Of a DNA stretch of 64,000 nucleotides, positions 1 to 64,000 are shown in pieces. Position 1 is the stretch's first letter, and the number at the start of each line of letters is the position of its first letter. Below the pieces are notes generated by a model. The model was given only the letters and a program-made list of their open reading frames with translations, did not search any database and was not told the origin of the DNA. The position numbers and the translations under genes were made by a program. Origin of the DNA: Pedobacter namyangjuensis (GTDB taxonomy: Bacteria; Bacteroidota; Bacteroidia; Sphingobacteriales; Sphingobacteriaceae). The stretch spans positions 992,001 through 1,056,000 of the forward strand of contig NZ_QMHQ01000002.1 of the NCBI RefSeq assembly GCF_003313325.1. Reading direction: 5' to 3'.

Positions 1-33
1 CACCACTAAAAAGTATTCAGATATGCGTAGTGA

Positions 34-50
34 GTATTGAGACTCAATAC
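34..50. repeat. Short perfect inverted repeat upstream of the IscA-like gene
   Basis: GTATTGAG and CTCAATAC form a perfect 8-bp inverted repeat around a single A. It sits in a stretch rich in variants of 'caatacgc', which looks like the low-complexity intergenic filler common in this lineage. It lies 31 bp before the first start codon and could be a regulator site, but nothing else supports that. Confidence 0.35.
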
Positions 51-80
51 GCTTATCGCAATACGCAATACTAAAACATC

Positions 81-407
81 ATGATAACAATAACCGATAA
101 AGCAAAAAGCAAAATAGATCACCTAATGCAGGATTCTGCGATGGGCTCTGATTATTTTTTACGTGTTTCTGTAAAAGGTGGTGGTTGCTCTGGTTTGTCT
201 TATAACTTAGATTTCGATAACGAAGAGCAAAAAGGCGATCAGTTTTTTGAAGACAGAGGCATCCGCATTGCGTTAGATATGAAATCATTTTTATACTTAG
301 CAGGAACAGAGCTTGATTTTACCGACGGTTTAAATGGTAAAGGTTTTGCTTTTAATAATCCTAATGCTAGCCGTTCTTGCGGTTGCGGAGAAAGTTTTTC
401 TGTTTAG
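81..407 (+). CDS. HesB/IscA-family iron-sulfur cluster carrier
   Basis: This 108-residue protein is a full-length A-type Fe-S carrier of the IscA/SufA/ErpA group, which receives clusters from the assembly scaffold and passes them to apoproteins in the cytoplasm. The three invariant cysteines are visible: Cys36 in GGGCSG, and Cys100 and Cys102 in the C-terminal CGCGESF motif. Length and motif order are canonical. It has its own terminator at 427-456 and no other Fe-S assembly gene beside it, so I cannot say which subgroup it belongs to. A second Fe-S protein gene, of the Nfu type, lies far away at 31866. Confidence 0.95.
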   Translation: MITITDKAKSKIDHLMQDSAMGSDYFLRVSVKGGGCSGLSYNLDFDNEEQKGDQFFEDRGIRIALDMKSFLYLAGTELDFTDGLNGKGFAFNNPNASRSCGCGESFSV

Positions 408-426
408 GTTTTAAAAAATTATTAGT

Positions 427-456
427 CAAAGGCACTGTTTTACGGTGCCTTTTTGT
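427..456 (+). terminator. Rho-independent terminator after the IscA-like gene
   Basis: AAGGCAC (429-435) pairs with GTGCCTT (445-451) around a 9-nt loop and is followed by a T run. It lies about 20 bp after the stop codon. Confidence 0.8.
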
Positions 457-587
457 TTGCGCTATATTTTGTTTCAATCATACAAACTATAAGTTTACTA
501 AGTTAAACTGTTAGCTCACTCACTCTCAATTCGAAAATACTGTTTTCTAAATAGATTAGGTTAAATATTAACTTAAAATATGTTCTT

Positions 588-1232
588 ATGAAAACATTTA
601 AAATCTCTATTAAACTATTAGTACTGATCATTTCACTTGTAATTTTTTCCTGCAAGAAAGATAAAAACAATATTAAATCCTCATTCGACATTAACAATCC
701 AAAAGGCTATGCGATAATTTACAAATACCGTAATGTCTCGCCATCAACAACAATTGCTGTATTTAACGAAAGCAATAAAGTTACTTATGGCGGAACTCAT
801 ACACTCGGCATTGCATCTTTTCGCGTAAGCAATGATCAGCTTATACTTGATGATGATGGAATTGACTTAGTTTTCAAAATAGAAAATGAGAAAATTGTCT
901 CTTTTAGCGACAATATCAAAACAGCAGAACTCATTAAAATACCAGACGAAAACCAGTTATTAGCCAAAACATTCACAGGAACTTATTTTAACAAAGATGG
1001 TTCAATATTGCATCCAAAATTCTTTTACAAGTTCGAAACTTATACCAACAAAGTTGATGCAGGCTATGATGTTGGAACAACTGTTCGCACAGAAAATTAT
1101 ACATCAATGGGTAACGTTGCCGCTTTTATTCAAAATAATGGCTATGTAGAGTTTATCATCAAAATGCCCGATGGCACGATAGAGAGCAATTACAGCAGTA
1201 AAAACTCAAATGCCTACGGCGTATTTAAATAG
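588..1232 (+). CDS. Hypothetical lipoprotein
   Basis: I do not recognise the family of this 214-residue protein. The N-terminus is a lipoprotein signal peptide: basic MKTFKISIK, a hydrophobic core, then a lipobox-like IFSC with Cys22 followed by KKDK. That charged stretch is typical of Bacteroidota lipoproteins. The rest is hydrophilic and beta-prone with no cysteine pairs or metal motifs. It is probably anchored to the outer membrane or the periplasmic face. The gene is alone, with about 180 bp before it and a 470-bp gene-free stretch after it. Confidence 0.75.
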   Translation: MKTFKISIKLLVLIISLVIFSCKKDKNNIKSSFDINNPKGYAIIYKYRNVSPSTTIAVFNESNKVTYGGTHTLGIASFRVSNDQLILDDDGIDLVFKIENEKIVSFSDNIKTAELIKIPDENQLLAKTFTGTYFNKDGSILHPKFFYKFETYTNKVDAGYDVGTTVRTENYTSMGNVAAFIQNNGYVEFIIKMPDGTIESNYSSKNSNAYGVFK

Positions 1233-1701
1233 CACACCTCTTCTTATTTGAAAAGCAAATGAATTCAGTAATCAAAGAATGTCCTTCTTTCCGCTAAATC
1301 TTCAAGCGATGCAAGCCAAAGGATATCGCTCCAATAAGGTTTAAAAACTTCGGTTTATGCAACAAACAAATGTTGTATAGCGCATAAACCCTTAGATTAT
1401 AAACCGGATGGAAATGAAAAGCCCACAACGTAGTTGAAAACGAAGTGAGGACTTGCAATGTACAGCCGGACTGACTTCAAGCATCGCAATCAATTGCTTT
1501 TCTATTAAATATTATAGTAGGCTGTTTTATGTTTCGCTAACTCTAACCCTAATGTTACCGAGTTAAGCTTTATTTTAAAACACAGTTAAACATTGTTTTT
1601 TAAATCAATTGCAAATAGCGTTTGTTATTTATGCACATCTTTGCATTTTTAAGGCTAAAAGATTATCATTGTTAGCTAAATACAAACCAATATATTGTGC
1701 T
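1233..1701. other. Gene-free stretch before the acyl-CoA ligase
   Basis: I see no gene of credible length on either strand. An open frame does run upstream of the acyl-CoA ligase from a TTG at 1609, but its 31 extra residues do not resemble the family. The stretch contains an intergenic element of the type described at 1401-1506. Confidence 0.6.
1401..1506 (+). repeat. Dispersed intergenic element, copy 1
   Basis: This segment aligns along its length with 3697-3796 on the other side of the acyl-CoA ligase. Shared blocks are 'tgaaaagccc', 'tgaggacttg', 'agcc(c)gg' and a closing 'attgcttttc'. It has no coding potential. It looks like a member of a non-coding dispersed repeat family, which I recall as common in Pedobacter genomes. 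Confidence 0.65.
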
Positions 1702-3609
1702 ATGGTATCATTTAACGAGTTTTCTACAGTTCCTAGTTTATTACGTAACGTAGTAGAAAATATCCATAAACCCGAAGAAACATTTTTAATCCATAAGAAA
1801 AACGCTAATTGGGAGGAGATTTCTTTTAAAGACACTTTACTGAGAGCGGATTCAATTTCTGCTTTTTTTCTGGAAAGAGGTATACAGAAAGGCGACAGAT
1901 TGGGATTGATGATCGAGAATTCTCCGGAGTACGTTTATTATGATCAAGGAATACAACAAATTGGAGCTATAAACACATCAATCTACCCTACTTTATCTGA
2001 GCAAGAGGTAGCTTATATTATCAATGATTCGGGAATCAAGGCAATTTTAATTGGCAATCCTTTCTTGTTTAAAAAGATCTTGAAAATTGCTGATAGTTGT
2101 CCTGAGCTTAAATACATCATTCCTGCCTTTGAAGGCTTTGAAAAAGTTGCAATCCCATCAGGGTTAAAAGCAGAAGTAATTAGTTATAACATTTTACTTT
2201 CTAAATCTGTAAGTGCAGATGAACAAAAGTTAATTAACCTACGTAGAAGAGAAGTTTTACCTAGCGATGTTTCCTCTTTAATTTATACATCTGGTACTAC
2301 CGGAACTCCAAAAGGTGTAATGCTTACCCATTATAACTTTGTAAAAAATGTAGAAGTTTGTTTGCAACAGATTCCGGTGATAGATGAAACCGAGACATTT
2401 TTATCGTTCCTACCCCTATCCCACGTTTTCGAACGTACTGCAACCTACCATGTATGCTGTGCACAAGGTTGTAAAATGGCTTTTGCACAAAGCTTGGAGT
2501 TATTAGCAAAAAACATGGGCGAGGTTAGACCAACCGTTATGTCTTGCGTTCCGCGTCTGTTGGAGCGTATACATGATAAAGCAATTAAATCTGGTACAGC
2601 TGGCGGAGGTTTAAAAGCAAACATTTTTACATGGGCTTTGACCATAGGAAATGATTATCGAGTTAAAAAGGAGTCGGGGAAAAATCCTGGTCTATTATTA
2701 AGCGCCAAAAAAGCAATTGCCGAAAAACTAGTATTTAGCAAGATAAAAGAAAAAACCGGCGGCAGGTTAAAATTTATGCTTTCGGGCGGTGCAGCCTTAC
2801 CTAAAAATGTGGGTGAATTCTTCGGCGATTTAGGCATCAAGATTTTAGAAGGCTTTGGTTTAACAGAAACTTCGCCGGTAATGTCGGTTACCGAATATCA
2901 CAGACAGGTGTATGGCACGGTAGGCCGTGTAATTCCAGGTATTGAAGTTGGTATACAGAATTACGATACAAAGGAAATTTTAGCCATACAAACACACGAA
3001 ACCTTTAACGAAAATTTTGAAAGTGAAGAGGGCGAGTTAATTGTACGTGGACATTGCGTAATGAAGGGTTATTATAACAAACCTGCAGAAACGGCCGAGG
3101 TAATTGATAAGGATAGATGGTTTCACACAGGTGACATTGCCCGATTCTACAAAGGTAATTTGCAAATCACCGACCGTTTAAAAAACATGATTGTTAATGC
3201 ATATGGCAAGAATGTTTACCCAACCCCAGTTGAAAATATATACTTAAAAAGTCCGAAGATTGAACAATTGTTTTTAATTGGCGATAAACGCGAATTTATC
3301 ACGGCAATAATCATCCCTAACAGAGAGACTTTACAAGAAACCTTTAACCTTACCAATGCCTTTTTTGAAGAAGCGGGAGATTTTATCGAAAATCCTGAAA
3401 TTAAGGAATGGTTTGAAAAAGACATCAAAAAGATTTCTAATGAGTTAGCGAAGTTTGAGCGCATTAAAAACTTCAAAATCAAACGTAATCCATTTAGCAT
3501 GGATGAAGGAGAAATTACGCCTACTATGAAAGTTAAACGCAGAGTGGTAGAGAAAAAATATGCTGATGCGATTAATGAAATGTACGCAGAGGAGGTTGAG
3601 GCTGAATAA
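1702..3609 (+). CDS. Long-chain fatty acid--CoA ligase (AMP-forming)
   Basis: This enzyme activates long-chain fatty acids with ATP and CoA through an acyl-adenylate. The P-loop signature YTSGTTGTPKG is clear, followed by LSGGAAL, the adenine-binding GFGLTE region, TGDIARF and a C-terminal catalytic-lysine segment (TPTMKVKRR). From the ATG at 1702 the protein has 635 residues. I prefer this start over the in-frame TTG at 1609 because the sequence then begins MVSFNEF, as expected for the family, whereas the extra 31 residues look like noise. It is monocistronic and flanked on both sides by copies of one intergenic repeat. FadD-like and long-chain ACSL-like subgroups cannot be told apart here. 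Confidence 0.93.
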   Translation: MVSFNEFSTVPSLLRNVVENIHKPEETFLIHKKNANWEEISFKDTLLRADSISAFFLERGIQKGDRLGLMIENSPEYVYYDQGIQQIGAINTSIYPTLSEQEVAYIINDSGIKAILIGNPFLFKKILKIADSCPELKYIIPAFEGFEKVAIPSGLKAEVISYNILLSKSVSADEQKLINLRRREVLPSDVSSLIYTSGTTGTPKGVMLTHYNFVKNVEVCLQQIPVIDETETFLSFLPLSHVFERTATYHVCCAQGCKMAFAQSLELLAKNMGEVRPTVMSCVPRLLERIHDKAIKSGTAGGGLKANIFTWALTIGNDYRVKKESGKNPGLLLSAKKAIAEKLVFSKIKEKTGGRLKFMLSGGAALPKNVGEFFGDLGIKILEGFGLTETSPVMSVTEYHRQVYGTVGRVIPGIEVGIQNYDTKEILAIQTHETFNENFESEEGELIVRGHCVMKGYYNKPAETAEVIDKDRWFHTGDIARFYKGNLQITDRLKNMIVNAYGKNVYPTPVENIYLKSPKIEQLFLIGDKREFITAIIIPNRETLQETFNLTNAFFEEAGDFIENPEIKEWFEKDIKKISNELAKFERIKNFKIKRNPFSMDEGEITPTMKVKRRVVEKKYADAINEMYAEEVEAE

Positions 3610-3696
3610 GCCCCAACCACTAAAAAGAGTTTAAATATTAACCAATTAGGTTTTCTGTAGTTCAAAACCTACCAACTGGCACAAGCCTTTCTTAAT

Positions 3697-3796
3697 AAAC
3701 GGGATAGCAGTGAAAAGCCCGGAATGAAGCAAAGCGAAATGAGGACTTGTAGCGGATAGCCCGGCTTGCGTTAATAGTAATTCTCTATTGCTTTTC
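3697..3796 (+). repeat. Dispersed intergenic element, copy 2
   Basis: This is homologous to 1401-1506, with the same order of conserved blocks ('aaacggga', 'tgaaaagccc', 'tgaggacttg', 'agcccgg', 'ctattgcttttc') and a 3-nt deletion in the middle. It lies between the acyl-CoA ligase and lysS. Confidence 0.65.
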
Positions 3797-3859
3797 AAAA
3801 AACAAAAATGCTGTTGCATTAAGATTGCGTAGTGCCTCGAAATGACGCAAAAAAATTAC

Positions 3860-3867
3860 TACTTTTG
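3860..3867 (+). promoter_or_regulatory. Bacteroidota -7 box of lysS
   Basis: TACTTTTG matches the Bacteroidota -7 consensus TAnnTTTG and lies 17 bp before the ATG of lysS, implying a very short leader. No clear -33 TTG is present at the right distance. Confidence 0.55.
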
Positions 3868-3884
3868 CAAAAAAATTACCATTA

Positions 3885-5594
3885 ATGAGTGTAGAACTAT
3901 CAGACCTGGAAGTATTACGTCGCGATTCTTTAAAACAACTTCGCGAATTGGGTATCAATCCATATCCGGCAGAAGCGTACCCAATTAACGCCAATGCTGC
4001 AGACATATTAGCAAATTACGAAAAGGATAAAACTGCTTATAAGACTATTAGCCTTGCTGGTAGAATTATGGGGCGTAACATTATGGGCGCTGCTTCTTTT
4101 GCAGAGTTACAAGATGCCACTGGCCGAATTCAGATTTATTTGAAACGTGATGAACTTTGCCCTGGTGATGATAAAACACTTTACAATACTGTATTTAAGA
4201 AATTATTGGATATTGGCGATTTCATTGGTATTGAAGGTTATGCCTTTACTACGCAAACCGGCGAGATTTCTATACACGTAACAAAGTTCACTGTACTTTC
4301 TAAGTCTTTACGCCCCTTACCTATCGTAAAACGCGATGATGAAGGGAATGTATTTGATGGTTTTACCAATCCGGAGTTGCGCTACAGAATGCGTTATGTA
4401 GATTTAACTGTTAACCCAGATTACAAACAGATTTTCATTAACCGCTCTAAAGTAATTAACACCATGCGTAGTTACTTTGATAGCCAAGGATGGATGGAAG
4501 TTGAAACGCCAATTTTACAAGCTGTACATGGCGGTGCAGCGGCTCGTCCGTTTGGCACCCATCACAATACTTTAGATATGCCGTTATTTCTTCGCATTGC
4601 GAATGAATTATATTTAAAAAGGCTAATTGTAGCAGGTTTTGATGGTGTTTACGAAATTGGTAAAATGTTCCGTAACGAAGGGATGGATAGAACACACAAC
4701 CCTGAGTTTACTTCTATGGAAATTTACGTAGCTTATAAAGACTACGTTTGGATGATGGGCATGGTAGAAGAATGTTTGGAGAAAATTGCTGTAGCTATTC
4801 ATGGTTCTCCTATAGTAAAAGTTGGCGAACATGAGATTGACTTTGCCGGCCCTTACGAAAAACTAACCATGTACGAGTCGATTCAAAAATATACGGGAAT
4901 TGATGTTTCTGAAATGACAGAAGCTGAATTGGTACAAACCTGCAAAGATTTAGGTATTGCTACAGACGATACAATGGGCCGTGGTAAATTAGTTGATGAG
5001 TTATTTAGCGAAAAAGTAGAAGCGAATTTAATTCAGCCTACTTACATTACCGATTACCCAATAGAAATGACTCCGTTAGCAAAGAAACACCGCACTAAAG
5101 AAGGCTTAGTAGAGCGTTTTGAGTTATTTGTAATGGGTAAGGAAATTGGCAATGCTTACACCGAGCTAAATGATCCGATTGACCAAAAAGAACGTTTTGA
5201 AGATCAGTTAAAATTGGCTGCCAGAGGCGATGATGAAGCCATGGCTATGGATGATGATTTTATCCGTGCCCTAGAATATGGGATGCCTCCAACTTCTGGC
5301 TTAGGTATCGGAATAGACCGTTTGGTAATGTTAATGACTAACCAGTCTACCATACAAGAGGTGTTGTTCTTCCCGCAGATGCGCCCTGAAAAGAAAAAAA
5401 TCGAGCTTACCGCTGATGAAACTGAACTGTATAACTTGGTTAAAGAGGGCGAACAACTTCTTTTAGCCGACGTTAAAGCGAAACTTGCCGATTGGAGCAA
5501 TAAAAAGTGGGACACAACTTTAAAAGGTTTAACTGGTAGAAACATCTTAAAAGTTGAAAAAACGGATACAGGTTTGTTTTTATCGCGTAGATAA
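3885..5594 (+). CDS. lysS: Lysine--tRNA ligase, class II
   Basis: Lysyl-tRNA synthetase charges tRNA-Lys. An N-terminal OB-fold anticodon-binding domain (about residues 55-150) is followed by the class II core: motif 1 region around the GWMEVETPIL segment, motif 2 with FRNEGMDRTHNPEF, and motif 3 with GLGIGIDRLVMLM. At 569 residues it is longer than the roughly 505 of the E. coli enzyme. The excess is mainly a helical tail of about 60 residues after motif 3, which I believe is common in this phylum. A -7 box precedes it and a strong terminator follows. Confidence 0.97.
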   Translation: MSVELSDLEVLRRDSLKQLRELGINPYPAEAYPINANAADILANYEKDKTAYKTISLAGRIMGRNIMGAASFAELQDATGRIQIYLKRDELCPGDDKTLYNTVFKKLLDIGDFIGIEGYAFTTQTGEISIHVTKFTVLSKSLRPLPIVKRDDEGNVFDGFTNPELRYRMRYVDLTVNPDYKQIFINRSKVINTMRSYFDSQGWMEVETPILQAVHGGAAARPFGTHHNTLDMPLFLRIANELYLKRLIVAGFDGVYEIGKMFRNEGMDRTHNPEFTSMEIYVAYKDYVWMMGMVEECLEKIAVAIHGSPIVKVGEHEIDFAGPYEKLTMYESIQKYTGIDVSEMTEAELVQTCKDLGIATDDTMGRGKLVDELFSEKVEANLIQPTYITDYPIEMTPLAKKHRTKEGLVERFELFVMGKEIGNAYTELNDPIDQKERFEDQLKLAARGDDEAMAMDDDFIRALEYGMPPTSGLGIGIDRLVMLMTNQSTIQEVLFFPQMRPEKKKIELTADETELYNLVKEGEQLLLADVKAKLADWSNKKWDTTLKGLTGRNILKVEKTDTGLFLSRR

Positions 5595-5671
5595 TAATCA
5601 TTTATAATTGTTAGTTATAAATCTTTTGCATTAGCAGTAAAGAGGACTTAACATAATCATAACAAAAGCTT

Positions 5672-5707
5672 AAGGCTTAGCGTAGTAAAATATGCTAAGC
5701 CTTTTTT
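5672..5707 (+). terminator. Rho-independent terminator after lysS
   Basis: AAGGCTTAGC (5672-5681) pairs perfectly over 10 bp with GCTAAGCCTT (5694-5703) and runs into a T tract. It ends about 30 bp before the next small gene. Confidence 0.85.
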
Positions 5708-5737
5708 AATTTTAATTCACTCAAAATAATTAATGTT

Positions 5738-5950
5738 ATGAATAGTTCTAGTTTAGAAATTACGGAAAATCAATACTGCATTAAATTAAATAAAGATACT
5801 TTTGATTTGACTTTAGTGCGTCAGTTAATTAAGCGAATCCAAGCTGAAGAATTGTTTTTTAGCAGAAAGCAAAACGACTTTGAAGACGATATTATAAGTA
5901 GAACTTCTGCAGAGTATGAAGAAAACTTCGACAGGCTTGACGACAAGTAA
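5738..5950 (+). CDS. Small acidic hypothetical protein
   Basis: This 70-residue, highly acidic protein has no signal peptide and no cysteine motif (one Cys, residue 14). Its pattern is beta-beta in residues 6-20 and helical from about residue 24, ending in a DD-rich tail. The overall look resembles small antitoxin-like proteins of Bacteroidota, but no toxin gene is adjacent, so that is only a suggestion. The ATG at 5738 is preceded by an out-of-frame ATG that stops at once. It stands between two terminators as a single gene. Confidence 0.6.
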   Translation: MNSSSLEITENQYCIKLNKDTFDLTLVRQLIKRIQAEELFFSRKQNDFEDDIISRTSAEYEENFDRLDDK

Positions 5951-6000
5951 AATTATTTTCGGATACATTACTAAGTGAATAGTAGCAGAAAACTATTACT

Positions 6001-6082
6001 TAATCCCAATGATAGCCAGCACAAATAAACTACACAGTGGGACGAATTTAGCCTAGCTGTAGGCTATTGCTTTTCGAAAGAA
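6001..6082 (+). repeat. Possible degenerate copy of the intergenic element
   Basis: The segment ends with 'ggctattgcttttcgaaag', close to the 3' end of the elements at 1401 and 3697, and has loosely similar 'gatagccagc' and 'cagtggga' blocks. The similarity is weak. Confidence 0.35.
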
Positions 6083-6106
6083 CAACACTCAAAATTATAG
6101 GTCAAA

Positions 6107-6142
6107 AAAAAATCCAGCTCATTTTTTAGAACTGGATTTTTT
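6107..6142 (-). terminator. Terminator of the TPR-like membrane protein gene
   Basis: AAAAAATCCAG pairs with CTGGATTTTTT over 11 bp. Read on the minus strand the stem is followed by a T run. It lies 15 bp after the stop codon of the minus-strand gene at 6158. Confidence 0.8.
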
Positions 6143-6157
6143 ATGTTTTACTGATTC

Positions 6158-6703
6158 TTAGCGATTGCTATAACGAACTTGTTGCTGCTTATCCATTAAG
6201 CCCATCTGATCTTTCATTTGCTTAATCTGATCAGCCAATAATTTATTTTTATCGGCCTTTTTAGCTTCTGCCAAATACATAGTCGCTTCGCGTTTGTTTC
6301 TTTTCCCCATCGCAATACCGGCTAAACTTAATTTGGCCAACGCTATGTTATGGTCCATGTACAAACCATAGCTTAAAGCTTGTTTAAAGTATTTTTCAGA
6401 TTTCATAGGAGCTGTTCTGGATTGAATTAAACCGATTAATAGGTTATAATATCCATATTGTGTTTTATTAAGCTCTTTTTCGAAATTTTTAATTCTTGCT
6501 AAAGATTTCTCCGCTTTATCCATATTGTCTTTACGCAAGTGCCATTGCGCAATTAGCATGTTTTCGTTATAGAAAAAGGTTACGAAGATGATGATACTTA
6601 AAAAGATTAATAAGCTTCCCCAGCCCCAAAAACCGAAGATCATTAATGCTACTGCAGCACCCACAAAAGCGAAACCTATTATTAGACGTATTAAATTTGG
6701 CAT
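6158..6703 (-). CDS. Membrane-anchored TPR-like protein, unknown function
   Basis: From the ATG at 6703 this is a protein of 181 residues. An upstream in-frame TTG would add seven poorly matching residues. Two adjacent hydrophobic segments (about residues 4-25 and 27-45) form a membrane hairpin. A helical cytoplasmic or periplasmic region follows whose repeated 'A..sLA..k' pattern with short turns (for example DKAEKSLARI and SEKYFKQALSYG) looks like two to three TPR-type repeats. It is probably a scaffold for protein-protein contacts. No catalytic motif is seen. Confidence 0.75.
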   Translation of the reverse strand: MPNLIRLIIGFAFVGAAVALMIFGFWGWGSLLIFLSIIIFVTFFYNENMLIAQWHLRKDNMDKAEKSLARIKNFEKELNKTQYGYYNLLIGLIQSRTAPMKSEKYFKQALSYGLYMDHNIALAKLSLAGIAMGKRNKREATMYLAEAKKADKNKLLADQIKQMKDQMGLMDKQQQVRYSNR

Positions 6704-6866
6704 AGTTTTATAATATTTGTGCAAATATCGTGTTTATATACTAAAAATTAGATTTTAAATTTATAATTTCATCAAAAATTGAGCTGAAATAGGTAAAGGT
6801 TATCATGCCTAATAGCTTAAACTATTTGACGTTAGATTAGTCTATTAAACAAAATTAAATTTATTT

Positions 6867-7409
6867 ATGAAAAACATACTTACTGGATTGGTGCTATTAT
6901 TTGCGTTAAATGCTGGTGCACAAGAACTAAACAAAAAAATTGAAGACCCAAATAGACACAAACAAGTTATGCTAAATAATTGCACAAGAGAAGGATTAGT
7001 TACTTTCCCAGAATTTAAAGCAAGTTACGATGCCAACTATGCTAACTATAAAACCGATTCTACTTCTTTGGAAGAGTTAGGAAAACTTATTAAAGGCAAA
7101 AAAGTTACCATTGTTTTGGGCACATGGTGCGGAGATAGCAAATATCAGGTTCCGAATTTTTTAAAAATTATGGACGATTTAAAAGTTGCCGAAGATAAAA
7201 TTAGAATTATTGCTGTTGACGGAACAAAACAGGCTGAAAACGGCTTAATTGATGGTTTGAATATTACTCGTGTTCCCACCTTTATTTTCTACGATAAAAA
7301 AGATGTTGAAGTTGGGAGAATTACAGAACGACCTACAGAAACCTTAGAAAAAGACATGTTGAAAGCTTTGGCAGCAAAGCCAAAAACTGCAACAGCTAAA
7401 ACAAAGTAA
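6867..7409 (+). CDS. Secreted thioredoxin-fold protein with a CxxS site
   Basis: The first 19 residues form a signal peptide ending in GAQ, so the protein acts in the periplasm. Around residue 88 is GTWCGDSKYQVP, a thioredoxin-fold active site with one cysteine (Cys88) and Ser91 in place of the second, and RVPTF supplies the cis-proline. CGDS proteins of this kind are widespread in Bacteroidota. With a single active-site cysteine it may be a reductase or isomerase of unknown partner rather than a dithiol oxidase. The stop lies 2 bp before the ung start, so the two genes are very likely co-transcribed. Confidence 0.85.
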   Translation: MKNILTGLVLLFALNAGAQELNKKIEDPNRHKQVMLNNCTREGLVTFPEFKASYDANYANYKTDSTSLEELGKLIKGKKVTIVLGTWCGDSKYQVPNFLKIMDDLKVAEDKIRIIAVDGTKQAENGLIDGLNITRVPTFIFYDKKDVEVGRITERPTETLEKDMLKALAAKPKTATAKTK

Positions 7410-7411
7410 GC

Positions 7412-8083
7412 ATGGCTAGTTTAGAACCTGGATGGTTGAAAGTTTTAGGAAATGAACTCGAAAAACCATACATGAAAAACTTAAAATCCTTTTTGCTGGA
7501 AGAAAAGCAAAAAGGATTTGTTGTTTATCCGAAAAACGCTGACATTTTTAACGCGTTTAACCACACTCCTTTCAATAAGGTAAAAGTGGTTATTTTAGGC
7601 CAAGATCCTTATCATGGTCAAGGTCAGGCTCATGGCTTATCCTTTTCGGTACAACGTGGTATTCCAGTTCCGCCATCTTTAAGGAATATGTACAAAGAAT
7701 TGGCCGAGGATTTTTCCGGATTTAAAACACCTTTGCATGGCGATTTAACTTCATGGGCTGATCAGGGTGTTTTGTTGTTAAATGCAACTTTAACCGTTAG
7801 GGCAAACGAAGCTGCTTCTCACCAAAAACGAGGATGGGAAACTTTTACCAACCAGGTAATTTCTACTTTATCTAAAGAACGTAGTGGTATTGTTTTTTTG
7901 CTTTGGGGAAGATTTGCACAGCAAAAGGAAGTTTTGATCGATACTAAAAAACACTATGTGCTTAAAACCGCCCATCCTTCACCTCTCTCTGCATATAACG
8001 GTTTTTTCGGTTCAAAGCATTTTTCAACCACAAATCAGCTGTTAGAGAAACAAGGTTTAACTCCGATTGATTGGCAGGTTTAG
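7412..8083 (+). CDS. ung: Uracil-DNA glycosylase, family 1
   Basis: Ung removes uracil from DNA at the first step of base excision repair. The water-activating motif GQDPYHG holds the catalytic Asp65, and the DNA-intercalation motif HPSPLSAY holds His188. LLLNATLTVR and the preceding segment are the usual uracil-pocket region. At 223 residues the protein has family length with a cytoplasmic N-terminus. It starts 2 bp after the thioredoxin-fold gene, an arrangement that probably reflects shared transcription rather than shared function. Confidence 0.97.
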   Translation: MASLEPGWLKVLGNELEKPYMKNLKSFLLEEKQKGFVVYPKNADIFNAFNHTPFNKVKVVILGQDPYHGQGQAHGLSFSVQRGIPVPPSLRNMYKELAEDFSGFKTPLHGDLTSWADQGVLLLNATLTVRANEAASHQKRGWETFTNQVISTLSKERSGIVFLLWGRFAQQKEVLIDTKKHYVLKTAHPSPLSAYNGFFGSKHFSTTNQLLEKQGLTPIDWQV

Positions 8084-8327
8084 GTTTCGTTTTATTAGTT
8101 TTTGTTAAAAAACAACCTAACACAATTTAGCAAAACTAAGTATTGTATTAAAAAATCACATCGTTAAATCAATTAGAAAATATATAGTAGTGTACGGCTT
8201 TTGAAAACAAAATCATAAATTAGAATCCCTATCGATCATTTTTAAAATTATAAATATGATTGATAAAAGTTTTTTAACCCTAGGAAATATTTTAAAATAT
8301 AAAAAATAAGCTTTTATAAGAAGTAAA

Positions 8328-9491
8328 TCACCCTCGATTAGCTTTAAGAACCCTAATAAAATTCTCGCCTAATATTTTTTTAATATCGGCTTCGTTATAA
8401 CCTCTTTTTAGCAAAGCCGAAGTTATTTTAGGATAGTCGGCTATACTGTTAATGCCTAGCGGAAAAGATTCGGCACCGTCGAAATCTGCACCTAAACCAA
8501 CATGGTCTATGCCAATTAATTTTACAATGTAATCGATGTGATCGATTAGCAATTCAATACTCGGACGAGTGGCATCAGCATCTTTTGGGTGGAACGCTAT
8601 TAGAGTGTCTATCGCATTACTACGACCATATTTAGAACTCAGCAGTTTAAGTTCATCATTATATTTAGCAAAGAAGGCTTTTTGTTTAGTGTTGTAAGTT
8701 GAGTCTAAAAATCCGCTGTAAAAATTCAACGAAATTAATCCTCCATTTTTGCCAACTGCCTTTATCTGTTCGTCTTTTAGATTTCGAGCAACAGGATTTA
8801 AGGCATATACAGAGCTATGAGAAACTAATACGGGTTTTTTAGATAATGTAATTGCATCGAAAAATGTCTTTTCGCCTACATGCGATAAATCTACCATTAC
8901 ACGAAGTTTATTCAATCTGGCCACAACCTTTTTGCCAAAAGCATTTAGCCCGGCATTTTCACGCTTAACTTTTCCAGAAGTCTCTTCGGCTGCAGAACTT
9001 GCCCAAGGAGTACTGTTGTTCCAAGTAAGGGTCAGGTAAATCATTCCTCGCTTTGCTAATTTATCTATATAGCTGAGGTTATTTTCGATCATGTGCCCGC
9101 CTTCTACCCCTATCATTGCAGCCAATTTGCCATCCGCAACTGCTTTGCTTAGCTCTTGCGCATTTGAAACTAAAGTGATTTTTGATGGATAACGGCTAAT
9201 CAAACTATAAAGTGAATCTATTTGCTGGTTTGCGATTGGATAACCGCCAAGATGGTCGCACCAGATGGAGAAGACCTGAACATCTAAACCGCCTTGTTTC
9301 GCCCTTACTAAGTCAAAGTTTCCGGTTTTTTGCAACTTGCCAATATCGATGCCAGACTTTATCTGATTGAACATAATATCGCCGTGTGTATCTACTACAA
9401 CTGCAGTTTCATGAATCTGAGGTGTAGTGCTCTGAGCGTAAGCATAGTTAAATACGGTAGCGAGAAAAGAAACAAACAACAATTTTTTCAT
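8328..9491 (-). CDS. Membrane dipeptidase (peptidase M19), secreted
   Basis: This is a renal-dipeptidase family zinc enzyme that hydrolyses dipeptides. A signal peptide of about 19 residues ends in AYAQ, placing it in the periplasm. Expected zinc-site motifs are in order: VDTHGD near residue 35, the bridging glutamate in GVEGGH, then histidines in DLSHVG and VSHSSV, and the late GADFDG segment. Its 387 residues match the family. It is the last gene of a run with two MORN-like proteins, 13 bp from the nearer one. The 244 bp to ung is AT-rich and holds no clear terminator. Confidence 0.93.
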   Translation of the reverse strand: MKKLLFVSFLATVFNYAYAQSTTPQIHETAVVVDTHGDIMFNQIKSGIDIGKLQKTGNFDLVRAKQGGLDVQVFSIWCDHLGGYPIANQQIDSLYSLISRYPSKITLVSNAQELSKAVADGKLAAMIGVEGGHMIENNLSYIDKLAKRGMIYLTLTWNNSTPWASSAAEETSGKVKRENAGLNAFGKKVVARLNKLRVMVDLSHVGEKTFFDAITLSKKPVLVSHSSVYALNPVARNLKDEQIKAVGKNGGLISLNFYSGFLDSTYNTKQKAFFAKYNDELKLLSSKYGRSNAIDTLIAFHPKDADATRPSIELLIDHIDYIVKLIGIDHVGLGADFDGAESFPLGINSIADYPKITSALLKRGYNEADIKKILGENFIRVLKANRG

Positions 9492-9504
9492 AAAAATGGA
9501 TTTA

Positions 9505-10113
9505 CTAATTGTTCGATTTCTTTTCTTTTTTGATATAGGTTGAGGATTTTAATATTCCTGCTTCAAAAACATCTAATCTTTTTTCCTTTTCAAAACGCCA
9601 TTCGCCATCCTTTTCGCCATTAACAAAGTTGCCGGTAATAATGTCTTTTCCGTACCTGTCTCTAGAAACAAATAATCCATTTAATTTGCCGTCTTTAAAA
9701 TTTTGCACACTAAGGATGTTACCATCAGGATAATAGTTATACCAAGGACCTTGTTCCAATCCATTTACGAAATTGCCCTCTTGAGCGGTATACCTAAATT
9801 TATTTTTTATTCTATAAGTAGTAAGATTTAAATTATTGAAGGCCTGGATATCTCCGTAAAAAATAAATTTACCATGTGGAATAGTTAAAAGCGAATCTGC
9901 GTAAGACCCGGTTTGCAACAAATTGTCGTAAAGGTCAAACCGTTTAAAAGTCCATATATCTTCTGTACTTAATTTGCCGTAGATACCATAAGAGGTTATT
10001 TTATCTTTATCTGTTGTAATCTTGTCGCCATAAAAATAGATCGGCTTTGCCTGCCCGATGCAAAGTGTTACTGATAGCGCCAACACAAAAGTTAAAAGTA
10101 TTTTTTTTATCAT
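9505..10113 (-). CDS. Secreted MORN-like repeat protein
   Basis: The protein has 202 residues with a signal peptide ending near GQA (residue 22). The body contains spaced 'NG..hG.w..Y..dG' units, such as GLEQGPWYNYYPDG and GEKDGEWRF, typical of MORN or YwqK-like beta-hairpin repeats. These proteins are often labelled antitoxins by homology, but I see no support for that here. It is a clear paralog of the next gene upstream: both begin their mature part with a KP(I/L)YFYGD motif. Spacing of 5 bp to that gene and 13 bp to the dipeptidase indicates one operon. Confidence 0.75.
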   Translation of the reverse strand: MIKKILLTFVLALSVTLCIGQAKPIYFYGDKITTDKDKITSYGIYGKLSTEDIWTFKRFDLYDNLLQTGSYADSLLTIPHGKFIFYGDIQAFNNLNLTTYRIKNKFRYTAQEGNFVNGLEQGPWYNYYPDGNILSVQNFKDGKLNGLFVSRDRYGKDIITGNFVNGEKDGEWRFEKEKRLDVFEAGILKSSTYIKKEKKSNN

Positions 10114-10118
10114 TTTAT

Positions 10119-10694
10119 TTAGTTTGTGGCAGACCTAACTCTACCTTCAACAAAATTAACCTGTTTATATTTACCCAATTTCCAGGTTCCATCTTCTAGG
10201 TCAAGTAAATATTGACCTTCCACCAATGTACGCCCTTTTCTATCAAACTTTTTATATTCGCCCTGTTTAAGCCCATTTACATAATTTACAATAGCAAAAA
10301 TTTTTCCATCTGGATAAAAGCTTATCCATCTGCCTGTTTTAAATCCATTATTGAAAGAACCTAGTTCACTTAAAAACCGAGAACTTTCTTTTAAATAAAA
10401 AAAAGTTCCATTTTCTTCGTTAAAATCATCAACTTGCATGTAATAATTGAACTTTCCATGAGGCACCTTTAGACTATCATCTTTGTATGTTCCGGTTTGA
10501 ATTAAATTGTCGAAGAAATCATAAACCTTAAGTACATAAATATTTTCTTGACTAAGTTTACCGAATACGCCGTAAGAAGTCGCTTTTGTAGAATCTGCAA
10601 TTATAGAATCGCCGTAAAAATATAGTGGCTTAACCTGTGCGCTCAGCGTACTTACTAACATAGCGAAGCATAAAATCAGCAGGATTTTTTTCAT
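10119..10694 (-). CDS. Secreted MORN-like repeat protein, paralog
   Basis: This 191-residue protein has a signal peptide ending around LSAQ (residue 20). It shares with its downstream neighbour the KPLYFYGDSI opening, a YGVFGKLS block, an LIQTGTYKD block and MORN-like hairpins near YPDGKIFA. The two probably arose by tandem duplication and then diverged. It is the first gene of the three-gene run ending in the dipeptidase. The function is unknown; a role as a beta-sheet scaffold at the cell surface or in the periplasm is likely. Confidence 0.75.
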   Translation of the reverse strand: MKKILLILCFAMLVSTLSAQVKPLYFYGDSIIADSTKATSYGVFGKLSQENIYVLKVYDFFDNLIQTGTYKDDSLKVPHGKFNYYMQVDDFNEENGTFFYLKESSRFLSELGSFNNGFKTGRWISFYPDGKIFAIVNYVNGLKQGEYKKFDRKGRTLVEGQYLLDLEDGTWKLGKYKQVNFVEGRVRSATN

Positions 10695-10755
10695 GGAAAT
10701 TTAATAACATTTGTGCAAACCCAATTTAGCAAAAAATAAGGATTCGCACAAACGA

Positions 10756-11415
10756 CTAATCGATTAGCATTTCTAATATCTCGCCTTCTACCACAAGTTT
10801 ACCAGCGGTAGATTGCTTTATAAAATCTACAGACACACCAGGTGCTCTTTCTAACAATTTGAAACCTCCCTCTGGCAAAACATCTAAAACGGCTAATTCC
10901 GTAACAATTTTCTTAATACATTTTACGCCGGTTAAAGGCAAAGTGCAGGCAGGCAACAATTTACTTTCGCCTGCTTTATTTATATGTTGCATAGCTACGA
11001 TAATATTTTTAGCTGATGCCACTAAATCCATTGCACCCCCCATTCCTTTTACCATTTTACCCGGAATTTTCCAATTGGCGATATCCCCATTTTCAGAAAC
11101 TTCCATTGCTCCTAGAATTGTCAGGTCTATTTTCTGCGCTCTGATCATTCCGAAACTCATTGCCGAATCGAAGATAGATGAGCCTGGCAAGGTAGTTATG
11201 GTCTGTTTGCCCGCATTTATCAAATCTGGATCTTCTTCTCCCTCAAAAGGAAATGGACCCATACCCAATAATCCATTTTCTGATTGCAACTCTACATTTA
11301 TCCCGTTAGGAATATAATTTGCAACCAAGGTTGGTATGCCTATGCCTAAATTTACGTAGTAACCGTCTTTTATTTCTTTAGCGATTCGTTTCGCTATTCC
11401 GTTTTTGTCTAACAT
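10756..11415 (-). CDS. scoB: 3-oxoacid CoA-transferase, subunit B
   Basis: The beta subunit of succinyl-CoA:3-ketoacid CoA-transferase moves CoA from succinyl-CoA to acetoacetate. The start is set at 11415, giving MLDKNGIAKRIAKE, because the family begins there; an upstream in-frame ATG at 11433 adds only MVKKNK. GIGIPTLVANYIP and the catalytic-glutamate segment SENGLLGMGP are plain. Its length of 219 residues is normal. It lies 77 bp downstream of subunit A on the same strand. Acetate or other acyl-CoA specificity cannot be excluded. Confidence 0.94.
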   Translation of the reverse strand: MLDKNGIAKRIAKEIKDGYYVNLGIGIPTLVANYIPNGINVELQSENGLLGMGPFPFEGEEDPDLINAGKQTITTLPGSSIFDSAMSFGMIRAQKIDLTILGAMEVSENGDIANWKIPGKMVKGMGGAMDLVASAKNIIVAMQHINKAGESKLLPACTLPLTGVKCIKKIVTELAVLDVLPEGGFKLLERAPGVSVDFIKQSTAGKLVVEGEILEMLID

Positions 11416-11492
11416 TTTATTCTTTTTAACCACAAAGGTATTAAGGCACTAAGTGAATTGTAAAACGATCTTTAATGTTTGTTCCTTATTCC

Positions 11493-12194
11493 TTAATCCT
11501 TTTTCCTAACCGTTCTCTGTTCAATTCTTTTCTCATAGGCTTCACCTTGAAAAATCCTGTGTACGTAAACGCCCGGTGTATGTATATGATCTGGATCTAG
11601 CTCGCCAGCTTGCACCAACTCTTCAACTTCGGCAATGGTAACTTTTCCGGCCATAGCCATAATTGGATTAAAATTTCTACTAGTAGAACGGAAAATAAGA
11701 TTCCCGGCCGTATCGCCCTTCCAAGCTTTCACCAATGCGAAATCGGCATCAAAAGCATATTCCATCAAGTAGTCTTTACCGCTAAAATTTCTGGTTTCTT
11801 TTCCGTCGGCTACCTCTGTACCCACACCGGCCGGTGTAAATATTGCTGGAATACCGTAGCCAGCAGCCAAACAACGTGTCGCCAATGTACCTTGTGGTAT
11901 AAGCTCCACTTCAAGTTCGCCACTTAATAATTGGCGCTCAAACTCGGCATTTTCTCCAACATACGAAGAAATCATTTTTTTCACCTGTCTGGTTTCTAAC
12001 ATTAATCCGATTCCGAAACCGTCTACACCAGCGTTATTGGATATGCAGGTTAAATCTTTAACACCTTTTTTAACCAAAGCAGCGATACAATTTTCAGGAA
12101 TACCGCAAAGTCCGAAACCACCTAACATAAGTGTGTGTCCGTTAGCAATATCTTTAATCGCTTCGTCGGCGTTCGATACAACTTTATTAATCAT
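11493..12194 (-). CDS. scoA: 3-oxoacid CoA-transferase, subunit A
   Basis: This is the alpha subunit, partner of the gene downstream. The coenzyme A transferase signature [13 protein letters not shown] is at about residues 25-37, and the later [15 protein letters not shown] block fits the SCOT alpha subunit rather than the AtoD type. Its length of 233 residues is standard. The two subunits together handle ketone bodies or short 3-oxoacids in the cytoplasm. No thiolase or dehydrogenase gene is nearby. Confidence 0.94.
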
Positions 12195-12284
12195 TTTATA
12201 CTGTTTTGGGCTAAAATAGGAAGATAATATGCGCTTTGCAAGTTTGCGAGGCCTTTGGTTAGATGTAAAAAATACACTAAGTGA

Positions 12285-12321
12285 AATAAAAAAGGTACCT
12301 CAAAACTAATTGAAGCACCTT
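12285..12321 (-). terminator. Terminator of the sugar dehydrogenase gene
   Basis: Read on the minus strand, a 12-bp stem (12310-12321 with 12292-12303, two G-U pairs) is followed by a T-rich run. It lies 15 bp after the stop of the gene at 12337. Confidence 0.7.
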
Positions 12322-12336
12322 AAAACATTGTTTATA

Positions 12337-13419
12337 TTATTTACTTATTTCTATAATTTTATCGTTGCTTCCGTTAGAAGTGCAGATGTAAATCTTACCT
12401 TCTGGCGATTGCGTAATAGCTCTCAATCTGCCAAATTCATTGACGTAAAAATTCTTGGTTGATTCGATTTTGCTTTGATCAGCATTTAATTTTAACTGCA
12501 TAAGTTTGCTATCTTTTAATAATGATAACAACAACGAATTTTTGAATTGCGGAATATAGTCTGAATTATAAAAAGTCATTCCGCTAGGTGCAATTGTTGG
12601 TGTCCAAGCTATTAACGGCTCTACTACATTATTTGTGCTACAAAAACCTGTTTCGTTAGTTTCGTTACACAGACCTTTTACCGTTGGCCATCCGTAATTT
12701 CTTCCTTTTTCAATAATATTGATCTCATCATCTGAATCTGGGCCGTGTTCTGATGAAAATAATTTATTACCAACAAATACAAGACCTTGCGCATTGCGGT
12801 GTCCGAGCGACCACATTGCGTTATTTGGAATGGGGTTATCCGAGGGTATTGTGCCATCCAAATTTAGTCGTAACACTTTACCCGCTAAAGAATTTACATT
12901 TTGAGGTGTTGAAGTATCCGCGGCATCACCAGTGGTGACGTATAATTTATTTGCGTTAATTAATAGCCTCGATCCATTATGTGTTGAAGCTGCTGGAATA
13001 TTGTCTAATAATATTTGAGGATTGATAAGCGTGCCATTATTATAACTATAACGAACTATTTTACCTCTGTATGAAGTACCATAGTTATAAAAAACATAAA
13101 GAAAAGGTGTATTCGGAAAATCTGGGTGCAGCACCATTCCAAGTAAGCCTCCTTCGCCACTAACCCTAACTTCGCTTATTGTTATTAAGCTATTGACCTG
13201 CCCGTTTGCTGGATTAATTCTACTTATTTTGCCAGCTTTTTCTGTAACCCAAATAAAATTATCGGGTCCGTAAATAATTTCCCAAGGATTAGCAAGACTA
13301 GAAGTAATAACTCTCGTTTTTAATTCAACATCTCCCAAATCTGGATTTTCGTTGTTATTGTCTTTTTTGCAACCCGCAAATAACAAAACTAATAATAGGC
13401 AGTTTAACAGTGTTTTCAT
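12337..13419 (-). CDS. PQQ-type glucose/sorbosone dehydrogenase-like lipoprotein
   Basis: The 360-residue protein begins with a lipoprotein signal (lipobox LFAGC, Cys17, then KKDN). The mature part has the features of the glucose/sorbosone dehydrogenase beta-propeller: PWEIIYGPD near the start, GEGGLLGMVLHPDF, STHNGSRLLI and a LGHRNAQGL block followed by SSEHGPDSDDEIN. These match the sugar-binding and calcium/PQQ-site regions of soluble aldose sugar dehydrogenases. It would oxidise sugars at the cell envelope if supplied with PQQ; no PQQ synthesis gene is in the window. It is monocistronic. Confidence 0.9.
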   Translation of the reverse strand: MKTLLNCLLLVLLFAGCKKDNNNENPDLGDVELKTRVITSSLANPWEIIYGPDNFIWVTEKAGKISRINPANGQVNSLITISEVRVSGEGGLLGMVLHPDFPNTPFLYVFYNYGTSYRGKIVRYSYNNGTLINPQILLDNIPAASTHNGSRLLINANKLYVTTGDAADTSTPQNVNSLAGKVLRLNLDGTIPSDNPIPNNAMWSLGHRNAQGLVFVGNKLFSSEHGPDSDDEINIIEKGRNYGWPTVKGLCNETNETGFCSTNNVVEPLIAWTPTIAPSGMTFYNSDYIPQFKNSLLLSLLKDSKLMQLKLNADQSKIESTKNFYVNEFGRLRAITQSPEGKIYICTSNGSNDKIIEISK

Positions 13420-13462
13420 AGCTGTAACGTTTTAATTATAACAACGTTACAGCTATAAGGTT

Positions 13463-15832
13463 TTAGGCTAAATTAACATAGGTAATACCGTCGCCGCCCC
13501 TGTCTGCATGCTCATCTTCTAAACTTTTAACCTCTTTGTATTTTTTTAAATGCTCCCGTATCAATTTCCTTAAAATACCATCGCCTTTACCGTGGATTAA
13601 TTTTATAGAGGTAAAACCCAGCATAATCGCTTTATCCATGTAGTTCTCTACTTCTTGCACCGCATTTTCGCCACGCATTCCTCTTAAATCCAGCTCTGCT
13701 TTAAAGTTTGTAATTGCATCAACCATTCTACCTGAAAATGAATTGCTTTGTACAACTTTTTTTGCTTGACGGTTACTGATTTTTTTAACTCGATTACGTT
13801 TTACCACAGAACGAAGATCTCCTAAAGCTAAGACCAAGTTATCTCTATTAATTTCTAAAACTTGCCCCGTCGTTTCAGCATTGTTCAACTGTACCCAATC
13901 CCCCACTTCAATTGCCGAGTCGTCAAACTTTACTACAGGTTTTTTCTCCTCTCTAACTTCATTTTTAATCAAACTCTGTTGCAAGTTCTGACGAAGCTGT
14001 TTGGTTACAACTTTATCAGCCTGTTTCTCTTTAATTTCCGCTATTGTGTTTTCAACTAGCTTATTCGCATCTTTAATAATGTTTTGCGCTTCCAGCTTAG
14101 CTTCTTTAATTAATACTTTTTTGTTCTCCTCTAAGAAAAGTTTGAGCTTTTCATTTTCGCTTACCAGGTTTTTAACTTTGTTCTGTTGGTTTGCAAGTTG
14201 AATTTTACTTTCGTGAATCTGGCGTTTTTCTTTTTCTAGATCAACCAACAAACTATCTATGCTATTTTGGCTTGCACCAGTTTTAGCCTTTGCCAATTTA
14301 AGTACCTCGTCTTGCAAGCCTATATTTTGCGCAATTTCAAATGCATAAGAGCTACCTGGTTTTCCAATGTCTAATACATACAGCGGTTTCATTTTACTGT
14401 TATCAAATAACATTGATGCATTTTCCAATCCATCGGTACTGCCGGCAAAAAGTTTAAGATTCGAATAATGTGTTGTAATTACACCGCGAACCTTTTTCGT
14501 GTTTAACACTTCTAAAACTGCCTCGGCCATTGGTCCACCAAACTGCGGATCTGTGCCTGTACCAAACTCGTCAATTAAAACCAAGGTTTTTGGTGTTGCA
14601 TGGGCAACAAAATATCGCATTTTAGTTAAATGAGCGCTGTAAGTACTCAAATCAGACTCAATCGATTGATCGTCGCCTATATCTGCAAAAATCTGATCGA
14701 AAATACCCATCTCGCTATTCTCATCAACCGGAACTAATAGTCCAGTCTGCAACATCATTTGCAACAAACCAACAGTTTTCATACAAACAGATTTACCACC
14801 TGCATTTGGCCCCGAAACCAGAACAACCCTTACGTTTTCATTTAACTGAATATTTAAGGGAACTACCGATTTCTGTTCTTTCGCAAACGAAAGTAATAAA
14901 AGCGGATGGCGAGCATTCATTAACTTTGTTTTGGGCTCTTTCAATAACTTCGGCATACTGGCCTGTATATCGATTGCAAACAAAGCTTTAGCCCTAACAA
15001 AATCTAACTTCGTTAAAAAACCATGGTAAGAGAGCAAAAGCGGCGTATATGGTCTAAGTTCGGTTGTTAAAGCAATTAAAATTTTAATTATTTCCCGTCG
15101 CCTGTCAAACTCTAAATCCCGGAGCCTATTATTAAGTGTAAAAACCTCTTCTGGTTCTAGGTAAACCGTTTGTCCGCTGGCAGATTCATCATGTATAAAA
15201 CCTTTAAGCTTACGTTTATTTTCTGCCAAAATCGGAATACACATTCTACCATCTCTGATAGTTAGGCTTCCATCGGCTACCCAGTTTTTACCTAAAGCCA
15301 TTTTGTAAATGGAATCCATCCTTTTGCGTACATCCTGCTCGCCTTTGGCAATTTCGCTTGTAATATTTTGTAATTCGACAGATGCATTTGGTTTCATTTT
15401 ACCTTTGGCATCCAATACTTTTTCTATCTTTTTAAGGATGTCTTTTTCTATCGGAAGATGTTCAAAAAGCGCTTCCAGATTTGGATAGATTTCTTTTCGC
15501 TCATCAAAAAATCTGATAACAGAAAAAACAGTTTGTAACGAAGCGTAAATTTGGAAGAGTTCATCTTCCATTAAATAAGCGCCTTCTACCTTAATTTTAT
15601 CGGCAAGTATTTTTATATCAAAAAAAGTACTTATCTGTAGCGGTTCTTGATTTTCGAGTATGGTTTTAAATTCACTTGTTTGCCTTAAAAACTTATTAAT
15701 TTGGTCAAACTTGGTCATTACCTGCATCTTATTAACTAATGCTTGCCCCATTGTACTTAAACAATGTTGATGAACCATTTGCCTAACCTCGTTAAAGCCT
15801 AACCTTTCTTGGCAATTCTCAGGGTATAACAT
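13463..15832 (-). CDS. mutS2: MutS2 family DNA-binding ATPase with Smr domain
   Basis: This 789-residue MutS2 protein has a MutS-like clamp and ATPase plus a C-terminal Smr nuclease domain. MutS2 suppresses recombination and, in some bacteria, rescues collided ribosomes. Walker A is GPNAGGKS at residues 341-348, Walker B is LVLIDEFGTGTD, and a long coiled coil follows (about 510-620). The Smr domain near the end has LDLRGMR and HGKGDGILR. It lacks the mismatch-reading N-terminal domain of MutS, as expected. The next gene upstream on the same strand ends 6 bp before its start, so the two are probably co-transcribed. Confidence 0.96.
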   Translation of the reverse strand: MLYPENCQERLGFNEVRQMVHQHCLSTMGQALVNKMQVMTKFDQINKFLRQTSEFKTILENQEPLQISTFFDIKILADKIKVEGAYLMEDELFQIYASLQTVFSVIRFFDERKEIYPNLEALFEHLPIEKDILKKIEKVLDAKGKMKPNASVELQNITSEIAKGEQDVRKRMDSIYKMALGKNWVADGSLTIRDGRMCIPILAENKRKLKGFIHDESASGQTVYLEPEEVFTLNNRLRDLEFDRRREIIKILIALTTELRPYTPLLLSYHGFLTKLDFVRAKALFAIDIQASMPKLLKEPKTKLMNARHPLLLLSFAKEQKSVVPLNIQLNENVRVVLVSGPNAGGKSVCMKTVGLLQMMLQTGLLVPVDENSEMGIFDQIFADIGDDQSIESDLSTYSAHLTKMRYFVAHATPKTLVLIDEFGTGTDPQFGGPMAEAVLEVLNTKKVRGVITTHYSNLKLFAGSTDGLENASMLFDNSKMKPLYVLDIGKPGSSYAFEIAQNIGLQDEVLKLAKAKTGASQNSIDSLLVDLEKEKRQIHESKIQLANQQNKVKNLVSENEKLKLFLEENKKVLIKEAKLEAQNIIKDANKLVENTIAEIKEKQADKVVTKQLRQNLQQSLIKNEVREEKKPVVKFDDSAIEVGDWVQLNNAETTGQVLEINRDNLVLALGDLRSVVKRNRVKKISNRQAKKVVQSNSFSGRMVDAITNFKAELDLRGMRGENAVQEVENYMDKAIMLGFTSIKLIHGKGDGILRKLIREHLKKYKEVKSLEDEHADRGGDGITYVNLA

Positions 15833-15838
15833 AATTTG

Positions 15839-16447
15839 TTATTGTTTTGGTTTTAGCTCTGGCTCTGTAACCGTGGTTAATGTAGTATCTGCTGTAGCTA
15901 CCGGAACGGTTGATCCGTTTGTTGCCGTTGGCGTTGTAGTACTTTGTATATTAATTTGGCTGTAAACCGTTGGCGATTTATAGATGTTACCATACTTCTG
16001 ACTAACCAGGTAACGATAATTGTATTTTCTACTTAAAGTAGGATCATACTGCGTGCTGTCTTTTACGCTTGCATCAAAAACACCTTTAAAGTTGTGTTCT
16101 ACATCTGCTGATATCGAAGATACCGTCTCATCTTTAAGTACGCTAAGCTTAGCGGTTACGCTATCGTAAATCTGCTTAAACAACGTAGGCTTTTTGTAAT
16201 AGTAGTCTAAGCTTCTATTGTATTGTGCCGAATCTACTCCAAACTTTTTGTAAATAGCTTTATAGTAGGTAGCAGCAACTTTTTTCGCACTGTCCTGACT
16301 AGAAAAACCAGTAATATAACCATCAACCAAATGCATATCATATAAAATCGACTGCATTTTATCTGGCTGGAGTACATCTTTAGGAATACCTGGTTTGCAA
16401 GCATATAGCAAAGTGACTACAGCAACCAAAGCAAAAAATCTCTTCAT
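15839..16447 (-). CDS. DUF4296 lipoprotein
   Basis: The lipoprotein signal ends at LYAC (Cys17), followed by KPGIPKDVLQPDKM. The 'iP..vl....m..il.dmHl.dgy' pattern is the DUF4296 hallmark. The middle of the 202-residue protein is helical, with Y-K-K patterns. The last 40 residues are a Thr/Ser/Pro-rich tail that looks disordered. DUF4296 is restricted to Bacteroidota and its function is unknown. The gene is followed 6 bp later by mutS2, a neighbourhood I have no functional explanation for. Confidence 0.85.
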   Translation of the reverse strand: MKRFFALVAVVTLLYACKPGIPKDVLQPDKMQSILYDMHLVDGYITGFSSQDSAKKVAATYYKAIYKKFGVDSAQYNRSLDYYYKKPTLFKQIYDSVTAKLSVLKDETVSSISADVEHNFKGVFDASVKDSTQYDPTLSRKYNYRYLVSQKYGNIYKSPTVYSQINIQSTTTPTATNGSTVPVATADTTLTTVTEPELKPKQ

Positions 16448-16518
16448 TATTTATAAAACTCTTCTATTTCTTAGCCAATTTGCGCTAAGGTTGTTAATTT
16501 TACCAAAAATACTGATAA

Positions 16519-17214
16519 ATGAGCATTGCAGATAACTTATTGAAATATAAAAATGAATTAGACGCAGCGGGGGTTAAACTTGTAGCTGTCTCTAAAAACC
16601 ATCCGGCTGATGCCGCATTGGAAGCTTACAATGCAGGGCAAAGGATTTTTGGCGAAAACCTTGTGCAAGAAATGGTTGATAAACAAGCGCAGTTGCCTAC
16701 AGATATCGACTGGCATTTAATTGGGCATTTACAAACGAATAAAGTTAAATATATAGCTCCATTTGTTAAACTCATAGAATCAGTTGATAGTATAAAACTG
16801 CTCAAGGAAATTGATAAACAAGCTGCTAAAAATAAGCGAGTAATAGATTGCTTGTTACAAATTTATATAGCTGATGAGGATACCAAATTTGGCCTAGGCT
16901 TTGATGAAGCTATCGAGCTACTTCGTTCGGAAGAATTTGAAAGTTTAAAAAATGTTAGAATTGTTGGTTTAATGGGCATTGCCACAAATAATGGATCAGA
17001 GCTACAGACCCGTGCCGAGTTTCAGGAACTAAAGGTGCTCTTTAATGGAATTAAACTAAGCTTTTTTAGAAAAGAGGATTCGTTTAAGGAAATATCAATG
17101 GGCATGTCTGCAGACTATAAAATTGCTGTGGCAGAAGGAAGCACAATGGTTAGAATAGGAAGCAACATATTCGGAAAACGAGTAATTAAACATTGGAAAG
17201 CCGAGAAAGAGTAA
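16519..17214 (+). CDS. YggS-family PLP homeostasis protein
   Basis: This is a 231-residue YggS/PROSC-type protein, a single alanine-racemase-like TIM barrel that binds pyridoxal phosphate and buffers its supply. The PLP lysine lies in LVAVSKNHPAD (family VSK motif), followed by FGENLVQE and WHLIGHLQTNKV. The phosphate site segment SMGMSADYKIAV and VRIGSNIFG closes the protein. It starts the forward run that continues to 22568, although 38 bp separate it from the acetyltransferase. Confidence 0.94.
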   Translation: MSIADNLLKYKNELDAAGVKLVAVSKNHPADAALEAYNAGQRIFGENLVQEMVDKQAQLPTDIDWHLIGHLQTNKVKYIAPFVKLIESVDSIKLLKEIDKQAAKNKRVIDCLLQIYIADEDTKFGLGFDEAIELLRSEEFESLKNVRIVGLMGIATNNGSELQTRAEFQELKVLFNGIKLSFFRKEDSFKEISMGMSADYKIAVAEGSTMVRIGSNIFGKRVIKHWKAEKE

Positions 17215-17252
17215 CAGTTAAGAGCTAAAAATTGAAGTTTAGAGTTAAATAA

Positions 17253-17750
17253 ATGAATATACGAGTTGCTAAGAAAGAAGATTGCGCAAGATTGTTGGAG
17301 CTAATTAATGAATTGGCGCTTTATGAAAAAGCTCCAGAAGAGGTTACCGTTACGTTAGCGCAATTTATTGACGCTGGTTTCGGCAATAATCCGGTTTGGA
17401 AGGCCTTTGTAGCGGAGCTCCCTTCTCCGTTAGGAGAGACCTTTGACGGTGAGATTGTTGGCTTTGCTTTGTTTTATACCAGATACTCAACTTGGAAAGG
17501 CTGTCGTTTATATCTAGAAGATTTTATAGTAACGGAAGAGTATCGAGGTAAAGGAATTGGCAAAATGCTTTTCGAAAAAGTAATGGAAGAGACTAAAAAT
17601 GGTAATTACAGCGGTATGGTTTGGCAAGTTTTAGACTGGAACGAACCAGCCTTAAACTTCTATAATAAATACGCAGCAAGAATTGAAGAAGGTTGGCTAA
17701 ATGCATCTTTTTCTAAAGAACAGATCGATGGCTTTGAATTAGCCCGATAA
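17253..17750 (+). CDS. GNAT-family N-acetyltransferase
   Basis: This 165-residue acetyl-CoA-dependent acetyltransferase is of the spermidine/diamine acetyltransferase-like group. The acetyl-CoA pyrophosphate loop is EYRGKGIGKMLF (motif A), preceded by the LYLEDFIV strand and followed by VLDWNEPALNFY (motif B). Residues about 56-64 (ELPSPLGET) appear to be an insertion between two strands relative to the usual 'AEvdGeivGFAL' pattern. At the DNA level that insert contains a small palindrome (17418-17440). The reading frame stays open and the catalytic motifs are intact, so the protein is probably functional. The substrate is unknown. Confidence 0.92.
   Translation: MNIRVAKKEDCARLLELINELALYEKAPEEVTVTLAQFIDAGFGNNPVWKAFVAELPSPLGETFDGEIVGFALFYTRYSTWKGCRLYLEDFIVTEEYRGKGIGKMLFEKVMEETKNGNYSGMVWQVLDWNEPALNFYNKYAARIEEGWLNASFSKEQIDGFELAR
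17418..17440. repeat. Short palindromic insert inside the GNAT gene
   Basis: TCTCC-GTTA-GGAGA forms a hairpin within a 'ctcccttctcc...' block that resembles intergenic palindromic elements I recall from this lineage. Here it sits in frame in a coding sequence, where the encoded LPSPLGE breaks the family alignment. Confidence 0.45.
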
Positions 17751-17766
17751 AATTAAACTAGCTATC

Positions 17767-18570
17767 ATGAAAAAAATAACCCTATTTGTTTTGTTAATTA
17801 GCGTACTTGTTTCTTGTCGTAACGAGAAAAAAGACACCGATACAAAAAACAGCACAACGGCAATTGCAGATACCTTAACCTATACTTATGATTCTGTAAA
17901 GGTTTATAGTAAAAATATAATCAATACCCGGCAAATTGTAGATACTGCAAAAGCTGTTGTCACCTACCCTGTTTTTAAAAACGACACGCTTAATACGCTA
18001 ATACAGCGCAAGGTAACTGACTTTTATGGCAAGGAAGAAAAGCTAATTACTTACCCGGAAATTGCCAAAAGCTTTATTAGCGGATATGACGCTTTCTTTG
18101 CAGAGAATAAGGATACGCCACAACATTGGTTTTTGTTAATTGATATCAATGTGCTTAAACAAACCGAAAATTATATCGCTTTGCGTTACCAGCATTCAGA
18201 TTATGTTGGCGGTGCACATGGAAATTCCAATATCTCCTATATTAACTACAACCCGAAAACAAACACGCAAATTACTTTAGATTCGTTAATTGATAAGAGC
18301 AATAGAGCTAAATTATTAAGCATAGCGGAAGGAATTTTCAGAAAAAATGAAAAATTAAGCCCTACTGAAACGCTTTCAGGAAAGTATTTTTTCTTGGATG
18401 ATAAATTTTCGTTATCAGAAAATTATTACGTAAGCGATAAAGGCTTAGTTTTTCTTTACAACCCCTACGAAATTAAGGCCTACGCTTTTGGCACTACAGA
18501 GTTGGTTATACCCTTTGCGGCGATTAAAGAAATTGCAAAACCAAATACAATTTTAAGTTCTCAAAAATAG
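17767..18570 (+). CDS. DUF4163/DUF3298 (RsiV-like) lipoprotein
   Basis: The 267-residue protein has a lipoprotein signal with lipobox LVSC (Cys17) followed by RNEKKD. After a short linker it shows the DUF4163-DUF3298 architecture found in the extracytoplasmic part of the RsiV anti-sigma factor: a first alpha/beta unit, then SDYVGGAHGNSNISY, the highly conserved 'GGAHg' motif, and LYNPYEIKAYAFGTTELVIPF. RsiV binds lysozyme, but lipoproteins with this domain in Bacteroidota have no known role. Its stop codon directly abuts the aspartokinase start, so the two are surely co-transcribed. Confidence 0.88.
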   Translation: MKKITLFVLLISVLVSCRNEKKDTDTKNSTTAIADTLTYTYDSVKVYSKNIINTRQIVDTAKAVVTYPVFKNDTLNTLIQRKVTDFYGKEEKLITYPEIAKSFISGYDAFFAENKDTPQHWFLLIDINVLKQTENYIALRYQHSDYVGGAHGNSNISYINYNPKTNTQITLDSLIDKSNRAKLLSIAEGIFRKNEKLSPTETLSGKYFFLDDKFSLSENYYVSDKGLVFLYNPYEIKAYAFGTTELVIPFAAIKEIAKPNTILSSQK

Positions 18571-19845
18571 ATGCAAGTATTCAAATTTGGCGGTGCTTCT
18601 GTAAAAGATGCATCAGGTATTAAAAATTTAGCAACAATTGTAAAAGATTATCCTGCAAATAATTTGTTGATTGTGGTTTCTGCAATGGGCAAGATAACCA
18701 ATAAGTTAGAAGAATTAACTTGGGCTTATGTTAAAGGCGATGAAAGCGTGCATGAAATTTTTGATGAAGTGAAAGCCTTCCATTTCGATGTAATCTCTAC
18801 GTTGTTTGAAGATGCTAAAAACCCAATTTACGATGATGTAGCCAATACATTTGTTGAAATTGAATGGCTTTTGGAAGAAGAAGCAAACGATACTGCTGCT
18901 TATTTATACGATCAAATCGTGTCCATAGGCGAATTAGTGTCTACCAAAATTGTTGCCGCTTATTTAAACCTAACGGGGATTTTTACAATTTGGACAGACG
19001 CAAGAAATTACATCCACACCGATAATAATTATCGCGAAGCAAATGTAATTTGGGAAAAAACAGAACAGGAAATACAAAAACACTTGCCCTCTTTCTTAGC
19101 GCAGGGAATTGTGGTAACCCAAGGTTTTATAGGCAGTACAAGCGAAAACTTTACGAGTACTTTGGGCAGAGATGGTTCTGATTATTCGGCTGCTATATTC
19201 TGCGCCTGCTTAAATGCAGATTCCTTAACCATTTGGAAAGACGTTCCAGGTGTGTTAAATGCAGACCCCAAATGGTTTGATGAAACAGAAAAGATTGAAG
19301 AGCTTTCTTACCATGATGCGATAGAGCTCACTTATTATGGCGCAAACGTTATCCATCCAAAAACCATAAAACCTATACAAAACAAAGCTATTCCGCTTTA
19401 CGTACGCTCATTTATAGAGCCAAAAGAGATTGGAACGGCCATAACAAACACTCAAAGTCCCTTGCCTGTAGCTTCCTTTATTTTCAAGGTGAATCAGGTG
19501 CTGATCTCTATCTTCCCAAAAGATTTTTCGTTTATTATTGAAGAGAATTTAAGCCACATTTTTAGCATCCTTCATAAAAACAAAGTGAAGGTTAATACCA
19601 TGCTAAACTCAGCTATCAGTTTTTCGGTTAGTGTTGATTTGGATGAGGAAAAACTTAAACAACTAATAGAAGATTTAGCCGAAACCTTTAAAGTTAAATA
19701 CAATAAAGGATTAGAACTGGTAACCATACGGTACTACAACCAACAAACCATAGATCGTGTTACCGTAAATAAAGATGTATTATTGGAGGTAAAGAGCAGA
19801 CATACCTGCCAAATTGTAATGAAAGACAAAAGCCTAGCTCAGTAA
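18571..19845 (+). CDS. Aspartate kinase, monofunctional
   Basis: Aspartokinase phosphorylates aspartate as the first step towards lysine, threonine and methionine. The kinase domain opens with VFKFGGASVKDA and contains TLGRDGSDYSAA and WKDVPGVLNADP. Two small ACT-like regulatory units follow (from about residue 305, for example SIFPKDFSFI), so feedback control by an end product is likely. At 424 residues it carries no homoserine dehydrogenase domain. It begins immediately after the stop of the lipoprotein gene and is followed after 2 bp by a SulP transporter. That mix does not suggest a lysine operon. Confidence 0.93.
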   Translation: MQVFKFGGASVKDASGIKNLATIVKDYPANNLLIVVSAMGKITNKLEELTWAYVKGDESVHEIFDEVKAFHFDVISTLFEDAKNPIYDDVANTFVEIEWLLEEEANDTAAYLYDQIVSIGELVSTKIVAAYLNLTGIFTIWTDARNYIHTDNNYREANVIWEKTEQEIQKHLPSFLAQGIVVTQGFIGSTSENFTSTLGRDGSDYSAAIFCACLNADSLTIWKDVPGVLNADPKWFDETEKIEELSYHDAIELTYYGANVIHPKTIKPIQNKAIPLYVRSFIEPKEIGTAITNTQSPLPVASFIFKVNQVLISIFPKDFSFIIEENLSHIFSILHKNKVKVNTMLNSAISFSVSVDLDEEKLKQLIEDLAETFKVKYNKGLELVTIRYYNQQTIDRVTVNKDVLLEVKSRHTCQIVMKDKSLAQ

Positions 19846-19847
19846 GC

Positions 19848-21383
19848 ATGAAAACCCGAAGTGCTTTTTTCGATTTTAGCCAGAAGATAAACTATAAAAC
19901 AGAAATTTTAGCAGGCTTAACCGTTGCTATGACAATGATGCCTGAATCTTTATCATTTGCAATTCTTGCCGGTTTTCCGCCGTTAACGGGTTTGTATGCA
20001 GCTTTTATTATGGGCTTGGTTACTGCAATATTTGGTGGTAGGCCGGGTTTAATTTCTGGCGGTGCTGGCGCAACCGTAATTGTTCTTATTGCGCTAATGA
20101 AATCTCACGGTTTAGAATATGTTTTCGCGGCGGTGGCCTTGGCTGGTATGCTACAAATTTTAGTCGGTGTTTTTAAATTTGGAAAATTTATAAGACTAGT
20201 GCCTCAACCCGTAATGTACGGCTTTGTGAACGGCTTAGCCATTGTTATTTTTATGGCGCAAATTTCTCAATTTAAAACAACGGTTAATGGAGAAAGTGTA
20301 TGGCTAAGTGGTAATCCGCTGTATATCATGATTGGATTGGTAGCGCTTACTATCCTCATTGTAAAGTTATTTCCAAAAATCAGTAAAGCTATTCCTTCTT
20401 CGCTAATTGCGATAATTGTCGTTTTTCTAATCGTAATAGGTTTCAATATCCAAACTAAAACGGTAAGCGATATTGCATCTGTAAGTGGTGGCTTCCCTCC
20501 CTTTCATTTGCCCAATTTACCATTCAATTTAGACACCTTGCAAATCCTATTTCCTTATGCTTTAATTATGGCGTCGGTTGGTTTAACCGAAGGCTTGCTT
20601 ACCTTAAATTTAGTAGATGAAATAACCGGAACAAAGGGAAATGGGAACAGGGAAGCTATAGCACAGGGAAGTGCAAACATGCTAAATGGTTTCTTTTTCG
20701 GAATGGGCGGTTGCCCGATGATTGCGCAAACACTTGTAAATCTTTCTGCCGGGGCAAGAGCCAGATTATCTGGAATTATAGCTGCATTAACCATCTTAGC
20801 AATCATTTTATTTGGCGCACCGCTTATTGGCAAATTACCCATTGCGGCTTTAACGGGAGTAATGATAATGGTAGCAATAGGCACTTTCGAATGGGCGAGT
20901 TTTCGGATCATCAATAAGATGCCTAAACAAGATATTTTTGTAGGCATTACCGTGGCAGTTATTACGGTTTGGCTACACAACCTTGCTTTAGCTGTATTAA
21001 TAGGCGTAATTATTTCGGCACTGGTTTTTGCATGGGAAAGCGCAAAAAGGATTAGAGCAAGAGCATTTATCGACGAAAAGGGCATCAAAAACTATCAAAT
21101 TTACGGACCGCTGTTTTTCGGATCTGTTGCAACTTTTAACGAAAAATTTGATATAAATAACGACCCTGATGAAGTTATTATCGATTTTAAAGAAAGTAAA
21201 GTAAGCGACATGTCTGCAATTGATGCCTTGAATAAACTTACAGAGCGTTATAAAAAAGCTGGTAAAAGGTTACAACTAACACATTTAAGCCCCGACTGCC
21301 GCACGTTGCTGGCAAATGCTGATGATGTAATTGCAGTAAATATTATCGAAGATCCTACTTATCGCGTTGCGATTGAAAAATGA
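19848..21383 (+). CDS. SulP-family anion transporter with STAS domain
   Basis: This 511-residue inner-membrane transporter of the SulP/SLC26 family carries sulfate, bicarbonate or other anions. About 12 hydrophobic segments cover residues 20-400, with the early signature MMPESLSFAILAGFPPLTGLYAA spread over residues 25-47. A cytoplasmic STAS domain (about 420-511) follows, with VIIDFKESKVSDMSAIDAL. No carbonic anhydrase or sulfate-assimilation gene is adjacent, so the substrate remains open. It starts 2 bp after aspartokinase and is followed 6 bp later by a methyltransferase gene. Confidence 0.94.
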   Translation: MKTRSAFFDFSQKINYKTEILAGLTVAMTMMPESLSFAILAGFPPLTGLYAAFIMGLVTAIFGGRPGLISGGAGATVIVLIALMKSHGLEYVFAAVALAGMLQILVGVFKFGKFIRLVPQPVMYGFVNGLAIVIFMAQISQFKTTVNGESVWLSGNPLYIMIGLVALTILIVKLFPKISKAIPSSLIAIIVVFLIVIGFNIQTKTVSDIASVSGGFPPFHLPNLPFNLDTLQILFPYALIMASVGLTEGLLTLNLVDEITGTKGNGNREAIAQGSANMLNGFFFGMGGCPMIAQTLVNLSAGARARLSGIIAALTILAIILFGAPLIGKLPIAALTGVMIMVAIGTFEWASFRIINKMPKQDIFVGITVAVITVWLHNLALAVLIGVIISALVFAWESAKRIRARAFIDEKGIKNYQIYGPLFFGSVATFNEKFDINNDPDEVIIDFKESKVSDMSAIDALNKLTERYKKAGKRLQLTHLSPDCRTLLANADDVIAVNIIEDPTYRVAIEK

Positions 21384-21389
21384 AAACTC

Positions 21390-22568
21390 ATGAACCTGCT
21401 TATTTTACAAACTTCGGTACAGGATTACATTAACAACAACCAAAATAATGATGTTAATAAAATTGCATTGGCAAAGCCGATTTTTGAAGGTGTCAGTTCT
21501 GCTGAGTTAGCTGGGCAAATTACGGCAAAAAAGAAAAGCAAACATAAATTGCCAACTTGGTACAATCAGGAAAAGATATATTATCCGGTACTGTTGTCTA
21601 TCGAGCAGTGTTCCTCAGAGCAAACAGCAATGTATAAAGCAAATCTTGCCATAGGCGATAATTTAATAGATTTAACTTCGGGCTTTGGGGTAGATAGTTT
21701 TTTCTTTGCTAAAAATTGCCAGCATGTTTACAGTTGCGAGATTAATACTGAATTAGCTAGTATTTCGGCTCATAATGCAAAAACCTTGGGAGCCGAAAAC
21801 CTAACCGTTCTAACTGAAAATGGAATCGATTTTCTCAAAAACACTCAGATCATTTTCGATACAATTTATATCGATCCCGCCAGGAGAAGCGAAAGCGCAA
21901 AAGTTTTTAAGTTAAAAGACTGCACGCCTGATGTTACTGTTCATTTGGATGAATGGTTACAAAAAGCAAAGCGCATCGTTATAAAAACTGCTCCTTTATT
22001 AGACATTAGCGCAGGCTTAAGTGAATTAAAAAATGTAAGCGAAATACATATTGTAAGCGTTAAAAATGAGTGCAAAGAAATACTTTGGGTAATAGACCGC
22101 GACCCAATTGGGGAAATAGAAATTACTTGTGCAACCTTAAACCACAGCATTAAAACAATTACTTTTCCAATAGCTGCGCTACAAACCTCAACTAAAATTG
22201 CAACTAATGTGCCCGAAGGATTTTTGTACGAGCCAGACGTGGCATTGTTAAAAAGTGGCGCTTTTAATTATGTAGCAGAGAAATTTGATTTACAAAAACT
22301 ACATCAGCATAGCCAATTATACTTCAGCGAGAACTTTAATGATGAATTTTTGGGAAGAATATTTGAAATTGAACACATTTCTACAGTAAGCGAATTAAAA
22401 AAATCCAAAGAACTCATCGGAAACGTCATCGTTAGAAATTACCCCGAAAGAGCTGAAAATTTGGTAAAAAAATATAAAATAAAACCTCACGACAGCAATT
22501 TTATCTTGTTCACAAAAAATGAAAATGGATATATTGTAATCTTCGCAAAAATTAAGCAACACTATTAA
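21390..22568 (+). CDS. SAM-dependent methyltransferase with THUMP-like C-terminal domain
   Basis: In this 392-residue protein the central Rossmann-fold methyltransferase domain shows the SAM motif LIDLTSGFGVDSFFFAK (near residue 90) and the catalytic-type segment IYIDPARR. The C-terminal 130 residues, with a late NYPERAENLVKKYKI block, fit the THUMP-like domain of Bacteroidota methyltransferases of this type. It probably methylates an RNA base, but the target is unknown. It is the last gene of the forward run beginning at 16519, 6 bp after the transporter. Confidence 0.88.
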   Translation: MNLLILQTSVQDYINNNQNNDVNKIALAKPIFEGVSSAELAGQITAKKKSKHKLPTWYNQEKIYYPVLLSIEQCSSEQTAMYKANLAIGDNLIDLTSGFGVDSFFFAKNCQHVYSCEINTELASISAHNAKTLGAENLTVLTENGIDFLKNTQIIFDTIYIDPARRSESAKVFKLKDCTPDVTVHLDEWLQKAKRIVIKTAPLLDISAGLSELKNVSEIHIVSVKNECKEILWVIDRDPIGEIEITCATLNHSIKTITFPIAALQTSTKIATNVPEGFLYEPDVALLKSGAFNYVAEKFDLQKLHQHSQLYFSENFNDEFLGRIFEIEHISTVSELKKSKELIGNVIVRNYPERAENLVKKYKIKPHDSNFILFTKNENGYIVIFAKIKQHY

Positions 22569-22665
22569 TATCAAATAGTTAGAATTAATTTTAACATTAT
22601 TTAACATCTTTTAACAGACGCCACCACGCTATTAAATTACATTTGATTAACCTAAAACCAATCAA

Positions 22666-25600
22666 ATGAAAATTTTTACCCGAGTTAACCTTATCGGTGG
22701 CTTTTGCGTTTTTGCAATTTCACTAATCGTCTACTGGCTTTGCATGGAGCCAACTGTTAGTTTCTGGGATTGTGGCGAGTTTATCGCTGCTTCTTTTAAA
22801 ATGGAAGTCGGCCACCAACCGGGCGCACCTTTATTCTTAATGATTGGCAGATTATTCTCTATCCTTGCTGGAAACAATGCAACCAATGTTGCCTATTGGA
22901 CAAACTTTGTTTCGGTAGTATCTAGCGCCGCAACAGTTATGTTTCTATTCTGGAGCATTAATGCTATAGCGCTAAAAATCGTAACTAAAAAAGAAGCGTC
23001 GTTGAACATTGTTCAAATCCTAACGATTATGGCTACAGGCACTGTTGGTGCATTAGCCTATACTTTTTCAGATACGTTTTGGTTTTCGGCGGTAGAGGCA
23101 GAAGTTTATGCAATATCTACTTTATGCACTGCTATAGTATTTTGGGCTATCTTAAAATGGGAACAACAACTTAATGATAAGTGGCTGTTGTTCATCTCGT
23201 TTATTGTGGGCATTTCTATAGGTATGCACTTGTTAAGTCTGTTATCTATCCCAGCAATTACTTTGGTATATTATTTCCGTAAAACGAATAAAGTTAATTT
23301 TTTTGGGGTATTAAAGGCGTTTGCGGTTGGTTGTTTAGTATTAGGCATAGTTCAGTTTGGTGTTATACAATATGTTGTTCTTTTTGCTGCTAAAAGCGAT
23401 TTGCTATTCGTTAACAATTTTGGATTTGGCTTCGGAATAGGTGCCATCACTTTTTTAGCTGTGCTATTCTCGGCAATCGCCTACGGCATTTATTATTCTA
23501 TCAAAAAAGCAAAGTATAATTTAAACTTGGGTCTTTTGAGTTTAGTATTTGTATTATTCGGTTTTAGCTCCTACTTTATGATCATCATTAGAGCAAATGC
23601 AAAACCAAATATTAACCTCTCTAATCCAGATTCTCCAATGTCGCTTTACGGCTATCTGAGTAGAGAACAGTATGAAGACAAACCTCTTGCCTACGGACAA
23701 TTTTATACGTCAAAACCAATTGATGCAAAAGAAACGGGAACAACCTACCGCAAAGGCGATAAAAAGTACGAGGAAATAGGAAAAACCTACAAATCTATTT
23801 ACGACAAAAATACCTTTTTCCCCAGAACTTACAGCGATAAACCAGATCATGTTCGCTTCTACCAATCGTGGATGGGACTTGAAGAAGGCGAAACACCAAG
23901 CTTTTGGCAAAATGTCGGCTTCTTTAATACCTACCAAGTTGGCTTTATGTACTGGCGCTATTTCTTCTGGAATTTTGTAGGCCGTCAAAATGATGTGCAA
24001 GGACACGGCAATATACAAGATGGCAACTGGTTATCAGGTATTAAACCTTTAGATGCAATGCGATTAGGTAACCAGAACAAACTTCCAGAGAGTATAACCA
24101 AAAACGAAGGTTATAACCTATTTTATGGATTACCATTAATTTTAGGCATCCTGGGCATTGTACACTTATACAGAAAAAATAAAAAAGACGCATTTACTGT
24201 AGCCACGCTATTCTTCTGTACGGGCATAGCCATAATTCTATACATCAACCAAGATCCATTACAAGTTAGGGAAAGGGATTACGCATATGTTGGCTCGTTT
24301 TATGCATTCGCAATTTTTATAGGTTTGGGTGTTTTATCCGTTAAAGATTTACTGGGAAAAATAGCCTCAAATAAACTAAGCCTAGCCGTTGCAACGAGTG
24401 TTTGTTTATTAGCTGGGCCGGTTTTAATGGCTGCTAAAGGTTGGAACGACCATGATAGAAGTGGTAAAACAACCGCGTTAGAAATGGCAAAAAACTACCT
24501 AAACAGCTGTGAGCCTAATGCAATTCTGTTTGTAAATGCAGATAACGACACATATCCGCTTTGGTACATACAAGAGGTTGAAGGCTATAGAACCGACGTT
24601 CGGGTAGTAAACTTGCAGTTCTTATCTTCTGAGTCTTACTTAAATCAAATGAAAAGGCAACAGGATAAATCTGCTCCGCTACCTATAAAAATGACCAACA
24701 ACCAATATAAAGATGGTACTAGAGATTACTTTAGGTATGTAGACTATGGCTTAAAGGACAGTGTAGAGTTAAGCGATTTATTAGCTGTATTAACCTCAGA
24801 CAATAAAGACGATAAAATTGAAATGAACGACGGAACTTTAGAAAACTTCTTACCCACCAAAAAGTTTAAACTAAGCGTTGATAAAGCACAAATTTTAGCT
24901 ACAAACACGGTTAGCAAAGCTGATGAAGACAAAATTGCCTCGCAGATGGAGTGGACCTTCCCAAAAAACAATGCTTTTAAGGCAGACCTAGCGATGTTGG
25001 ATATTATTCAAACTAATAATTGGAAGAGACCTATTTATTTTAGCATAGGTATTTCTAGCGACAGCTACATTGGCTTAGATAAATATCTTTACATGGAAGG
25101 CTCAACTTATCGTTTACTGCCCTTGCAACCAAAAGCAGAGGCAAACAAATTTGAGCTTACCAATAACAACTTAGCATTTGAACACTATCAGAATTTTGAA
25201 TTTGCAGGCTACAAAACTGCTAAATATATAGATCCAGAAAGCAGACGCGTTTTGCAAGGCACTTGGAGTTTCGCTAATACATTAACTGAAAATCTGCTTA
25301 AAGAGAATCAAACAGCAATGGCTAAAAAAGTAGTCGATAAAAGTTTGTCAGAATTACCTTTGAGAAATTGGTCAATTAGCGATACCGTTAATAAGGTTTC
25401 GCTAATAGCAAACCTAAACCAACTGAAAATGGATGCGAAGGCTATTGAGATTAGTCAGCAAACTGCAAAATATGTGGCTCAAGAATTCGATTACATTTTA
25501 TCTTTAAACCCTGAGCAGCAGATAAATCTCTTAAACGATATTAAAAGGGGAATGTATGTTTTGCAAAGTTTACAGGAAATTGCCGACAAAAGCAAGCAAA

Positions 25601-25671
25601 CTTCTTTGCACAAACTTCTAAACGAGAAAATTATAGATTATAATAATAGATTTACGCAAAGTTTAGGCTAA
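22666..25671 (+). CDS. DUF2723 multi-spanning membrane protein
   Basis: This 1001-residue protein has a DUF2723 N-terminal domain: about ten or more hydrophobic segments in residues 8-310, with FWDCGEFIAASFKMEVGHQPGAP just after the first. The remainder is a further membrane group (about 485-590) and a soluble helical tail. DUF2723 is distantly related to GT-C glycosyltransferases such as protein O-mannosyltransferases. The aspartate-glutamate pair in the first loop (WDCGE) fits a catalytic acidic site, and a protein O-glycosylation role is plausible for this phylum. The gene is monocistronic and shares a terminator with the oppositely oriented cold-shock gene. Confidence 0.9.
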   Translation: MKIFTRVNLIGGFCVFAISLIVYWLCMEPTVSFWDCGEFIAASFKMEVGHQPGAPLFLMIGRLFSILAGNNATNVAYWTNFVSVVSSAATVMFLFWSINAIALKIVTKKEASLNIVQILTIMATGTVGALAYTFSDTFWFSAVEAEVYAISTLCTAIVFWAILKWEQQLNDKWLLFISFIVGISIGMHLLSLLSIPAITLVYYFRKTNKVNFFGVLKAFAVGCLVLGIVQFGVIQYVVLFAAKSDLLFVNNFGFGFGIGAITFLAVLFSAIAYGIYYSIKKAKYNLNLGLLSLVFVLFGFSSYFMIIIRANAKPNINLSNPDSPMSLYGYLSREQYEDKPLAYGQFYTSKPIDAKETGTTYRKGDKKYEEIGKTYKSIYDKNTFFPRTYSDKPDHVRFYQSWMGLEEGETPSFWQNVGFFNTYQVGFMYWRYFFWNFVGRQNDVQGHGNIQDGNWLSGIKPLDAMRLGNQNKLPESITKNEGYNLFYGLPLILGILGIVHLYRKNKKDAFTVATLFFCTGIAIILYINQDPLQVRERDYAYVGSFYAFAIFIGLGVLSVKDLLGKIASNKLSLAVATSVCLLAGPVLMAAKGWNDHDRSGKTTALEMAKNYLNSCEPNAILFVNADNDTYPLWYIQEVEGYRTDVRVVNLQFLSSESYLNQMKRQQDKSAPLPIKMTNNQYKDGTRDYFRYVDYGLKDSVELSDLLAVLTSDNKDDKIEMNDGTLENFLPTKKFKLSVDKAQILATNTVSKADEDKIASQMEWTFPKNNAFKADLAMLDIIQTNNWKRPIYFSIGISSDSYIGLDKYLYMEGSTYRLLPLQPKAEANKFELTNNNLAFEHYQNFEFAGYKTAKYIDPESRRVLQGTWSFANTLTENLLKENQTAMAKKVVDKSLSELPLRNWSISDTVNKVSLIANLNQLKMDAKAIEISQQTAKYVAQEFDYILSLNPEQQINLLNDIKRGMYVLQSLQEIADKSKQTSLHKLLNEKIIDYNNRFTQSLG

Positions 25672-25672
25672 T

Positions 25673-25708
25673 AAAAAAGTCCTTTTTGGTTAAAAAAGGA
25701 CTTTTTTT
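25673..25708. terminator. Bidirectional terminator
   Basis: AAAAAAGTCC and GGACTTTTTTT form a stem that works on both strands, between the converging DUF2723 gene (stop 25671) and the cold-shock gene (stop 25730). Confidence 0.88.
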
Positions 25709-25729
25709 GTAAATTTTATAGAGATCCGG

Positions 25730-25927
25730 TTAAGCTTTTTGGACGTTTACGGCTTGTAAGCCTTTTTTGCCTTCAGCAATTTCAAATTCTACATCGTCAT
25801 TCTCTTTAATCCCGTCAATTCCGCCTGCAACATCTTTAAAGTGAACGAAAATTTCTTTATTGCCATCATAAACAATAAAACCATAACCTTTTTGGGTGTT
25901 AAACCATTTTACTTTTCCGGTATTCAT
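25730..25927 (-). CDS. Cold-shock-domain protein (CspA family)
   Basis: This 65-residue single-domain nucleic-acid chaperone binds single-stranded RNA and DNA through an OB fold. Both RNP motifs are present: KGYGFI (RNP1) and IFVHF (RNP2), after the standard GKVKWFNTQ opening. The 139-bp AT-rich region upstream, before the peroxiredoxin gene on the same strand, could hold a structured cold-responsive leader. I could not see a defined fold there. Confidence 0.97.
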   Translation of the reverse strand: MNTGKVKWFNTQKGYGFIVYDGNKEIFVHFKDVAGGIDGIKENDDVEFEIAEGKKGLQAVNVQKA

Positions 25928-26066
25928 AAAAATCTTGTTGTATTAATTAATTTTAGTTTTAGTTAAATAAAGTTATCATAAAAAGATTAAAATAAAATGA
26001 ATTTTTGAACAATTTATCTCATAAATCAATTTTTCCGTATAAAATCAAATTAATAACACCTTATAT

Positions 26067-26702
26067 TTACTTGTTGGGCTGTGGTGTTGTCCTTAAATAA
26101 GGTTTAATAACCTTATGCCCTTTCGGAAATTTTGCTGGAATATCTTCTGTTTTAATGCTGTTAACTACAATAACATCCTCTCCATCTTTCCAATCTGCTG
26201 GTGTAGCAACGCTATAATTTGCTGTTAACTGTAAAGAATCTATTACTCTTAAAACCTCGGTAAAGTTTCTGCCCGTAGAAGCCGGATAGGTAATCATCAA
26301 TTTAACCTTTTTATCTGGAGAAATTACAAAAAGTGACCTAACCGTCATCGTCTCGCTAGCATTCGGATGAATCATATCATACAAATCTGCAATAGATTTA
26401 TCCTCATCAGCGATAATAGGAAATTCTACATTTGTATTTTGCGTTTCGTTAATATCTTTTATCCATCCACTGTGCGATTCGGGCGAATCAACACTCAAAG
26501 CTAGAACCTTCACATTTCTTTTCTCAAATTCTGGTTTTAAAGAAGCTGTTCTGCCCAACTCGGTAGTACAAACCGGGGTGTAATCTGCCGGATGAGAAAA
26601 TAGCACTCCCCAACTATCTCCTAAAAAATTGTAAAAATCAATATCGCCTACAGATGTTTTTGCCTTAAAGTTTGGCGCTGTATCTCCAATTCTTAAACTC
26701 AT
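26067..26702 (-). CDS. Peroxiredoxin, Prx6 (1-Cys) type
   Basis: This 211-residue thiol peroxidase reduces hydrogen peroxide and organic peroxides. The peroxidatic Cys45 sits in HPADYTPVCTTE. There is no second conserved cysteine, so it is a 1-Cys enzyme recycled by an external thiol. The long C-terminal arm (PADWKDGEDVIV onward, ending in GHKVIKPYLRTT) is typical of the Prx6 subgroup. It has no signal peptide and so is cytoplasmic. DUF72 and this gene face the same way, 52 bp apart. Confidence 0.95.
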   Translation of the reverse strand: MSLRIGDTAPNFKAKTSVGDIDFYNFLGDSWGVLFSHPADYTPVCTTELGRTASLKPEFEKRNVKVLALSVDSPESHSGWIKDINETQNTNVEFPIIADEDKSIADLYDMIHPNASETMTVRSLFVISPDKKVKLMITYPASTGRNFTEVLRVIDSLQLTANYSVATPADWKDGEDVIVVNSIKTEDIPAKFPKGHKVIKPYLRTTPQPNK

Positions 26703-26754
26703 AATGTATTTGTTTTATATAAAATTATAATAAGATGAAGTTACAAAAAGTCTA

Positions 26755-27693
26755 CTAAAGTAGTAGATTACTTTTCGGAATAAAATTTATCCGTGACAAA
26801 TCACTACCTAAATGTTTGTTAAACTGTTCTAAAGTATAATCTGCTATAAGTGGAGTATCAGCTTCATCGTGCTGGTGCAAAAAGAAATAGACGTTTTCCA
26901 ATCCTTTTGCTAGCCAACTTTTAATTCTTACAACCCACTCGTCTACCCTAGCTTTATCGCTATCTAAATACTCTCCTCCGTTACCCACAAATCTTATAAA
27001 TGCTTCTTTGGTAGGCAACTCCATATGCAAGCAATCTCTTCTTCCGCTTGCATCAGTTATAGCAGCACCTTTACCCAACTTTGCCAACATAGCAAATAAT
27101 TGCGTTCTGGCTTCGCCAATAAACCAATCTTTATGTCGTACTTCAATAAAAACCTTTAAATCATTAGGCAATTTCTTCAAGTAAGCCTCTAAAACATCAA
27201 TATTATTTGGCCCAAAATTATCGCTTACCTGCAAAAAACAAGGACCTAAATATGGTCCAAATGCACTAATGGCTTTAATATATTCGTCGGTTAAAAAATC
27301 CGTATCCTTTAGTCTTTTTATATGGGTAATGGTTCTAGAAAACTTCGGACAGAAAATAAAATCTCCTTTTACATTTGCATCAACAGTTTCTTTCCATTTT
27401 AGAATTTGTTCTTCTTTTGGTATGCTGTAAAAAACAGCATTAAGTTCTATCGAGTTAAAATGTTTAACATACTCCCCTAAAAAATCAGCCTCTTTGGTCT
27501 TCTTCGGATATATTAGTTCTTTCCATTCCTTTCTGCCCCATTTTGCACAACCAACATAAAATAGCGGATCCTTAGCTTTTTTGCCATCCAATGTTGTTTT
27601 AGTCTGCTTGCCATCCGGCGGCAAGGTAAAGTCTGTCGTAGCAATTTCTTCGGGAGCAATTCTTCCAAATTCCATATCAATATATTTAGCCAA
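26755..27693 (-). CDS. DUF72 family protein
   Basis: This 312-residue protein of the YecE/DUF72 family has a TIM-barrel fold related to xylose-isomerase-like enzymes. Characteristic segments are FYVGCAKWGRKEW near residue 45, the HFNSIELNAVFYSIP block, FCPKFSRTITH and FIEVRHKDWF. The biochemical function of the family is unknown, although conserved acidic and histidine residues suggest a metal or phosphate site. It lies upstream of the peroxiredoxin gene on the same strand and may be co-transcribed with it. A terminator separates it from the protease gene upstream. Confidence 0.9.
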   Translation of the reverse strand: MAKYIDMEFGRIAPEEIATTDFTLPPDGKQTKTTLDGKKAKDPLFYVGCAKWGRKEWKELIYPKKTKEADFLGEYVKHFNSIELNAVFYSIPKEEQILKWKETVDANVKGDFIFCPKFSRTITHIKRLKDTDFLTDEYIKAISAFGPYLGPCFLQVSDNFGPNNIDVLEAYLKKLPNDLKVFIEVRHKDWFIGEARTQLFAMLAKLGKGAAITDASGRRDCLHMELPTKEAFIRFVGNGGEYLDSDKARVDEWVVRIKSWLAKGLENVYFFLHQHDEADTPLIADYTLEQFNKHLGSDLSRINFIPKSNLLL

Positions 27694-27730
27694 TAAAAAA
27701 CCCCGATAACTGCATTAAGTTTCGGGGTTT
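27694..27730 (-). terminator. Terminator of the sigma factor/protease operon
   Basis: AAACCCCGA (27698-27706) pairs with TCGGGGTTT (27722-27730). On the minus strand the stem is followed by a T run. It lies 21 bp after the protease stop. Confidence 0.85.
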
Positions 27731-27751
27731 GTAAATTTAATATTTTAACGC

Positions 27752-28843
27752 TTAGTTGTAAACTTTAATCATGAAAACATAATCTTGAATTTTGGCAACC
27801 TGTTTATCACGTTTTAAGCCTTTTAAACTACTTTTCTTACCAAAAGCAACTCTTCTGTTTAAAGAATCCTGCGGAATAGCATTTAAAGCCTCCATTATAT
27901 ATTTAGATTTTACTGCGAAAGCAGCACCATCAACTTTATCTTGTTTACCATTAATAACACCAACAATATTACCATTATTGTCAATTAGCGGACCACCACT
28001 ATTACCCGGATTTACCGGAATTGCAACTTGGTAAGCTAATGTATCGCCGTTGATGCCCGTTTTAGAACTTACATAACCATCGCCTAAAACTACATCATCT
28101 TTCGGGTAGCCCAAGGTATAAACTGCTTCGCCAATGCCAGCGGTAGTCATTTTGATGCTGTAAGGCAAACTACCTAAATTTTCGAAAGATAAATCGCTAA
28201 TTTTTAAAACCGCAATATCATTAACCGGATCGGTATACGCCGCTTTAACTTTAAAAGAAGCACCTTTATTATTTTGAACGTACAGAGAATCTGCTCCTTT
28301 TATAACATGGTAATTAGTTAATATATAACCATTGCTAGATATTGCAAAACCACTGCCGCCAAATTTAGCTGGTGTTGCCGAACTTTTAGGAGTGTTATTA
28401 CTTTTTATGTTTCTAATCAAATCATTTTGTGAGCGACTGATCTTATTAACCTCTCTACTTAAAGCCTCAAAAGAACCATCTTTTTTAGTTTGGCTTTGTA
28501 TAGAATATAACATAACCATGGCTAATACTAAAAACGAAGCCGCAACAGCAATTGCAGACTTGTTATTACGCCACATTCTAACAATTTTAGATGGGTGTGG
28601 TTTCAAATCATCGCTAAGCGAATCAACATCAATAGTTTTATGAACAGCATCCATTTGCTCTTTTAAAAGCAAAATATCAGCATACTGTTGCATAGACTCT
28701 AAGAAAACCTTGTGCGCCACAACCCTGTGATCAACAATTGGATCGTTAGCACGTAACCGCTCAAAAGCTTGTTGCTCATCAGCTGTTAGCTTACCTTTTA
28801 AGTAATCTTCAATAATCGCCTCTAATTCTATCTCGTTCCTCAT
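27752..28843 (-). CDS. Membrane protein fusing an anti-sigma-like segment to a trypsin-like protease
   Basis: In this 363-residue protein residues 1-90 are cytoplasmic and helical, with IEDYLKGKLTADEQQAFERL, a pattern found in anti-sigma factors of Bacteroidota. A single membrane helix spans about 97-115. Residues 160-325 form a periplasmic trypsin-like (S1C, DegS/HtrA-type) domain with the full triad: His179 in TNYHVI, Asp209 in VNDIAVL and Ser282 in NPGNSGGP. No PDZ domain follows, unlike DegS or HtrA. The gene starts 1 bp after the stop of the sigma-factor gene. I infer that it controls that sigma factor, possibly with regulated proteolysis built in; this is not proven. Confidence 0.85.
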   Translation of the reverse strand: MRNEIELEAIIEDYLKGKLTADEQQAFERLRANDPIVDHRVVAHKVFLESMQQYADILLLKEQMDAVHKTIDVDSLSDDLKPHPSKIVRMWRNNKSAIAVAASFLVLAMVMLYSIQSQTKKDGSFEALSREVNKISRSQNDLIRNIKSNNTPKSSATPAKFGGSGFAISSNGYILTNYHVIKGADSLYVQNNKGASFKVKAAYTDPVNDIAVLKISDLSFENLGSLPYSIKMTTAGIGEAVYTLGYPKDDVVLGDGYVSSKTGINGDTLAYQVAIPVNPGNSGGPLIDNNGNIVGVINGKQDKVDGAAFAVKSKYIMEALNAIPQDSLNRRVAFGKKSSLKGLKRDKQVAKIQDYVFMIKVYN

Positions 28844-28844
28844 T

Positions 28845-29411
28845 TTATGATTGAAAAAATATCTTTTTTAACCTTTGCAAACACTTGTACTTTTGGGTTT
28901 TTGCATTATCAGTATTGGTATAGCCAAACTTTTCGCAAATATCCTGCATAGACAAACTATGAATATAAAAATCCTCAATAATTGTCTTGCAAGGTTCACC
29001 CAAACCTTCTAACGCCACTTTCATCTTATCAAACTGCATGTCTTTTTGCTCATGCTGTTCAACATCATCGTCAACTACTAATACATCCTCAAAATCTGTA
29101 ATGTTATTAGTTTTTTTGCTGTGTTGCGTAAGCTTCTTTAACCAAATACGTCTGCTAACAGCATATATATAGGTTTTTAACTTACTATTTAATTCAAAGC
29201 TTCCGCTTTTAATTTTGTTGTATAAAACAATAATTGCTTCCTGATAAACATCTTTTGCATCGTCATCATCGCCATTATTATTCAGAATAAACTGCAACAC
29301 CATCGGAAAATAGGCAACATACAGCTTATTAAGTGCTTCTTCAGAGTTATTAAGTATACCTAATACTACCTCTCTATCTGTTGGAACTGAACTGCTTAAC
29401 TTAATACTCAC
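28845..29411 (-). CDS. RNA polymerase ECF-type sigma factor
   Basis: This sigma-70 family factor of about 188 residues has two regions. Region 2 contains DVYQEAIIVLYNKIKSG and the TYIYAVSRRIW segment; region 4 has FYIHSLSMQDICEKFGYTN, a helix-turn-helix. It directs RNA polymerase to a specific promoter set. The start is uncertain: a GTG at 29411 immediately follows an in-frame TTG at 29414, and no ATG lies close by. Its stop is 1 bp from the start of the anti-sigma/protease fusion gene. The long gene-free region upstream must contain its promoter. Confidence 0.9.
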   Translation of the reverse strand: MSIKLSSSVPTDREVVLGILNNSEEALNKLYVAYFPMVLQFILNNNGDDDDAKDVYQEAIIVLYNKIKSGSFELNSKLKTYIYAVSRRIWLKKLTQHSKKTNNITDFEDVLVVDDDVEQHEQKDMQFDKMKVALEGLGEPCKTIIEDFYIHSLSMQDICEKFGYTNTDNAKTQKYKCLQRLKKIFFQS

Positions 29412-29519
29412 CAATTAATACATTTAAACGTGAATGGTAACCCAATGATATGTAAAAAAAATACTTTTATTCCTACAAATATAATTTATAGTAAAGCAAT
29501 ACAAGCAAAAGTATTAAAG

Positions 29520-29589
29520 CAAGCCCCGCTATGCGCTTTATTACGCTTGCCTAAAGGCTTCGCTACATGCCGACTCCTATCGGAGTTTA
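29520..29589 (-). repeat. Dispersed intergenic element, divergent copy
   Basis: Read on the minus strand it runs 'ccgataggagtcggcatg', 'tagcgaagc', 'gcgtaataaagcgcatagcgggg'. The layout (bulk imperfect palindrome, 'catg.agcg.agc', 'gtaataaa') matches the copy at 33787-33845. Confidence 0.55.
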
Positions 29590-29996
29590 GTTTACCCAGG
29601 CCAACGCAAAAAACTTCTTTGTTAATACGCAAATAAAAAAATGGTAACCTACTTAACAGAAATATTTTCTACATCAGATAGAAGACTTACAAAGTTTAAT
29701 TTTCTACCCTTTCTAAACGTTGCAAGGTTTTCAATAATTGCACACAAGACTTATCAAGTTTCCTTTTTACATATTAACAAAATATTAGAGCGTAGTAGAA
29801 AAATTAAAAGTCAAAACAATTCAAAACGCTAATAAAATTCGTCGAAAAAACTTACTTTTAAAACAATTTAAAGCAGGTAACCATTTTATTTAAAAAATAT
29901 TTTCAAATAAAAACTGCCTCATTTGGCATTTAAACGCAGGAAACCCAAAATTTTTAAATTAATTTCACTTTTTTTCTAATTAGCGGGTTACCTTTT

Positions 29997-30004
29997 TAAC
30001 TTTG
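29997..30004 (+). promoter_or_regulatory. -7 box of the small lipoprotein gene
   Basis: TAACTTTG fits the Bacteroidota TAnnTTTG consensus, 46 bp upstream of the ATG at 30051. No clear -33 element is seen. Confidence 0.6.
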
Positions 30005-30050
30005 CGGTATTAAATTGAAAATTAATTAATTATTTAAACAGAAAATCAAA

Positions 30051-30248
30051 ATGAAAAATTTCTTCAAATTAGGCTTTGTAGCTTTAGCATTATCTTTATC
30101 AGTTGTAGCTTGTAACTCAGAAACTAAAGGTACTTCAACTGACACTACTGGTACTGATACTACTGTAACTGTAGATACTACTGTTAAAGCTGATACTAAC
30201 GTTGTTGATACAGTTGTTAAAACTGATACTACTGTAGTAAAACACTAG
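30051..30248 (+). CDS. Small Thr/Asp-rich lipoprotein
   Basis: This 65-residue lipoprotein has a signal peptide with lipobox VVAC (Cys21). The 44-residue mature part is almost entirely Thr, Asp and Val in 'DTT' and 'DTVV' units and ends in KH. Such a tail is likely disordered or a thin beta structure on the envelope. It stands alone between a -7 box and a perfect 13-bp terminator stem, the layout of a strongly expressed single gene. I recognise no function. At the DNA level the repeat uses 'actgatact'-like units, suggesting expansion by slippage. Confidence 0.8.
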   Translation: MKNFFKLGFVALALSLSVVACNSETKGTSTDTTGTDTTVTVDTTVKADTNVVDTVVKTDTTVVKH

Positions 30249-30263
30249 TCATTAATTGAAAAT

Positions 30264-30298
30264 AAAAAAAGTCTCGTCCATTGGTCGAGACTTTTTTT
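30264..30298 (+). terminator. Terminator after the small lipoprotein gene
   Basis: A perfect 13-bp stem, AAAAAAAGTCTCG with CGAGACTTTTTTT, around a 9-nt loop, 15 bp after the stop. Confidence 0.9.
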
Positions 30299-30350
30299 AT
30301 GCATAAGGTTTTTATCGGGCCTGCTTTAGCAGAAAATACCTTTATAATGT

Positions 30351-30358
30351 TAACTTTG
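30351..30358 (+). promoter_or_regulatory. -7 box of purB
   Basis: TAACTTTG, identical to the box of the preceding lipoprotein gene, lies 26 bp upstream of the purB ATG. Confidence 0.6.
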
Positions 30359-30384
30359 CGGCTGTATCAATTTATTCCAATAAA

Positions 30385-31731
30385 ATGAATTTATCCCCGC
30401 TCCAAGCCATATCTCCGGTAGATGGACGTTACAGAAAAACAACTGCGCAATTAGCTAACTACTTTTCTGAAGCAGCATTAATTAAATACAGAATTTTTGT
30501 AGAAATAGAATATTTCATTGCACTTTGCGAAGCAAAAATTCCAGGTTTAGAAAATTTCGATAGCAGTTTGTATCCGCAATTAAAAGCTATCTACCAAAAC
30601 TTTACAGATCAAGATGCCGAGCAGGTGAAGGCTACCGAAGCAATTACCAACCACGATGTTAAGGCGGTAGAATATTTTATCAAAACCAAATTCGACGAGC
30701 TAAATCTTCAGCCATTTAAAGAGTTTATCCATTTTGGGCTAACTTCTCAAGATATTAACAACACTGCCATTCCTTATACTTTTAAATTAGGGTTGGAAGA
30801 AGTTTATTATCCTGCAGTAAATGAACTGATAGAAAAAATAAATGCCTTAGCTAACGATTGGAAAGACGTGTCTTTGCTAGCGCACACTCACGGTCAGCCT
30901 GCTTCGCCAACTAAACTTGGCAAAGAGTTTTTAGTTTTTGCAGAACGTTTAAGCGTACAATTAGAAAGCTTAAAGAATTTACCCAACAGTGCTAAATTCG
31001 GCGGTGCAACGGGTAATTTTAACGCACACCACATTGCTTATCCTCAAGTAAATTGGGTAAACTTTTCTAACCAATTTGTAGATCAAACATTAGGTTTAAA
31101 AAGAGCACAATATACCACACAAATAGAACATTACGATCAGTTTGCGGCACAATGTGATGCGCTAAAACGCATCAATAACATTTTGATGGATTTGGATAAA
31201 GATATTTGGGCTTACATATCAAAAAACTACTTCAAGCAAAAAATTAAGGAAGGCGAAGTTGGCTCTTCGGCTATGCCACATAAAGTTAATCCGATTGATT
31301 TTGAAAATGCAGAAGGTAACGCCGGAATTGCTAACGCTTTATTCGAGCACTTTGCAGCAAAATTGCCGATCTCTCGTTTGCAAAGAGATTTAACCGACAG
31401 CACTGTACTAAGAAACATTGGAGTGCCAATGGCACATACCATAATAGCTATTTCTTCTACATTAAAAGGATTAAACAAGATATTACTTAACGAAGAAGCT
31501 ATAAATGCAGATCTGGAAAATAATTGGGCCGTTGTTGCCGAAGCAATCCAAACTGTATTAAGACGCGAAGCCTATCCTAACCCTTATGAGGCTTTAAAAG
31601 CTTTAACACGCACTAATCAAAAAATCACAGCGCAAACAATGGCTGTTTTTATTGACGAATTAGATGTAAACGATGCCGTTAAAGCCGAATTGAAAGTTAT
31701 TACACCATTTAATTATACAGGTATTTTTTAA
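30385..31731 (+). CDS. purB: Adenylosuccinate lyase
   Basis: PurB cleaves SAICAR and adenylosuccinate, two steps of purine synthesis, in the cytoplasm. The opening LQAISPVDGRYR is typical. The fumarase/aspartase superfamily signature GSSAMPHKVNPIDFENAEGN spans about residues 293-312, and the active-site HTHGQPASPTKLGKE block is intact. Its 448 residues match the longer, E. coli-like group. It is preceded by its own -7 box and followed by Nfu after 134 bp, where the Nfu gene has its own promoter. Confidence 0.97.
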   Translation: MNLSPLQAISPVDGRYRKTTAQLANYFSEAALIKYRIFVEIEYFIALCEAKIPGLENFDSSLYPQLKAIYQNFTDQDAEQVKATEAITNHDVKAVEYFIKTKFDELNLQPFKEFIHFGLTSQDINNTAIPYTFKLGLEEVYYPAVNELIEKINALANDWKDVSLLAHTHGQPASPTKLGKEFLVFAERLSVQLESLKNLPNSAKFGGATGNFNAHHIAYPQVNWVNFSNQFVDQTLGLKRAQYTTQIEHYDQFAAQCDALKRINNILMDLDKDIWAYISKNYFKQKIKEGEVGSSAMPHKVNPIDFENAEGNAGIANALFEHFAAKLPISRLQRDLTDSTVLRNIGVPMAHTIIAISSTLKGLNKILLNEEAINADLENNWAVVAEAIQTVLRREAYPNPYEALKALTRTNQKITAQTMAVFIDELDVNDAVKAELKVITPFNYTGIF

Positions 31732-31838
31732 TTCCACAGAATAAGTCTCGACTTAGCTTTCTGCTTTTAGCTTCAAGCTTCTACGAACAAATGACCTAAA
31801 ATAGACAACCGTAACAATCTTTTGGTAATTGATTTATT

Positions 31839-31846
31839 TATTTTTG
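31839..31846 (+). promoter_or_regulatory. -7 box of the Nfu gene
   Basis: TATTTTTG fits TAnnTTTG and lies 19 bp upstream of the ATG at 31866. A TTTG at 31821 could be the upstream element but its spacing is short. Confidence 0.5.
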
Positions 31847-31865
31847 TAGCATAAAATTAAAGGAC

Positions 31866-32417
31866 ATGACAATTAACGTATATACAGAGCAAACCCCGAA
31901 TCCAGCTACTATGAAGTTTATGGTAAATAAACTTTTAATAAACGGAAGTGAAGATTTTGCAACCAAAGAGAGTGCAGAAGCCTCGCCTTTTGCGAAAGAA
32001 TTGTTCAAATTCAATTTCGTAAATGGTGTCTTTTTTGCAAGTAACTTTGTAACCGTTACCAAAACAGACGATGCAGAGTGGGCAGATATAGAAGCTATTT
32101 TAAAAGAATTTGTTAAAGGTGCAGTAGAATCTGAGTTAAAAATTAAAGACCTTGCTAGCGATGAGGCACCGAACTTCGAAGGTTCAGAACTTGAAATCAA
32201 AATCCAACAAATTTTGCACGATTACGTTCGCCCTGCGGTAGAACAGGATGGTGGCGCAATTAGCTACAAATCTTTTGATGAAGGTGTTGTAACAGTTGAA
32301 TTAAGAGGCAGTTGCAGTGGTTGTCCTTCAAGTACAATTACCTTAAAATCAGGCATTCAGAATTTACTGCAACGCATGGTTCCAGAAGTTAAAGAAGTTG
32401 TTTCTGAGGCATTGTAA
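31866..32417 (+). CDS. Nfu-type iron-sulfur cluster scaffold/carrier
   Basis: This 183-residue protein has the two-domain Nfu layout: an Nfu N-terminal domain starting NVYTEQTPNPATMKF, and a C-terminal NifU domain with the cluster-binding CxxC (Cys150 and Cys153 in GSCSGCPSST). It carries 4Fe-4S clusters to client enzymes. It complements the IscA-like carrier at the start of the window, although the two genes are 31 kb apart. Promoter and terminator suggest a single-gene unit. Confidence 0.94.
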   Translation: MTINVYTEQTPNPATMKFMVNKLLINGSEDFATKESAEASPFAKELFKFNFVNGVFFASNFVTVTKTDDAEWADIEAILKEFVKGAVESELKIKDLASDEAPNFEGSELEIKIQQILHDYVRPAVEQDGGAISYKSFDEGVVTVELRGSCSGCPSSTITLKSGIQNLLQRMVPEVKEVVSEAL

Positions 32418-32434
32418 ACTTCAGAAAACTCAAT

Positions 32435-32470
32435 AAAAAAAGCTTGATCCAAACAGATCAAGCTTTTTTT
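32435..32470 (+). terminator. Terminator after the Nfu gene
   Basis: A perfect 15-bp stem, with AGCTTGATC and GATCAAGCT at its core, ends in a T run; loop of 6 nt. Confidence 0.9.
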
Positions 32471-32637
32471 ATGCCCAACAAGTTCATTATTCGGCTTCAA
32501 TCTTGGGTACATAGAAAGTCTACAACTGCAAATCAATCAAACTAATTCAAAATATTTTCTCACAACCGATCGATCCGAACAATCTTAATTCAATTCGTAT
32601 ATTAATTTTAACGCGGACTTAACTTATGGCGGTTGTC

Positions 32638-32658
32638 ACCCTGAATTTATTTCAGGGT
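32638..32658. repeat. Palindromic 'gtcaccctgaa' element
   Basis: ACCCTGAA and TTCAGGGT are a perfect 8-bp inverted repeat around TTTAT, preceded by 'gtc' and followed by 'ctatca'. I recall near-identical elements as abundant in intergenic DNA of Bacteroidota. Confidence 0.6.
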
Positions 32659-32760
32659 CTATCATACAAATTAAACTTAAATAGATTTAATAGCTTTTGG
32701 GAAACGGCCCAAATATTTGCTAAGGATTAAACTGAAGCAACTATTCCTAAATCTTAATGC

Positions 32761-32792
32761 AAAAAAAAGTCCCGATAAATCGAGACTTTTTT
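32761..32792 (-). terminator. Terminator of the L21-L27 operon
   Basis: AAAAAGTC-C-CGA pairs with TCG-A-GACTTTTT with one mismatch. On the minus strand it is followed by a T run, 22 bp after the rpmA stop. Confidence 0.75.
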
Positions 32793-32814
32793 AAATGTAA
32801 ATTAAATTACAATA

Positions 32815-33219
32815 TTATTCTGCTACTGCTGCATCATCAGCCTTTGCTGCTTTTTTTGCAGGCGCTTTTGCTGCTTTAGGTGCTGCTTCTTTTTTAGCTA
32901 CAGTTTCTTTTGCCACTTTAGCAGCTGGTGCTTTAGCAACTTTTACAGGTGCTGCATCTTCAACTACTGCAGGTAATACAGAAACGTAAGATTTGTTATC
33001 TTGTTTCTTTTTAAAAGTAACAATACCTGGTACTAAAGCAAATAATGTATGATCTTTACCAATACCTACACCTTTATCAGGGTGGTGTTTAGTACCACGT
33101 TGACGAACGATGATGTTACCAGCGATAGCTTCTTGACCACCAAAGATCTTAATACCTAAACGCTTACTATGCGATTCACGTCCGTTCTTCGAACTACCGG
33201 CTCCTTTTTTATGTGCCAT
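32815..33219 (-). CDS. rpmA: 50S ribosomal protein L27 with Ala/Lys-rich C-terminal tail
   Basis: L27 sits next to the peptidyl transferase centre and contacts tRNA with its N-terminus. The canonical part is residues 1 to about 85: [16 protein letters not shown], then [13 protein letters not shown] and [11 protein letters not shown]. There is no Firmicutes-type cleaved N-terminal extension. The protein runs to 134 residues because of a tail of about 45 residues made largely of Ala, Lys, Pro and Val in 'KxAxKA' units. Such tails recall histone-H1-like or ribosomal-protein extensions that bind nucleic acid. It follows rplU, the usual order. Confidence 0.96.
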
Positions 33220-33279
33220 TTTCTTATAATTTGTACAATTAGCTAATCAGCTAATTAGTGAATTTACTAATTAATTAAA

Positions 33280-33591
33280 CTACAGAGTGATACTCTCAAT
33301 CTGGATTTTGGTGAAATACTGGCGGTGACCATTTTTCTTTTTGTAACCTTTTCTACGTTTTTTCTTGAAAACGATTACTTTATCACCTTTTAAATGAGAC
33401 ACGATTTTAGCTGTAACCGATGCACCTTTTACCGCAGGAACTCCTACTGTAATTTTACCACCATTATCAACCAACAATACATTGTCAAATTCAATACTAG
33501 CGCCTTCATCTCCTTGCAAACGGTGTACAAAAAGGTGCTGGTCTTTTGCAACTTTAAATTGCTGCCCTGCTATATTTACTATTGCGTACAT
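33280..33591 (-). CDS. rplU: 50S ribosomal protein L21
   Basis: L21 binds 23S rRNA in the large subunit. The opening [17 protein letters not shown] and the basic [16 protein letters not shown] segment near residues 76-92 are diagnostic, and 103 residues is the standard length. rpmA lies 60 bp downstream on the same strand, the conserved rplU-rpmA pair. Confidence 0.97.
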
Positions 33592-33972
33592 TGTTAAATA
33601 ATTATTTATTAGAATTGTTTATTTTTTTATCGAGGTGCAAATATAGAACAAATACTATTCAAACACAATAGCCATTTGAAAATATTTTACAGTTTGTATG
33701 AATAGATAACAGCTAATGGCATGTAAAAATAACATAAAAAGTTTTCAAAAAAGATTTGAAGAGCAGATTTGTGTTCCATCGGCCAATGCTCTCCCGCTTT
33801 CCGTTTTATTACGCTACGCTTCATGCCCACTGCAATCGGGTCTAGATCAGAAAAGCCTTCGCTACTATTTAGGGTTGCAAGATGCCGCATCAGCCCTATT
33901 TAAATAATAGCCGGCTTCCATAACCCTAAATCTTTCTGTATCTTTAAACAAACCATCAGCACAATTAAAAGC
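33592..33972. other. Gene-free stretch between rplU and the DinB-like gene
   Basis: No gene is evident. It holds an inverted copy of a dispersed intergenic element at 33787-33845, and must contain the divergent promoters of rplU and the DinB-like gene. Confidence 0.65.
33787..33845 (-). repeat. Dispersed intergenic element, divergent copy
   Basis: On the minus strand it reads 'acccgattgcagtgggcatg', 'aagcgtagc', 'gtaataaaacggaaagcggg'. It matches the layout of 29520-29589, and its 'gattgcagtg' resembles 'gatagcagtg' of the element at 3697. Confidence 0.55.
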
Positions 33973-34419
33973 ATGAACGCTACCGAATTGATATCGTTTT
34001 TTGAAAGAGACCTAAATAGGTTAATCGTAGAAATAGAAAGCTACAAAAACGAAGCTAATATTTGGCGTATAGAGAAACAAGTGTCTAACTCGGCTGGTAA
34101 TTTGGTTCTGCATTTAATCGGTAATCTAAATGCGCTCATCGGCAAAGAAATCGGTAATACAAACTATGTAAGAAATAGGGATCTAGAATTCTCTCAGAAA
34201 AACATTTCAAGAACACACCTAATAGAGGCTATAAGAGAAACAATAAAAATGGTAAATGATTCTCTGCTCACGCTAACTGAAGAAGATTTAAAAAAAGATT
34301 ATCCAATACTTAAGTTTTCAGAAATCACATCCACTTCGTATTTGCTAGTCCATTTAACTACACACCTAACCTATCACCTCGGGCAAATAAACTACCATAG
34401 GCGATTATTGGAAGATTAA
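33973..34419 (+). CDS. DinB-like (DUF1572) four-helix protein
   Basis: This 148-residue helical protein of the DinB/YfiT superfamily has metal-binding histidines that can be placed in LVLHLIGNLNALIG (helix 2) and in HLTTHLTYHLGQINYHRRLL (helix 4). Members of the superfamily include metal-dependent thiol transferases and stress-induced proteins. Here the specific function is unknown. It has no signal peptide. It stands alone. Confidence 0.83.
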   Translation: MNATELISFFERDLNRLIVEIESYKNEANIWRIEKQVSNSAGNLVLHLIGNLNALIGKEIGNTNYVRNRDLEFSQKNISRTHLIEAIRETIKMVNDSLLTLTEEDLKKDYPILKFSEITSTSYLLVHLTTHLTYHLGQINYHRRLLED

Positions 34420-34549
34420 CGCAACTAAACCACGAACTGGCGTAAGTGCAATATCAGCACATCAAGGATAAGCGTTTCGCTGAAGCCAAAAAACATATTA
34501 TAACCTTAAGGCATACGAAGTAAAATCCAAAAAAAATAATTTTTATTAT

Positions 34550-34573
34550 TACGAATATTTCGTAGATTTACGT
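34550..34573 (+). promoter_or_regulatory. Putative BlaI operator upstream of the first GLPGLI gene
   Basis: TACGA-ATATT-TCGTA-GATT-TACGT: three alternating half-sites in the same geometry as the sites at 36459 and in front of blaI (42435). It ends 22 bp before the ATG. The overlapping TAGATTTA resembles a -7 box, so binding would block the promoter. Confidence 0.7.
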
Positions 34574-34595
34574 AAACTAAATAATAAAATAAACC

Positions 34596-35447
34596 ATGAA
34601 AACTTTTTTAACCATCTGCTTTACTGTTTTAATTTCGTCTGTTTCGTCGGCTCAGGCCCCAGATCCTGTGCTTGCCAGAATTACTTATCATTTTACGCAC
34701 CAGCGAGATACCTTAAGTAGAAACAACCCTTATACAGAAACGATGATGCTGGTAACAGGCAAAAATGCTTCTGTTTTTACTAGTTTGGATAGAATTGAAC
34801 GCGATTTGGGGCTAGCGGAATCCAAAGCATCTCCAACTGCGCCGTTTAAGCCAGTAAACTTTGTAGACCTTTATTATTTCGCTTCGCCAAATAAAGCTAT
34901 TACAAGAGAACGATTTATGAATTCTTACTATTTGATTGATGAACCACAACAGCAGATTAAATGGAAAATTACAAATGACACCGCTACCATTTCAGGTATT
35001 AAGAGCCAAAAAGCTACAACCTACTTCAAAGGTAGAAATTGGATTGCTTGGTACGCACCAGAAATGCCTTTTCAAAGTGGCCCATGGAAATTAAATGGCT
35101 TGCCTGGCCTAATTATCGAAGCTTACGATGATAAAAAGGAGGTGATTTTTGCTTTGGCAGGGATAGATAACCTTAAACAAGAAAACCTAAGCCCCGAGCA
35201 AATGTTTAAAGCGAAAATCTACCAAAAAGACTTATTTTTCGGAAAAGAAATAGCCTTACAAAAGGATGCAAAAAAGGCTAGCAGAGCCGAATTTGATAAA
35301 GTGATGGAGCTTTACAGAAAAGATCCAATTGGTTTTATTTCTGCAGAAAGTGGCACACCAAGAAACAGAATTGCTATGGGTACAAGCACCACAGGTGTTA
35401 GCCACAGTGTGATTAACAACCCTATAGAACTTCCCGAAAAGAAATAA
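34596..35447 (+). CDS. GLPGLI family protein, first copy
   Basis: This secreted 283-residue protein has a signal peptide ending SSAQA (about residue 21). The family-naming motif is in PWKLNGLPGLIIEAYDD, preceded by NWIAWYAPEMPF. The GLPGLI family is restricted to Bacteroidota and of unknown function; its genes often neighbour TonB-type receptors, as here. Where the other two copies have 'CQKA' before this block, this one has SQKA, so a conserved cysteine is lost. The 40 residues around the motif are almost identical to those of the third copy. Spacing to the next gene is 144 bp. Confidence 0.9.
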   Translation: MKTFLTICFTVLISSVSSAQAPDPVLARITYHFTHQRDTLSRNNPYTETMMLVTGKNASVFTSLDRIERDLGLAESKASPTAPFKPVNFVDLYYFASPNKAITRERFMNSYYLIDEPQQQIKWKITNDTATISGIKSQKATTYFKGRNWIAWYAPEMPFQSGPWKLNGLPGLIIEAYDDKKEVIFALAGIDNLKQENLSPEQMFKAKIYQKDLFFGKEIALQKDAKKASRAEFDKVMELYRKDPIGFISAESGTPRNRIAMGTSTTGVSHSVINNPIELPEKK

Positions 35448-35591
35448 ACTTCAGAATAATTGCAATCTTAATTACCGAAGAGTACTTTTTTTATTTAATC
35501 CCAAAGTCATTTTCATTAAAAAAATAGTTTTAGAACCATACCATTCAGACAGCATAATTTTTATAATTAAATTAACACAAATTTATGTTGC

Positions 35592-36413
35592 ATGAAATCA
35601 ATTATATTATCCCTGTTAATTCTTATTTTGATAAACAGTGCATTCGCCCAAAAAGCAACACCTGTAATAGCGAGAGTTACTTACGTGTACGCCAACCGAA
35701 ATGACACTTTAAAAAACGGAAAAACAAAAACAGAAAACATGATGCTTTTTTTAGGGAAGGACGCATCGTTATATGTTAGTTACAGCAAAATCAGAGCTGC
35801 AATTAATCTAGATCAAAAAGTTAGATCTATGATGAACAATACGCATAAAACCACTATAAGTCTAGATGTTAGCGCTTTAGATCAAGCCAACCAGGCTAGC
35901 TACTTCGCTTATCCGGCAGAAAATAAATACTACACGAAAGAAACCGTAGATGCGCAGGATTATTTAATTGAAGAACCAGATCCAAATATAGAATGGAAAA
36001 TCACAAAAGACACCTTAAGTTTTTCGGGCATAAACTGTCAAAAAGCTATTGGTTCTTTTGAAAACAAGAATTGGATTGCGTGGTTTGCTCCCAGCCTTCC
36101 TTTTTCAAGTGGTCCTTATAAATTCCACAATCTTCCGGGTTTGGTTATAGAGGCCTACGATGAAGACAAAAGAATTAGCTATAGTTTCGGCGGTATAGAT
36201 AATGCTAAAGAAAATGCAGTTAAAAGGCTAGTAGATGTTACAAAGAAAATGACCGCTGAACCGGGCGATGTAAATCCTGTCGATTTAATGATGGGAACAG
36301 ATGTGGCTAATGCATATTTCGAAAATATAATAAAGCTACCTTACAGCACAGTTAAAACCACTAAAGAGAACTTAATTAAGTTTAAATCATCTTTAAAAGA
36401 AGCTGAAAATTAA
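35592..36413 (+). CDS. GLPGLI family protein, second copy
   Basis: A 273-residue secreted paralog with a signal peptide ending SAFAQ. It is the most divergent of the three: it reads PYKFHNLPGLVIEAYDED at the naming motif (NLPGLV instead of GLPGLI) and has CQKAIGSF upstream. It keeps the same layout of an N-terminal 'aRVtY.y..rndT' strand and a central NWIAWFAPSLPFSSGP block. No TACGA-type operator was found before it, so it may rely on read-through from the first copy or on its own promoter. Confidence 0.88.
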   Translation: MKSIILSLLILILINSAFAQKATPVIARVTYVYANRNDTLKNGKTKTENMMLFLGKDASLYVSYSKIRAAINLDQKVRSMMNNTHKTTISLDVSALDQANQASYFAYPAENKYYTKETVDAQDYLIEEPDPNIEWKITKDTLSFSGINCQKAIGSFENKNWIAWFAPSLPFSSGPYKFHNLPGLVIEAYDEDKRISYSFGGIDNAKENAVKRLVDVTKKMTAEPGDVNPVDLMMGTDVANAYFENIIKLPYSTVKTTKENLIKFKSSLKEAEN

Positions 36414-36458
36414 TAGTGTAAATTATTAAGTTAAAATTTGTTAAATCATTTTACTTAT

Positions 36459-36482
36459 TACGAAATAATCGTAGATTTACGA
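36459..36482 (+). promoter_or_regulatory. Putative BlaI operator upstream of the third GLPGLI gene
   Basis: TACGA-AATAA-TCGTA-GATT-TACGA: three perfect half-sites, ending 20 bp before the ATG at 36503. The core TCGTAGATTTACG is identical to the site at 34550. Confidence 0.72.
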
Positions 36483-36502
36483 AACAATTAAAACAAACAA
36501 TT

Positions 36503-37459
36503 ATGAAAAAACTCTTTTTTAGCATTATCGCCCTTGGTATTACAAGCTTAACTTTTGCACAGAATACAGACAAAGCATTAGCCCGAGTTAGATATAGCTT
36601 TACCCATATTCAAGATACTACCCAAAAAGATAAACCACATAAAGAAAACATGTTGCTGGTTATCGGCAAAAACGCATCGGTTTATACTAGCTATGATAAA
36701 ATTAATCAGGAGTTGCAAATGAAAAAAAAGCTGGCAGAACAATTAAAAGAGCAAGCTGGCAGTGGAAACATGAGCATAAAAATTGATAAAACCGATAGTA
36801 AAACTACTACACCGCTTGATTACTTTTTTTTCGCTAAAGAAAATAAGTTCATTACCAAGGAACGTGTTTTTAACAACTATTTAATTGAAGAAACCGCACC
36901 AACCATAAATTGGAAAATAACGAAAGACACGGCTAGTTTCTCTGGCGTAAAATGCCAAAAAGCAACAGCCTACTTTAAAGGACGAAACTGGATTGCTTGG
37001 TATGCGCCAGAAATGCCGTTTCAAAGCGGTCCTTGGAAATTAAATGGTTTGCCAGGATTAATTATAGAAGCCTACGACGATAAAAAAGAAGTTCAGTTTA
37101 CTTTTGCGGGGATAGATAACGTAGAAGAAGTTGCGCAAACAAAAGACGACGAACTTAAAGTTTCATCGCCAAATGGTGGTCTAAATATGGTAAATATAAT
37201 TGGTATGGATAGCGGAAACAGTTATTTAGGTCCTGAAATTAAATTACCTGCAGACGCTATCAAAACCAGCAGAAAAGAAATAGATAAATTAAAAGAAGCA
37301 AGAGCCAAAGATCCACAAGGCTTTATGCAGGCGCAAATGGCAGCAAGCGGTATGAATGTTAAGTTTGCTCAAGGCACATCTATCCGCCCGGCTACTGCAT
37401 CATTCAGCGCAAATAAAATTGAATTAAACAACCCTATTGAGCTACCTGAAACAAAATGA
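36503..37459 (+). CDS. GLPGLI family protein, third copy
   Basis: A 318-residue secreted protein with a signal peptide ending TFAQ. The centre has CQKATAYF, NWIAWYAPEMPF and the NGLPGLIIEAYDD motif. It is longer than the first copy because of a Lys/Glu-rich helical insert near residues 75-95 and a longer C-terminal arm. Both copies end with 'NNPIELPE'. Its last four bases overlap the start of the outer-membrane receptor gene (ATGA), so the two are translationally coupled and probably work together. Confidence 0.9.
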   Translation: MKKLFFSIIALGITSLTFAQNTDKALARVRYSFTHIQDTTQKDKPHKENMLLVIGKNASVYTSYDKINQELQMKKKLAEQLKEQAGSGNMSIKIDKTDSKTTTPLDYFFFAKENKFITKERVFNNYLIEETAPTINWKITKDTASFSGVKCQKATAYFKGRNWIAWYAPEMPFQSGPWKLNGLPGLIIEAYDDKKEVQFTFAGIDNVEEVAQTKDDELKVSSPNGGLNMVNIIGMDSGNSYLGPEIKLPADAIKTSRKEIDKLKEARAKDPQGFMQAQMAASGMNVKFAQGTSIRPATASFSANKIELNNPIELPETK

Positions 37460-40116
37460 AAAGTCATTTAATTACAGTTATATTTATGCTCTTTGGCTGT
37501 TATTTTTCCGCCTCTGCGCAACAACAAATTAAAGGGAAAGTAAAAGATATTAAAGGAGCTCCTATCGTTTCGGTAAATATCAACCTAAAAGATAAAGAAG
37601 GTAGCATTTTAAGCTTCACCAGAACTAATGACAAAGGCGAATTTAGTTTGAGTGCGCCTGCAGATGCAAAAGACCTTATCATTGAAGCAACCACCATTGG
37701 CTTCGAAAAGAAGATTATCCAAATTACAGAGCTTAACAAAAGCTACGATATTAGTTTAAAGGAAAGCGAAATTAACCTTAAAACTGTTGAGGTTAAAAAC
37801 AGACCTCAATTAACTACAAATGGCGATACACTTAATTATAAAACTAGCGATTTTGCCGACAAGCAGGACCGAACTATAGGCGATGTAATTAAAAAAATGC
37901 CAGGAATGGAAGTGGCCGACAATGGAAAAATAAGCTATAACGGCAAAGGCATTTCAAATCTTTATATGGGAGGCGATAATCTTTTAGATGATAAGTATAG
38001 CCTTGGCACAAAAATACCGCATGGCGCAGTAGATAAGGTTCAGGTAATTGAAAACGACCAACCTATCAAAATGCTTCGCAAAAACAACATGAGCGAAGAT
38101 GTAGCCCTAAACCTTGTTTTTAAAGACGAGGCTAAACTAAAAGTGATGGGCGAAATTATGGCCGGACTAGGCGCTCCAGAGCGTTTTGATGGAAACGTGA
38201 ATACCATGCTGTTTAAAGACAAGGTTAAGTTTATCAATAACATAAAGGGCAACAACATCGGGATTGATCCGGGTAACGATTTAACTAGCTTTAACATGGC
38301 CGATTACGAGCGGAGATTAGGCAATGAGAGACCTGGCAACCTGCTATCTGCTGGTGCAGCGGGCGTTCCTACCTTACCGCAGTCTAGAACTTTATTTAAC
38401 AAAGCGGGATTGATTAACTTAAACAATCTGTATAAAATTAGTAGCGATTTACAAGTTAAAGCAAACGTTTCTTATTTATACGATCAACGAGACCAAGTAT
38501 ATAACAAGTTTTCTGAAACTTATTTACCCAACCAAACTATACGTTATAGCGAGGTACAAGAGAATGCTATTAATCCGCAACGTTTAAAAGCTAATTTCAA
38601 CGTAAATAATAACGCTGAAAAGCATTATTTAAATAATTCATTGGCCTTAGATTATGCGCCTTACTCAACGAACTCTAGCGTAACCATAAACGGCATCGGC
38701 GCCTTTCAGTCGCTTAGCCAGAAAACGTTTGACATTAGTAACGAATTTAATTACCGTAAGAAAATAAAATCAGGCAATACGATAAATTTTTACTCGGTTT
38801 TAAATCGTACTACACAACCCGAGTTGCTAAACATTAGACCAGGGTTAAATGAAGATATACTGAACAATGGTGTTCCTTATGCAGGTTTAGATCAGTTTGT
38901 AAAGTTGCCAACCCTGTATACACATAATTACATGAGCTTCGGTTTTACAAAAAACAAGTTTATGCACAGCTACAAAACTGGTTTCAGTTTACAAAACCAA
39001 CAATTGAACACCGAACTTTTTAGCGTGCAAAACGACCAAACAACATCAATTGTATCTCCAGATATGATTAACGATTTGAACTGGGATAAATCAAAAGTAT
39101 ACGCAGATGCTACCTACGAGTACAGTGGCGAAAAACTAAGAGCTACGTTAAGCTTGCCTTTCAGCTATAATAACATTAGCTATAACGACGCTACAAAATC
39201 GCTAGACAACAGCTTAAACCGTTTCTTCTTAAATCCTGCATTTAACCTTAAATATCAATCAGGAATTGAGAATTATGTAACTGCCAACTACGCTTTCAGA
39301 AACAGTTTGGGAAGTTTGGATGACGTATACCAGGGAACGGTTTTAAAAAATTACAGATCGCTTTTTGCTAACGATGCGCCGATATCGGAAAGCAAATCGC
39401 ATAGTGCGGGTGTAGGTTTTAATTTTCGCAAAGCGATGCAGATGTTTTTCTTTAATGTTTCTGCCTCGTACAGTAAAACTACCTTGAACACCATATCTTC
39501 TTACACTTTAACCAACAACATACAGCAAAGAGTAGTGTTACCTATGGCAAATGATATGGAAAGCCTATCACTTAATGCAAATACAAGCAAATATTTATTT
39601 AAACTTAAAAGTACGGTTAGTGCCGGCATAGCCTTTTCTCAAACAAAATTTGAGCAATTGCAAAATAACGATTTGTTACCTTTTACGGCACAAACACTTA
39701 CTTATAAAGCAGGTATAGAAACTAAAATTACCAAATTTATTAACTGGTCTTACAATGCCAACTTAGCCGTTACCGATAACAAAACTACCGGAGCAAATGC
39801 GATATCTACTCAATTTCAGCAATTAAGGCAACAGTCGTCTGTTACAGCAACAGTGTTTAACAGGGTGTTTTTAACCTTAGCAGGAGAACATATTCACACG
39901 CACCAAGCTAGTCAAAACAACCTTAACTATTTGTTTGCCGATTTTAATGCAAGATATAAGTTTGTTAAGCTTAAAACAGATTTACAATTTGGCATTACCA
40001 ACTTGGCAAATGTACAAAAGTTCGAGGCAGTTAATCTAACAGCAAACGCTTTAACCTCTGGCACTTATTACATACCTGGCCGAGTTGCAATGTTAAGAGC
40101 AACATTCAATTTTTAA
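37456..40116 (+). CDS. TonB-dependent receptor-like outer-membrane protein
   Basis: This 886-residue protein has a signal peptide ending SASAQ. Residues about 23-110 form a carboxypeptidase-regulatory-like domain (QIKGKVKDIKGAPIVSVNINL). A plug-like domain follows with TIGDVIKKMPGMEVADNGKI and VDKVQVIENDQP, then a long beta-rich region of alternating aromatic strands ending in a terminal Phe (RATFNF), an outer-membrane insertion signal. It belongs to the outer-membrane beta-barrel group that accompanies GLPGLI proteins. The cargo is unknown. It is coupled by a 4-bp overlap to the third GLPGLI gene and followed by a terminator at 40286. Confidence 0.9.
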   Translation: MKSHLITVIFMLFGCYFSASAQQQIKGKVKDIKGAPIVSVNINLKDKEGSILSFTRTNDKGEFSLSAPADAKDLIIEATTIGFEKKIIQITELNKSYDISLKESEINLKTVEVKNRPQLTTNGDTLNYKTSDFADKQDRTIGDVIKKMPGMEVADNGKISYNGKGISNLYMGGDNLLDDKYSLGTKIPHGAVDKVQVIENDQPIKMLRKNNMSEDVALNLVFKDEAKLKVMGEIMAGLGAPERFDGNVNTMLFKDKVKFINNIKGNNIGIDPGNDLTSFNMADYERRLGNERPGNLLSAGAAGVPTLPQSRTLFNKAGLINLNNLYKISSDLQVKANVSYLYDQRDQVYNKFSETYLPNQTIRYSEVQENAINPQRLKANFNVNNNAEKHYLNNSLALDYAPYSTNSSVTINGIGAFQSLSQKTFDISNEFNYRKKIKSGNTINFYSVLNRTTQPELLNIRPGLNEDILNNGVPYAGLDQFVKLPTLYTHNYMSFGFTKNKFMHSYKTGFSLQNQQLNTELFSVQNDQTTSIVSPDMINDLNWDKSKVYADATYEYSGEKLRATLSLPFSYNNISYNDATKSLDNSLNRFFLNPAFNLKYQSGIENYVTANYAFRNSLGSLDDVYQGTVLKNYRSLFANDAPISESKSHSAGVGFNFRKAMQMFFFNVSASYSKTTLNTISSYTLTNNIQQRVVLPMANDMESLSLNANTSKYLFKLKSTVSAGIAFSQTKFEQLQNNDLLPFTAQTLTYKAGIETKITKFINWSYNANLAVTDNKTTGANAISTQFQQLRQQSSVTATVFNRVFLTLAGEHIHTHQASQNNLNYLFADFNARYKFVKLKTDLQFGITNLANVQKFEAVNLTANALTSGTYYIPGRVAMLRATFNF

Positions 40117-40240
40117 ATATGAAGATATGCTGCTGCAAATTGTTTAATGACAAGAAAATCAATAGTACGATAAAGGCTTCCAAAGATTTTACAGTATGTA
40201 AATGCAGTTTAGTAGGAGAAATTAGCCTGGATGGGCGAAA

Positions 40241-40268
40241 TAGTTAATAGTTAATAGTTAATAGTTAA
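40241..40268 (+). repeat. Tandem heptamer, four copies of TAGTTAA
   Basis: Four perfect adjacent copies of TAGTTAA. Low-complexity arrays of this sort are frequent in intergenic DNA of this lineage and may vary in copy number. Confidence 0.85.
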
Positions 40269-40285
40269 TAAACCAAACAATGACG

Positions 40286-40317
40286 AGCCCTTTCTGCAAT
40301 AGCAGTTAGGGCTTTTT
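40286..40317 (+). terminator. Terminator of the GLPGLI-receptor operon
   Basis: AGCCCT pairs with AGGGCT, and CTGC with GCAG inside it, followed by a T run. It lies 170 bp after the receptor stop. Confidence 0.7.
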
Positions 40318-40602
40318 ACTATTGATTAGTACCTGAAAAATCCAAAAGCTTTTAAAATTTGTTACGGTGTTCGATTTAAAGTTTGTTGCTCTTATTCGCG
40401 AAGCAACCGCCCATAAGTTCGAAGCAATGAAAATATGATCTAAAACAATGTTTAGAAATCAAAAGATATGTGATGTCGGATTTCCAAAGGGAATTTTAGA
40501 CAAATAGAACGAGCACCTTAACGGTATTTAAAAGCAGACAGCTAAGCCTAACCATTTAGGACTACTTTCTTTTTATGGGAATGAAGTGATGCTAGGAAAA
40601 AT

Positions 40603-42063
40603 CTAGTCCTTTTTACGACCGACAACGGTAATAGTGCCTGCTCCTGTTGATGTACCTTTTACAATATTTATAGACTCAATTTGGTTTGCATCCAATTTAC
40701 TAAATTCATCAAGATAAATCTGTTTGCCTTCAAAAACGAATTTTACATTTTTTAAAGAAGCTACACTGTCAGCTTTAGCCTTTGTAGGATAACCTCTAAC
40801 AACAACATTGCTTATAGTAGTTATTTTGTTTGGCATAGCCTCAGCTTTATAACCAAAATTCATCTTTACTGATGCCGTTCCTTTTTTAGTTATTAAGGTA
40901 TCTTTATAAAGTGCCACACCAGTAACACGGCCTTTTAATCTAGAAAGAATCTCGTCTCCTGTAGAAGCTTCTTCGCCACGTTTTACTAAAACTAATACGG
41001 TAGTGTCTCTTTTTATATCAAGAGTTGGTAAAGTTTGGCTAACATTATCTTGCTCCGGCTGCTTAGGAACACTATTCCTCGAAACTTTTTTATTTATTTT
41101 CTTCTTAGCAGGTATTACTACAATTTCCTCAGAAGGATTATCGTTATTTTCAACTACACTCGACACTAATCTATTTATTGGTGCAAATCCTTCTTTAATC
41201 TCTTTTTTAGATACCGTAAACGCTAAAGTCGTTAACAACAAAACGGGCAATACGAACAAATACCTACTTAAAGTTAATTTAGACGAACGCTTACTGTTCA
41301 TCATTTTAATACGTTTTTTTAAGTCGGATAGGTTAAAATTATTTACAATCTCTACCGCTGGCGTTAAGTTGCCAACATCTAACAAGCTGTATTGATAAAC
41401 CTTTCTATCAACTCCTTTATTTAATATCTTCTGATCGGTTATAAACTCCAGATTTTCTTTTACAGCCTTTTTCATCAGCCATACACCCGGATTAAACCAA
41501 TAAAAAACTACACTTAGCTCTGCTAAAATAATATCTAAGGAATGCCATTGTTTTACATGTACATTCTCATGTGCCAAAATGGTATCTAGCTCGGTTTTTT
41601 TGTGTAATGCCGGATTGATATAAACCGTTTGCCAAAAAGAAAATGGAGAAACCGGCTCATCTAAAATCCTAACTTGATGATTGGCTACATAACCTGGTTT
41701 AGATTTTCTGTGCATTTTGTACAAAGACACAAATTGTACAATTAACCTAAATGCCATAAAAGCTACGCCTAGATAAAAAACCACCATTATGACTTGCCAA
41801 TTAATAGCGATAAAATCCGACGGTACCATCTCGCTAACTTTTTGGTTTAACTGTGGTACAAAGGCAACGGCTTCATTTTTCTGATTTAAAAAGAAATCAG
41901 TAAGGTCTATGAAAGGATAAATTGTAGCAAAAAGTATCCCAAAGGCTAAAAAAAAACGGTTAAGCGTATAAAAAGTTAGCCTTCGTAAAACAAGATAATA
42001 GGTTGCGCCAAAAAGCAACAACACAATATTTATTTTCAGCAATACGACAAAAAAATCTGGCAT
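40603..42063 (-). CDS. M56-family (BlaR1/MecR1-like) membrane sensor protease
   Basis: A 486-residue membrane metalloprotease related to BlaR1. Helices lie at about residues 5-25, 35-58 and 92-112. The zinc site HENVH (His165-His169) sits in AHENVHVKQWH, with a further helix near 270-285. The periplasmic part carries no penicillin-binding sensor domain. The C-terminus (about 400-486) instead resembles a TonB-type plug segment, with LDANQIESINIVKG. In BlaR1 systems the protease inactivates the BlaI repressor. blaI lies 1 bp upstream, so the pair is intact. Confidence 0.9.
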   Translation of the reverse strand: MPDFFVVLLKINIVLLLFGATYYLVLRRLTFYTLNRFFLAFGILFATIYPFIDLTDFFLNQKNEAVAFVPQLNQKVSEMVPSDFIAINWQVIMVVFYLGVAFMAFRLIVQFVSLYKMHRKSKPGYVANHQVRILDEPVSPFSFWQTVYINPALHKKTELDTILAHENVHVKQWHSLDIILAELSVVFYWFNPGVWLMKKAVKENLEFITDQKILNKGVDRKVYQYSLLDVGNLTPAVEIVNNFNLSDLKKRIKMMNSKRSSKLTLSRYLFVLPVLLLTTLAFTVSKKEIKEGFAPINRLVSSVVENNDNPSEEIVVIPAKKKINKKVSRNSVPKQPEQDNVSQTLPTLDIKRDTTVLVLVKRGEEASTGDEILSRLKGRVTGVALYKDTLITKKGTASVKMNFGYKAEAMPNKITTISNVVVRGYPTKAKADSVASLKNVKFVFEGKQIYLDEFSKLDANQIESINIVKGTSTGAGTITVVGRKKD

Positions 42064-42064
42064 A

Positions 42065-42430
42065 TCATTTCTTTTCAGGGTTTTCGATCAAGTTGATTAT
42101 CTCTTTCAATTCATCCGCACTTATCTTTTTATCCTTAGCAAAAAATGCTACTAACTCTTTGTATGAACTCTGGAAATAGTTATTTACAAAACCACTCATG
42201 AAGCGCTTTTTATAAGCTTCTTCCTTTACCTTGGCACTATATCTATTTGCGTTGGCATAACGTTCGCTTTTAAGAAAACCTTTACGTTCAAGGTTTTTTA
42301 TGGTAGATGCCAAGGTGGTATAAACCGGCTTAGGCTCTGGCATGGCGTCCATAAAATCTTTTATAAAACCAGCACCAACTTGCCAAACCGCAAGCATTGC
42401 CTCTTCTTCTTGTTGTGTTAACTTCTCCAT
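42065..42430 (-). CDS. BlaI/MecI/CopY-family transcriptional repressor
   Basis: A 121-residue winged-helix repressor. The 'LTQQEEEAMLAVW' opening, the 'PKPVYTTLASTIKNLERKGFL' recognition region and the C-terminal dimerisation helix (NNYFQSSYKELVAFFAK) match the Penicillinase_R family. Such proteins bind dyad operators and are cleaved after signalling by an M56 partner, encoded here 1 bp downstream. A TACGA-type three-half-site motif lies only 4 bp before its start codon, which suggests autorepression. The same motif precedes two GLPGLI genes in this window. Confidence 0.94.
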   Translation of the reverse strand: MEKLTQQEEEAMLAVWQVGAGFIKDFMDAMPEPKPVYTTLASTIKNLERKGFLKSERYANANRYSAKVKEEAYKKRFMSGFVNNYFQSSYKELVAFFAKDKKISADELKEIINLIENPEKK

Positions 42431-42434
42431 TTAT

Positions 42435-42458
42435 TACGAATATATCGTAAACATACGA
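42435..42458 (-). promoter_or_regulatory. Putative autoregulatory BlaI operator
   Basis: On the plus strand TACGA-ATATA-TCGTA-AACA-TACGA: three perfect half-sites, 4 bp from the blaI start codon. It has the same spacing as the sites at 34550 and 36459. Confidence 0.75.
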
Positions 42459-42497
42459 AATTAAAACAATTAAAGCTACTAAAGTTTCAAGATTTTA

Positions 42498-43001
42498 TTA
42501 GCGGGTAAATCTACTTTCCACCTCTTCTATCGTCTGTGATATAAGCTGTTGCACTTCTTTAGCTTTTGCTTTGAACTCTTGGTTTTCATCGTAATCTGTA
42601 TAATAAATTACTGTCTTGCGATTTTTGCCATACACCAGCTCAAATTCATAACGTAACACACTATTAGATGCTGCACTTTTATTTTTTATAACTGCGGGCA
42701 AACTCCAAAAACCAATTTCGTTAAGTTTGTTGTGGATGTAAATGATATTATTTGAACGTAATTTTACGTTGGTTTTAATTAAAGAATCTTTCGCGTTAAG
42801 ATACTGGTAGTTGCCAGTTTTAGCGTCATAAACGTTTTCCAGTGTGTCGCCTGTACCCCATTTATAGGTTAGGTTATCAAAATCTACCACCTGGTATGGA
42901 CCTTGCTTAAGCCTTAAAAAATAATAACCAACAATAGCTACCAATAAAATGACAACTATAGTCGCTATTAACGAAAGGTTTTTCTTTAGAGCTATAGCCA
43001 T
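42498..43001 (-). CDS. Hypothetical single-helix membrane protein, paralog 2
   Basis: A 167-residue protein with an N-terminal membrane helix (about residues 10-31) and a mixed alpha/beta extracytoplasmic part. It shares with the gene upstream the segments 'f.nLtYKWG...lENvYd..tG.Y.YLN.KDSLI' and 'GFW.LP.v', so they are tandem paralogs. I do not recognise a named family. It starts 1 bp after that gene, which itself follows the symporter gene by 2 bp, so all three form one transcript. An accessory role for the transporter is possible. Confidence 0.7.
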   Translation of the reverse strand: MAIALKKNLSLIATIVVILLVAIVGYYFLRLKQGPYQVVDFDNLTYKWGTGDTLENVYDAKTGNYQYLNAKDSLIKTNVKLRSNNIIYIHNKLNEIGFWSLPAVIKNKSAASNSVLRYEFELVYGKNRKTVIYYTDYDENQEFKAKAKEVQQLISQTIEEVESRFTR

Positions 43002-43002
43002 T

Positions 43003-43506
43003 TTAGTTTTTTGTTCTGGCTTCTACATCGGTAATACGTTGCTCTATTACCTTTTGCATTTTTCCAATTGCAGCCTTCATCCTAACGTTGCCGTTAAAGC
43101 TAGGGAAGTATGTTACTTGTTTAGATTTTTTCTCGTAGTTGAATTTTATGAAATAACGTAAGGCTTTTTTATTTTCCAAATCAGCTTCGCCGTTGGCAAC
43201 AACATCTGGCAAATTCCAAAAACCTTGCACATCAGCATTCTCATCTAAAAATTTCTGATCGGCCTCCGTTAGCTTAATGTTTTTAACAATTAACGAATCT
43301 TTATCGTTTAAATATTTGTATTCGCCTGTGGCAGAATTATAGGTATTTTCTAAGCCTGCATCGCCCCATTTATATTCTAAAGAAACAAATTCCTTGGCTT
43401 TAAAAGGTGCATTTCTAATTATCGGCGCATAGTATATGGTTGCGTAAATTAAAAATGGAATAATTACCGTTGACGCTAAAAATATTTTCTTTCCTCTACT
43501 TGTCAT
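43003..43506 (-). CDS. Hypothetical single-helix membrane protein, paralog 1
   Basis: A 167-residue protein, the same length as its downstream paralog, with a membrane helix at residues 9-26. A soluble domain contains LEYKWGDAGLENTYNSATGEY, KDSLIVK and VQGFWNLPDVV. It has no cysteines and no catalytic motif. The family is unknown to me. Its tight placement (2 bp after the symporter stop, 1 bp before its paralog) is the main clue to a shared role. Confidence 0.7.
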   Translation of the reverse strand: MTSRGKKIFLASTVIIPFLIYATIYYAPIIRNAPFKAKEFVSLEYKWGDAGLENTYNSATGEYKYLNDKDSLIVKNIKLTEADQKFLDENADVQGFWNLPDVVANGEADLENKKALRYFIKFNYEKKSKQVTYFPSFNGNVRMKAAIGKMQKVIEQRITDVEARTKN

Positions 43507-43508
43507 TA

Positions 43509-44930
43509 TTAATCTTCTTTGAAATTCTTGGCTGCTTCCTCATCAAACTCACCCTCCCACTTTGCCACAACTACGGTAGCTAAACAGTTACCTATTACGT
43601 TAACAGATGTTCTGGCCATATCCATTAGCTCATCTATACCTAAAATAGCTGCTATAATAAATACGGGTAAACCAAATTGCTCTGCCGTAGCAATAAGTAC
43701 AATTAAAGATGCTCTAGGAACCGCAGCAACGCCTTTACTGGTAATCATCAGGGTAAATGCGATAGCTAATTGCTGACCAACGCTCAAATCCATACCCGCA
43801 GCTTGAGCCACAAAAATAGACGCCAACGATAAGTATAACGAGGTACCATCTAGGTTAAAACTATAACCGGTTGGTATAACAAACGAAACAATTTTACGAG
43901 GCACACCGAAACGCTCCATATTGCTCATCGCCTTTGGCAGGGCAGCGTCTGAACTGGTAGTTGCAAATGCGATAGAAACGGGCTCTTTAACAGATTGTAT
44001 AAATTTCTTGATTGGAATTTTTAGGAAAATCATTATCGGTACAAAAACCAATAGTATAAATACAATTAGGGCGATGTAAAGCGAACCTAATAGCATGAAG
44101 AGATTTTTTAAAATATCTATACCCAAATGCCCCACCGTGTAAGCCATTGCTGCACCTACGCCAATAGGCGCAAAATACATAATGATATTGGTAAACTTGA
44201 ACATGGCTTCGGAGAGACTTTCCACAAGATCTACCAATGGTTTACGTTTTTTCTCCTCTACCATAGCTAAACCTATACCGAACAAAACTGAAAATACTAC
44301 TATCTGTAGTACCTTATTTTCGTACATAGACTTAACTACATTCTCCGGAAATAACTCGTAAATAAAATGCGTAAACTTGTAAATCCCATGAACATTTTCT
44401 GGTAAAGCCTCCAACTCTTTGTCTACCATTTTTGCTGTAGGCAACTGTTCTTGCGGCATCTGACTTATATCTACCCCAACACCTGCATGAGTAATGTTTA
44501 TAACTGCTAAACCAATAAAAATAGCGCAAGAAGTGGCACAAAAGAAATACAACATCGATTTCCAAGCCATACGACCAACCTGCTTTAAATCTGAATGACC
44601 AGCAATACCAAACACCAAGGTTCCGAAAAGAATTGGGCCAACAATTGTTTTTACTAATTTTATAAAACCCTTGCTTAAAGGATGTAAAGCGGCAGCCACA
44701 TTGGGAAAATCCAGCCCTACAAAAACGCCAAATATCATACAAACCAAAATCCAGGTAGTTAAATTTCTTTTAACACTTGCATACACAAACAAAACAGCGG
44801 CAACGAGCCAACGCATGGCCATCATCCATTGATCGGGAACCGCAACGATATTAAATTCATGCAGTACGGTTAGCAGTATGGCAATGGTGATAACTACTAA
44901 GGTAATTTGCCCAACTTTGTTTTTTTTCAT
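43509..44930 (-). CDS. Dicarboxylate/amino acid:cation symporter (DAACS)
   Basis: A 473-residue inner-membrane symporter of the GltP/DctA family that takes up glutamate, aspartate or C4-dicarboxylates with sodium or protons. The re-entrant loop serine motif appears as TTSSDAALPKAM, the NLDGTSLY motif of helix 7 is intact, and SKGVAAVPRAS forms the second hairpin. Compared with the usual length of about 420 it has an extra pair of helices at the N-terminus (residues 5-60). It heads an operon with two paralogous membrane proteins. Confidence 0.94.
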   Translation of the reverse strand: MKKNKVGQITLVVITIAILLTVLHEFNIVAVPDQWMMAMRWLVAAVLFVYASVKRNLTTWILVCMIFGVFVGLDFPNVAAALHPLSKGFIKLVKTIVGPILFGTLVFGIAGHSDLKQVGRMAWKSMLYFFCATSCAIFIGLAVINITHAGVGVDISQMPQEQLPTAKMVDKELEALPENVHGIYKFTHFIYELFPENVVKSMYENKVLQIVVFSVLFGIGLAMVEEKKRKPLVDLVESLSEAMFKFTNIIMYFAPIGVGAAMAYTVGHLGIDILKNLFMLLGSLYIALIVFILLVFVPIMIFLKIPIKKFIQSVKEPVSIAFATTSSDAALPKAMSNMERFGVPRKIVSFVIPTGYSFNLDGTSLYLSLASIFVAQAAGMDLSVGQQLAIAFTLMITSKGVAAVPRASLIVLIATAEQFGLPVFIIAAILGIDELMDMARTSVNVIGNCLATVVVAKWEGEFDEEAAKNFKED

Positions 44931-45182
44931 TTAGCTAATATTTGTTTAGCACCTAATTAATTAGGGCACTTGTAGGTTTATTTGGTTACTTATTTTAGAA
45001 AAATTGCTGTAATGATACCTATTTTTCTACATAATCTCATGTCGCAAGACTATTTACCGTACAAACGAGAATGGCAAAAATAAATAATTGCGCAAAGTAA
45101 GCAAACAAATATTATTTTTGGGCACAAAACTGTGTAACATCTGTAGCCTATCGCTATCTAAAAACAGTAGCATCAATCATTA

Positions 45183-45680
45183 ATGAGCCAAAAAGACGTC
45201 ATATTTAAGGAAATATTCGATAAAAACTCTAAGAAGATTTTCCATTTGTGCTATGGTTACACTGGCGATAAGGATGCGGCAAATGACCTACTGCAGGAAA
45301 CTTTCTTAAAAGTTTGGCAGAACCTAGATAAATTCAGAAATAAATCATTGATTTCTACGTGGATTTATCGCATTGCAGTAAACACATGTTTAACGTATCT
45401 AAGGTCTGAAAAACGCCAAGCTAAAGATGAATTAACGGACAACATTATCGAAAACAGAATAGAAGAATATTCTGAGAAAAACGAACAGGTTGCCTTGCTT
45501 TACAAATCAATTTCAAAACTAGAAGAAAACGATAGGTTGATTATTACAATGGTATTAGATGAATTGCCATATAACGAAATTGCAGAAATCTCTGGCATTA
45601 GCGAGGGAAATTTGAGAGTTAAAATTCATCGCATAAAACAAAAATTGACAGAATTATACAATCAACATGCAAGAATTTGA
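45183..45680 (+). CDS. RNA polymerase ECF-type sigma factor
   Basis: A 165-residue sigma-70 family factor. Region 2 is seen in DANDLLQETFLKVWQNLDKFR (spread over residues 32-53, written from the D-A-A-N-D start) and STWIYRIAVNTCLTYLR; region 4 in LPYNEIAEISGISEGNLRVKIHR, a helix-turn-helix. Its end overlaps the next gene by 14 bp, so the two are translationally coupled. That neighbour is a membrane protein which could act as its regulator. Confidence 0.93.
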   Translation: MSQKDVIFKEIFDKNSKKIFHLCYGYTGDKDAANDLLQETFLKVWQNLDKFRNKSLISTWIYRIAVNTCLTYLRSEKRQAKDELTDNIIENRIEEYSEKNEQVALLYKSISKLEENDRLIITMVLDELPYNEIAEISGISEGNLRVKIHRIKQKLTELYNQHARI

Positions 45681-46263
45681 TCAAATAGAAGCCCTTTGGG
45701 CTAAGCATACGGTTGATGTTAAAATATCTGCCGATGAAATGCTCTCGCAAGCTAAAAAAGAGGTTAGCACCTTAAGAAATAAATCTATGCTAAACATTAT
45801 AGGCATGGTACTTTCTTTTTTGGCTGTTGCCTGCCTATGGTTTTTTAACTTCCAATCGTGGACAACCCATCTTGGCATTAGCATTATTGTTTTGGTAGTG
45901 GCTGTTTACACGCTGATTTTATACAACAACCATCGCATTATAGCTAAAAATGATATTACCGCTAATCCGAACCAATTTTTAAATAGCTTAAAACTTTATC
46001 AATTAGATCGATTATCACTTTATAATAAACTGTATTGGTTTTACACCATTGCACTTTCTTTAGGTATGACCTTCTTTTTCGTAGAAATTTTAAATCACAT
46101 GCAAATCTGGGCGCAAATTACGCTTATCGGCATTAGTTTAGGCTGGATGATTTTCTGCTCGACATTAGTTAGAAAAGCAGTTATAAAACGCGACAAAGAA
46201 CGCATTGCATTACTAATTGAGAAATTTGAACGTATTAGCGCACAATTTAACGAACAAGTATAA
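45667..46263 (+). CDS. Multi-helix membrane protein, possible anti-sigma partner
   Basis: A 198-residue protein with a cytoplasmic helical N-terminus (about residues 1-38) and four membrane helices (about 40-56, 63-84, 117-137 and 142-162), followed by a helical tail. No zinc-binding anti-sigma motif (HxxxCxxC) is seen. The 14-bp overlap with the sigma-factor gene and the membrane topology argue for a regulatory partnership, which is inference. I do not recognise a named family. Confidence 0.72.
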   Translation: MQEFDQIEALWAKHTVDVKISADEMLSQAKKEVSTLRNKSMLNIIGMVLSFLAVACLWFFNFQSWTTHLGISIIVLVVAVYTLILYNNHRIIAKNDITANPNQFLNSLKLYQLDRLSLYNKLYWFYTIALSLGMTFFFVEILNHMQIWAQITLIGISLGWMIFCSTLVRKAVIKRDKERIALLIEKFERISAQFNEQV

Positions 46264-46295
46264 TTTCTTGGCACAGCTTTCGTTCTAATTTTCTG

Positions 46296-46832
46296 ATGAG
46301 AAAAGAAATTGGCGTAGCATCTTTTATATTATTTATAATTTTTAGTGCTTTTAAAACACAAAATGCTTTACCCGAACAGTTAGATTGGGATACTCATTTT
46401 CAAGGAGAGCCAGATCAGCATTCGCCCTATGCTGCAGTAACTGCAACTCAATGGCAATATAGTTATACCTCTAAAATCAGAAACAATAAATTATCCATAG
46501 ATTTTAAATTCTTAGCTGGTGTAGAACCAGAAAAATCATGGGTAAAAAGAAGCAGAATTAGAGATAAAAACGCAAGCAGAAAACTGCTAAACCATGAGCA
46601 AGGCCACGTTTACATCAATTTCCTACTATTAAAAAATGGCGAAATAACCATTAGAGACCAGCGCTACACCATCGGAAATCATAAACGTTTAATTCAAGCT
46701 ACCGCGAATAAAGTAAGCGACTATTATAGCAAAATGCAAGACCGTTACGACGATGAAACCAAACACGGCTCAGACGATGAGGTGCAAGCTCGTTGGGATG
46801 AATTTTTGCGTAAAGAAATGGCGAAGTTTTAA
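46296..46832 (+). CDS. DUF922-like secreted protein with a zinc-protease motif
   Basis: A 178-residue protein with a hydrophobic N-terminal segment (residues 5-20), either a signal peptide or an anchor. The mid-region has LNHEQGHVYINF: His100 and His104 with Glu101 form an HExxH zinc motif, as seen in DUF922 proteins of Gram-negative bacteria. The late part is charged and helical. The sequence around SWVKRSRIRDK fits the same family. It follows the sigma-factor pair by 32 bp and may share the transcript. Peptidase activity is unproven for the family. Confidence 0.75.
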   Translation: MRKEIGVASFILFIIFSAFKTQNALPEQLDWDTHFQGEPDQHSPYAAVTATQWQYSYTSKIRNNKLSIDFKFLAGVEPEKSWVKRSRIRDKNASRKLLNHEQGHVYINFLLLKNGEITIRDQRYTIGNHKRLIQATANKVSDYYSKMQDRYDDETKHGSDDEVQARWDEFLRKEMAKF

Positions 46833-47019
46833 GCTCTACGCACTAGCTTGTAAGTTGTAAGTGGTGTGAACGCGAATAGGCTGAAACTCCGAGTTGAGGG
46901 AATATTTATCCAAGAGTAAAAGTCTGGAATCCGAAGGCTGAGAAACCGGAAGAACAAGGTCTGGACTCTTATTTTCGACCAAAAATAGTTAACCGATAAG
47001 CCAAACTGAAACTGGCAAC

Positions 47020-47625
47020 TTATTTACCAACTTCGCTAGGCGTAAAACTGTTGCCTCTTAAGCGATACTGTAAAGTTTTAACTAGTGTTGTCGTTTTTCC
47101 GCTGTCTACGCTCACAATTGGAACAGACCTGAATAATTCCCCATTCTTAACAAAGAACTGATCTTTCCCTTCGTATCCTTTTGTTGTATTTAAACCCGGA
47201 AAACTAATTTTATCAAAACTATTTCCTGCGAATTCATACACATTCATGTCGCTCACGTCTTTTCTTACTACATACTGCACATAAATCTCCGGATTTCCGT
47301 CGTTATCCAAATCCATATTCCAAGCATCGGTAATAATCCCTTTTCGCTCTACAGCAATAGATTTATAATTGTTCTTAACCGAATCAGACATTAAAATTAA
47401 ATAACCGCCAACACTATCTACCCCCTTACCCCAACTTACTACTTCAAAATTAAACCCAGGCTTAATCTCCATGTTTTTATAAAAAGGAAATGGATTAACT
47501 TGTTTAACCGCAACAGTTGGGTTAGTTGCCACAGGCGATGGTTTTTCTTCACTAGTACAAGCAACTAAAAATAATAATCCGGCAATTGCCAGGGATGCAG
47601 TTTTATTAAAGCTGATAAGTTTCAT
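47020..47625 (-). CDS. Hypothetical lipoprotein with a possible PliI-like domain
   Basis: A 201-residue lipoprotein: signal peptide with lipobox LVAC (Cys23) followed by TSEEKPSP. The mature part has MDLDNDGNPEIYVQY, a short acidic motif resembling those of secreted calcium-binding or PliI-like (lysozyme inhibitor) proteins. I offer the PliI comparison only as a possibility. It ends 19 bp after the hexosaminidase gene on the same strand, so the two probably share a transcript. Confidence 0.68.
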   Translation of the reverse strand: MKLISFNKTASLAIAGLLFLVACTSEEKPSPVATNPTVAVKQVNPFPFYKNMEIKPGFNFEVVSWGKGVDSVGGYLILMSDSVKNNYKSIAVERKGIITDAWNMDLDNDGNPEIYVQYVVRKDVSDMNVYEFAGNSFDKISFPGLNTTKGYEGKDQFFVKNGELFRSVPIVSVDSGKTTTLVKTLQYRLRGNSFTPSEVGK

Positions 47626-47644
47626 GGGTTTTGTTCGTCTATTT

Positions 47645-49561
47645 TTATTTTGTTTTTACATCCGTTGCGCCATTGTTAAGCACAGTTTCTAACACTACAC
47701 TTCTTTTGCCACTTGGCGTAATTACTACCGTTTTCAAAATCTTTTTCTTTCCTTCCGGAACATTTACCTTAAATGGGGTTGTGTACAAAGCACCGGTTTC
47801 TGTTGGGCGATAATTATCCAAAGTGTAATAAATTTTGGCGCCTGCCACCGGTGTTTTTAAAGATATTGTATGTTCTTTTCCATTTAAAATACCTGCAGTT
47901 TGCCCAATTGGTGTTGGAACCCAGTAATTAGTTCCAGCGCCATCAAGCTTTGCCAAATGCAAAGGCAAGCGTTCTTCAGTAAAATTAGTTAAGTTCTTTC
48001 TGTCCAATTGCCCCCACGCAATTTCAGATAAGGCCAACATTTTCGGCAAAATCATATATTCTACTTTTTCGGCGCTTTCTATATACTCGGTCCAAACATT
48101 TCCTTGCACGCCTCTAACAAATTTTTTCTGCTCGGCAGGTAATACGCTTGGAACTGGATCGTAATTGTAAACTTTAGTATAGTTTGAAAAGCCAGATTGT
48201 AAACCACTTATGGTTAAAGGCTCATCCGGCGAAGCCGACGACTTATGATCGAAATATAAGCCCATGGAACCCGGGGTCATAATTACATCGTGGTTAAGTT
48301 TTGCCGCTTCAATACCTCCATCAACACCTCTCCACGACATAACCGTAGCATTTGGCGCTAATCCACCTTCCAAAATCTCATCCCAACCGATAATAGACTT
48401 ACCTTTAGCGTTCAGGTATTTCTCCATCCTTTGGATAAAATAACTTTGCAATCCATGTTCGTCTTTTAGGTTTAAATCCTTAATTAGCTGTTGGCAAAAA
48501 GCCGATTCTTTCCAATACGCTTTCGGGCATTCATCGCCACCTATGTGTATATATTTTGAAGGAAACAACGTGATAACTTCATCTAAAACGCCTTCTAAAA
48601 ACTTAAATGTATTTTCTGAGGGAACGAAAACATCATCAAACACGCCCCAAGTTTGTTGCACTTGTTTCCCTTTTCTAGTACCAGACCAAGGTGCGTTTTC
48701 GCCCACCCAAGTATCACGCTCGGGAAAACAGCTTAACTCTGGGTAAGCGGCAATAGCTGCAGAAGCATGGCCCGGCATTTCTATTTCTGGCACTACCGTG
48801 ATATATTTACTCGCTGCATAGGCAACAACCTCTTTAATTTCTTCTTGTGTGTAATGCCCTTTATACGGCACTTCGTCTGTACCTCCAGTACCCGGATAAT
48901 TACCTACAATAGTTCCATTTCTGCTAGCGCCAATGGTTGTTAACTTCGGATATTTTTTAATTTCTATTCGCCAACCCTGGTCGTCGGTTAAATGCCAGTG
49001 AAAAGTATTTAACTTATAAGCAGCCATCCTATCGATGTATTTCTTAACAAAAGAGCTAGGGTAAAAATGTCGGGCTACATCTAAATGCAAACCACGATAG
49101 CCAAATCTTGGATAGTCTTTTATCGTGGCGGCCTGTATTGTAATTTTATCGTTTTTTTTCTCAGGCATTAACTGCATAAGCGATTGTATGGCGTAAAACA
49201 AGCCTGCATCTTTACCTACAACCTTAATTTCATTAGTACTTATGTTAATCGAGTATCCCTCTGCTGGCAACTCATCTGCACCAACAGCAGTAAGCACAAT
49301 TGCCTTTTGCCCTTTTGTTAAAGCCTTTTCTGTTCTTAATGCAAAACCGCCTTTACTTACAATAAAGGCATTAAGTAAATCGGCATTTTTTGCATTTGTA
49401 GCTTCTGCGCTTACTAAAACCACCGTTTTGTCTAATACAAATTGTCCACTATTTTTTTTTATGCTTGCCGGAACTGGTATAATACCCATGTTCTCATCGC
49501 TTTGCGCAAAAACAGTTAAACTAAAAGCACTAATTAAAAGCAAAAAATAGAGTTTTTTCAT
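47645..49561 (-). CDS. Beta-N-acetylhexosaminidase (glycoside hydrolase 20)
   Basis: A 638-residue secreted enzyme that removes terminal N-acetylglucosamine or N-acetylgalactosamine from glycans or chitin oligomers. The signal peptide ends at VFAQ. An N-terminal GH20b domain is followed by the TIM barrel starting near residue 152 (YRGLHLDVARHF). The catalytic Asp343-Glu344 pair sits in HIGGDECPK, where the aspartate positions the substrate acetamido group. WHLTDDQGWR and EIEMPGHASA also match. A C-terminal beta domain (about 550-638) follows. No sus-type receptor pair is nearby. Confidence 0.96.
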   Translation of the reverse strand: MKKLYFLLLISAFSLTVFAQSDENMGIIPVPASIKKNSGQFVLDKTVVLVSAEATNAKNADLLNAFIVSKGGFALRTEKALTKGQKAIVLTAVGADELPAEGYSINISTNEIKVVGKDAGLFYAIQSLMQLMPEKKNDKITIQAATIKDYPRFGYRGLHLDVARHFYPSSFVKKYIDRMAAYKLNTFHWHLTDDQGWRIEIKKYPKLTTIGASRNGTIVGNYPGTGGTDEVPYKGHYTQEEIKEVVAYAASKYITVVPEIEMPGHASAAIAAYPELSCFPERDTWVGENAPWSGTRKGKQVQQTWGVFDDVFVPSENTFKFLEGVLDEVITLFPSKYIHIGGDECPKAYWKESAFCQQLIKDLNLKDEHGLQSYFIQRMEKYLNAKGKSIIGWDEILEGGLAPNATVMSWRGVDGGIEAAKLNHDVIMTPGSMGLYFDHKSSASPDEPLTISGLQSGFSNYTKVYNYDPVPSVLPAEQKKFVRGVQGNVWTEYIESAEKVEYMILPKMLALSEIAWGQLDRKNLTNFTEERLPLHLAKLDGAGTNYWVPTPIGQTAGILNGKEHTISLKTPVAGAKIYYTLDNYRPTETGALYTTPFKVNVPEGKKKILKTVVITPSGKRSVVLETVLNNGATDVKTK

Positions 49562-49694
49562 ACGGTTTGATTTTGATTGTCCAAGATATAAATTTTAGCT
49601 TAAAATAGTAAGCGAGTTTAATTAATAGGAAAAACGATAGAAGGCAGAAAAGCGCTAGCATTTTTTTTTCGCCTGAGCTTAAAATATTTTGATT

Positions 49695-52172
49695 TTAAGG
49701 TTTCAAATTCTTTTTATCTTTTGGAATATCGTGTACAAAAACCTCTTGTTTAGGGTGTGCAAATGGAATGTTATTCGCTAAAAAGAACTGGTTGATAAGC
49801 AAAATCAAATCGCTCTTGATCTCTGTAAGTTGCTTCGACTGCTTTGTCCAACAATTTAAGCGTAATTCTAGGGCATCGGCATTAATATCCTGAAAGAAAA
49901 CACTAGGCTCAGGATGTTTAGCAATGCGCTCATCGGCAATTGCAATGGCGATAATTTCTTCTTTTATTAACTTTAGATCTGCATGGTGAGCAACATTAAT
50001 GGCGATGGTAAACCTGCGCCTAGCCGAGCCACTTGACCAATTTACGAGATGAGAATTCAGTAAATCGCCGTTGGGCATTACAATTTCGGCTCCGTCTACC
50101 GTAGAAATAACACTGCTCCGGAAACCGATGGACTTAACAGTGCCCATTTTTCCGCTCACTTCAACCTCGTCGTCTAGGTTTAGTGGTTTCTCGAATGCGA
50201 TAACCAAACCGCTTACCAAATTATTTACCAACGATTGCAATCCGAAACCGATACCCACGCCTAATGCGCCTAGTACAATTGCAATTTTATCTATCGGGAT
50301 GCCTACCGAGGCGAAGGCCAAAAACAATCCAATTAAAATAATGGTAATGCGTATAAGCAATATCCAGCTTCCAATGCCTTTTGTCATTCCTTGCTGGCGG
50401 GTAAGTATGCGTTTATCTACGGCAAAAAATGATACGACCTTTGACACTACAACAGCCGTTGAAACCACAAAAAAGAACAAAATTAAATTGCTAATGCTAA
50501 AACTATAACTGCCAATTGCCCGCTGATCGAAAAAGAAGTTGCGTACAGGCTCTACAATAAAAGCATAAGCAGGAAAATTTCTGCCAAAAAGTATCAGCCA
50601 ACCCAATACAAGCAACACATAAAGCAAAGTGGGTGCACGCTGACCAACTTTGTCAAAATTCATAAAGAAAAGGCTTTTATCTTGTTTGGTGTAAAGGATA
50701 AAGGCAAGTTGTAAACCCTGGTTAATCAACCTTACAGTCCACAGAAAGAGAATAGCAATAATTACGTTAACATAACCTGCAACCAAAAGTGCCTTTGCCA
50801 AATTATAATTACCAAAAATGATAAATACAAATGCGAGGGTTTCTAAAGCCACCATTAGCCCTATGGCGTAAATAATTAAGCTTTCTCTAAGTTCATTTTG
50901 TCTTTTCGCTTTAAAGATCCAACACCCAACCAAAATCCCGGCGCCAGACAAAACAAGTATAAACCAGCGTTCTGGCATAGAACCCTGCAGTATTAAATTA
51001 TTTAGACAAGCTAAGGCAAACAACAAAAACATGCTCAACCAAGCTTTCATCCAAAACCGCGAAATATAACCGCTCATTAAAGAACCTAGGCAACATGAAG
51101 CTGTAAGCCACAAGATTAAGCTGAATACAAATGGTGGATTGCTAAAGAGAAACTGACCAAGATTGGCTATTAGGAATACAGCAGAAATTAAAGGGTACCT
51201 TAGAATCAGCTGATCTTCTTTAATTTCGTTATTTCCTACTTCTTTAACATAGGCATTTTTTAGGGTAATGATAAAGGCATAACAAACTGCAACGAGCAAA
51301 AACAAACTAAAAACGATACCGATATTGCTACGGGTAAAAAAATTCAAATTAAGTTTAGTCTTTTGAATAGAATAGCTTAATATTTTACCCAAACTGTTCG
51401 AGTATTGGTTTGGCTTCCAGATAAAATCGTATTCACTTTTAAAAAAATCATCAGACATTTTTTTCTGATAGCGCTCTATCTCATCTAAATAGGTCTCAAG
51501 TTCGAATAGTTGTAGGTTGGCTTGATTTTGTAGCGCTTGAACCTGCAAAATACGACGGTTTAACAGGCTATCTACAGGCGATACTTCTTTTGCCATTACC
51601 ACCAAAGACTCCATGTACTTTCGAAGTTTAGCCGAATCCGTAGGAAAACGGAACAAAGCCTTAATGCCCGATAGCGAATCGATTTGATATTTATAGTTAG
51701 AAAGTTGCCTTTTTTGCTTATCAAGTTCATCTTTTTGCAACTTACACCTTATGGATAGCGTATTTAGCAACTTTTGCGCTGTAACTAAATTTCTAAACGT
51801 TTGCACCGATTCCTTATGGCTAAAAACACCATCGCCAGCAATTTTAGTATGGTTGGCAATTAGCTTTAATTCTCTTTTCGCCGATAGCGAATCTAAACTA
51901 GTTCTAAGATATATTTTTGCCCGTTGAAGGTTCTTTTTTATCTCCGCTAGGGTTTCTTCTTGTTTCTGAGCAGCCTTATCTGCCTCAATATCATCAGCAC
52001 TGCTTTTTTCAGACGCCTTTGCAAATTGCTGCATCCGCTCTACAAAACCAGGTTTAATGCGGTCAGTATCGTTTTTAACGGTATCTTTTTGTTGTGCGCC
52101 AACAGCATAGCTGATAAAAAGCAACAACATGGTAAGTTTTAGTACTCGAAAAACGCGAGATGACATTTTCAA
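49695..52172 (-). CDS. Large MscS-family mechanosensitive channel
   Basis: An 825-residue channel of the MscS superfamily, larger than E. coli MscS (286 residues) and nearer to the MscK/YbdG layouts. A signal peptide (ending VGAQ) and a long periplasmic coiled-coil region come first (about 25-265), then roughly ten membrane helices. The pore helix and beta domain are recognisable as IVLGALGVGIGFGLQSLVNNLVSGL spread over residues 633-657, then FEKPLNLDDEVEVSG. The cytoplasmic vestibule with the KSIGFRSS and MPNGDLLNS motifs ends the protein. It protects cells from osmotic downshift. Confidence 0.94.
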   Translation of the reverse strand: MKMSSRVFRVLKLTMLLLFISYAVGAQQKDTVKNDTDRIKPGFVERMQQFAKASEKSSADDIEADKAAQKQEETLAEIKKNLQRAKIYLRTSLDSLSAKRELKLIANHTKIAGDGVFSHKESVQTFRNLVTAQKLLNTLSIRCKLQKDELDKQKRQLSNYKYQIDSLSGIKALFRFPTDSAKLRKYMESLVVMAKEVSPVDSLLNRRILQVQALQNQANLQLFELETYLDEIERYQKKMSDDFFKSEYDFIWKPNQYSNSLGKILSYSIQKTKLNLNFFTRSNIGIVFSLFLLVAVCYAFIITLKNAYVKEVGNNEIKEDQLILRYPLISAVFLIANLGQFLFSNPPFVFSLILWLTASCCLGSLMSGYISRFWMKAWLSMFLLFALACLNNLILQGSMPERWFILVLSGAGILVGCWIFKAKRQNELRESLIIYAIGLMVALETLAFVFIIFGNYNLAKALLVAGYVNVIIAILFLWTVRLINQGLQLAFILYTKQDKSLFFMNFDKVGQRAPTLLYVLLVLGWLILFGRNFPAYAFIVEPVRNFFFDQRAIGSYSFSISNLILFFFVVSTAVVVSKVVSFFAVDKRILTRQQGMTKGIGSWILLIRITIILIGLFLAFASVGIPIDKIAIVLGALGVGIGFGLQSLVNNLVSGLVIAFEKPLNLDDEVEVSGKMGTVKSIGFRSSVISTVDGAEIVMPNGDLLNSHLVNWSSGSARRRFTIAINVAHHADLKLIKEEIIAIAIADERIAKHPEPSVFFQDINADALELRLNCWTKQSKQLTEIKSDLILLINQFFLANNIPFAHPKQEVFVHDIPKDKKNLKP

Positions 52173-52291
52173 TTATTTATTTTACGAGAAATCGATTAAC
52201 TTTAGGTTAATAATTTGAAAATAGAAATTTTTTATTAAAAAACCTGTTTTTATCCTCAAAAGACCTAATTTTATAACAAAACTATCCTCTC

Positions 52292-53140
52292 ATGAAACAT
52301 TTTTTAAAATTTTTATTTCTTACGCTTTTAACTACGGGTGTATATGCACAAACTGCTAGCACAGAAAAAACAGATGTTATCCTTAAACTAAACGGCGAGG
52401 AGATGAAAGGCAAGATTACGAAGATTGCCGATAGCGAACTTACTTTTATATACAGTGGAGAAACTTTAGAGTATACCGTAAAAAAATCTGATATCCTTAA
52501 AATTACCCACGCTAGTGGCCGGGTAGAAATTATAAATCAGGTAGCCCTACCATCCGACCTACGCAAAGATGATCAAGTGGTAATGAAAGGCACGCCAGCA
52601 GACCACCATAATCGTATTGCAGTTTTACCCTTTCATTTTGTAATAGAGAACCAGCCAGGGGCAGATGAAATTGGATTAAGTGCGCAACAAGACACTTACG
52701 CGTTTCTTTCGCAACATTCGGCGGGCTACACCCTGCTAGATCCTAGAACTACCAATGCATTATTAGCAAAAGCTAATGTAACCAAACAAAACATTACTGG
52801 ATTTACCATGAACGAGCTTTGTAATATGCTAGGGGTTGAGTATGTAATAGACGGTTCAATAAAGCAGAATAAAGCGGCGCAAACTAGCTACGCCAGCGAT
52901 AACTCGAATAGTACAGTTAAAAGAAACGGGAACGATAAAATTACAGGTGTTAAGTCTTCTGGTTCTACTTTTTCTAGTGCAGAACAACGTTATGACGTTG
53001 CTGTAAGTTTAACTATCTATACAGACACTAATGCTAGTATTTATAATCAAACGCACAAAGCATTTTTCTCAAATACAGACGGTGGCTACAATAGCCCCTT
53101 GCAATATCTATTAAAACGCAGTCCTTTATATCGTAAATAA
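52292..53140 (+). CDS. Secreted protein with a CsgG/LpoB-like fold (tentative)
   Basis: A 282-residue protein with a signal peptide ending VYAQ. Residues about 25-85 (VILKLNGEEMKGKITKI, then YTVKKSDILKI) form a small beta domain like those found beside secreted proteins of Bacteroidota. Residues 110-195 (RIAVLPFHFV, then a YTLLDPRTTNALL helix and the MLGVEYVIDGSIKQ strand) follow the pattern of CsgG/TolB-N/LpoB-like domains: a beta strand 'iAVlPF', a regulator-type helix and 'adyvi.Gsi'. This suggests an envelope protein that assembles or senses other envelope components. The identification is from pattern only. Confidence 0.7.
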   Translation: MKHFLKFLFLTLLTTGVYAQTASTEKTDVILKLNGEEMKGKITKIADSELTFIYSGETLEYTVKKSDILKITHASGRVEIINQVALPSDLRKDDQVVMKGTPADHHNRIAVLPFHFVIENQPGADEIGLSAQQDTYAFLSQHSAGYTLLDPRTTNALLAKANVTKQNITGFTMNELCNMLGVEYVIDGSIKQNKAAQTSYASDNSNSTVKRNGNDKITGVKSSGSTFSSAEQRYDVAVSLTIYTDTNASIYNQTHKAFFSNTDGGYNSPLQYLLKRSPLYRK

Positions 53141-53215
53141 TAGAAAGTTAACAATTACATCGATACTGTCAGGTTACCATACCTTAAAAGCTATTTGAGC
53201 AATCGAAACCTAAAG

Positions 53216-54067
53216 CTAATCAAGAATATACATTTTCTTCTGTTTTAGGCTTATCCCAATTTTTTTGCCTAACCAATTGATACTTGTTTTACCCTCGTAG
53301 ATCAATCCATCAACAAAAGTTACTTTTGGTCGGCTTAAAGTTACAAATGGGTTGGCTAAAGATTCAATCTCACCGGCATAAAACTTTGTTTTCAGGTTTT
53401 CGTCAAATTCACTTTTTCGTTCAACAAACTGTAATTTGCCTTTATCTAAACCAAGCGTTTCAATAAGCTTGCCGCTTAACCAAAAAGAATCGTTACCTGC
53501 GCCAGAATCAAGCAATACCTGTATTTTATATTTTCCATTAAGCATAACATAAGTAGAAATATCTGTCGATTTATCGGCGTGTGTAGTCAATTGTATATCA
53601 AAAGACTTTGCGTTTTTCAGCTTTGCTAAATCCATTAACACAATCTCTTTCTTTTCAAAATCGATAACAAAATCCGTTTCCGCAAACATTTGGAGCGAGA
53701 TTAAACCATCTATCCCATTAATTTTCATATCAAAAGTAGCATAGGGTATTTTATTAAATTTTTTCCCTGCAAAGCTTATCTCCTCACTTTCAAATAACGG
53801 AACTTCTACCTTTTCGCCGGTTGCTCGATGAGCTGTCAGAAAATTATAAGAACTTTTCTGTTTCAGATCTTTAGCAAAACTATCAAAGAACAAATTTATA
53901 CCTCCTCCTGTATCAAAAATAAAGCTTCCTTCTTTTCCGTTTACAGTTGCCTTCGCAATTAGATGTCCAGAAGGCAAAATTTGAACAGGAGTTTTTTGTG
54001 CATATACCGCCGAACTTAAGAAGAACAATAAGCCAAAGGCGAAAAACTTGTAGGCATCAACTTTCAT
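53216..54067 (-). CDS. Secreted retropepsin-like aspartyl protease
   Basis: A 283-residue protein with a signal peptide ending VYAQ. It contains two retropepsin-like half-domains. The first has Asp52-Thr-Gly in FDTGGGINLF; the second has Asp187-Ser-Gly in LLDSGAGND. The two catalytic aspartates therefore lie in one chain, as in pepsin-type or single-chain retropepsin-like proteases. The protein ends in LGKKIGISLKQKKMYIL, a typical last strand. It is periplasmic; the substrate is unknown. It diverges from the next gene at 54204. Confidence 0.85.
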   Translation of the reverse strand: MKVDAYKFFAFGLLFFLSSAVYAQKTPVQILPSGHLIAKATVNGKEGSFIFDTGGGINLFFDSFAKDLKQKSSYNFLTAHRATGEKVEVPLFESEEISFAGKKFNKIPYATFDMKINGIDGLISLQMFAETDFVIDFEKKEIVLMDLAKLKNAKSFDIQLTTHADKSTDISTYVMLNGKYKIQVLLDSGAGNDSFWLSGKLIETLGLDKGKLQFVERKSEFDENLKTKFYAGEIESLANPFVTLSRPKVTFVDGLIYEGKTSINWLGKKIGISLKQKKMYILD

Positions 54068-54203
54068 ATATTAATAATTTTGTCTATTTGATTATCGAAA
54101 AGCAACGAAGTTACAATAAACAAAAAATAGTGGTTGCAGAATTATCATTCCTACATGCAACCATTTCCACTATCTCCTCGTCTTCTAACAAACAATCAAC
54201 TCC

Positions 54204-55334
54204 ATGAGAAAAGCAATTGTATTTTTTGCCTTGCTAATCCAGTTATCAAACGGCTATGCTCAAAGGTTCGCTTCTGATAATAAACTAAAAACGCCCCTTG
54301 ATACTTTGGTGTCACAATCAGTTACTGCATTTATGGGAAACACTGCCCGAGTTGGTTTGTCAATAGGAATCATAAAAAACGGTCAGTCTTATTTCTACAA
54401 CTACGGCTCAACACAAATAAATAAATCTTTATTACCCACAAAAAATACGGTTTATGAGCTCGCATCAATCACAAAAACATTTAGCGCTACTTTGCTGGCA
54501 CATGCCGTTATCGATAAAAAAGTAAGCCTAAACGACGATATTCGGAAGCACTTAAATGACGATTACCCTAATTTGGTTTACAACGGAACACCAATTACCT
54601 TACTTAACTTAGCTAACCTTACCTCTGCACTACCTAACTGGATGCCCGATAAAGATATCTTTGGAAAAGCAGATCCAGATTCCATTCCCTATATCCTAGA
54701 TTCGGTTCATACAAAATACAGCCGACAAGATTTTTATAGAGATTTACATGATGTAAAATTACAGGTTTTACCCGGTAGCGTTGCTCGGCATTGTAATACC
54801 GCCGCCCAACTTTTAGGCTATATTATGGAGCGAGTCTATCAAGATTCTTTTGATAACCTGTTGAATAAACATTTCAGCAAACCGCTTAAAATGAGAAACA
54901 CTCATCTTTTAAAACCTGGAAAACTGCCAGCTCAAATAGCTAAGGGTTATGATGGCAAAGGACGTGAAATGCCATTTATAGATTGGCAGGATTTACAAGT
55001 AGCAGCCAGCATTGCTTCATCAACATCAGACATGTTAAAATATATGGCGTTTCAATTAGATGAGACGAATGATGTAGTCAATTTATCGCATAAAACTACT
55101 TTTGGAAAGCTTGAAGATGGAGCTATTGCCCTTAACTGGAAAGTGAAACAAGCAAGTGGTGGCAAACGTAGTATCTCGCACACGGGCGGAAGTCTAGGTT
55201 TTAGTGGCTATATGGTGTTTTACCCTGAACTTAATTCGGGTGTTGTTTTACTTTCTAATCAAGCAGACCCAAGCACACAGAACGAACTTATTGCACTCTC
55301 AGAAAAAATAATGAACCTAAATACCAAAAACTAA
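54204..55334 (+). CDS. Class C beta-lactamase-like serine hydrolase
   Basis: A 376-residue secreted protein with a signal peptide ending GYAQ. It has the nucleophile motif SxxK as Ser88-Ile-Thr-Lys91 in YELASITKTF, and the third box as HTGG (His326-Gly329). The family's YxN motif is replaced by His196-Cys-Asn198 (SVARHCNTAAQLLG), so the usual proton-shuttling tyrosine is missing. It could be a D-amino-acid peptidase, esterase or inactive binding protein rather than a resistance enzyme. It begins 136 bp from the divergent protease gene. Confidence 0.9.
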   Translation: MRKAIVFFALLIQLSNGYAQRFASDNKLKTPLDTLVSQSVTAFMGNTARVGLSIGIIKNGQSYFYNYGSTQINKSLLPTKNTVYELASITKTFSATLLAHAVIDKKVSLNDDIRKHLNDDYPNLVYNGTPITLLNLANLTSALPNWMPDKDIFGKADPDSIPYILDSVHTKYSRQDFYRDLHDVKLQVLPGSVARHCNTAAQLLGYIMERVYQDSFDNLLNKHFSKPLKMRNTHLLKPGKLPAQIAKGYDGKGREMPFIDWQDLQVAASIASSTSDMLKYMAFQLDETNDVVNLSHKTTFGKLEDGAIALNWKVKQASGGKRSISHTGGSLGFSGYMVFYPELNSGVVLLSNQADPSTQNELIALSEKIMNLNTKN

Positions 55335-55388
55335 ATTTCTCCAATTCGCCGTTGCGATTTTAAAAAACCTTTTCAGAATAAAATAGAC

Positions 55389-56678
55389 ATGCTAAAATTT
55401 AAGCTATACACTTTTGCAATACTTCTTTTCGTAACCTCCCCAAAATCATACGCACAGTTTTTTGAAATCTATCAGGCTGTGGATATAGAAAAATACCAGG
55501 GTAAAAACTTTATTCTTGAGGGAAAGATATTTTATGTTAATGCTATTACCAACGGTTCTTGGGCAGTATTGGGTGCACGATCGATAAATGAAGATGGTAA
55601 ACAGCTTAAACAGACCCTTTACAATGACAACGCCGGCGACTATTTTAAAAAAGATGAATGGAGCACTTACCAATTAGCCGGAAAGATTGAGAAAGGGGCG
55701 AAATATTTAGCGCCTAGTATCGCCTTTGCTGGTAGCGCCAGCTATTACCTAGATGAGTTTAAGCTTTTTGTAAATGATGGAAAAAATAAAATTGAAATAC
55801 CCTTAAAAAATGCCGGTTTCGAAAACGACACACTGCTAAACTGGCAATCAATGGGACTAGACAAAAACACTAAATTGACTTTGTCTAAAGAAAAAGTATT
55901 CTCCGGAAAGCAATCTTTGTTTGTAGATAATTCAACCGTGCAATCGGCACCAAGTCTTGGCAACAACCCCAACACCGGAAAAAGTATCGATGTTAATGGA
56001 ATTAAACTTTACTACGAAATTTATGGCGATGGCGAACCCCTGCTATTGTTGCATGGCAACAACTCTTCCATTGCCAGTTTTGAAAATCAAGTGGATGTCT
56101 TAAGCAAAAAATATAAAGTAATCGCCCTCGATAGTCGCGGACAGGGGAAATCTACTGGCGACAGCACCAAAATAACCTACGAGCTGATGGCGAAAGATGT
56201 AAACGCCTTTTTACAACAATTACAGCTTAAAAATGTAAACATTTTGGGCTGGAGCGATGGTGGTAATATTGCACTGATATTGGCGATGCAATATCCTGAC
56301 AAGGTAAAAAAAATGGCAGTTATGGGAACAGTACTTTTCAACGACGATAGTTCTGTTACTTCAGAAACGAATAAGCTCATCCGCAAGCAGGTAAAGGAAA
56401 TGAAAGACAAAGGCATAGCCGAATCAAATATGGATTACAGGTTAAAAATGCTTTTGCTAACGGAACCTAACATCAACCCAGATTCTCTAAACAAAATACA
56501 AGCACCAACTTTGGTAATGGCTGGGCAATACGATGTGGTGAAAGAAAAACATACTAAGCTAATAGCCGAAAAGATTCAGGATAGCAAATTGCTAATTTTT
56601 AAAGGAGCAGACCATGAGGCACCTAAGAAAATCTCGCAGTTGTTTAACCAAGCGGTATTGGATTTTCTAGAAAATTAG
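55389..56678 (+). CDS. Alpha/beta hydrolase with an N-terminal secreted beta domain
   Basis: A 429-residue secreted protein with a signal peptide ending SYAQ. Residues about 30-185 form a beta-rich domain of carbohydrate-binding or jelly-roll type (SYYLDEFKLFVNDGKNKIEIPLKN). The rest is an alpha/beta hydrolase. The oxyanion loop is LLLHGNNSS, the nucleophile is Ser289 in GWSDGGN, Asp382 in GQYDVV is the acid, and His409 in KGADHEAP is the base, so the triad is complete. It lies 54 bp after the serine hydrolase and may be co-transcribed. The substrate is unknown. Confidence 0.9.
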   Translation: MLKFKLYTFAILLFVTSPKSYAQFFEIYQAVDIEKYQGKNFILEGKIFYVNAITNGSWAVLGARSINEDGKQLKQTLYNDNAGDYFKKDEWSTYQLAGKIEKGAKYLAPSIAFAGSASYYLDEFKLFVNDGKNKIEIPLKNAGFENDTLLNWQSMGLDKNTKLTLSKEKVFSGKQSLFVDNSTVQSAPSLGNNPNTGKSIDVNGIKLYYEIYGDGEPLLLLHGNNSSIASFENQVDVLSKKYKVIALDSRGQGKSTGDSTKITYELMAKDVNAFLQQLQLKNVNILGWSDGGNIALILAMQYPDKVKKMAVMGTVLFNDDSSVTSETNKLIRKQVKEMKDKGIAESNMDYRLKMLLLTEPNINPDSLNKIQAPTLVMAGQYDVVKEKHTKLIAEKIQDSKLLIFKGADHEAPKKISQLFNQAVLDFLEN

Positions 56679-56705
56679 ATTTATAAATCATGCAGAGCGA
56701 TTGGT

Positions 56706-57194
56706 TCAATCGATTTTATCACTTTCCAGTCGCTCATGATAGTCGAGTATTTTATTAAGCACCGAAATGGCAATGTTTAGATCTTTTTCGCCTACCAGTT
56801 TACTATAAATGTCATTCATTTTTAGCACCTCAGTATTGGTTTCAAAAATCAGTTGTTTACCTTCCTCTGTCAGTTCAAGCACCTCACTCCTTCTGTCATT
56901 TTCGTTCATCCTTGTGGTAATCAACTTATGCTCTTCCAGCTCTTTTATGGTTCTGCTGATGTTCTGTTTGTTGATCATCGATTTTTTCGAAAGCTCCGAT
57001 GCCGTAGAACCTTTAATTCCTATATTACAAATTACCGGCCAATAAGAGAGTTTCATCAATCGCCAAGAAGCTTTTACATTGCAGTGCGACCAATTATCTA
57101 GGTGCTTACGCAGATTAAAGCTGATACGTTGCCAATTCTTATACTGCTGACCCTCAATCTCCTCCAATTTCTCATCAATATCTTTTGCTTTCAC
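56706..57194 (-). CDS. MarR-family transcriptional regulator
   Basis: A 162-residue winged-helix regulator starting at a GTG codon. The DNA-binding core has STASELSKKSMINKQNISRTIKELEEHKLI, with the recognition helix at MINKQNISRTIKELE, then the wing region TRMNENDRRSEVLELTEEG. Dimerisation helices flank it. It is divergent from a small gene at 57283, with two palindromes between them (57219-57233 and 57239-57255) that are good operator candidates. MarR proteins often respond to small aromatic ligands, but the ligand here is unknown. Confidence 0.94.
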   Translation of the reverse strand: MKAKDIDEKLEEIEGQQYKNWQRISFNLRKHLDNWSHCNVKASWRLMKLSYWPVICNIGIKGSTASELSKKSMINKQNISRTIKELEEHKLITTRMNENDRRSEVLELTEEGKQLIFETNTEVLKMNDIYSKLVGEKDLNIAISVLNKILDYHERLESDKID

Positions 57195-57218
57195 TTAACA
57201 AAAGTACAAAAAAATAAT

Positions 57219-57233
57219 GTAATCAATGATTAC
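57219..57233. promoter_or_regulatory. Perfect palindrome, likely MarR operator 1
   Basis: GTAATCA-A-TGATTAC, a 7-bp perfect dyad, 24 bp from the marR start codon. Confidence 0.7.
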
Positions 57234-57238
57234 TATTT

Positions 57239-57255
57239 AGTAATAAATGATTACT
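57239..57255. promoter_or_regulatory. Palindrome, likely MarR operator 2
   Basis: AGTAAT-AAATG-ATTACT. Its right arm repeats TGATTAC from operator 1, and the centres are 21 bp apart, two helical turns. It overlaps an in-frame ATG at 57247, so the true start of the small gene is more likely 57283. Confidence 0.65.
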
Positions 57256-57282
57256 TTCGCCCAACATTTAAAAAATTATACA

Positions 57283-57492
57283 ATGGTAAGGATTTTTAAG
57301 ACCGATATCGGCAATTCTTTGCTCGCAGAATACGTGCTAGATAGTTTAATGCAACTTTTCCCAAGTTACAGAATTAACTTTGACTTGGAAGACTGTGATA
57401 AGATCCTTAGAATAGAGGGAGGTGATTTTGAAGCTGAAAAAGTGGTTTCAGTTGTTTCAAGTCGCAACTTTGTTTGCGTAGAGTTGCTATAA
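57283..57492 (+). CDS. Small HMA-like protein
   Basis: From the ATG at 57283 this is a 69-residue protein. The pattern 'VRIFKTDI...A..VLDSLMQLFPSYRINFDLEDCDKILRIEG' fits the small ferredoxin-like fold of heavy-metal-associated domains, but without the CxxC metal site, and I am not sure of the relationship. It faces the marR gene across the operator region, so MarR probably represses it. Starting at 57247 would place the second palindrome inside the coding region. Confidence 0.65.
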   Translation: MVRIFKTDIGNSLLAEYVLDSLMQLFPSYRINFDLEDCDKILRIEGGDFEAEKVVSVVSSRNFVCVELL

Positions 57493-57562
57493 TTCGAGCT
57501 CCCTTCAGGAAGCTAAGAAGAAGAAGTGATCTAATTACAAAATTGTCATCCCTACTTTATAT

Positions 57563-57776
57563 AGCCGAATTTAAAGGGATCCGCCCACTATTTCGTGTTA
57601 GCAACGTCAGTGCTTTTATGCACAAACCCTGGCCCCCTTTGGAGGGGGCAATGGGGGGAACTATGCAAACTGCATTTTTATACCTAGCAATACCACTTCC
57701 CTATCACGTCATCTCTACTGGGCATCCTAATGAGCTAACCATGCACTAGCCTTCATTTACTAGTTATCTCAACTTT
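57563..57776 (+). repeat. 214-bp direct repeat, copy A
   Basis: Begins 'agccgaattt' and ends 'tagttatctcaacttt'. It is highly similar along its length to 57858-58071, sharing long identical runs such as the 'cgcccactatttcgtgtt' block and 'catttactagttatctc'. It includes a palindromic 'ccccctttggaggggg' element. Confidence 0.88.
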
Positions 57777-57857
57777 AGGAAATTCCACGTTAACAATCCA
57801 TATGATGCACTATAACAATCTAAGCCGGGGAATTAAACCCATCGCTATAAATTAAAC

Positions 57858-58071
57858 AGCCGAATTTCCAGGCATCCGCCCACTATTTCGTGTTAGCAAC
57901 GTCAGTGCTTTTATGCACAAACCATTTCCCCCTTTGGAGGGGCAAGGGGGAGGAACTATGGAAACTGTATTTAATACTTAGCAATACCATTTCCCCTATC
58001 ACGTCATCTCTATTGGGCATCCTAATGAGCTAACCATTCACTAGCCTTCATTTACTAGTTATCTCAACTTT
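57858..58071 (+). repeat. 214-bp direct repeat, copy B
   Basis: The same length and order as copy A, offset by 295 bp, with scattered substitutions and small compensating indels ('ccccctttggaggggc' here). Confidence 0.88.
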
Positions 58072-58192
58072 GCAAATGTCTCTGCTTTTATCAATCCAAT
58101 AGGCACCTTAACAAACTAATCCCGGGGTTAAACCTAAGTGTAAAAACTGTCCACATTATTAAACATGTGACAACTAGCGAATGAATATCGCA

Positions 58193-58915
58193 TTAACGAA
58201 GCAAATTCGCTTGCATAAAATCTAAAAATGCCTTTTTAAATATCGAACCTAACACATATGTTTTGCCATCTTTTAGCATAACCTTGTCGCCTTCTGTTTT
58301 TCTTATTTGAGCCTTAGCAATAATGGTAGACTTGTTAATTCTTATAAAGCTTTCTTCGCCCAACGCACTCTCCACCTGACTTAGGCTCAAGCGCACCTCA
58401 TGCACACCATCTTGCAAAGTATGCACATAAACATTATTTCTGTCGGCAATAATTGCCGTTATATTATCCTCATCTATAAAATGATAACTATGCTTTTGGT
58501 CTCCCTTTACAAACTGAAGTTTTCTCTTTTCGGGCTTCGCTTTAACTTTCGGTTCTTCTTGGCTCAAAAGTTTATTAATAGTTAAAGCAAACTTAGAAAG
58601 TGTAATCGGCTTCAACAGGTAATGATCTGCCTTAACATCAAAAGCCTCTACCGCATAACTAGGGTGCCCAGTTGTAAAAATCAAAAATTTGCAGATTTCC
58701 CGTAGCTCTTTGCCCAATTCTAGCCCAGAGATTCCAGGCATCTCTATATCCAAAAAAATAAAATCTATTTGGGCTTGTTTATTTAATTCGCTTAAAGCCA
58801 ACAAAGGATCGGTATATGTTGCCACAATTGCTAAATTGGGCATGGCTTCAATGTAGTTTGTTAGTGCATCAATCGCATATTGCTCATCATCTATTAAAAC
58901 ACATCTATTTACCAT
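58193..58915 (-). CDS. LytTR-family response regulator (orphan)
   Basis: A 240-residue two-domain regulator. The receiver domain has Asp9/Asp10 in VLIDDEQ and the phosphoacceptor Asp56 in FIFLDIEMPG, with the lysine in DHYLLKPI. The LytTR DNA-binding domain (about 130-240) has SFIRINKSTIIAKAQI and KMLKD-like strands near the end (KVMLKDGKTYVLG). Such regulators are usually paired with a LytS-type (His_kinase) sensor encoded next door. None is present here; the gene stands alone between repeat-rich regions, so its kinase must be elsewhere. Confidence 0.94.
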   Translation of the reverse strand: MVNRCVLIDDEQYAIDALTNYIEAMPNLAIVATYTDPLLALSELNKQAQIDFIFLDIEMPGISGLELGKELREICKFLIFTTGHPSYAVEAFDVKADHYLLKPITLSKFALTINKLLSQEEPKVKAKPEKRKLQFVKGDQKHSYHFIDEDNITAIIADRNNVYVHTLQDGVHEVRLSLSQVESALGEESFIRINKSTIIAKAQIRKTEGDKVMLKDGKTYVLGSIFKKAFLDFMQANLLR

Positions 58916-58992
58916 AGGGGATTATCTTTGAAGCAAGCAAAATAGCCTTTTCATAGCTAATTTCAAACTTTTGCGTTTTCGCTTTTAAAATC

Positions 58993-59104
58993 TAACACAA
59001 CCACGTCATTGCGAGACCTAGGTTTGAGCGAGCCGAAGCAATCTTCAGGAATTCCATCATCCCTTTTTCGGACTTTGTCATCCCGAGTTTCGAGGGATCT
59101 GCCT
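58993..59104 (+). repeat. Composite intergenic repeat, copy A
   Basis: Contains 'acgtcattgcga...gaagcaatct' followed by 'gtcatcccgagtttcgaggg' and 'atctgcct'. It repeats at 59393-59526. Confidence 0.8.
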
Positions 59105-59164
59105 ATTATGCTAACACTTCCCTCTCACTACCTTGCCTCAACTCACCGCCACCGAGTAGCTCTT

Positions 59165-59186
59165 TCTTTTGGCTTGAACCAAAAGA
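59165..59186. repeat. Palindromic 'tcttttgg' element
   Basis: TCTTTTGG-CTTGAA-CCAAAAGA, a perfect 8-bp dyad followed by 'aacaaaaattcaaggctg'. I recall this sequence as widespread in intergenic DNA of Pedobacter and relatives. Confidence 0.65.
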
Positions 59187-59392
59187 AACAAAAATTCAAG
59201 GCTGGCATAATCCCCTTGCATAAAGCTAACAACAGCTTTATTGCGTAAGAAAAAGACGTTGCTACACCCCAACCTTCCGCACACGTTGCTTTCTTACTCG
59301 TTTGTACTAACCCTGTAGGTACAGCAATGCTGTTTGTGGCTTTCTGCTACGGTGATATGCTAGGCCGTCCTTTCGTGCTTAGCAACATTCTA

Positions 59393-59526
59393 ACGCAACC
59401 ACGTCATTGCGAAGCCTAGGGTTGAGCGAGCCGAAGCAATCTTTTCAATAATTCCATCACACACCTTTTTCAGACTTTTTCAGACTTTGTCAGACTTTGT
59501 CATCCCGAGTTTCGAGGGATCTGCCT
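59393..59526 (+). repeat. Composite intergenic repeat, copy B
   Basis: The same blocks as 58993-59104, with an internal triplication of 'cagacttt' (59471-59499) that accounts for the extra length. Confidence 0.8.
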
Positions 59527-59537
59527 TTCAAGCTACG

Positions 59538-59562
59538 TCATGCCCAGCTTGACTGGGAATCG
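59538..59562. repeat. Palindromic 'tcatgcccag' element
   Basis: CCCAG-CTTGA-CTGGG flanked by 'tcatg' and 'aatcgt', another short dyad of the type scattered in this region. Confidence 0.6.
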
Positions 59563-59866
59563 TAATGCGATAAATGCCAACATTCGGACCCCACGCCGCA
59601 TTGCCTCATTCCATGGCCCCGAGTGGCTCCTCAAAAACTTTAATCCTAAGCTAGTCATGTAATAACTGAGCTTGCCAAGGGCGCCGTTTACGAGAACATA
59701 GCAACAGTGTGTTTTGAAGGTGCCCACCATACCTTAAATAAAAATAGATAATAAAAAACACGTTAGTCCTCGTTACCCCCTACTTCGTCCTCATTACCTT
59801 AGAATTGGTACTTCCGATTTGCTTTCAAAAAACTAGGTATTTAAACTTACATTAAATTTTAACGCT

Positions 59867-61465
59867 ATGATCAACTTGCTACAACCTAAGCAAAATAATA
59901 TCGATGCCGTATTAAAGCATCTCTTGAACGCATTAAATGTAAAAATAAGTAAAAGTTCCCGAGAACAAGGTCTTCAAGATCATCCCTCTTACCCTAGCTT
60001 GCTCGCAATTAGCGACATTTTAACAGATTGGGAAATTGAAAACCAAGCCTATAAAATAGAAAAAAACGAGTATAATCCTGACGATCTATTTTTTCCCTTT
60101 ATCGCACATGGCAATGGAAATGGCGGTCAATTTATGCTAGTGAATAGGATTGTAAACGGCAGTGTTAATTATTCTGACCATAAAGGTACTAATCAAAGCA
60201 TAACGGAGAAAGATTTCTTAGACTTTTGGAGCGGTATCGCCTTACATGCTTCCACTACAGAAAAAAGCGGAGATAAAAACTATAAAGACAATAGTGTAAG
60301 AGATTTCTTTGATAAAATTAGAATACCATTATTGATTGCTGTTGGCTTCACATGCTTATTATTTGTATTAATTAGTACATCCTCAAACATCGGCTATACT
60401 TTGCTAATCTTAACTAAAATAATTGGTGTAAGTGTTAGCATATTATTGCTTATTCACAGTATCAACGCAAACAATCCGCTGATTCAAAATTTATGTAGTT
60501 TGGGCAATAAAAACGACTGCAACGCAATCCTTAAATCAGATGCTGCAAAAGTTAATAGTTGGCTTAGCTGGAGTGAGGTTGGATTTTTTTATTTCGCTGG
60601 ATCAACATTGAGTTTATTAATCAACCCAGCCACATTGCCGTTCATTGCCATAATTAATATCTTAGCCCTACCCTATACCATCTATTCTGTAAGTTATCAA
60701 GCTAAAAATAAGAATTGGTGCATCCTCTGTTGTACAGTTCAGGTTTTATTGGTGTTGGAGTTTGCGATAAACTTGATTTTGAATAACAGCTTCAAGACAA
60801 TTGATCAAACGACATTTAGCATACCTCTATTTAGTTCAATAACTATTGCATTTCTAGTACCTGTAGCAATTTGGTCTTCGCTTAAACCATCCTTATTAAA
60901 AGCTGCGCAGTTACAACCACTTAAACAACAATTAAAAAAATTCAAGTACAACAGCGACTTATTTCAACAAGCATTAACTAATCAGCCAAAATTTGCAGTA
61001 CCAGACGACCTCATGCCTATCACTTTAGGTAATCAAGCTGCCGAAACAACGATTACTATGGTGAGCAATCCTTTTTGTGGCCCCTGTGCTAAAGCCCATG
61101 AAACCCTAGATCAATGGCTTAGTAAAAGGGATGACCTTAAAGTAAAAATCATCTTTTCTACAGCAGATCATGATGATGATGAAAAAACAAAGGTATCACG
61201 TCACGCCACTGCACTTAGTTTACTCAACGATACTAAACTTTTAGAAACTGCGCTAAACGACTGGTATAAACAAGGAAGCAAAAAGTACGCAACCTGGGCC
61301 GAAAAATATCCTGTAACCTTTAACGGAGAAATGAAAACCGTTACAGAAAAACAAAAAGAATGGTGCCAGTTAGCCGACATCACTGTCACACCTACAATTT
61401 TAATAAATGGCTACAAGCTACCAAGTCCTTATCTTTTAGAGGATATCAAATTCCTTTTAACCTAA
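59867..61465 (+). CDS. C39-like/VKOR/DsbA-like fusion protein for peptide maturation
   Basis: A 532-residue membrane protein with three parts. Residues 1-130 resemble a C39 peptidase (HPSYPSLLAISDIL, then IAHGNGNGGQFMLV and FLDFWSGIAL), but have no cysteine at all and Gln88 at the histidine position, so this part cannot be catalytic. Residues 150-340 are a VKOR domain: loop cysteines 210 and 218, the same 8-residue step as in human VKORC1, and the active CxxC Cys285-Cys288 in NWCILC. Residues 380-532 are DsbA-like, with FCGPC (Cys404/Cys407) and cis-Pro509 in VTPTI. Together they would form disulfides in the periplasm, with the first part possibly binding leader peptides. A four-cysteine precursor follows. 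Confidence 0.9.
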   Translation: MINLLQPKQNNIDAVLKHLLNALNVKISKSSREQGLQDHPSYPSLLAISDILTDWEIENQAYKIEKNEYNPDDLFFPFIAHGNGNGGQFMLVNRIVNGSVNYSDHKGTNQSITEKDFLDFWSGIALHASTTEKSGDKNYKDNSVRDFFDKIRIPLLIAVGFTCLLFVLISTSSNIGYTLLILTKIIGVSVSILLLIHSINANNPLIQNLCSLGNKNDCNAILKSDAAKVNSWLSWSEVGFFYFAGSTLSLLINPATLPFIAIINILALPYTIYSVSYQAKNKNWCILCCTVQVLLVLEFAINLILNNSFKTIDQTTFSIPLFSSITIAFLVPVAIWSSLKPSLLKAAQLQPLKQQLKKFKYNSDLFQQALTNQPKFAVPDDLMPITLGNQAAETTITMVSNPFCGPCAKAHETLDQWLSKRDDLKVKIIFSTADHDDDEKTKVSRHATALSLLNDTKLLETALNDWYKQGSKKYATWAEKYPVTFNGEMKTVTEKQKEWCQLADITVTPTILINGYKLPSPYLLEDIKFLLT

Positions 61466-61481
61466 AAATTTTGTACAAAAA

Positions 61482-61511
61482 GGGGTAGCACGGTTGCAAC
61501 GAAACTACCCC
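61482..61511 (+). promoter_or_regulatory. GC-rich hairpin between the fusion gene and the peptide gene
   Basis: GGGGTAG pairs with CTACCCC around a 16-nt loop, 16 bp after the fusion-gene stop. No T run follows, so it may slow RNA decay or polymerase rather than end transcription fully. Confidence 0.55.
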
Positions 61512-61606
61512 AATAACGTTCATGCAGTTATCAAAAATACATGACGCTTAAGTAATCCAGGCGTGACTGAATTACAAAATCTTAAATACGATTCAAATTT
61601 ACGAAA

Positions 61607-61834
61607 ATGGAATTAGAAAAAATGAACTTGGCTTCAATGCAAAAATTGACAAGAAGTGAGATGAAAAAGATTATGGCGGGCAGTGGTGATGAATATGGTG
61701 ATTCACCTAAGGTAGCAGCTTGTAAAAATAAATCAAGATATGACAAATGTTTTTTTGATTATCAAGGCATTCCGGTAGAGGGAAAATGTGACGCACATAT
61801 GGCTTCTGAATTGTATTGTTCAACGCTTATATAA
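61607..61834 (+). CDS. Secreted peptide precursor with double-glycine-type leader
   Basis: A 75-residue peptide. The first 25-27 residues form a leader, MQKLTRSEMKKIMAGSG, which fits the Bacteroidota double-glycine-type leaders ('LsR.EMK.I.gG') cut by C39 peptidase-transporters; here the site is Gly25-Ser26 or Ser26-Gly27. The core of about 48 residues has exactly four cysteines (39, 48, 61 and 71) with gaps of 8, 12 and 9, a symmetric layout suited to two nested disulfides. It lies between a disulfide-forming fusion protein and a TlpA-like protein. It could be a bacteriocin or a signalling peptide; no activity can be read from sequence. Confidence 0.82.
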   Translation: MELEKMNLASMQKLTRSEMKKIMAGSGDEYGDSPKVAACKNKSRYDKCFFDYQGIPVEGKCDAHMASELYCSTLI

Positions 61835-61846
61835 TGTAATCAATTT

Positions 61847-61879
61847 ATCTAGCAGATGTTCCTGAAACATCTGCTAGAT
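61847..61879 (+). terminator. Strong hairpin after the precursor gene
   Basis: A perfect 14-bp stem (core CTAGCAGATG with CATCTGCTAG) around a 5-nt loop, 12 bp after the precursor stop. It has no T run and may act as a partial terminator or an RNA-stabilising element, a common way to raise precursor over downstream gene expression. Confidence 0.7.
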
Positions 61880-61894
61880 TAGAATAAAGTATTT

Positions 61895-63412
61895 ATGTAT
61901 AAAATATCTCAATTAAATCTTTTTTGCCTCTCTCTCCTGTTGTTCTTGTTACCATCTAAAGGGTCTGGTGCTATGTTTAACAATCCCTCAATAAAAGCAG
62001 GTACAGCTAGAATAACTGGAAGTATAATAAGGGCTAATGAAAAAACCAAAGATAGCGTCTTTATAAACATTACTGTTCCACACCCAATCTCCGGGGAGTA
62101 TGTTAAAAGTAAAGTGGCTGTTGATCAATTTGGGAAGTTTTCTATTAATATTGATGTAGAAACAAATATTTCGTTAGTCGCATTAAATACAAGTTTAAAG
62201 CCTGAGAAATATCTTCTTGTTAAGTTAACAAGTGGAGCCGTTACCACTATCAATATTACCTATAACCCTGATGATGACATCAGAAATATTGACATTATGC
62301 CCGCAATGAATCAAAACGATATGATTAGAGGCTTTGAGATTAGGGATAAAATGATCGGGTTTAGACCGAACAGAGCACCGCAACCCATGTATAATAAAAG
62401 CACAGAATATTTTTTGAGTTTTGCTAAAACTGCGTTAAACGAAAGATTAGAGATTGTAAAAAATGATACATTGATATCAAAAGGATTAAAGGAAATTCTA
62501 TCTAAAGATTATCGTTTAATTCTTTACAATGTACATGTCTTTGATTACGAAGGAGAGATGATAATTAATTATCGCAATACAAGTGGTGATAAAAACAAAC
62601 AGCCTGATATCCAAAAAATTGATAGAAACTATTATCATTTTTTGAGAGATTTTAATCTTAATGATATAGAATATTTGCATTGTTTTGAATTTCTGGAATT
62701 TCAAAAAAGAATTCTCCAAAATGAAACTTTAGGTATTCAGGAGATTGGGGAAAACGATATCAGTACATGGTTAGCAAATGTGAAAGTTATCCTATCAGAT
62801 TTAGTTGGGTTTAACGATGGTCCATACTACGATATTTTAATAGCTAACGCCTATGCTAGGCAACTTAACGAAGAAGTAAGGCCATTAACGAAAAAGCAGA
62901 AAGAGAATATTTTAAATTATTGGGGTAAAGGAGAAATTACGAAAATACTGTTCAGAAAAAACGATAAGGTTGTTGAATTAGATAAAATAAAATCACCAGC
63001 TGTTCTAAATGAAATCCCATCCGTTCCAAGCGATAAGATAATCGAAACAATTATATCTAAATACAAGAACAAAGTTATTTTATTTGACTTTTGGGCCACC
63101 TGGTGTGTTCCTTGTCTGGATGCAATACAGCGATTTAGAAGTACGAAGAATGAATTTAGGGATAAGGATGTTGTATTTGTGTATTTAACAAACGGGTCGT
63201 CCCCTCTAAAGTTATGGAAAGAAAAAATTAAGGGAATAGGAAGTGAACATTATTACCTAAACGACTCTCAGTGGGAATTTACCATGAACAATTTTGGCTT
63301 CGAAGCCATCCCCTCCTATTTATTATTTAATAAACAAGGTGTGCTCATTAATAAATTTACTGCCTTTCCCGAGAATAATAAAGTTAAAAAAATGATAAAT
63401 GAGCTGTTATAA
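61895..63412 (+). CDS. TlpA-like secreted thioredoxin protein
   Basis: A 505-residue protein with a signal peptide (about residues 1-26) and a long N-terminal region of DUF4369-like beta character followed by helices. The C-terminal 120 residues form a TlpA/ResA-like thioredoxin fold: WATWCVPCLDAI with Cys404 and Cys407, and EAIPSYLLF with the cis-proline. Such proteins reduce or isomerise disulfides in the periplasm. Its placement 60 bp after the precursor gene suggests it proofreads or reduces the peptide or the export machinery. The 14-bp hairpin lies between them. Confidence 0.9.
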   Translation: MYKISQLNLFCLSLLLFLLPSKGSGAMFNNPSIKAGTARITGSIIRANEKTKDSVFINITVPHPISGEYVKSKVAVDQFGKFSINIDVETNISLVALNTSLKPEKYLLVKLTSGAVTTINITYNPDDDIRNIDIMPAMNQNDMIRGFEIRDKMIGFRPNRAPQPMYNKSTEYFLSFAKTALNERLEIVKNDTLISKGLKEILSKDYRLILYNVHVFDYEGEMIINYRNTSGDKNKQPDIQKIDRNYYHFLRDFNLNDIEYLHCFEFLEFQKRILQNETLGIQEIGENDISTWLANVKVILSDLVGFNDGPYYDILIANAYARQLNEEVRPLTKKQKENILNYWGKGEITKILFRKNDKVVELDKIKSPAVLNEIPSVPSDKIIETIISKYKNKVILFDFWATWCVPCLDAIQRFRSTKNEFRDKDVVFVYLTNGSSPLKLWKEKIKGIGSEHYYLNDSQWEFTMNNFGFEAIPSYLLFNKQGVLINKFTAFPENNKVKKMINELL

Positions 63413-63578
63413 ATCAGCTAATAACTGCAGAAAATTAATGACCTAAACCACTTGAAGGCAAAACCATATAAATTAATTAGAGCTTTAAGCACCAAAATAA
63501 TAAGCAACTTTTATCATATTACGAATTCAGTTTCGCATCAAGCAAAACTCAAATGTCGTTGGAGAAACAAAACTATAG

Positions 63579-64000
63579 ATGAAACCTAAAAATAGCATTG
63601 CTATCCTAATTTGTTATATGGGGGAGCTACCTTGGTATAGCGATTTCTTTTTTTTAACATGCAACCACAATCTTGATGTGGATGTTTATTTGATATGTGA
63701 TCAACAAAAACAACATGAATTACCAGCTAAAGTAAAAATCGTCTACAGATCCTTAAGTGAAATTCGCGATGCTGCAGAAGAAAAATTGGTATTTAAAGTT
63801 AACTTAAATTACCCCTACAAGCTTTGTGATTTTAAGCCTGCATATGGCTTAATATTTAAAGATCTTATTATAGAATATGACTTCTGGGGTTATTCGGATA
63901 TTGATGTAATATATGGTAAAATCAGAGATTTTATAGATGAAGATTTATTGGGTCGATTTGATATAATAAGTGTTCGTCCTGAATATTTAACAGGTTTCTT
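63579..64000 (+). CDS. DUF6625 glycosyltransferase-like protein (5' part, runs off the window)
   Basis: The frame opens at ATG 63579 and stays open for 140 codons to the end of the window. MKPKNSIAILICYMGELPWYSDFF begins it in two strands, then NYPYKLCDFKPAYGLIF, and YDFWGYSDIDVIYGKIRDFI, where Asp-Ile-Asp would be the metal-binding DxD of a GT-A fold. These blocks fit DUF6625, glycosyltransferase-like proteins of Bacteroidota. It follows the TlpA-like gene by 166 bp on the same strand. It may decorate the peptide, or belong to a separate glycan operon starting here; the rest of the gene is needed to judge. Confidence 0.85.
   Translation, partial: MKPKNSIAILICYMGELPWYSDFFFLTCNHNLDVDVYLICDQQKQHELPAKVKIVYRSLSEIRDAAEEKLVFKVNLNYPYKLCDFKPAYGLIFKDLIIEYDFWGYSDIDVIYGKIRDFIDEDLLGRFDIISVRPEYLTGF

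What the first reader, a model, noticed from the sequence alone, without database searches (positions are those of the whole stretch)
59867..64000. Candidate gene cluster for a disulfide-bonded secreted peptide
Four genes in one direction encode, in order, a C39-like/VKOR/DsbA-like fusion, a 75-residue precursor with a double-glycine-type leader and four cysteines, a TlpA-like thioredoxin protein, and a DUF6625 glycosyltransferase-like protein. Seen: the motifs and order. Known: VKOR and DsbA form disulfides, TlpA/ResA proteins reduce them, and double-glycine leaders are cut by C39 transporters. Glycocin clusters such as that of sublancin also join a precursor, thiol oxidoreductases and a glycosyltransferase. 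Inferred: a peptide natural product with two disulfides, perhaps glycosylated. Against a true glycocin: the loop between Cys48 and Cys61 has no Ser, Thr or Cys to glycosylate.
Basis: partly seen in the sequence, partly recalled or inferred. Interest (0 to 1): 0.88.

Follow-up and report, generated by a model that had tools for sequence, protein, structure and literature searches.

The report
Disulfide-rich secreted peptide gene cluster
A bacterium, probably a Pedobacter, carries a gene set that appears to make, cross-link with disulfide bonds and export small cysteine-rich peptides, using a three-part enzyme whose sequence suggests that it works inside the cell rather than outside, and each of its three peptide genes is preceded by an uncatalogued folded RNA.

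Summary
In 80 named fusion loci, 70 carry a leader-matched precursor on the fusion's strand, and 108 of 110 precursors have an even Cys count; 40 transporter loci without the fusion give only 3-Cys peptides, at 2 loci, at the same threshold. New: (1) the fusion has a C39 fold without the catalytic motif, an extra transmembrane helix, and a reversed charge pattern in 107 of 107 fusions versus 2 of 19 other VKORs, predicting that all three parts face the cytoplasm; (2) a ~110-nt covarying RNA, not found in Rfam, stands 7-19 nt before 45 precursors (51 model hits; nearly all Pedobacter), including all three here; (3) TlpA proteins co-vary with their neighbouring peptides; (4) DUF6625 has a GT-A glycosyltransferase fold and goes with AG|S cleavage sites, 7 of 7 loci versus 3 of 63. 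Closest known: bacteroidetocins, glycocins. Cytoplasmic disulfide formation is inferred, not shown.

The parts
59867..61465 (+). C39-like / TM0 / VKOR / DsbA fusion protein (532 aa)
   Evidence: Pfam; AF2 model pLDDT 88, pTM 0.70; three domains matched by fold; 35 homologues aligned
59906..60259 (+). C39-like domain (residues 14-131), catalytic DCG motif missing
   Evidence: Z 14.8 to PCAT1, Z 14.6 to LahT150-leader complex 6mpz; DCG motif in 0 of 79 fusions, DCG/DCA motif in 54 of 54 full-length PCATs
60311..60379 (+). extra transmembrane helix TM0 (residues 149-171) in front of the VKOR core
   Evidence: KD19 hydropathy >= 1.6 in 105 of 107 fusions; model helix 139-170
60386..60901 (+). VKOR core and following helix (residues 174-345); C210, C218, C285, C288 invariant in 35 of 35
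   Evidence: Z 13.6, rmsd 2.1 over 125 residues to Synechococcus VKOR 4nv5
60992..61456 (+). DsbA/ScsC-like domain (residues 376-530), C404-G-P-C407 and T508-P509 invariant
   Evidence: Z 17.9 to ScsC 6nen
61474..61591 (+). structured RNA element (three stems) ending 15 nt before the precursor start codon
   Evidence: 98.7 bits with model R1; it is one of the 13 seed sequences of R1; covariation; no Rfam match above chance
61607..61681 (+). precursor 1, leader (25 aa, ends IMAG)
   Evidence: leader score 37.9
61682..61834 (+). precursor 1, core of 50 aa with 4 Cys (and stop codon)
   Evidence: similar cores beside the same TlpA type at other loci
61895..63412 (+). TlpA-like protein with signal-peptide-like start, probable partner of precursor 1
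   Evidence: core/TlpA co-variation; relatives of >= 690 bits
63579..64000 (+). DUF6625 protein a (continues to 64433); GT-A fold
   Evidence: AF2 pLDDT 92, pTM 0.90; Z 12.3 to BoGT6a 4ayl

Best explanation
The genes form a biosynthesis and export cluster for small disulfide-rich peptides. Each of the three precursors is made as leader plus core and has its own structured 5' RNA. The fusion is the disulfide-forming enzyme: its VKOR part passes electrons from the DsbA part to membrane quinone, and its dead C39 fold most likely docks the leader (or the transporter) so that oxidation is aimed at these peptides. The charge pattern and the extra helix suggest that this enzyme works on the cytoplasmic side, before export. 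In some loci cytoplasmic glycosyltransferases (here two DUF6625 proteins) add sugar, most likely to the Ser at the start of the core. The PCAT transporter then cuts after AG/GG with its active C39 domain and exports the core with the HlyD-like protein. A periplasmic TlpA protein, matched to its own peptide, reshuffles or proof-reads the disulfides. The likeliest role of the product is a bacteriocin-like weapon or a signal. Shown computationally: gene content, folds, conserved redox residues, even Cys counts, RNA covariation, TlpA-core co-variation. Inferred: cytoplasmic orientation, leader docking, glycosylation and its site, isomerase role, antibacterial role.
For: Conserved association and even Cys counts; invariant redox residues; fold matches; charge reversal plus TM0; the window's genome has one VKOR match and no DsbB match; transporter, HlyD and two more precursors downstream; 63 of 65 TlpA proteins with signal-like N-termini by a crude hydropathy measure; TlpA-core co-variation, partial Mantel r 0.54, p 0.001 (119); RNA element before precursors; DUF6625 GT-A fold and AG|S link. 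Experimental parallel: deletion of the thiol oxidoreductase or of a 5-TM protein attenuates bacteroidetocin activity (PMC6671954, sections 7 and 8 read).
Against: No experiment. The orientation rests on the positive-inside rule alone; one of the two 'other side' loops does not differ significantly from other VKORs (p 0.26). The TlpA partners look periplasmic, which would suit a periplasmic oxidase at least as well. Leader-C39 co-variation was looked for and not found (partial Mantel r 0.04, p 0.26). Six of 80 loci have a fusion without a found precursor. Outside the named set the Cys parity is less strict (13 of 16 even). DUF6625 is present at only 7 of 70 precursor-bearing named loci, so glycosylation is not general. 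GT25 against Ser-Gly content is weak once relatedness is counted. The RNA model found its element at 34 of 81 loci only, nearly all Pedobacter.
Confidence: 0.62

Rival explanations
1. Same peptide system, but ordinary orientation: the fusion's redox parts lie in the periplasm (N-terminal domain translocated too), and it is a DsbA/DsbB-type oxidase that works together with periplasmic TlpA on peptides already exported.
For: TlpA partners look periplasmic and match the cores; known DsbA/VKOR pairs act outside the cytoplasm (established knowledge; start of the abstract of PMC11208910 seen).
Against: K+R in the redox-side loops minus the other loops is positive in 107 of 107 fusions and in 2 of 19 other VKORs; if all six helices span the membrane, a ~150-residue N-terminus without a convincing signal peptide would have to be translocated (15 of 80 fusions have a hydrophobic stretch near the N-terminus by a crude measure).
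Confidence: 0.33
2. A member of the bacteroidetocin (class IIf bacteriocin) type: GG-leader, Cys-containing peptide with ABC transporter/peptidase, thiol oxidoreductase and a multi-TM protein; nothing more than a new branch of that group.
For: Same gene kinds: 5-TM protein, peptide with 4 Cys, thiol oxidoreductase, peptidase-transporter (PMC6671954 sections 7, 8).
Against: That paper describes a separate unknown 5-TM protein, not a C39-like/VKOR/DsbA fusion; a search of its main text gave no VKOR and no Pedobacter. Cores here are very diverse (96 Cys spacings in 110). Sequence similarity to bacteroidetocins was not tested.
Confidence: 0.25
3. A glycocin.
For: Precursor, thiol oxidoreductases, PCAT and glycosyltransferase together, as in glycocin clusters (PMC12457901 passages).
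Against: Cys spacing 8-12-9 instead of paired CX6C (CX6C recalled); DUF6625 resembles GT6/GT8-type GT-A enzymes; most relatives lack a glycosyltransferase between fusion and transporter.
Confidence: 0.05
4. The fusion is a general envelope oxidase and its neighbourhood is incidental.
For: Only VKOR match in this genome, no DsbB match; 6 of 80 loci lack a found precursor, e.g. L131 and L136.
Against: Accessory distribution: 28 of 60 same-genus genomes including this one; a precursor begins within 200 bp of the fusion's stop codon at 54 of 68 loci; all 20 RNA-positive genomes among those 60 are fusion-positive.
Confidence: 0.05

Closest known systems
Bacteroidetocins (class IIf bacteriocins; Coyne et al. 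2019, PMC6671954, sections 7 and 8 read)
   Same: Bacteroidota; leader cut after GG next to a peptidase-transporter; Cys-containing core; a thiol oxidoreductase and a multi-TM protein whose loss attenuates activity
   Different: Here the membrane protein is a C39-like/VKOR/DsbA fusion with an extra helix; TlpA partners co-vary with the peptide; HlyD, glycosyltransferases and a 5' RNA element; much more diverse cores
Glycocins (sublancin, glycocin F, thermoglycocin; PMC12457901, passages seen)
   Same: Precursor + thiol oxidoreductases + PCAT + glycosyltransferase
   Different: Different glycosyltransferase fold family, different Cys spacing, most clusters lack a transferase
Aeropyrum pernix VKOR acting in two compartments (Hibender et al. 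2017; title seen in a reference list; paper not held)
   Same: Precedent for a VKOR serving the cytoplasm
   Different: Archaeal; no C39-like domain or peptide cluster known to me (recalled)
PCAT C39 peptidase domains (ComA 3k8u, LahT150 6mpz, PCAT1 4ry2); the degenerate C39-like domain of HlyB (recalled)
   Same: Fold of the N-terminal domain
   Different: Catalytic motif missing; fused to a disulfide-forming enzyme instead of an ABC transporter

Membership tests
Double-glycine leader peptide exported by a PCAT | leader ending GG/AG/GA with hydrophobic spacing, next to a transporter with active C39 domain | tested here: met
   leaders LGG, LGG, IMAG; PCAT with DCG motif and Peptidase_C39 1.8e-35; export itself untested
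C39 peptidase (fusion N-terminus) | C39 fold | tested here: met
   Z 14.8 over 133 residues, rmsd 2.9, to PCAT1 9azl
C39 peptidase (fusion N-terminus) | catalytic Cys in DCG motif | tested here: not met
   0 of 79 fusions
VKOR | four-helix core, loop Cys pair and CxxC | tested here: met
   Pfam VKOR above cut-off; C210, C218, C285, C288 invariant in 35 of 35; fold match
VKOR of the usual orientation | redox side outside, positive loops on the other side | tested here: not met
   charge pattern reversed in 107 of 107 fusions, 2 of 19 others; a prediction, not a topology measurement
DsbA-like oxidoreductase | thioredoxin fold, CxxC, cis-Pro loop | tested here: met
   C404/C407, T508-P509 invariant; Z 17.9 to ScsC
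Bacteroidetocin (class IIf) | sequence similarity to known bacteroidetocins | not tested
   no bacteroidetocin sequence was compared
Bacteroidetocin (class IIf) | separate 5-TM protein, thiol oxidoreductase, peptidase-transporter | tested here: inconclusive
   thiol oxidoreductase and transporter present; whether the reported 5-TM protein is a VKOR relative was not tested
Glycocin | paired CX6C disulfides (recalled) | tested here: not met
   precursor 1 spacing 8-12-9; precursors 2 and 3 read
Glycocin | sugar on the peptide | not testable with these tools
   needs mass spectrometry
GT-A glycosyltransferase (DUF6625) | GT-A fold with DxD-like acidic motif | tested here: met
   Z 12.3, rmsd 3.7, 188 residues to BoGT6a; D107 and D109 invariant in 16 of 16; activity untested
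Knottin (subset of cores, not the window's) | inhibitor cystine knot Cys pattern | tested here: inconclusive
   9 of 110 cores at 4 loci match a spacing rule; a profile of 7 has PDB matches that are mostly knottin-type peptides, at E 0.008-10; no structure

The most novel reading that the evidence does not exclude
The fusion is a naturally inverted bacterial VKOR that installs disulfides in the cytoplasm in a leader-guided way: a dead C39 peptidase fold recruits the leader of the precursor, VKOR/DsbA oxidise the core while it is still inside, then a catalytic C39 transporter cuts and exports it and a peptide-specific periplasmic TlpA finishes the folding; a new class of cis RNA controls the precursors.
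Probability: 0.42. Interest if true: 0.93.

Novelty: new variant of a known kind. Interest (0 to 1): 0.82.

Why it matters
Disulfide bonds in bacteria are normally made outside the cytoplasm. A protein family found at 80 kept loci of many species (325 stretches of the scan encode some relative; only the best 80 were kept and looked at), whose sequence says that quinone-driven oxidation faces inwards, aimed at small peptides by a borrowed peptidase fold, would be a new way to make disulfide-rich natural products and a ready-made tool for producing such peptides. The cores are very diverse, including knottin-like and LDL-receptor-A-containing ones, and the RNA element gives a search handle: at 13 loci whose element is not in the named set it stood before a precursor in 11 (some of these loci had been seen before as fusion loci). 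Mapping the membrane topology of one protein would settle the main point.

Tried and rejected
Glycocin membership: rejected on Cys spacing and glycosyltransferase fold. Defence system: PADLOC gives three matches for the transporter (mad3, mad8, AriA) and none for the fusion, the TlpA or DUF6625 a. Known RNA family: in the window stretch 61440-61640 and in L117, L123 and L142 nothing but chance-level matches and one tRNA. C39-leader co-evolution: no signal. GT25 linked to Ser-Gly linkers: significant when loci are treated as independent (p 1.6e-5; 5 of the 6 GT25 loci entered) but only 3 changes on the tree and no significant sign test. DUF6625 with AG|S: 7 changes each on the fusion tree; in the 4 independent pairs on supported branches AG|S went the same way 3.4 times on average and never the other way, too few for the sign test. 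That script ended with an error in its last display step, after these results were printed. Literature: in the listings (capped lists; open-licence papers only) I saw no paper that links VKOR with double-glycine peptides, C39 or bacteriocin clusters; DUF6625 gave 0 papers. The first RNAalifold structure, which model R1 uses, mis-registers stem 1, so stems were counted in a script by fixed rules (41 of 51 matches parsed, 10 skipped; 34 for stem 1).

Rows left out: alignment A1 used 35 of 37 fusions (L044 and L067 left out; L067 is split into two frames). The charge test had 123 fusion rows and 20 other rows, 107 and 19 after dropping identical ones; four of the 19 tie at zero. The leader model was trained on 84 leaders chosen with >= 4 Cys in the core; the Cys count itself is not used in scoring. 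In one search and later the RNA matches were picked by a model that contains the structure, so pairing counts lean towards it.
Full report
Place and content. The window is G000:C12:992001-1056000 of a 4.33 Mb genome. Reading on past 64000 (L002 position + 58999 = window numbering) gives, all on one strand: fusion, precursor 1 (75 aa, 4 Cys), TlpA 1, DUF6625 a, DUF6625 b, C39-ABC transporter (727 aa, DCG motif), HlyD-like protein (428 aa), a 1.4 kb gap rich in direct repeats, precursor 2 (68 aa, 6 Cys in the core), TlpA 2 (375 aa), precursor 3 (leader LGG, 6 Cys). Pfam bears out the four labels tested (DUF6625 2.6e-59; Peptidase_C39 1.8e-35 with ABC domains; HlyD_3 1.1e-9; Thioredoxin_8 5e-18). 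Gaps from DUF6625 a to HlyD are 2-11 bases, so these look like one operon.

Recurrence. A protein search finds the fusion in 29 of 99 genomes including the window's own: 28 of 60 of the genus, 1 of 39 of other families of the class. Around 36 further fusion loci the precursor/TlpA/PCAT/HlyD set recurs, with gaps. A pattern scan of the named genome collection matched 332 stretches, 325 of which encode a relative of the query; the best 80, with nearly full-length matches, were kept and studied: mostly Pedobacter and Mucilaginibacter, with Chitinophagaceae, Spirosoma, Runella, a Bacteroidales record and others.

Precursors. With a leader-only weight matrix, 110 candidates at 70 of 80 loci score >= 14 on the fusion's strand; their cores hold 4, 6, 8 or 10 Cys in 108 cases and 3 or 7 in 2. 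There are 96 different Cys spacings, so this is not one peptide copied many times, though the sequences are related and the binomial p (9e-30) overstates independence. On the other strand 9 candidates score >= 14: three with 4 or 6 Cys (L137, L150, L161), the rest with one Cys, two of these looking like HTH proteins. As control, 40 loci of about 13-20 kb with a related PCAT but no fusion give 8 candidates at 2 loci, all with 3 Cys, none scoring >= 18 against 107 on the fusion side; a regular expression adds one with 5 Cys (L080) and two with none (L109, L110). Of the 10 loci without a same-strand hit, L128 has a lower-scoring precursor and L137, L150 and L161 the other-strand ones; L131, L136, L153, L164, L169 and L181 have none found. 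In the 67 loci with at least 9 kb downstream, 61 have a precursor, 54 a PCAT, 49 an HlyD and 43 a TlpA; 33 have all four. The nearest downstream precursor starts within 200 bp of the fusion's stop in 54 of 68.

The fusion. The AlphaFold2 model (pLDDT 88, pTM 0.70) has three known folds: C39 (Z 14.8, PCAT1; Z 14.6, LahT150 in complex with a leader), VKOR (Z 13.6, rmsd 2.1 over 125 residues, Synechococcus VKOR, model 174-311 on chain 17-154; a helical bundle, so Pfam and the cysteines carry that call too) and DsbA/ScsC (Z 17.9) (Foldseek). The VKOR and DsbA redox residues are invariant in 35 of 35. The DCG motif of C39 peptidases is found in 0 of 79 fusions, so the domain is not expected to cut.

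Orientation. The VKOR core starts at residue 174, which matches residue 17 of Synechococcus VKOR, so the hydrophobic helix at 149-171 is an addition; it reaches KD19 >= 1.6 in 105 of 107. If all six helices span the membrane, the C39-like part, the VKOR cysteines and the DsbA part share one side. Mean Lys+Arg counts are 3.60 and 2.04 in the two redox-side loops and 0.11 and 0.57 in the other two; in 19 VKORs without a C39-like part, taken from a scan of 148 genomes of the phylum, they are 1.68, 0.37, 2.26 and 1.16. The sum difference is positive in 107 of 107 fusions and 2 of 19 others, four of which tie at zero. The two exceptions are small stand-alone VKORs (L208, L218). The loop-45 difference alone is not significant (p 0.26). 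By the positive-inside rule (established knowledge) the shared side is the cytoplasm. This is a prediction. An archaeal VKOR active in two compartments is known to me only from a title in a reference list.

TlpA partners. In the named loci 63 of 65 TlpA proteins have signal-like N-termini by a crude measure and 62 a CxxC near the C-terminus. In 51 adjacent precursor-TlpA pairs at 40 loci, similarity of cores goes with similarity of the TlpA part outside the thioredoxin domain after allowing for the fusion (partial Mantel r 0.54, p 0.001); this rests on few close cases: 7 comparisons with similar TlpA parts have mean core similarity 0.41 against 0.11 for 1252 others, and the pair window/L126 has only 0.15. 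TlpA 1 of the window has relatives of 690 bits or more at L039 and L126 (same score; same genome), L064, L262 and L268. Beside those in L064, L262 and L268 stands a peptide stretch like precursor 1's core, e.g. ending GKCDTHMASELYCSTLI in L268; in L064 leader and core lie in different frames. L262 and L268 show no full-length fusion in the fetched 4-4.5 kb (L268 has an 84-aa fragment-like match) and put an LDL-receptor class A domain in front (Pfam 5e-12 for the L268 peptide).

RNA element. Folding the stretch between fusion and precursor led to a covariance model R1 from 13 seed sequences that include the window's. Over L002 and the 80 loci it gives 51 matches at E <= 0.1, at 34 of 81 loci, nearly all Pedobacter. 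45 of 51 are followed by a leader-scored precursor that starts 7-19 nt after the match's end; L128 would be a 46th. Many precursors, above all of Mucilaginibacter, have no match. In 46 control loci (40 PCAT-only, 6 with DUF6625 elsewhere) there is none. In the window's genome there are three matches at E <= 0.1, one before each precursor (150 of 1328 first-look candidates scored). Among the 60 same-genus genomes searched both ways, 20 are RNA-positive and all 20 carry the fusion; none of the 32 fusion-negative genomes has a match at E <= 0.001 (stricter filters there, 38 candidates scored per genome). At 13 loci whose element is not in the named set, 11 had a precursor, 10 of these with even Cys; in 15 longer stretches around such matches, 16 precursors at 13 stretches, 13 even and 3 odd (overlaps). 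In 41 parsed copies (34 for stem 1) own-arm pairing is 0.945, 0.728 and 0.710 for the three stems, against at most 0.819, 0.596 and 0.570 when arms are swapped between sequences (500 shuffles each), with both-sided changes at 20 of 22 positions. In the stretches searched (window 61440-61640, L117, L123, L142) Rfam 15 has no match to it. Its role is unknown; the place just before the start codon suggests control of translation or mRNA stability.

Glycosyltransferases. DUF6625 models as a GT-A enzyme (pLDDT 92; Z 12.3 to BoGT6a). In the genus it is rare, 11 matches in 10 of 99 genomes: 4 genes sit in fusion operons of 3 genomes, one lies beside a fusion on the other strand (L061), and 6 elsewhere. 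Of these 6, L071-L075 stand among genes that look like sugar-polymer genes (5 of 6 neighbours tested are glycosyltransferases by Pfam; the one from L075 had no match), and L070 stands beside an NRPS condensation domain and a sulfotransferase. In the named set all 7 loci with DUF6625 have precursors cut at AG with Ser first, against 3 of 63 others (Fisher 1e-7); two of those three (L190, L191) have another unknown family, DUF6734, instead. Representatives of other genes between fusion and transporter match GT25, Gly_transf_sug, Branch, GT11, group-1 transferase or UDPGT families. The window's precursor 1 also starts with Ser-Gly after AG.

What it resembles. Deleting the peptide, the thiol oxidoreductase or an unknown 5-TM protein attenuates bacteroidetocin activity, and four genes suffice in E. 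coli (PMC6671954, sections 7 and 8 read). The present system works like it but its membrane enzyme, TlpA matching and RNA are different. Whether the 5-TM protein is a VKOR relative was not tested. A commentary on a class II bacteriocin atlas mentions Bacteroidota candidates, without the words VKOR or thioredoxin (PMC12648078, passages), so precursors of this kind may already be counted there.

Verdict. A real, recurrent and coherent peptide system, a new variant of double-glycine disulfide peptides, with three features that I did not find described in the searches named: the inward-looking C39-like/VKOR/DsbA enzyme, the precursor RNA and the TlpA-core matching.

Noticed in passing
L262 (reverse strand, reverse-strand coordinate 2201) and L268:1674: GG-leader precursors with an LDL-receptor class A domain joined to a core like the window's precursor 1, beside a TLP1-type TlpA and no full-length fusion in the fetched stretch.
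   Followed up: partly
L168:9690-10545, L170:3668-4348, L174:13045-13233, L175:7198-8335: Nine cores with knottin-like Cys spacing; a profile of seven finds mostly knottin-type peptides in the PDB at weak E-values.
   Followed up: partly
L053:8515, L056:11195, L059:11295, L133:9340, L144:9278, L146:9177, L151:9263: A second kind of small GG-leader peptide with one Cys, on the other strand upstream of the fusion. Could be a signal or a partner peptide.
   Followed up: no
window 59361-59828 and L002:9844-11001: Direct repeats of 98-212 nt (up to 94% alike) in front of the fusion and between HlyD and precursor 2.
   Followed up: no
L084:15390-16520, L085:3405-4562: Arrays of five similar GG-leader genes with 3-Cys cores, about 4-5 kb from a PCAT without the fusion.
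   Followed up: no
L131, L136 (also L043, L045): Fusion without precursor, followed by a conserved protein of about 760 aa with a signal-like start.
   Followed up: no
L137:5076-5191, L147:15381-15483: Copies of the RNA element followed by frames that look like GT25-type glycosyltransferases rather than precursors.
   Followed up: no
L208, L218: Small stand-alone VKOR proteins (163 and 144 aa frames) with a charge pattern like the inverted one.
   Followed up: no
L061:7995-9231: Two longer Cys-containing frames after the fusion whose leader-like starts lack the GG site, followed by genes that look like glycosyltransferases.
   Followed up: no
L058:8797-9231, L063:8536-9027: Separate C39 peptidase-sized proteins with a DCG motif next to the fusion.
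   Followed up: no
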